Assembly: GCA_030595925.1 (NCBI GenBank)
Contig: JAUVLC010000109.1
Coordinates: forward strand, 1 to 8,120
Length of the DNA stretch: 8,120 bases
Source of the DNA: Clostridia bacterium
Lineage (GTDB): Bacteria > CBDUZB01 > JAGLHV01
Direction of reading: 5' to 3'
This document shows positions 1 through 8,120 of this stretch, one piece after another. The translations under genes were made by a program, and so were the position numbers. The stretch's first letter is position 1. Each line of letters begins with the position of its first letter. Below the pieces are notes generated by a model. The model saw nothing but the letters and a program-made list of their open reading frames with translations. It made no database searches and was not told the origin of the DNA.

Positions 1-1
1 A

Positions 2-61
2 ATTGGTAAATTAATTGGTGAAAAAGGTATTAAAATAGGTGTCGGGAAGAAAAAAAATTGA
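2..61 (+). CDS. Possible 3' end of a gene (partial)
   Basis: An open frame enters from the left edge and ends at TGA 59-61, giving 19 visible residues rich in Gly, Lys and Ile (begins IGKLIGEKG, ends KKKN). The composition loosely resembles the peptides read from the repeats at 7749-7821 and 8029-8120, which contain GEKLGKLLG. The stretch is short and low in complexity, so it may be chance. No function can be given without the upstream sequence. Confidence 0.3.
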   Translation: MGKLIGEKGIKIGVGKKKN

Positions 62-80
62 AAAATTGAACACGATTTTT
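61..80 (+). terminator. Weak hairpin after the left-edge frame
   Basis: AAAAATTG (61-68) can pair with CGATTTTT (73-80) around an AACA loop, with one G-T pair, and the 3' arm ends in a T run. It sits directly after the stop at 59-61. The stem is almost all A-T, so it would be a poor intrinsic terminator. Confidence 0.2.
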
Positions 81-140
81 TAATGAGGAAGTTTTTTATC
101 AATTCAAAAACCAAAAAGTGCTACAACGCAAATAGCTCAA

Positions 141-248
141 GTTAAATAACTATTGACATAACTTTGTTTAAAGACTTAATTAATCTAATAGCCAAAAAAT
201 TAGTAGTTGGGGTAGTAGAATTAAAAGGAAATAGTAGGGTAAAAAAAA
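141..248 (+). pseudogene. Y1/REP-type transposase C-terminus relic, left half (copy A1)
   Basis: This stretch matches 4088-4194 almost base for base, with only scattered substitutions and small indels. Read in frame from GAC 155 it gives DITLFKDLINLIAKKLVV, then VELKGNSRVKK, before running into TAA just upstream of the Yip1 gene. That pattern is like the start of the DnaA-like helical domain found after the Y1 catalytic domain in IS200/REP-associated transposases. The catalytic HUH domain is absent. Homology breaks off near 248, and the continuation resumes at about 834, beyond the Yip1 gene. A TTGACA at 153-158 falls inside this relic and might have been taken over as a promoter element, but no good -10 box is in place. 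Confidence 0.65.
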
Positions 249-269
249 TATTATTTTAAGGAGGATGAA

Positions 270-797
270 ATGACTGATTTTAAAGGCCGTATTATTCGTG
301 CTGCTAAACTGGATGTTAATCTGTACGAAGAAGTTGAAGCTGACAAAAGTGCATTAGGTCAAGCTATGGGGGTTGTTGTTCTCTCCAGTCTGGCAGCTGG
401 CGTAGGAAGTATTGCAATGGGAGGACTTGGGGGGATTCTGATGGGAACAATCGCAGCTCTTGTTGGATGGTATGTTTGGGCATATCTCACTTATTTTATT
501 GGCACCAGATTACTTCCGGAGCCACAGACCAGAGCAAATCACAGTGAGTTATTGCGAACTATTGGCTTTTCTAGTTCCCCTGGTTTGATTCGAATATTGG
601 GCATTATCCCGGTGTTGGCAAAAATCGTTTATCTAATCGCCGCAATTTGGATGCTGGTGGCAATGGTGATTGCAGTCAGACAAGCCCTTGATTATAAAAG
701 CACATTACGCGCTGTAGGGGTTTGTGTGATTGGTTGGATTGTTCAAATGTTAATCTTTGTCTTATTGTTTTCTGTTTTGGGTAGTTTTGCAAGATAG
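270..797 (+). CDS. Yip1-family integral membrane protein
   Basis: This 175-residue protein has about 27 polar N-terminal residues followed by four to five hydrophobic segments, at roughly 31-52, 54-78, 105-136 (perhaps two) and 147-170. The spacing, the Gly-rich second helix and the WYVWAYLTYFIGTRLL stretch (67-82) fit the bacterial Yip1 domain family (PF04893). Bacterial members sit in the inner membrane and mostly have no known biochemical role. The start is well set: AAGGAGG (258-264) lies five bases before ATG 270. The gene lies between two halves of one transposase relic, so it was probably inserted there or retained there by rearrangement. No partner gene is adjacent, and the ABC_sub_bind gene starts more than 300 bases downstream. 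Assignment is from sequence character only. Confidence 0.8.
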   Translation: MTDFKGRIIRAAKLDVNLYEEVEADKSALGQAMGVVVLSSLAAGVGSIAMGGLGGILMGTIAALVGWYVWAYLTYFIGTRLLPEPQTRANHSELLRTIGFSSSPGLIRILGIIPVLAKIVYLIAAIWMLVAMVIAVRQALDYKSTLRAVGVCVIGWIVQMLIFVLLFSVLGSFAR

Positions 798-833
798 TCT
801 AATGCTTTTTAAAAAGCTATGGAATTACCCATC

Positions 834-1048
834 AAAAAAGGAAAAAAAGGGGGTGAAAAAATAGCTAAAGCCAGAGCTTTGATATCATACATCAGGCAAA
901 GGTATTTTTTGGGGAGTAGGATTCTCTAATAGGCTTAGAATTAAACAAGAACAGTGCCAGTATAAGCATAGCATATAATCGAGGGAAGGAAATAATAGAG
1001 AAGGATGCAGGGGCAAAAAGTATTCTTAATGACATTTTAACTACTTAA
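834..1048 (+). pseudogene. Y1/REP-type transposase C-terminus relic, right half (copy A1)
   Basis: This matches about 4168-4379. From 855 it reads EKIAKARALISYI, then breaks at a net two-base gain near 900-925. The other frame then gives IGLELNKNSASISIAYNRGK and IIEKDAGAKSILNDILTT, ending at TAA 1046-1048. KARAL, followed by a helix-turn-helix containing LNKNSAS and the RGK motif, is typical of the DnaA-like C-terminal DNA-binding domain of REP-associated tyrosine transposases. Arg at 980-982 (CGA) is intact here, whereas the second copy has TGA at the same codon. The N-terminal catalytic part is missing, so this is a dead fragment. It fills most of the 323-base gap between the Yip1 gene and the binding-protein gene. 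Confidence 0.7.
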
Positions 1049-1120
1049 TAACGTCTCTCTATATTTCATAAGGAATGATAGCGCAAGGTTTTACAAAATA
1101 GAGTAAAAAAGGCAATTGAA

Positions 1121-2098
1121 ATGTTTCTGGAAAAATATAAAATAGCAGCCAGTTTATTATATATAGTAATTTTTTCCACTATAGGTGTAAATCTTGTTTA
1201 CTCAAGGATTTTTAATATTTCCATTGTAAATAGTCAGAATATAGAGCCCTATAGTATTGCTTTAGAAGGAGTTTTTGCAGTACTACACGAAAAGGGGTAT
1301 GAGGAAAAAACTAATTTAAATATAGGTTATTATGATTTAGAAAGAAGCCTGGAAGAAAATTTTGATGTGGTTGGTGAACTTAAAAATAAAAAACCAGATT
1401 TAATAATAACTCTTGGAACAGATGCCACGAGAAAAATCAAAAAAGAAATTAATTTTATTCCCGTGGTATTTTCTATGGTATTAAATCCCGTAGAAAGTGG
1501 ATTGGTAAAAAGTATTCAATGTTCAGGGAATAATCTTACCGGAGCTTCACTGGATGTTTCCCCCAAAATGCAGTTTGAAGTATTAAAAGAAATTCTTCCG
1601 CAGGTAAAGAAAATAGGGGTGATTTATGATCCCCATAAGACAGGAGATATGATTGAAAGATCTATTCAACCAGCCAGAGAACTGAATTTAAATTTAATTA
1701 AAATTGCCGTTACTTCCCCAAAAGAGGTGCCTAATGCGATTGGAAATCTAATAGAGGAAATGGATGTATTATGGATAATTGCAGATAGTACTGTTGTTAG
1801 CAAATATTCTCTGGAATATATGTTAATGGCTGCTTTAAAAGCTAAAATACCAGTGATGGGATATACTTCTCATATGGTAAGGCTGGGAGCAATATTTTGT
1901 CTGAATTGTGATTATGAAGATATAGGTCGACAGGCAGGGGAGTTATCTTGTGAGATATTGAAAGGGGTTGAACCTAATAGTTTGCCCGTTACTTTACCCA
2001 GGAAGACACACTTAATACTAAATCTTAAAGTTGCCGAGAGATTGGGAGAGGAGATTCCTCTTTCTCTTTTAGAGAAATCTTATAAGATTTTTGAATAA
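1121..2098 (+). CDS. ABC_sub_bind-family periplasmic substrate-binding protein
   Basis: The 325-residue product begins with a basic-hydrophobic segment (residues 5-28, KYKIAASLLYIVIF...) that serves as a signal peptide or anchor; no lipobox Cys follows. The rest is a two-lobed type I periplasmic-binding fold of the ABC_sub_bind family (PF04392, TrpX/YtvP-like). Typical blocks are PDLIITLGTDAT (92-103), IPVVFSMVLNPVESGLV (113-129), NNLTGAS (137-143), KIGVIYDP (164-171), GAIFCLNCDYEDIGRQAGEL (256-275) and LNLKVAERLG (300-309). Family members bind small ligands, often amino acids, or act as ligand sensors. The ligand cannot be told here. The ribosome-binding site before ATG 1121 is weak. A TonB receptor follows 69 bases later, probably in the same transcript. 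No permease or ATPase gene is nearby, so it either uses a distant transporter or works as a receptor. Arginines are mostly AGA/AGG. Confidence 0.87.
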   Translation: MFLEKYKIAASLLYIVIFSTIGVNLVYSRIFNISIVNSQNIEPYSIALEGVFAVLHEKGYEEKTNLNIGYYDLERSLEENFDVVGELKNKKPDLIITLGTDATRKIKKEINFIPVVFSMVLNPVESGLVKSIQCSGNNLTGASLDVSPKMQFEVLKEILPQVKKIGVIYDPHKTGDMIERSIQPARELNLNLIKIAVTSPKEVPNAIGNLIEEMDVLWIIADSTVVSKYSLEYMLMAALKAKIPVMGYTSHMVRLGAIFCLNCDYEDIGRQAGELSCEILKGVEPNSLPVTLPRKTHLILNLKVAERLGEEIPLSLLEKSYKIFE

Positions 2099-2167
2099 AA
2101 AAGGAAAAGAAAGGAGGAAAAAATTTTTTAAAGGCCATTAAAATAAAAAAAAGGAGAAATTTTAAAA

Positions 2168-4039
2168 ATGAAAAAAAATATTATTGAATTTAGTTTAGTA
2201 TGGATTTTGATTATTGTTTTTACATTACCATTGTTTGCCCAGACAGATGATATTCCTCCGGAGTTTTTACTATTTGGAGAGGAAAAAATAATAGTAACCG
2301 CTGCAAGGCATGAACAAAAGATAGGAAAAGCTCCTGCAGCTATTAATGTTATTACAACTGAGGATATTAAAAATTCAGGATTATTAACGGTGGGTGATAT
2401 TTTAAGGTCTCTACCGGGGATAGATGTTAGAAATGCCGGTACAAAATTATATTTAGCCCCTCGAGGATTAGCTGGTACAGTTACAAATAGGGTTATTTGT
2501 TTGGTTGATGGCCGTCCAATTAATACTCCCCTTTATGGAAGTTTTTTTCCTGATTTAACCTTGCCCCTGGTTAATATAAAGAGGATTGAGGTAATTAGAG
2601 GTCCTGGTTCAGCAATTTATGGAGCCAATGCTTTTGCAGGAGTAATTAATATAATTACTAAATCACCGGAAGATGTTGATGGTTTTGAAATTTCTGTATC
2701 AGGGGGAGAGTTTTCTACTCAACTTCATAAGGTAAGTTTAGGAGGAAAAAGCGAAAAAATCGCTGGTTTGTTTACCGGCCGTTGGTATAAAACCGATGGG
2801 TCAAAACTGATTGCGGATAACACCGATTTTGAAAATTACAATGTTTATGGAAAGATGAAAGTTTCTGATTTTACCTTATCTTTTGGTCATCATGAAACAG
2901 ACCGCGGTTTGCCGGGTAACGAAATAAGGCCTACTCCTGCGAACACTGAAGAGGTAAAAGAAAGTTTTGTAGATGGCATAGGTAATATAGAACTAAATTC
3001 TGAGATGGATTTAATGGTTAGAGGGTACATAAATGATCGCGAAAATGTACTGGATATGAATGGTTTGAAGACCGTTAATGAAACCGTTCTGGGAGGAGAA
3101 ATACAGCATAACTGGCAGATAAATCCCAGTAATCTGTTTATTTGTGGTGTAGATTTGCGTAATGATGTGGCCGATTCAGAAGAAGCGTTAGGCGGAAAGC
3201 ATGAGACTACAAATACGGCGATTTATTTACAAAATGAATGTCGACTCATTGATAAACTAATTGTTATTCTGGGAGGAAGGTATGATGCTCATTTTGTTTA
3301 TGGAGATCTGATTAATCCAAGGGTTGGTGCGGTTTATAATTTAGGCAGGAGTGTTCTTAAAACCTCTTATGGCGAAGCATTCAGAGCACCTACTTTTGTT
3401 GAGTTGTATGCTGATACGTGGCACGGACCAATAATGCATATGGTTGGGAACAAAGAACTTAAACCTGAAAAGATAAAGACTTATGAAATAGGATTAGGTC
3501 ATAAGTTTACTCGCAGTCTGGAGGGTGAAATAAATGCTTTTTATAACAAAACAAGCGATTTAATCGCTATGAGAACGAACGTGGTGATTCTTCCTGGCCC
3601 GCCTATACCCGTTACGGAATTTGGTTATGAGAACAAAGACAAAATAGAAACAAAAGGGTTTGAAGTAGAGATAAAAAATGAACTTTTTTCTAACAATCTC
3701 AAGGGATTTATTAATTATTCGTATCAAGAAGCCAAAGATGAAGAAACCGGGGAAGATTTGGATTATGCGCCTAATCATAAATTTAATTTAGGATTAAATC
3801 TCAAAGTGACTAATGCTTGTATGGTTAATACCATTTTTCATTATGTGGGTGAAAGAAATTATTCTGCAGGAGAATTGGATGCTTACACAGTTACAGATAG
3901 TAAATTAAGTGCAAAAGTATTAGAAGATTTGGAACTATCCATATCTATCTATAACATTTTTGACGAACGATATGAAGAAACAAAATATTATCCAATGCCA
4001 GGCAGAAGCTGGCTAGCCGAAGTAGGTTATAAGTTTTAA
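2168..4039 (+). CDS. TonB-dependent outer-membrane receptor
   Basis: The 623-residue protein has a signal peptide (1-24, cut near LFA|QT), a TonB-box-like EKIIVTA (39-45) and a plug domain (about 50-165). The plug contains VGDILRSLPGIDV (75-87) and the family hallmark RIEVIRGPGSAIYGANAFAG (139-158). A 22-strand barrel follows, with the conserved SYGEAFRAPTF block (400-410) and LKPEKIKTYEIGLG. The C-terminus GYKF ends in the aromatic residue used by the BAM machinery. It would import a scarce ligand such as a siderophore, cobalamin or another metal chelate using TonB energy. The short barrel and plug style resemble BtuB/CirA-type receptors, but the ligand is unknown. AAGGAG (2151-2156) sits 11 bases before ATG 2168, and a second AAGGAGG lies at 2111-2117 with no start codon in range. 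No cobalamin or other riboswitch is seen. It is probably cotranscribed with the upstream binding protein. Confidence 0.93.
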   Translation: MKKNIIEFSLVWILIIVFTLPLFAQTDDIPPEFLLFGEEKIIVTAARHEQKIGKAPAAINVITTEDIKNSGLLTVGDILRSLPGIDVRNAGTKLYLAPRGLAGTVTNRVICLVDGRPINTPLYGSFFPDLTLPLVNIKRIEVIRGPGSAIYGANAFAGVINIITKSPEDVDGFEISVSGGEFSTQLHKVSLGGKSEKIAGLFTGRWYKTDGSKLIADNTDFENYNVYGKMKVSDFTLSFGHHETDRGLPGNEIRPTPANTEEVKESFVDGIGNIELNSEMDLMVRGYINDRENVLDMNGLKTVNETVLGGEIQHNWQINPSNLFICGVDLRNDVADSEEALGGKHETTNTAIYLQNECRLIDKLIVILGGRYDAHFVYGDLINPRVGAVYNLGRSVLKTSYGEAFRAPTFVELYADTWHGPIMHMVGNKELKPEKIKTYEIGLGHKFTRSLEGEINAFYNKTSDLIAMRTNVVILPGPPIPVTEFGYENKDKIETKGFEVEIKNELFSNNLKGFINYSYQEAKDEETGEDLDYAPNHKFNLGLNLKVTNACMVNTIFHYVGERNYSAGELDAYTVTDSKLSAKVLEDLELSISIYNIFDERYEETKYYPMPGRSWLAEVGYKF

Positions 4040-4087
4040 GAAAAAAGAGGGGGGTTTTGGAGAAGGGAAGGATGATGTTGTTAAATA

Positions 4088-4379
4088 GTTAAATAACTAT
4101 TGACATAACTTTGCTTAAAGACTTAATCAATCTGATAGCCAAAAAATTAGTAGTTGAAGTAGTAGATTAAAAGGAAATAGAAGGGGTGAAAAAATAGCTA
4201 AAGCCAGAGCTTTGATATTATACATCGGGCAAAGGTATTTGGGGGAGCAGGGCATTGTAATAGGCTTAGAATTAAACAAGAACAGTGACAGTACAAGTAT
4301 AGCATATAATTGAGGGAAGAAAATAATAGAGAAGGATGCAGGGACAAAAAGTATTCTTAATGACATTTTAACTATTTAA
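4088..4379 (+). pseudogene. Y1/REP-type transposase C-terminus relic (copy A2, uninterrupted)
   Basis: This is the same relic as 141-248 plus 834-1048, but continuous. It reads DITLLKDLINLIAKKLVVEV from GAC 4102, then shifts by one lost base near 4165. It continues as LKGNRRGEKIAKARALILYI, then GQRYLGEQGIVIGLELNKNS, meets TGA at 4311-4313 in place of the CGA of copy A1, and finishes IIEKDAGTKSILNDILTI with TAA 4377-4379. The helix-turn-helix and KARAL motif point to the DnaA-like C-terminal domain of a Y1 (PF01797-type) transposase. The catalytic domain is missing and the two copies carry different disabling changes. It accounts for most of the first half of the 599-base gap between the TonB receptor and the PPOX gene; no intact gene is seen there on either strand. 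Confidence 0.72.
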
Positions 4380-4422
4380 TAATGTTATATAATAAAAAAT
4401 GTCCCTCAAAACCTATAAGAAA

Positions 4423-4610
4423 TAGTTTAAAATCCATTTTAATAACACTTTATCAATTTGTGCATCCACTCTATAACTACTAAATATTATATGTTTTGTC
4501 GTCGGTCAAGAGAAAAAAATAAAGAAGTTGACAGTAACTCTTTTTTTTTATAGTATGTAATATAGTTTTATGAAAATACATTAACCAGATAATTATAATG
4601 TTAGATGTAA
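4423..4610 (+). repeat. Promoter-carrying direct repeat, copy B1
   Basis: This matches 6942-7135 at roughly 80-85% identity judged by eye, including the identical 16-base block ATATGTTTTGTCGTCG (4489-4504 and 7009-7024). It contains a TTGACA promoter with an A-rich stretch upstream, and ends about 28 bases before the PPOX start codon. It shows no convincing coding frame on either strand and no terminal inverted repeats. It lies in the same position relative to two unrelated genes, so it behaves as a transplanted 5' regulatory region. Confidence 0.8.
4528..4556 (+). promoter_or_regulatory. Probable sigma-70-type promoter for the PPOX gene
   Basis: TTGACA at 4528-4533 is followed by TATAGT at 4549-4554 (15-base spacer) or TAGTAT at 4551-4556 (17-base spacer). 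Relative to the B2 copy, two bases are missing from the T-rich spacer, so this copy is likely the weaker promoter. A-rich sequence at 4511-4525 could act as an UP element. Transcription would start near 4561, leaving a leader of about 75-80 bases. Confidence 0.6.
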
Positions 4611-4638
4611 AATAATTAAAAAATGGAGGGGGGTCAAA

Positions 4639-5061
4639 ATGACTAAAGAAGAAATGATAAAATTTATGAATGAAAATCTTACTTGTTACTTTGCCACTGT
4701 AGAAAATAATCAGCCCCACGTTCGCGGGATGATGACTTATAAGGCAGATGAAAATGGTATAATTTTTCATACAGGAAGCACTAAAGATTTATATAGTCAA
4801 ATTAAAAATACCCCTGCAGTAGAAGTATGTTTTTTTAATCCACAAAGTAATATACAGCTCCGAGTAAAAGGCAAAGCTGTTATTAAAGAAGAAATAGAAT
4901 TAAAGAAGGAAATAGTGGAAAACAGGTCTTTTTTAAAGCCATGGGTAGAAAAAATGGGATATGATATGTTAATTGTTTTTCAAATAGTCAATTGTGTTGC
5001 GCATACATGGACATTTGAAACTAATTTTTCACCTAAAGAATATGTCAAAATTAGCATCTAA
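4639..5061 (+). CDS. PPOX-fold (pyridoxamine 5'-phosphate oxidase-like) flavin-binding protein
   Basis: The 140-residue soluble protein has the split-barrel layout of small PPOX-like proteins: an N-terminal helix (MTKEEMIKFMNENL), then CYFATVENNQPHVRGMM (16-32), GIIFHTGSTKDLYSQIKNTP (40-59), VEVCFFNP (61-68) and QLRVKGKAVI (73-82). Family members bind FMN or F420 and reduce or oxidise small molecules. Those of this size are mostly uncharacterised and are not true PdxH enzymes. No signal peptide is present, so it is cytoplasmic. GGAGG (4625-4629) lies nine bases before ATG 4639. Its promoter sits in repeat B1. The downstream 79-residue gene begins 95 bases later with a different base composition, so sharing a transcript is possible but a functional link is not shown. 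Confidence 0.87.
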   Translation: MTKEEMIKFMNENLTCYFATVENNQPHVRGMMTYKADENGIIFHTGSTKDLYSQIKNTPAVEVCFFNPQSNIQLRVKGKAVIKEEIELKKEIVENRSFLKPWVEKMGYDMLIVFQIVNCVAHTWTFETNFSPKEYVKISI

Positions 5062-5067
5062 TAATTC

Positions 5068-5101
5068 GCTGCAGCGGATTTTACTACGCGTCTATGCCGC
5101 T
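5068..5101 (+). other. Inverted repeat between the PPOX and 79-residue genes
   Basis: CGCTGCAGCG (5068-5077) is a perfect 10-base palindrome, and AGCGG (5073-5077) can also pair with CCGCT (5097-5101). GATTTT follows the palindrome, only seven bases after the PPOX stop. It could be a weak terminator or the edge of an inserted block, since it is more GC-rich than the sequence before it. Neither reading is firm. Confidence 0.25.
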
Positions 5102-5156
5102 TTGTAAAACCGATGAAAGCAAATAATAAGTTTAGTTAGAAAAGGAGGAATTAATC

Positions 5157-5396
5157 ATGATAAAGACCATAAAAGAATACTCTGTGTTTCATTACACAAA
5201 CGGTACAACCCGTATCAATGTGTATTTTTCTGACGACACCTGGGATTATTACACCGACCTTGATTCAACACGAGCGATACTACTTTTAGATATACTGCGA
5301 AATGAGAAACCTGTAAAATGGACAGAAGGTGCCAAGACTTTGTGGGCTGGACGTGAGCCTGTTGGCGAAGGTGAGAAGAAAAGTATTTTTGGCTAA
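5157..5396 (+). CDS. Free-standing copy of the N-terminal module of the LGFP/peptidase protein
   Basis: This 79-residue protein aligns along nearly its full length with residues 1-73 of the 475-residue protein encoded just downstream. Shared blocks are YTNGTTRIN/YANNTARIN, a TDLD motif, LRNEKPV and LWAGREPVGE. The last block is almost identical in DNA too, with an offset of about 270 bases, so the pair looks like a tandem partial duplication. Predicted structure is several short strands, a helix (STRAILLLDILRNE) and a final hairpin. No signal peptide, membrane segment or catalytic motif is visible. A strong AAAGGAGG (5141-5148) precedes ATG 5157, which argues that it is translated. It ends in KKSIFG and stops 26 bases before the next start. 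Function is unknown; it could be a partner, decoy or assembly piece for the larger protein, or a duplication by-product. Confidence 0.75.
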   Translation: MIKTIKEYSVFHYTNGTTRINVYFSDDTWDYYTDLDSTRAILLLDILRNEKPVKWTEGAKTLWAGREPVGEGEKKSIFG

Positions 5397-5422
5397 TAAA
5401 AAATATTTTTAGGGAGGGAACT

Positions 5423-6850
5423 GTGAGTCGAGTCGAAATAAAGAAGTATTCTATTTTCACATACGCGAACAACACCGCCCGCATCAACTTATATTTAAAG
5501 GATGGAAATGAAGCGCATTTAACAGATCTAGACCAGATGCGAGCTCGTTTGCTTATCAATATTCTACGCAATGAAAAACCTGTCTATTGGAATCCGCAAT
5601 CCGCAACCTTGTGGGCTGGACGTGAGCCCGTTGGCGAAGAAGAATCGTATGGATTGACGCCGATTGCTATTAAATACATTTCCTTGGGAGGTGAAGATTC
5701 TTTTTTAGGAAAACCAACTACAAAAGAGGAAATGTGTGCCGATGGGATGGGTGCATATCGGCACTACGAACACGGATCTATTTTTTGGCATCCTGCTGCG
5801 GGTGCCCATGAAATTCATGGTGCAATTAGAGCAAAATATCGCGACTGGAATTGGGAAAGGAGTGCACTTGGCTATCCTGTAACAGATGAATTAGATACAC
5901 CGGATAGTGGGAGATATAACCGATTTCGGAAAGGGCTTATCGTTTGGACGCAAGAATCAGGAGCACAAGGCATTTGTGAAGATGGCATTAATTTAGACGA
6001 ACGCGTAGACTTTGAGCGATGGACAAATACGACATATGGAAATCTTAAGGACTTTTATGAAAAAGTACGAAAGTGGACTTATATTGATTTAAAATACAAT
6101 ATAAATACGCAAACCGGAGAAAAGCGATATACAGGATGGCAGGTTGCTAATTTTCGGAGTGGTAATTACATGCTAAATGGGTATGAACTCTCCAGCGGTG
6201 AGCGTTTAGTTATCACAGTCGCACAGGTCTTACTAATGCAATGGCATTTAAGAGACCTGAAAAACCATGGTGGCGAGCGACGTGAACAGATAAGTCGATA
6301 TTTTCATAGTAGGCGGTGTTTTAAACAAAGGCAGGTCTTAAAGTGGCGCGGCTGGCGTTATGGATACAGGTGGGTTTGGAAATACAACAGATGGTGTAGC
6401 GAATTTGTTTCTTACGTCTATGCCAGAGCTGATATGTCTACTTCCCTGGGCAAAAAACAATGTTTCTTTTGCCACAATATAGGAAGTTATAAGAAAATTG
6501 GTACGTGTATATCTAATGTGGGATATTTTGTTAAATACTTTAAGAATAGGAACAGATACAAAAGCATAAATCACTATCGAGACAATAAGATACCCCTTTC
6601 CCTGGGCGACTATCTATGTCGGTATGACGGCAGACGCCCATGCCATCCAAAAGGTGTCCAGGGTCATTCCATGCTGGTACTGGGGTTTGAAGAAAATCAA
6701 ACAAACTTTCTAAAAAGTAAAATTTTTTACATCAACGGCAATTCCGGTAGCGGAGCACCAGAGGAAAACAACCGATATGTTAAATATTATGATAAATCCT
6801 TAGATGATAGAGATCTTACAGGTGTAGGTGAAAAAACCGTATCTTTTTAG
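5423..6850 (+). CDS. LGFP-repeat protein with predicted NlpC/P60- or CHAP-like cysteine peptidase domain
   Basis: The 475-residue product has three parts. Residues 1-73 are the module shared with the 79-residue neighbour. Residues about 85-186 contain LGFP-type repeats (PF08310): FLGKPTTKEE, YRHYEHGSIFWHPAAGAHEI, HGAIRAKYRD, LGYPVTDE and RYNRFRKGLIVW. LGFP repeats usually attach enzymes to cell walls. Residues about 190-475 look like a papain-fold cysteine peptidase or amidase: WCSEFVSYVY (Cys325), LSLGDY (392-397), GHSMLVLGFE (His415) and YINGN (Asn438 or Asn440) supply a Cys-His-Asn set. Nine cysteines include a CFFC pair (347-350). The start is GTG 5423 after GGAGG (5413-5417). No signal peptide or transmembrane helix is seen, which is odd for an LGFP protein. 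Arginines are mostly CGN, unlike the binding-protein gene. Substrate (peptidoglycan or protein) is unknown. Confidence 0.82.
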   Translation: MSRVEIKKYSIFTYANNTARINLYLKDGNEAHLTDLDQMRARLLINILRNEKPVYWNPQSATLWAGREPVGEEESYGLTPIAIKYISLGGEDSFLGKPTTKEEMCADGMGAYRHYEHGSIFWHPAAGAHEIHGAIRAKYRDWNWERSALGYPVTDELDTPDSGRYNRFRKGLIVWTQESGAQGICEDGINLDERVDFERWTNTTYGNLKDFYEKVRKWTYIDLKYNINTQTGEKRYTGWQVANFRSGNYMLNGYELSSGERLVITVAQVLLMQWHLRDLKNHGGERREQISRYFHSRRCFKQRQVLKWRGWRYGYRWVWKYNRWCSEFVSYVYARADMSTSLGKKQCFFCHNIGSYKKIGTCISNVGYFVKYFKNRNRYKSINHYRDNKIPLSLGDYLCRYDGRRPCHPKGVQGHSMLVLGFEENQTNFLKSKIFYINGNSGSGAPEENNRYVKYYDKSLDDRDLTGVGEKTVSF

Positions 6851-6941
6851 AAAAATAGAACAATTCAGATGTTTCAGATCTTGACTTTTGACATAAGTAA
6901 AAAATAAATTTACGTGTTAAGACCTCAGTGAAGTCCTATTT

Positions 6942-7135
6942 TAGCTTAAAATCCATTTTAATAACTCCTTTATCAATTTATGCATCTACTGTATAATTAT
7001 TAAATATCATATGTTTTGTCGTCGAACAAGAGAAAAAAAATAAAAAAAATTGACAGAAACTCTTTTGTCTTTTATAATATGTAGTGTAGTTTTGTGAAAA
7101 TAGAGTAATCAAATAATGTATAATGTTAGGTGTAA
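6942..7135 (+). repeat. Promoter-carrying direct repeat, copy B2
   Basis: This is the second copy of the 4423-4610 repeat in the same orientation, about 2.5 kb downstream. It fills most of the 334 bases between the peptidase gene and the lipoprotein start. The two copies bracket the PPOX gene and the two module genes. Bases 6851-6941, just before it, hold no gene; a weak imperfect dyad near 6921-6935 is followed by TATTTT. Confidence 0.8.
7050..7078 (+). promoter_or_regulatory. Consensus sigma-70 promoter for the lipoprotein gene
   Basis: TTGACA (7050-7055) and TATAAT (7073-7078) are separated by exactly 17 bases, a perfect vegetative promoter. An A-rich stretch (7031-7049) lies directly upstream as a possible UP element. 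Transcription would begin near 7085, about 100 bases before GTG 7185. It lies inside repeat B2. Confidence 0.85.
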
Positions 7136-7184
7136 TTGATTTAAATAAATGATTAATAAACAAAAGAGGAGAGATGAGATACAA

Positions 7185-7682
7185 GTGAAAACAAAATTTT
7201 GGAGCGTTTGCTGTTTAGTATTTTTAGCAACTATATTACAATCATGTAATTTAATTTCTAAACAGATATCAGGACGAAAAGCCTCGCGGTTTGCCGTGCA
7301 ACGACTTAAAGAAAAGGGTGTTAAACACATAAAAATTTGCAAGGTTCGTTGGATAGCGGCCCCACTCGGAGGGTTCCTTATAAATGCAAAGGGAAGTTTG
7401 GTTATGGAAAATAAACATTTTTCGGTATTTCGTATAGGTGTTAGAGATGGTACAGACGAAAGAGAGGGGGAGAACAAAGCTGGAGAAGAATTTGTATTCA
7501 TAGCTATGGGTAAAGATGATAGTGGTAAGACTATTTGGCATCCCGAACCAGGGCCGGATTACAAGGTAGCTGAAGGTGAAGTTTATCCAGAAGGGCTTCT
7601 TGCCTATGAGTTTCTTGGTAATATTGCAGGTTATCCTGACGACACCAGGGCAAATTTCGAAAGTCTGCTTTCTATCGAGTAA
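7185..7682 (+). CDS. Predicted lipoprotein of unknown function
   Basis: With start GTG 7185 the product is 165 residues: a short basic start (VKTK), a hydrophobic stretch (FWSVCCLVFLATIL) and a lipobox LQSC with Cys21. Asn follows the Cys, so Lol sorting would favour the outer membrane. AGAGGAG (7165-7171) precedes this start, though at a long spacing. An in-frame ATG at 7149 would add 12 charged residues, lacks a Shine-Dalgarno sequence and spoils the signal peptide, so GTG is preferred. The mature part of about 145 residues looks soluble and mixed alpha/beta, with one predicted helix (ASRFAVQRLKEKG) and blocks such as HFSVFRIGVRDGTDERE and KTIWHPEPGPDYKV. No family is recognised. It lies downstream of the peptidase gene but has its own consensus promoter in repeat B2. 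Its CGN-rich arginine usage resembles the peptidase gene. Confidence 0.78.
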   Translation: MKTKFWSVCCLVFLATILQSCNLISKQISGRKASRFAVQRLKEKGVKHIKICKVRWIAAPLGGFLINAKGSLVMENKHFSVFRIGVRDGTDEREGENKAGEEFVFIAMGKDDSGKTIWHPEPGPDYKVAEGEVYPEGLLAYEFLGNIAGYPDDTRANFESLLSIE

Positions 7683-7748
7683 CACATGGAATACACTTTA
7701 CATAAGGACATATAATTGTTTAAAATTTTAAAAAGAACGAGAAGTGTG

Positions 7749-7941
7749 TTTTACCGAGTGAATATTTGAAAGAATCCGGTGAGAAGATAGGAAAATTATT
7801 AGGGATTGAATCAGGGGCGATCCTCCTTAAGGATTGGCGGACCCGCCTTAAAGATTGGCGGACAGGCAGGTAAGTATAACAAAAGAAAAAGGTAGGATTT
7901 TGTGTAGGGAGAAAGGGCTTGAAAAACAGATACTTCAATAA
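7749..7941 (+). pseudogene. Short coding repeat, copy C1, broken by a 50-bp insertion
   Basis: Bases 7749-7821 and 7872-7886 match 8033-8105 and 8106-8120. The frame reads LPSEYLKESGEKIGKLLGIE, then SGAI, and is diverted by the insertion into LLKDWRTRLKDWRTGR and a stop. If the 50 bases are removed, it would continue ISITKEKGRILCREKG to TAA 7939-7941. No start codon with a ribosome-binding site is evident upstream. The family is not recognised; the peptide is amphipathic and rich in Gly and Lys. Bases 7683-7748 before it and 7942-8028 after it show no gene. Confidence 0.55.
7822..7871 (+). mobile_element. 50-bp GC-rich insertion with internal tandem repeat
   Basis: Comparison with the uninterrupted copy (GCGAT then AAGTATAAC at 8101-8114) shows exactly 50 extra bases here. 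The ends are ambiguous by one T. Inside, CCTTAAGGATTGGCGGAC (7825-7842) recurs with one change at 7846-7863, a 21-base period, and GGCG (7836-7839) can pair with CGCC (7844-7847). It is much more GC-rich than its surroundings. No multi-base target duplication is seen. It resembles the short palindromic insertion repeats scattered in some uncultured bacterial genomes, but that comparison is from memory. Confidence 0.7.
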
Positions 7942-8028
7942 CTGTAAAACTTTAAGCAATGTTCCCCAAGTTTTCCCAAATAATAATTAGTTCCTAAAGT
8001 ACGCAACGTCCCCTAAAATTTTTATAAA

Positions 8029-8120
8029 ATGTATTTAGCGAGTAAATATTTGAGAAAATCCGGTGAGAAGTTAGGGAAATTATTAGGGATTGGATTAGGA
8101 GCGATAAGTATAACAAAAGA
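8029..8120 (+). CDS. Start of a small unknown protein (partial), repeat copy C2
   Basis: ATG 8029 opens a frame that runs uninterrupted to the window edge, giving 30 residues (MYLASKYLRKSGEKLGKLLG, then IGLGAISITK). The corresponding frame in copy C1 (7749) has mainly conservative residue changes, which suggests real coding history. There is no clear ribosome-binding site; the upstream TTTTTATAAA is AT-rich. The peptide could form an amphipathic or glycine-zipper helix. Family and function are not recognised, and whether this copy is intact depends on sequence beyond the window. Confidence 0.45.
   Translation, partial: MYLASKYLRKSGEKLGKLLGIGLGAISITK

Follow-up and report, generated by a model that had tools for sequence, protein, structure and literature searches.

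The gene at positions 5423-6850 encodes a 475-residue protein, P0001, in which a module, LGFP repeats and a CHAP-like, putative cysteine hydrolase domain follow one another. We give about an even chance (probability roughly 0.5) to the reading that P0001 is an end-to-end fusion of a normally free-standing module with a signal-less LGFP-CHAP wall hydrolase, the module serving for docking and pairing with P0002, its free paralogue. Computation yielded the architecture, a predicted fold of the module, the absence of a signal, the standing of P0001 as the sole fusion found and the profile match of its C-terminus to CHAP-like domains. A first-pass annotation had described a three-part protein with a shared N-terminal module, no signal peptide and a wall-hydrolase-like C-terminus with Cys325, His415 and Asn440 as candidate residues; each of these proposals was supported by the family, export-signal and profile analyses below, and structure prediction of the module gave a confident fold.

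The window, that is, the whole stretch of 8,120 bp that was analysed, is an entire contig (C121) of a metagenome-assembled genome of 2.6 Mb and 97% completeness. It belongs to that genome, since a dispersed repeat with an intergenic copy at 4400-4640 matches seven of its contigs. The sampled set holds two congeners, both of which lack the P0001 gene, and the remaining sampled relatives share the domain only. Besides the genes considered here, the window encodes proteins annotated as Yip1, ABC_sub_bind, a TonB receptor and a PNPOx-like protein, as well as an unknown lipoprotein-like protein; no phage genes or lysis cassette were found among the window genes around P0001.

Intergenic direct repeats of ~200 bp (4423-4623 and 6942-7151) stand on either side of a block made up of the PNPOx-like gene and the two module ORFs. 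That they are the ends of a mobile element is not favoured, since this dispersed repeat matches seven contigs. Another family of intergenic repeats is present at 140-247, 836-1054 and 4087-4385, with copies 85-93% identical, and a 72 nt direct repeat, 88% identical, lies close to the contig end (7750-7821 and 8034-8105).

Two tandem genes and the missing export signal

The interval 5157-6850 holds two tandem forward-strand ORFs, not one, spaced by 26 nt. The first (5157..5396) has a strong Shine-Dalgarno sequence and encodes P0002, a free-standing module protein of 79 aa; the second (5423..6850) begins with GTG, is likewise preceded by a good Shine-Dalgarno sequence and encodes P0001. P0002 is 58% identical to residues 1-77 of P0001, and 58-64% identical to the other close members of the module family. 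At this base composition, a 475-codon frame would stay open by chance with p ~2e-15.

The start of P0001 is well placed, because its module relatives begin at the same point. Above the GTG the frame is open for just ~16 codons before a stop is reached, which rules out an overlooked upstream start that would add a signal peptide. Within the first 45 residues there is no hydrophobic core: the most hydrophobic 11-mer averages 0.1 on the Kyte-Doolittle scale, while two window proteins with signal-like N-termini reach 3.0-3.1. Both ORFs have 40-41% GC, whereas the window as a whole has 35%; as a sign of acquisition this is only a modest hint, since the Yip1 and lipoprotein-like genes have a similar GC content.

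A free-standing module family

The N-terminal module of P0001 (residues 1-77, 5423..5653, forward strand; ILRNEKP...REPVGEEE) was delimited by family alignment. A pattern-plus-tblastn scan of GTDB genomes gave 39 module loci, and about 40 genomes of bacteria and archaea encode the module as a protein on its own; its bacterial sources include Bacteroidota, Cyanobacteriota, Chloroflexota (Anaerolineae), Pseudomonadota, Myxococcales, Sedimentisphaerales and Neomarinimicrobiota, and its archaeal ones Helarchaeota, ANME-2 and Bathyarchaeota. In every complete locus the module is the end of the protein, which stops at most ~15 residues past the GEGE motif. A few frames are longer because they were extended upstream to the earliest possible start, and one locus (L013) is cut by the end of its contig. 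By profile search the module turned up in 7 of 386 genomes; the open frames that carry it span 86-150 codons, except for that of the window, which has 491. No family matched in Pfam, NCBIfam, PHROGs or PADLOC, no copy was found in viral contigs and phages, and no neighbour is conserved across lineages, the gene contexts being unrelated.

Eight columns of the family alignment are invariant (Y9, L48, R49, N50, E51, P53, E68 and G71). An AlphaFold2 model from 36 sequences predicts a beta3-alpha-beta2 fold with a pLDDT of 89.7. Structural searches gave nothing significant (best Foldseek E 0.08 in the PDB and 0.04 among viral structures; best VIA-align Z 5.3), and the PH-like and OB-like relatives suggested by them, with Z at most 5.3, are too weak to be interpretable.

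Several observations concern the surroundings of individual loci. Two module genes also occur in tandem at a cyanobacterial locus (L018). A gene for a TPR-nucleotide cyclase lies near the module gene at five Bacteroidota loci (L014, L016, L020, L022 and L027), and a CHAT gene is next door at L048. At L008 (1841-3703, genome G057) small unknown proteins without a Pfam match are encoded behind the module gene, one of them with a likely membrane segment.

The first-pass annotation had suggested that the module may be a targeting piece, with homologues that might be fused to other toxin-like domains. It does not target any toxin family that could be recognised: the relatives are free-standing in unrelated contexts, and no other fusion was found among the 39 loci or in the profile search of 386 genomes, which leaves P0001 as the only one. 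The module family and this single known fusion are new elements.

The putative hydrolase part and the junction

Directly behind the module lie the LGFP repeats (~residues 78-185, 5654..5977, forward strand). P0001 matches PF08310 with two repeats at an E value of 1.5e-29 and 102.6 bits, against a curated cut-off of 22, and is thus an LGFP protein; the same part matches the Corynebacterium glutamicum PS1 structures 6swz/6sx4 at E 3e-20. At E 1e-6, LGFP was found in 5 of 386 sampled genomes, the source genome counted. Several of the other LGFP genomes place the repeats beside sequence that, from reading it, we take to be amidase-like, M23-like or transpeptidase-like, and LGFP plus a wall hydrolase is therefore an ordinary, already known combination. 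In MytA, such repeats interact with peptidoglycan-arabinogalactan (PMC11299179), and actinophage endolysins carry LGFP (PMC9671378). The linker that follows in P0001 (~residues 186-299, 5978..6319, forward strand) has no family match and no PDB match.

The C-terminal domain (~residues 300-475, 6320..6847, forward strand) was compared by hhalign with a profile of five CHAP-type domains (L081, L084-L087) found through one CHAP member. The alignment to residues 300-460 scored 40.1, with a probability of 87%, whereas the best of 150 shuffles scored 29.6, the +1 frame 10.7 and residues 1-200 of P0001 11.0. In this alignment Cys325 (6395-6397, in WCS) falls on the WC column, His415 (6665-6667, in GHS) on the histidine column and Asn440 (6740-6742, in NGNS) on the GN column. 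The comparison places the C-terminal part with CHAP-like peptidoglycan hydrolases, the putative Cys-His-Asn assignment resting on the profile alignment.

The domain matched no curated family; for CHAP itself (PF05257), no match above the curated cut-off was obtained, none being listed at E values up to 10 and none in the source genome (G000). We therefore call it CHAP-like and not a CHAP member. No convincing tblastn relative of the C-terminal part was found in the 386 genomes, phages or plasmids; matches at E 0.003-0.008 were short, some with stops, and were treated as chance. Neither the full P0001 nor its C-terminal domain had relatives in the viral and genome collections. A single-sequence AlphaFold2 model of the whole protein had a pLDDT of 33 and is useless for residue geometry.

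Between ~6240 and 6600 the codon scores are poor in frame 0 and favour frame +1. Compensating frameshifts are disfavoured as an explanation, given that frame +1 has stops and gives no CHAP match (score 10.7), whereas the order of the motifs is preserved in frame 0. This part may be of foreign origin or partly decayed.

A second LGFP gene, decayed and without the module, lies on another contig of the same genome (C136, L009; ~1840-2190, minus strand). It is frameshifted, shows 62-64% identity, carries the same linker motif and has its own ATG directly ahead of the repeat. The junction between module and LGFP in P0001 falls where the free-standing relatives end and where this decayed gene begins, and we conclude that two complete units were joined. 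The joining may also have been a recent accident, in which a module gene lost its stop and ran into an LGFP-CHAP gene, leaving a product that is decaying or whose fusion has no selected function; a one-codon assembly error would be indistinguishable from it. The fusion was seen once, TCG and TAT at the junction would each become a stop through a single base change, the LGFP paralogue is a pseudogene and the codon use of P0001 is atypical, all of which would suit such an event. However, the 1425 nt frame stays open, the motif order is retained to its end and the Shine-Dalgarno sequence is intact, and we regard this history as unlikely.

A proposed docked wall hydrolase, its rivals and known systems

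In the fusion model that we prefer, glycan of the cell wall would be bound by the LGFP repeats, while the CHAP-like domain would cleave peptidoglycan through Cys325, His415 and Asn440. Having neither a Sec nor a Tat signal, P0001 would stay in the cytoplasm until lysis or a non-Sec release, its action then resembling that of an endolysin or an injected hydrolase. The module would be a folded docking domain, most simply one that pairs with its own kind, and P0002, encoded just upstream, would be its partner, which could hold, recruit or load the enzyme.

This model is supported by the LGFP match and the CHAP-like profile match with its three residues on conserved columns; by a module that is free-standing in diverse bacteria and archaea and ends near GEGE, where LGFP begins; by the decayed module-less LGFP gene that starts right at the repeat; by the tandem arrangement of module genes 26 nt apart and the confident fold of the module; and by the occurrence of LGFP together with different wall-enzyme domains elsewhere, both in other genomes and in actinophage endolysins. 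It is weakened by a C-terminal domain that has no curated family and no convincing tblastn relative, by codon scores at ~6240-6600 that favour frame +1, and by the single instance, both congeners being without the fusion. A bolder form of the proposal, to which we give little credence, is that bacteria and archaea share, in the ILRNEKP...EPVGEGE family, a docking domain that associates with itself and has not been described before, and that here holds or loads a wall hydrolase via its free paralogue.

P0001 could instead work inside the cell in conflict or signalling, with the module as a homotypic adaptor, P0002 as its free partner, the C-terminal domain as a papain-like protease or amidase and the LGFP repeats for recognition. 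Effector-associated-domain conflict systems likewise set a free adaptor beside an effector that carries its module, the TPR-cyclase genes near five Bacteroidota loci and the CHAT gene near one would be in keeping with such a role, and so would the missing export signal. However, the 8 kb contig encodes no NTPase, sensor or other partner, PADLOC gave no match, and the LGFP repeats studied to date act on cell-wall material (PMC11299179); we hold this role to be quite improbable.

Delivery by a contractile apparatus, raised in the first-pass annotation, would make P0001 the cargo of a contractile injection system, with the module as loading tag and LGFP-CHAP as a payload against competitors' walls; the genome does contain an eCIS-like cluster of tail tube gp19, contractile sheath and Pvc16_N genes (C7, L094; 327-3568, at a contig end), P0001 has no Sec signal, and EAT10, an eCIS-associated predicted peptidoglycan hydrolase, has been tested before (PMC8213781), but the cluster is on a different contig from P0001 (both contigs being fragments), none of the 39 module loci (464 kb) holds relatives of the tube, sheath or cap genes and a mostly stand-alone protein is ill-suited to be a loading tag, so that we consider this very unlikely. 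On the same contig the cluster is followed by a gene for a Fungal_lectin-like protein (3796-5670). The ranking of P0001 as the leading candidate for an undescribed system stands in part: the module family and the fusion are new, but the combination of LGFP with a wall hydrolase is known and no delivery system could be linked to it.

The fusion may give the first functional handle on an unnamed module family with a wide bacterial and archaeal spread and near-invariant polar motifs. It also places LGFP outside the mycolic-acid actinobacteria in which these repeats have been studied, in a poorly sampled bacterial lineage that has a TonB-type outer-membrane receptor; if true, the docking reading of the fusion would mean that a wall enzyme lacking a signal can be controlled or delivered in a new way.

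Compared with known systems, P0002 and P0001 resemble effector-associated-domain conflict systems in that a small free module adjoins a putative effector with the same module; however, the locus has no NTPase, sensor or protease partner and the module has no library family. P0001 is comparable to eCIS-delivered hydrolases such as EAT10 (PMC8213781) in being a predicted wall hydrolase that lacks a Sec signal and whose genome contains eCIS-type genes; its gene is on another contig than their cluster. With the CHAP and NlpC-P60 cysteine amidases and peptidases it shares the WC, GD, H, GN motif order and a profile match, but it remains below every curated cut-off and is a sequence orphan in the collections searched. 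The LGFP envelope enzymes, C. glutamicum PS1 (6swz/6sx4) and actinophage LysA, also combine LGFP with an envelope enzyme. Those seen in other genomes either carry an export signal or are endolysins of phages in which LGFP follows the enzyme, whereas P0001 carries its repeats ahead of the CHAP-like domain and behind a new module.
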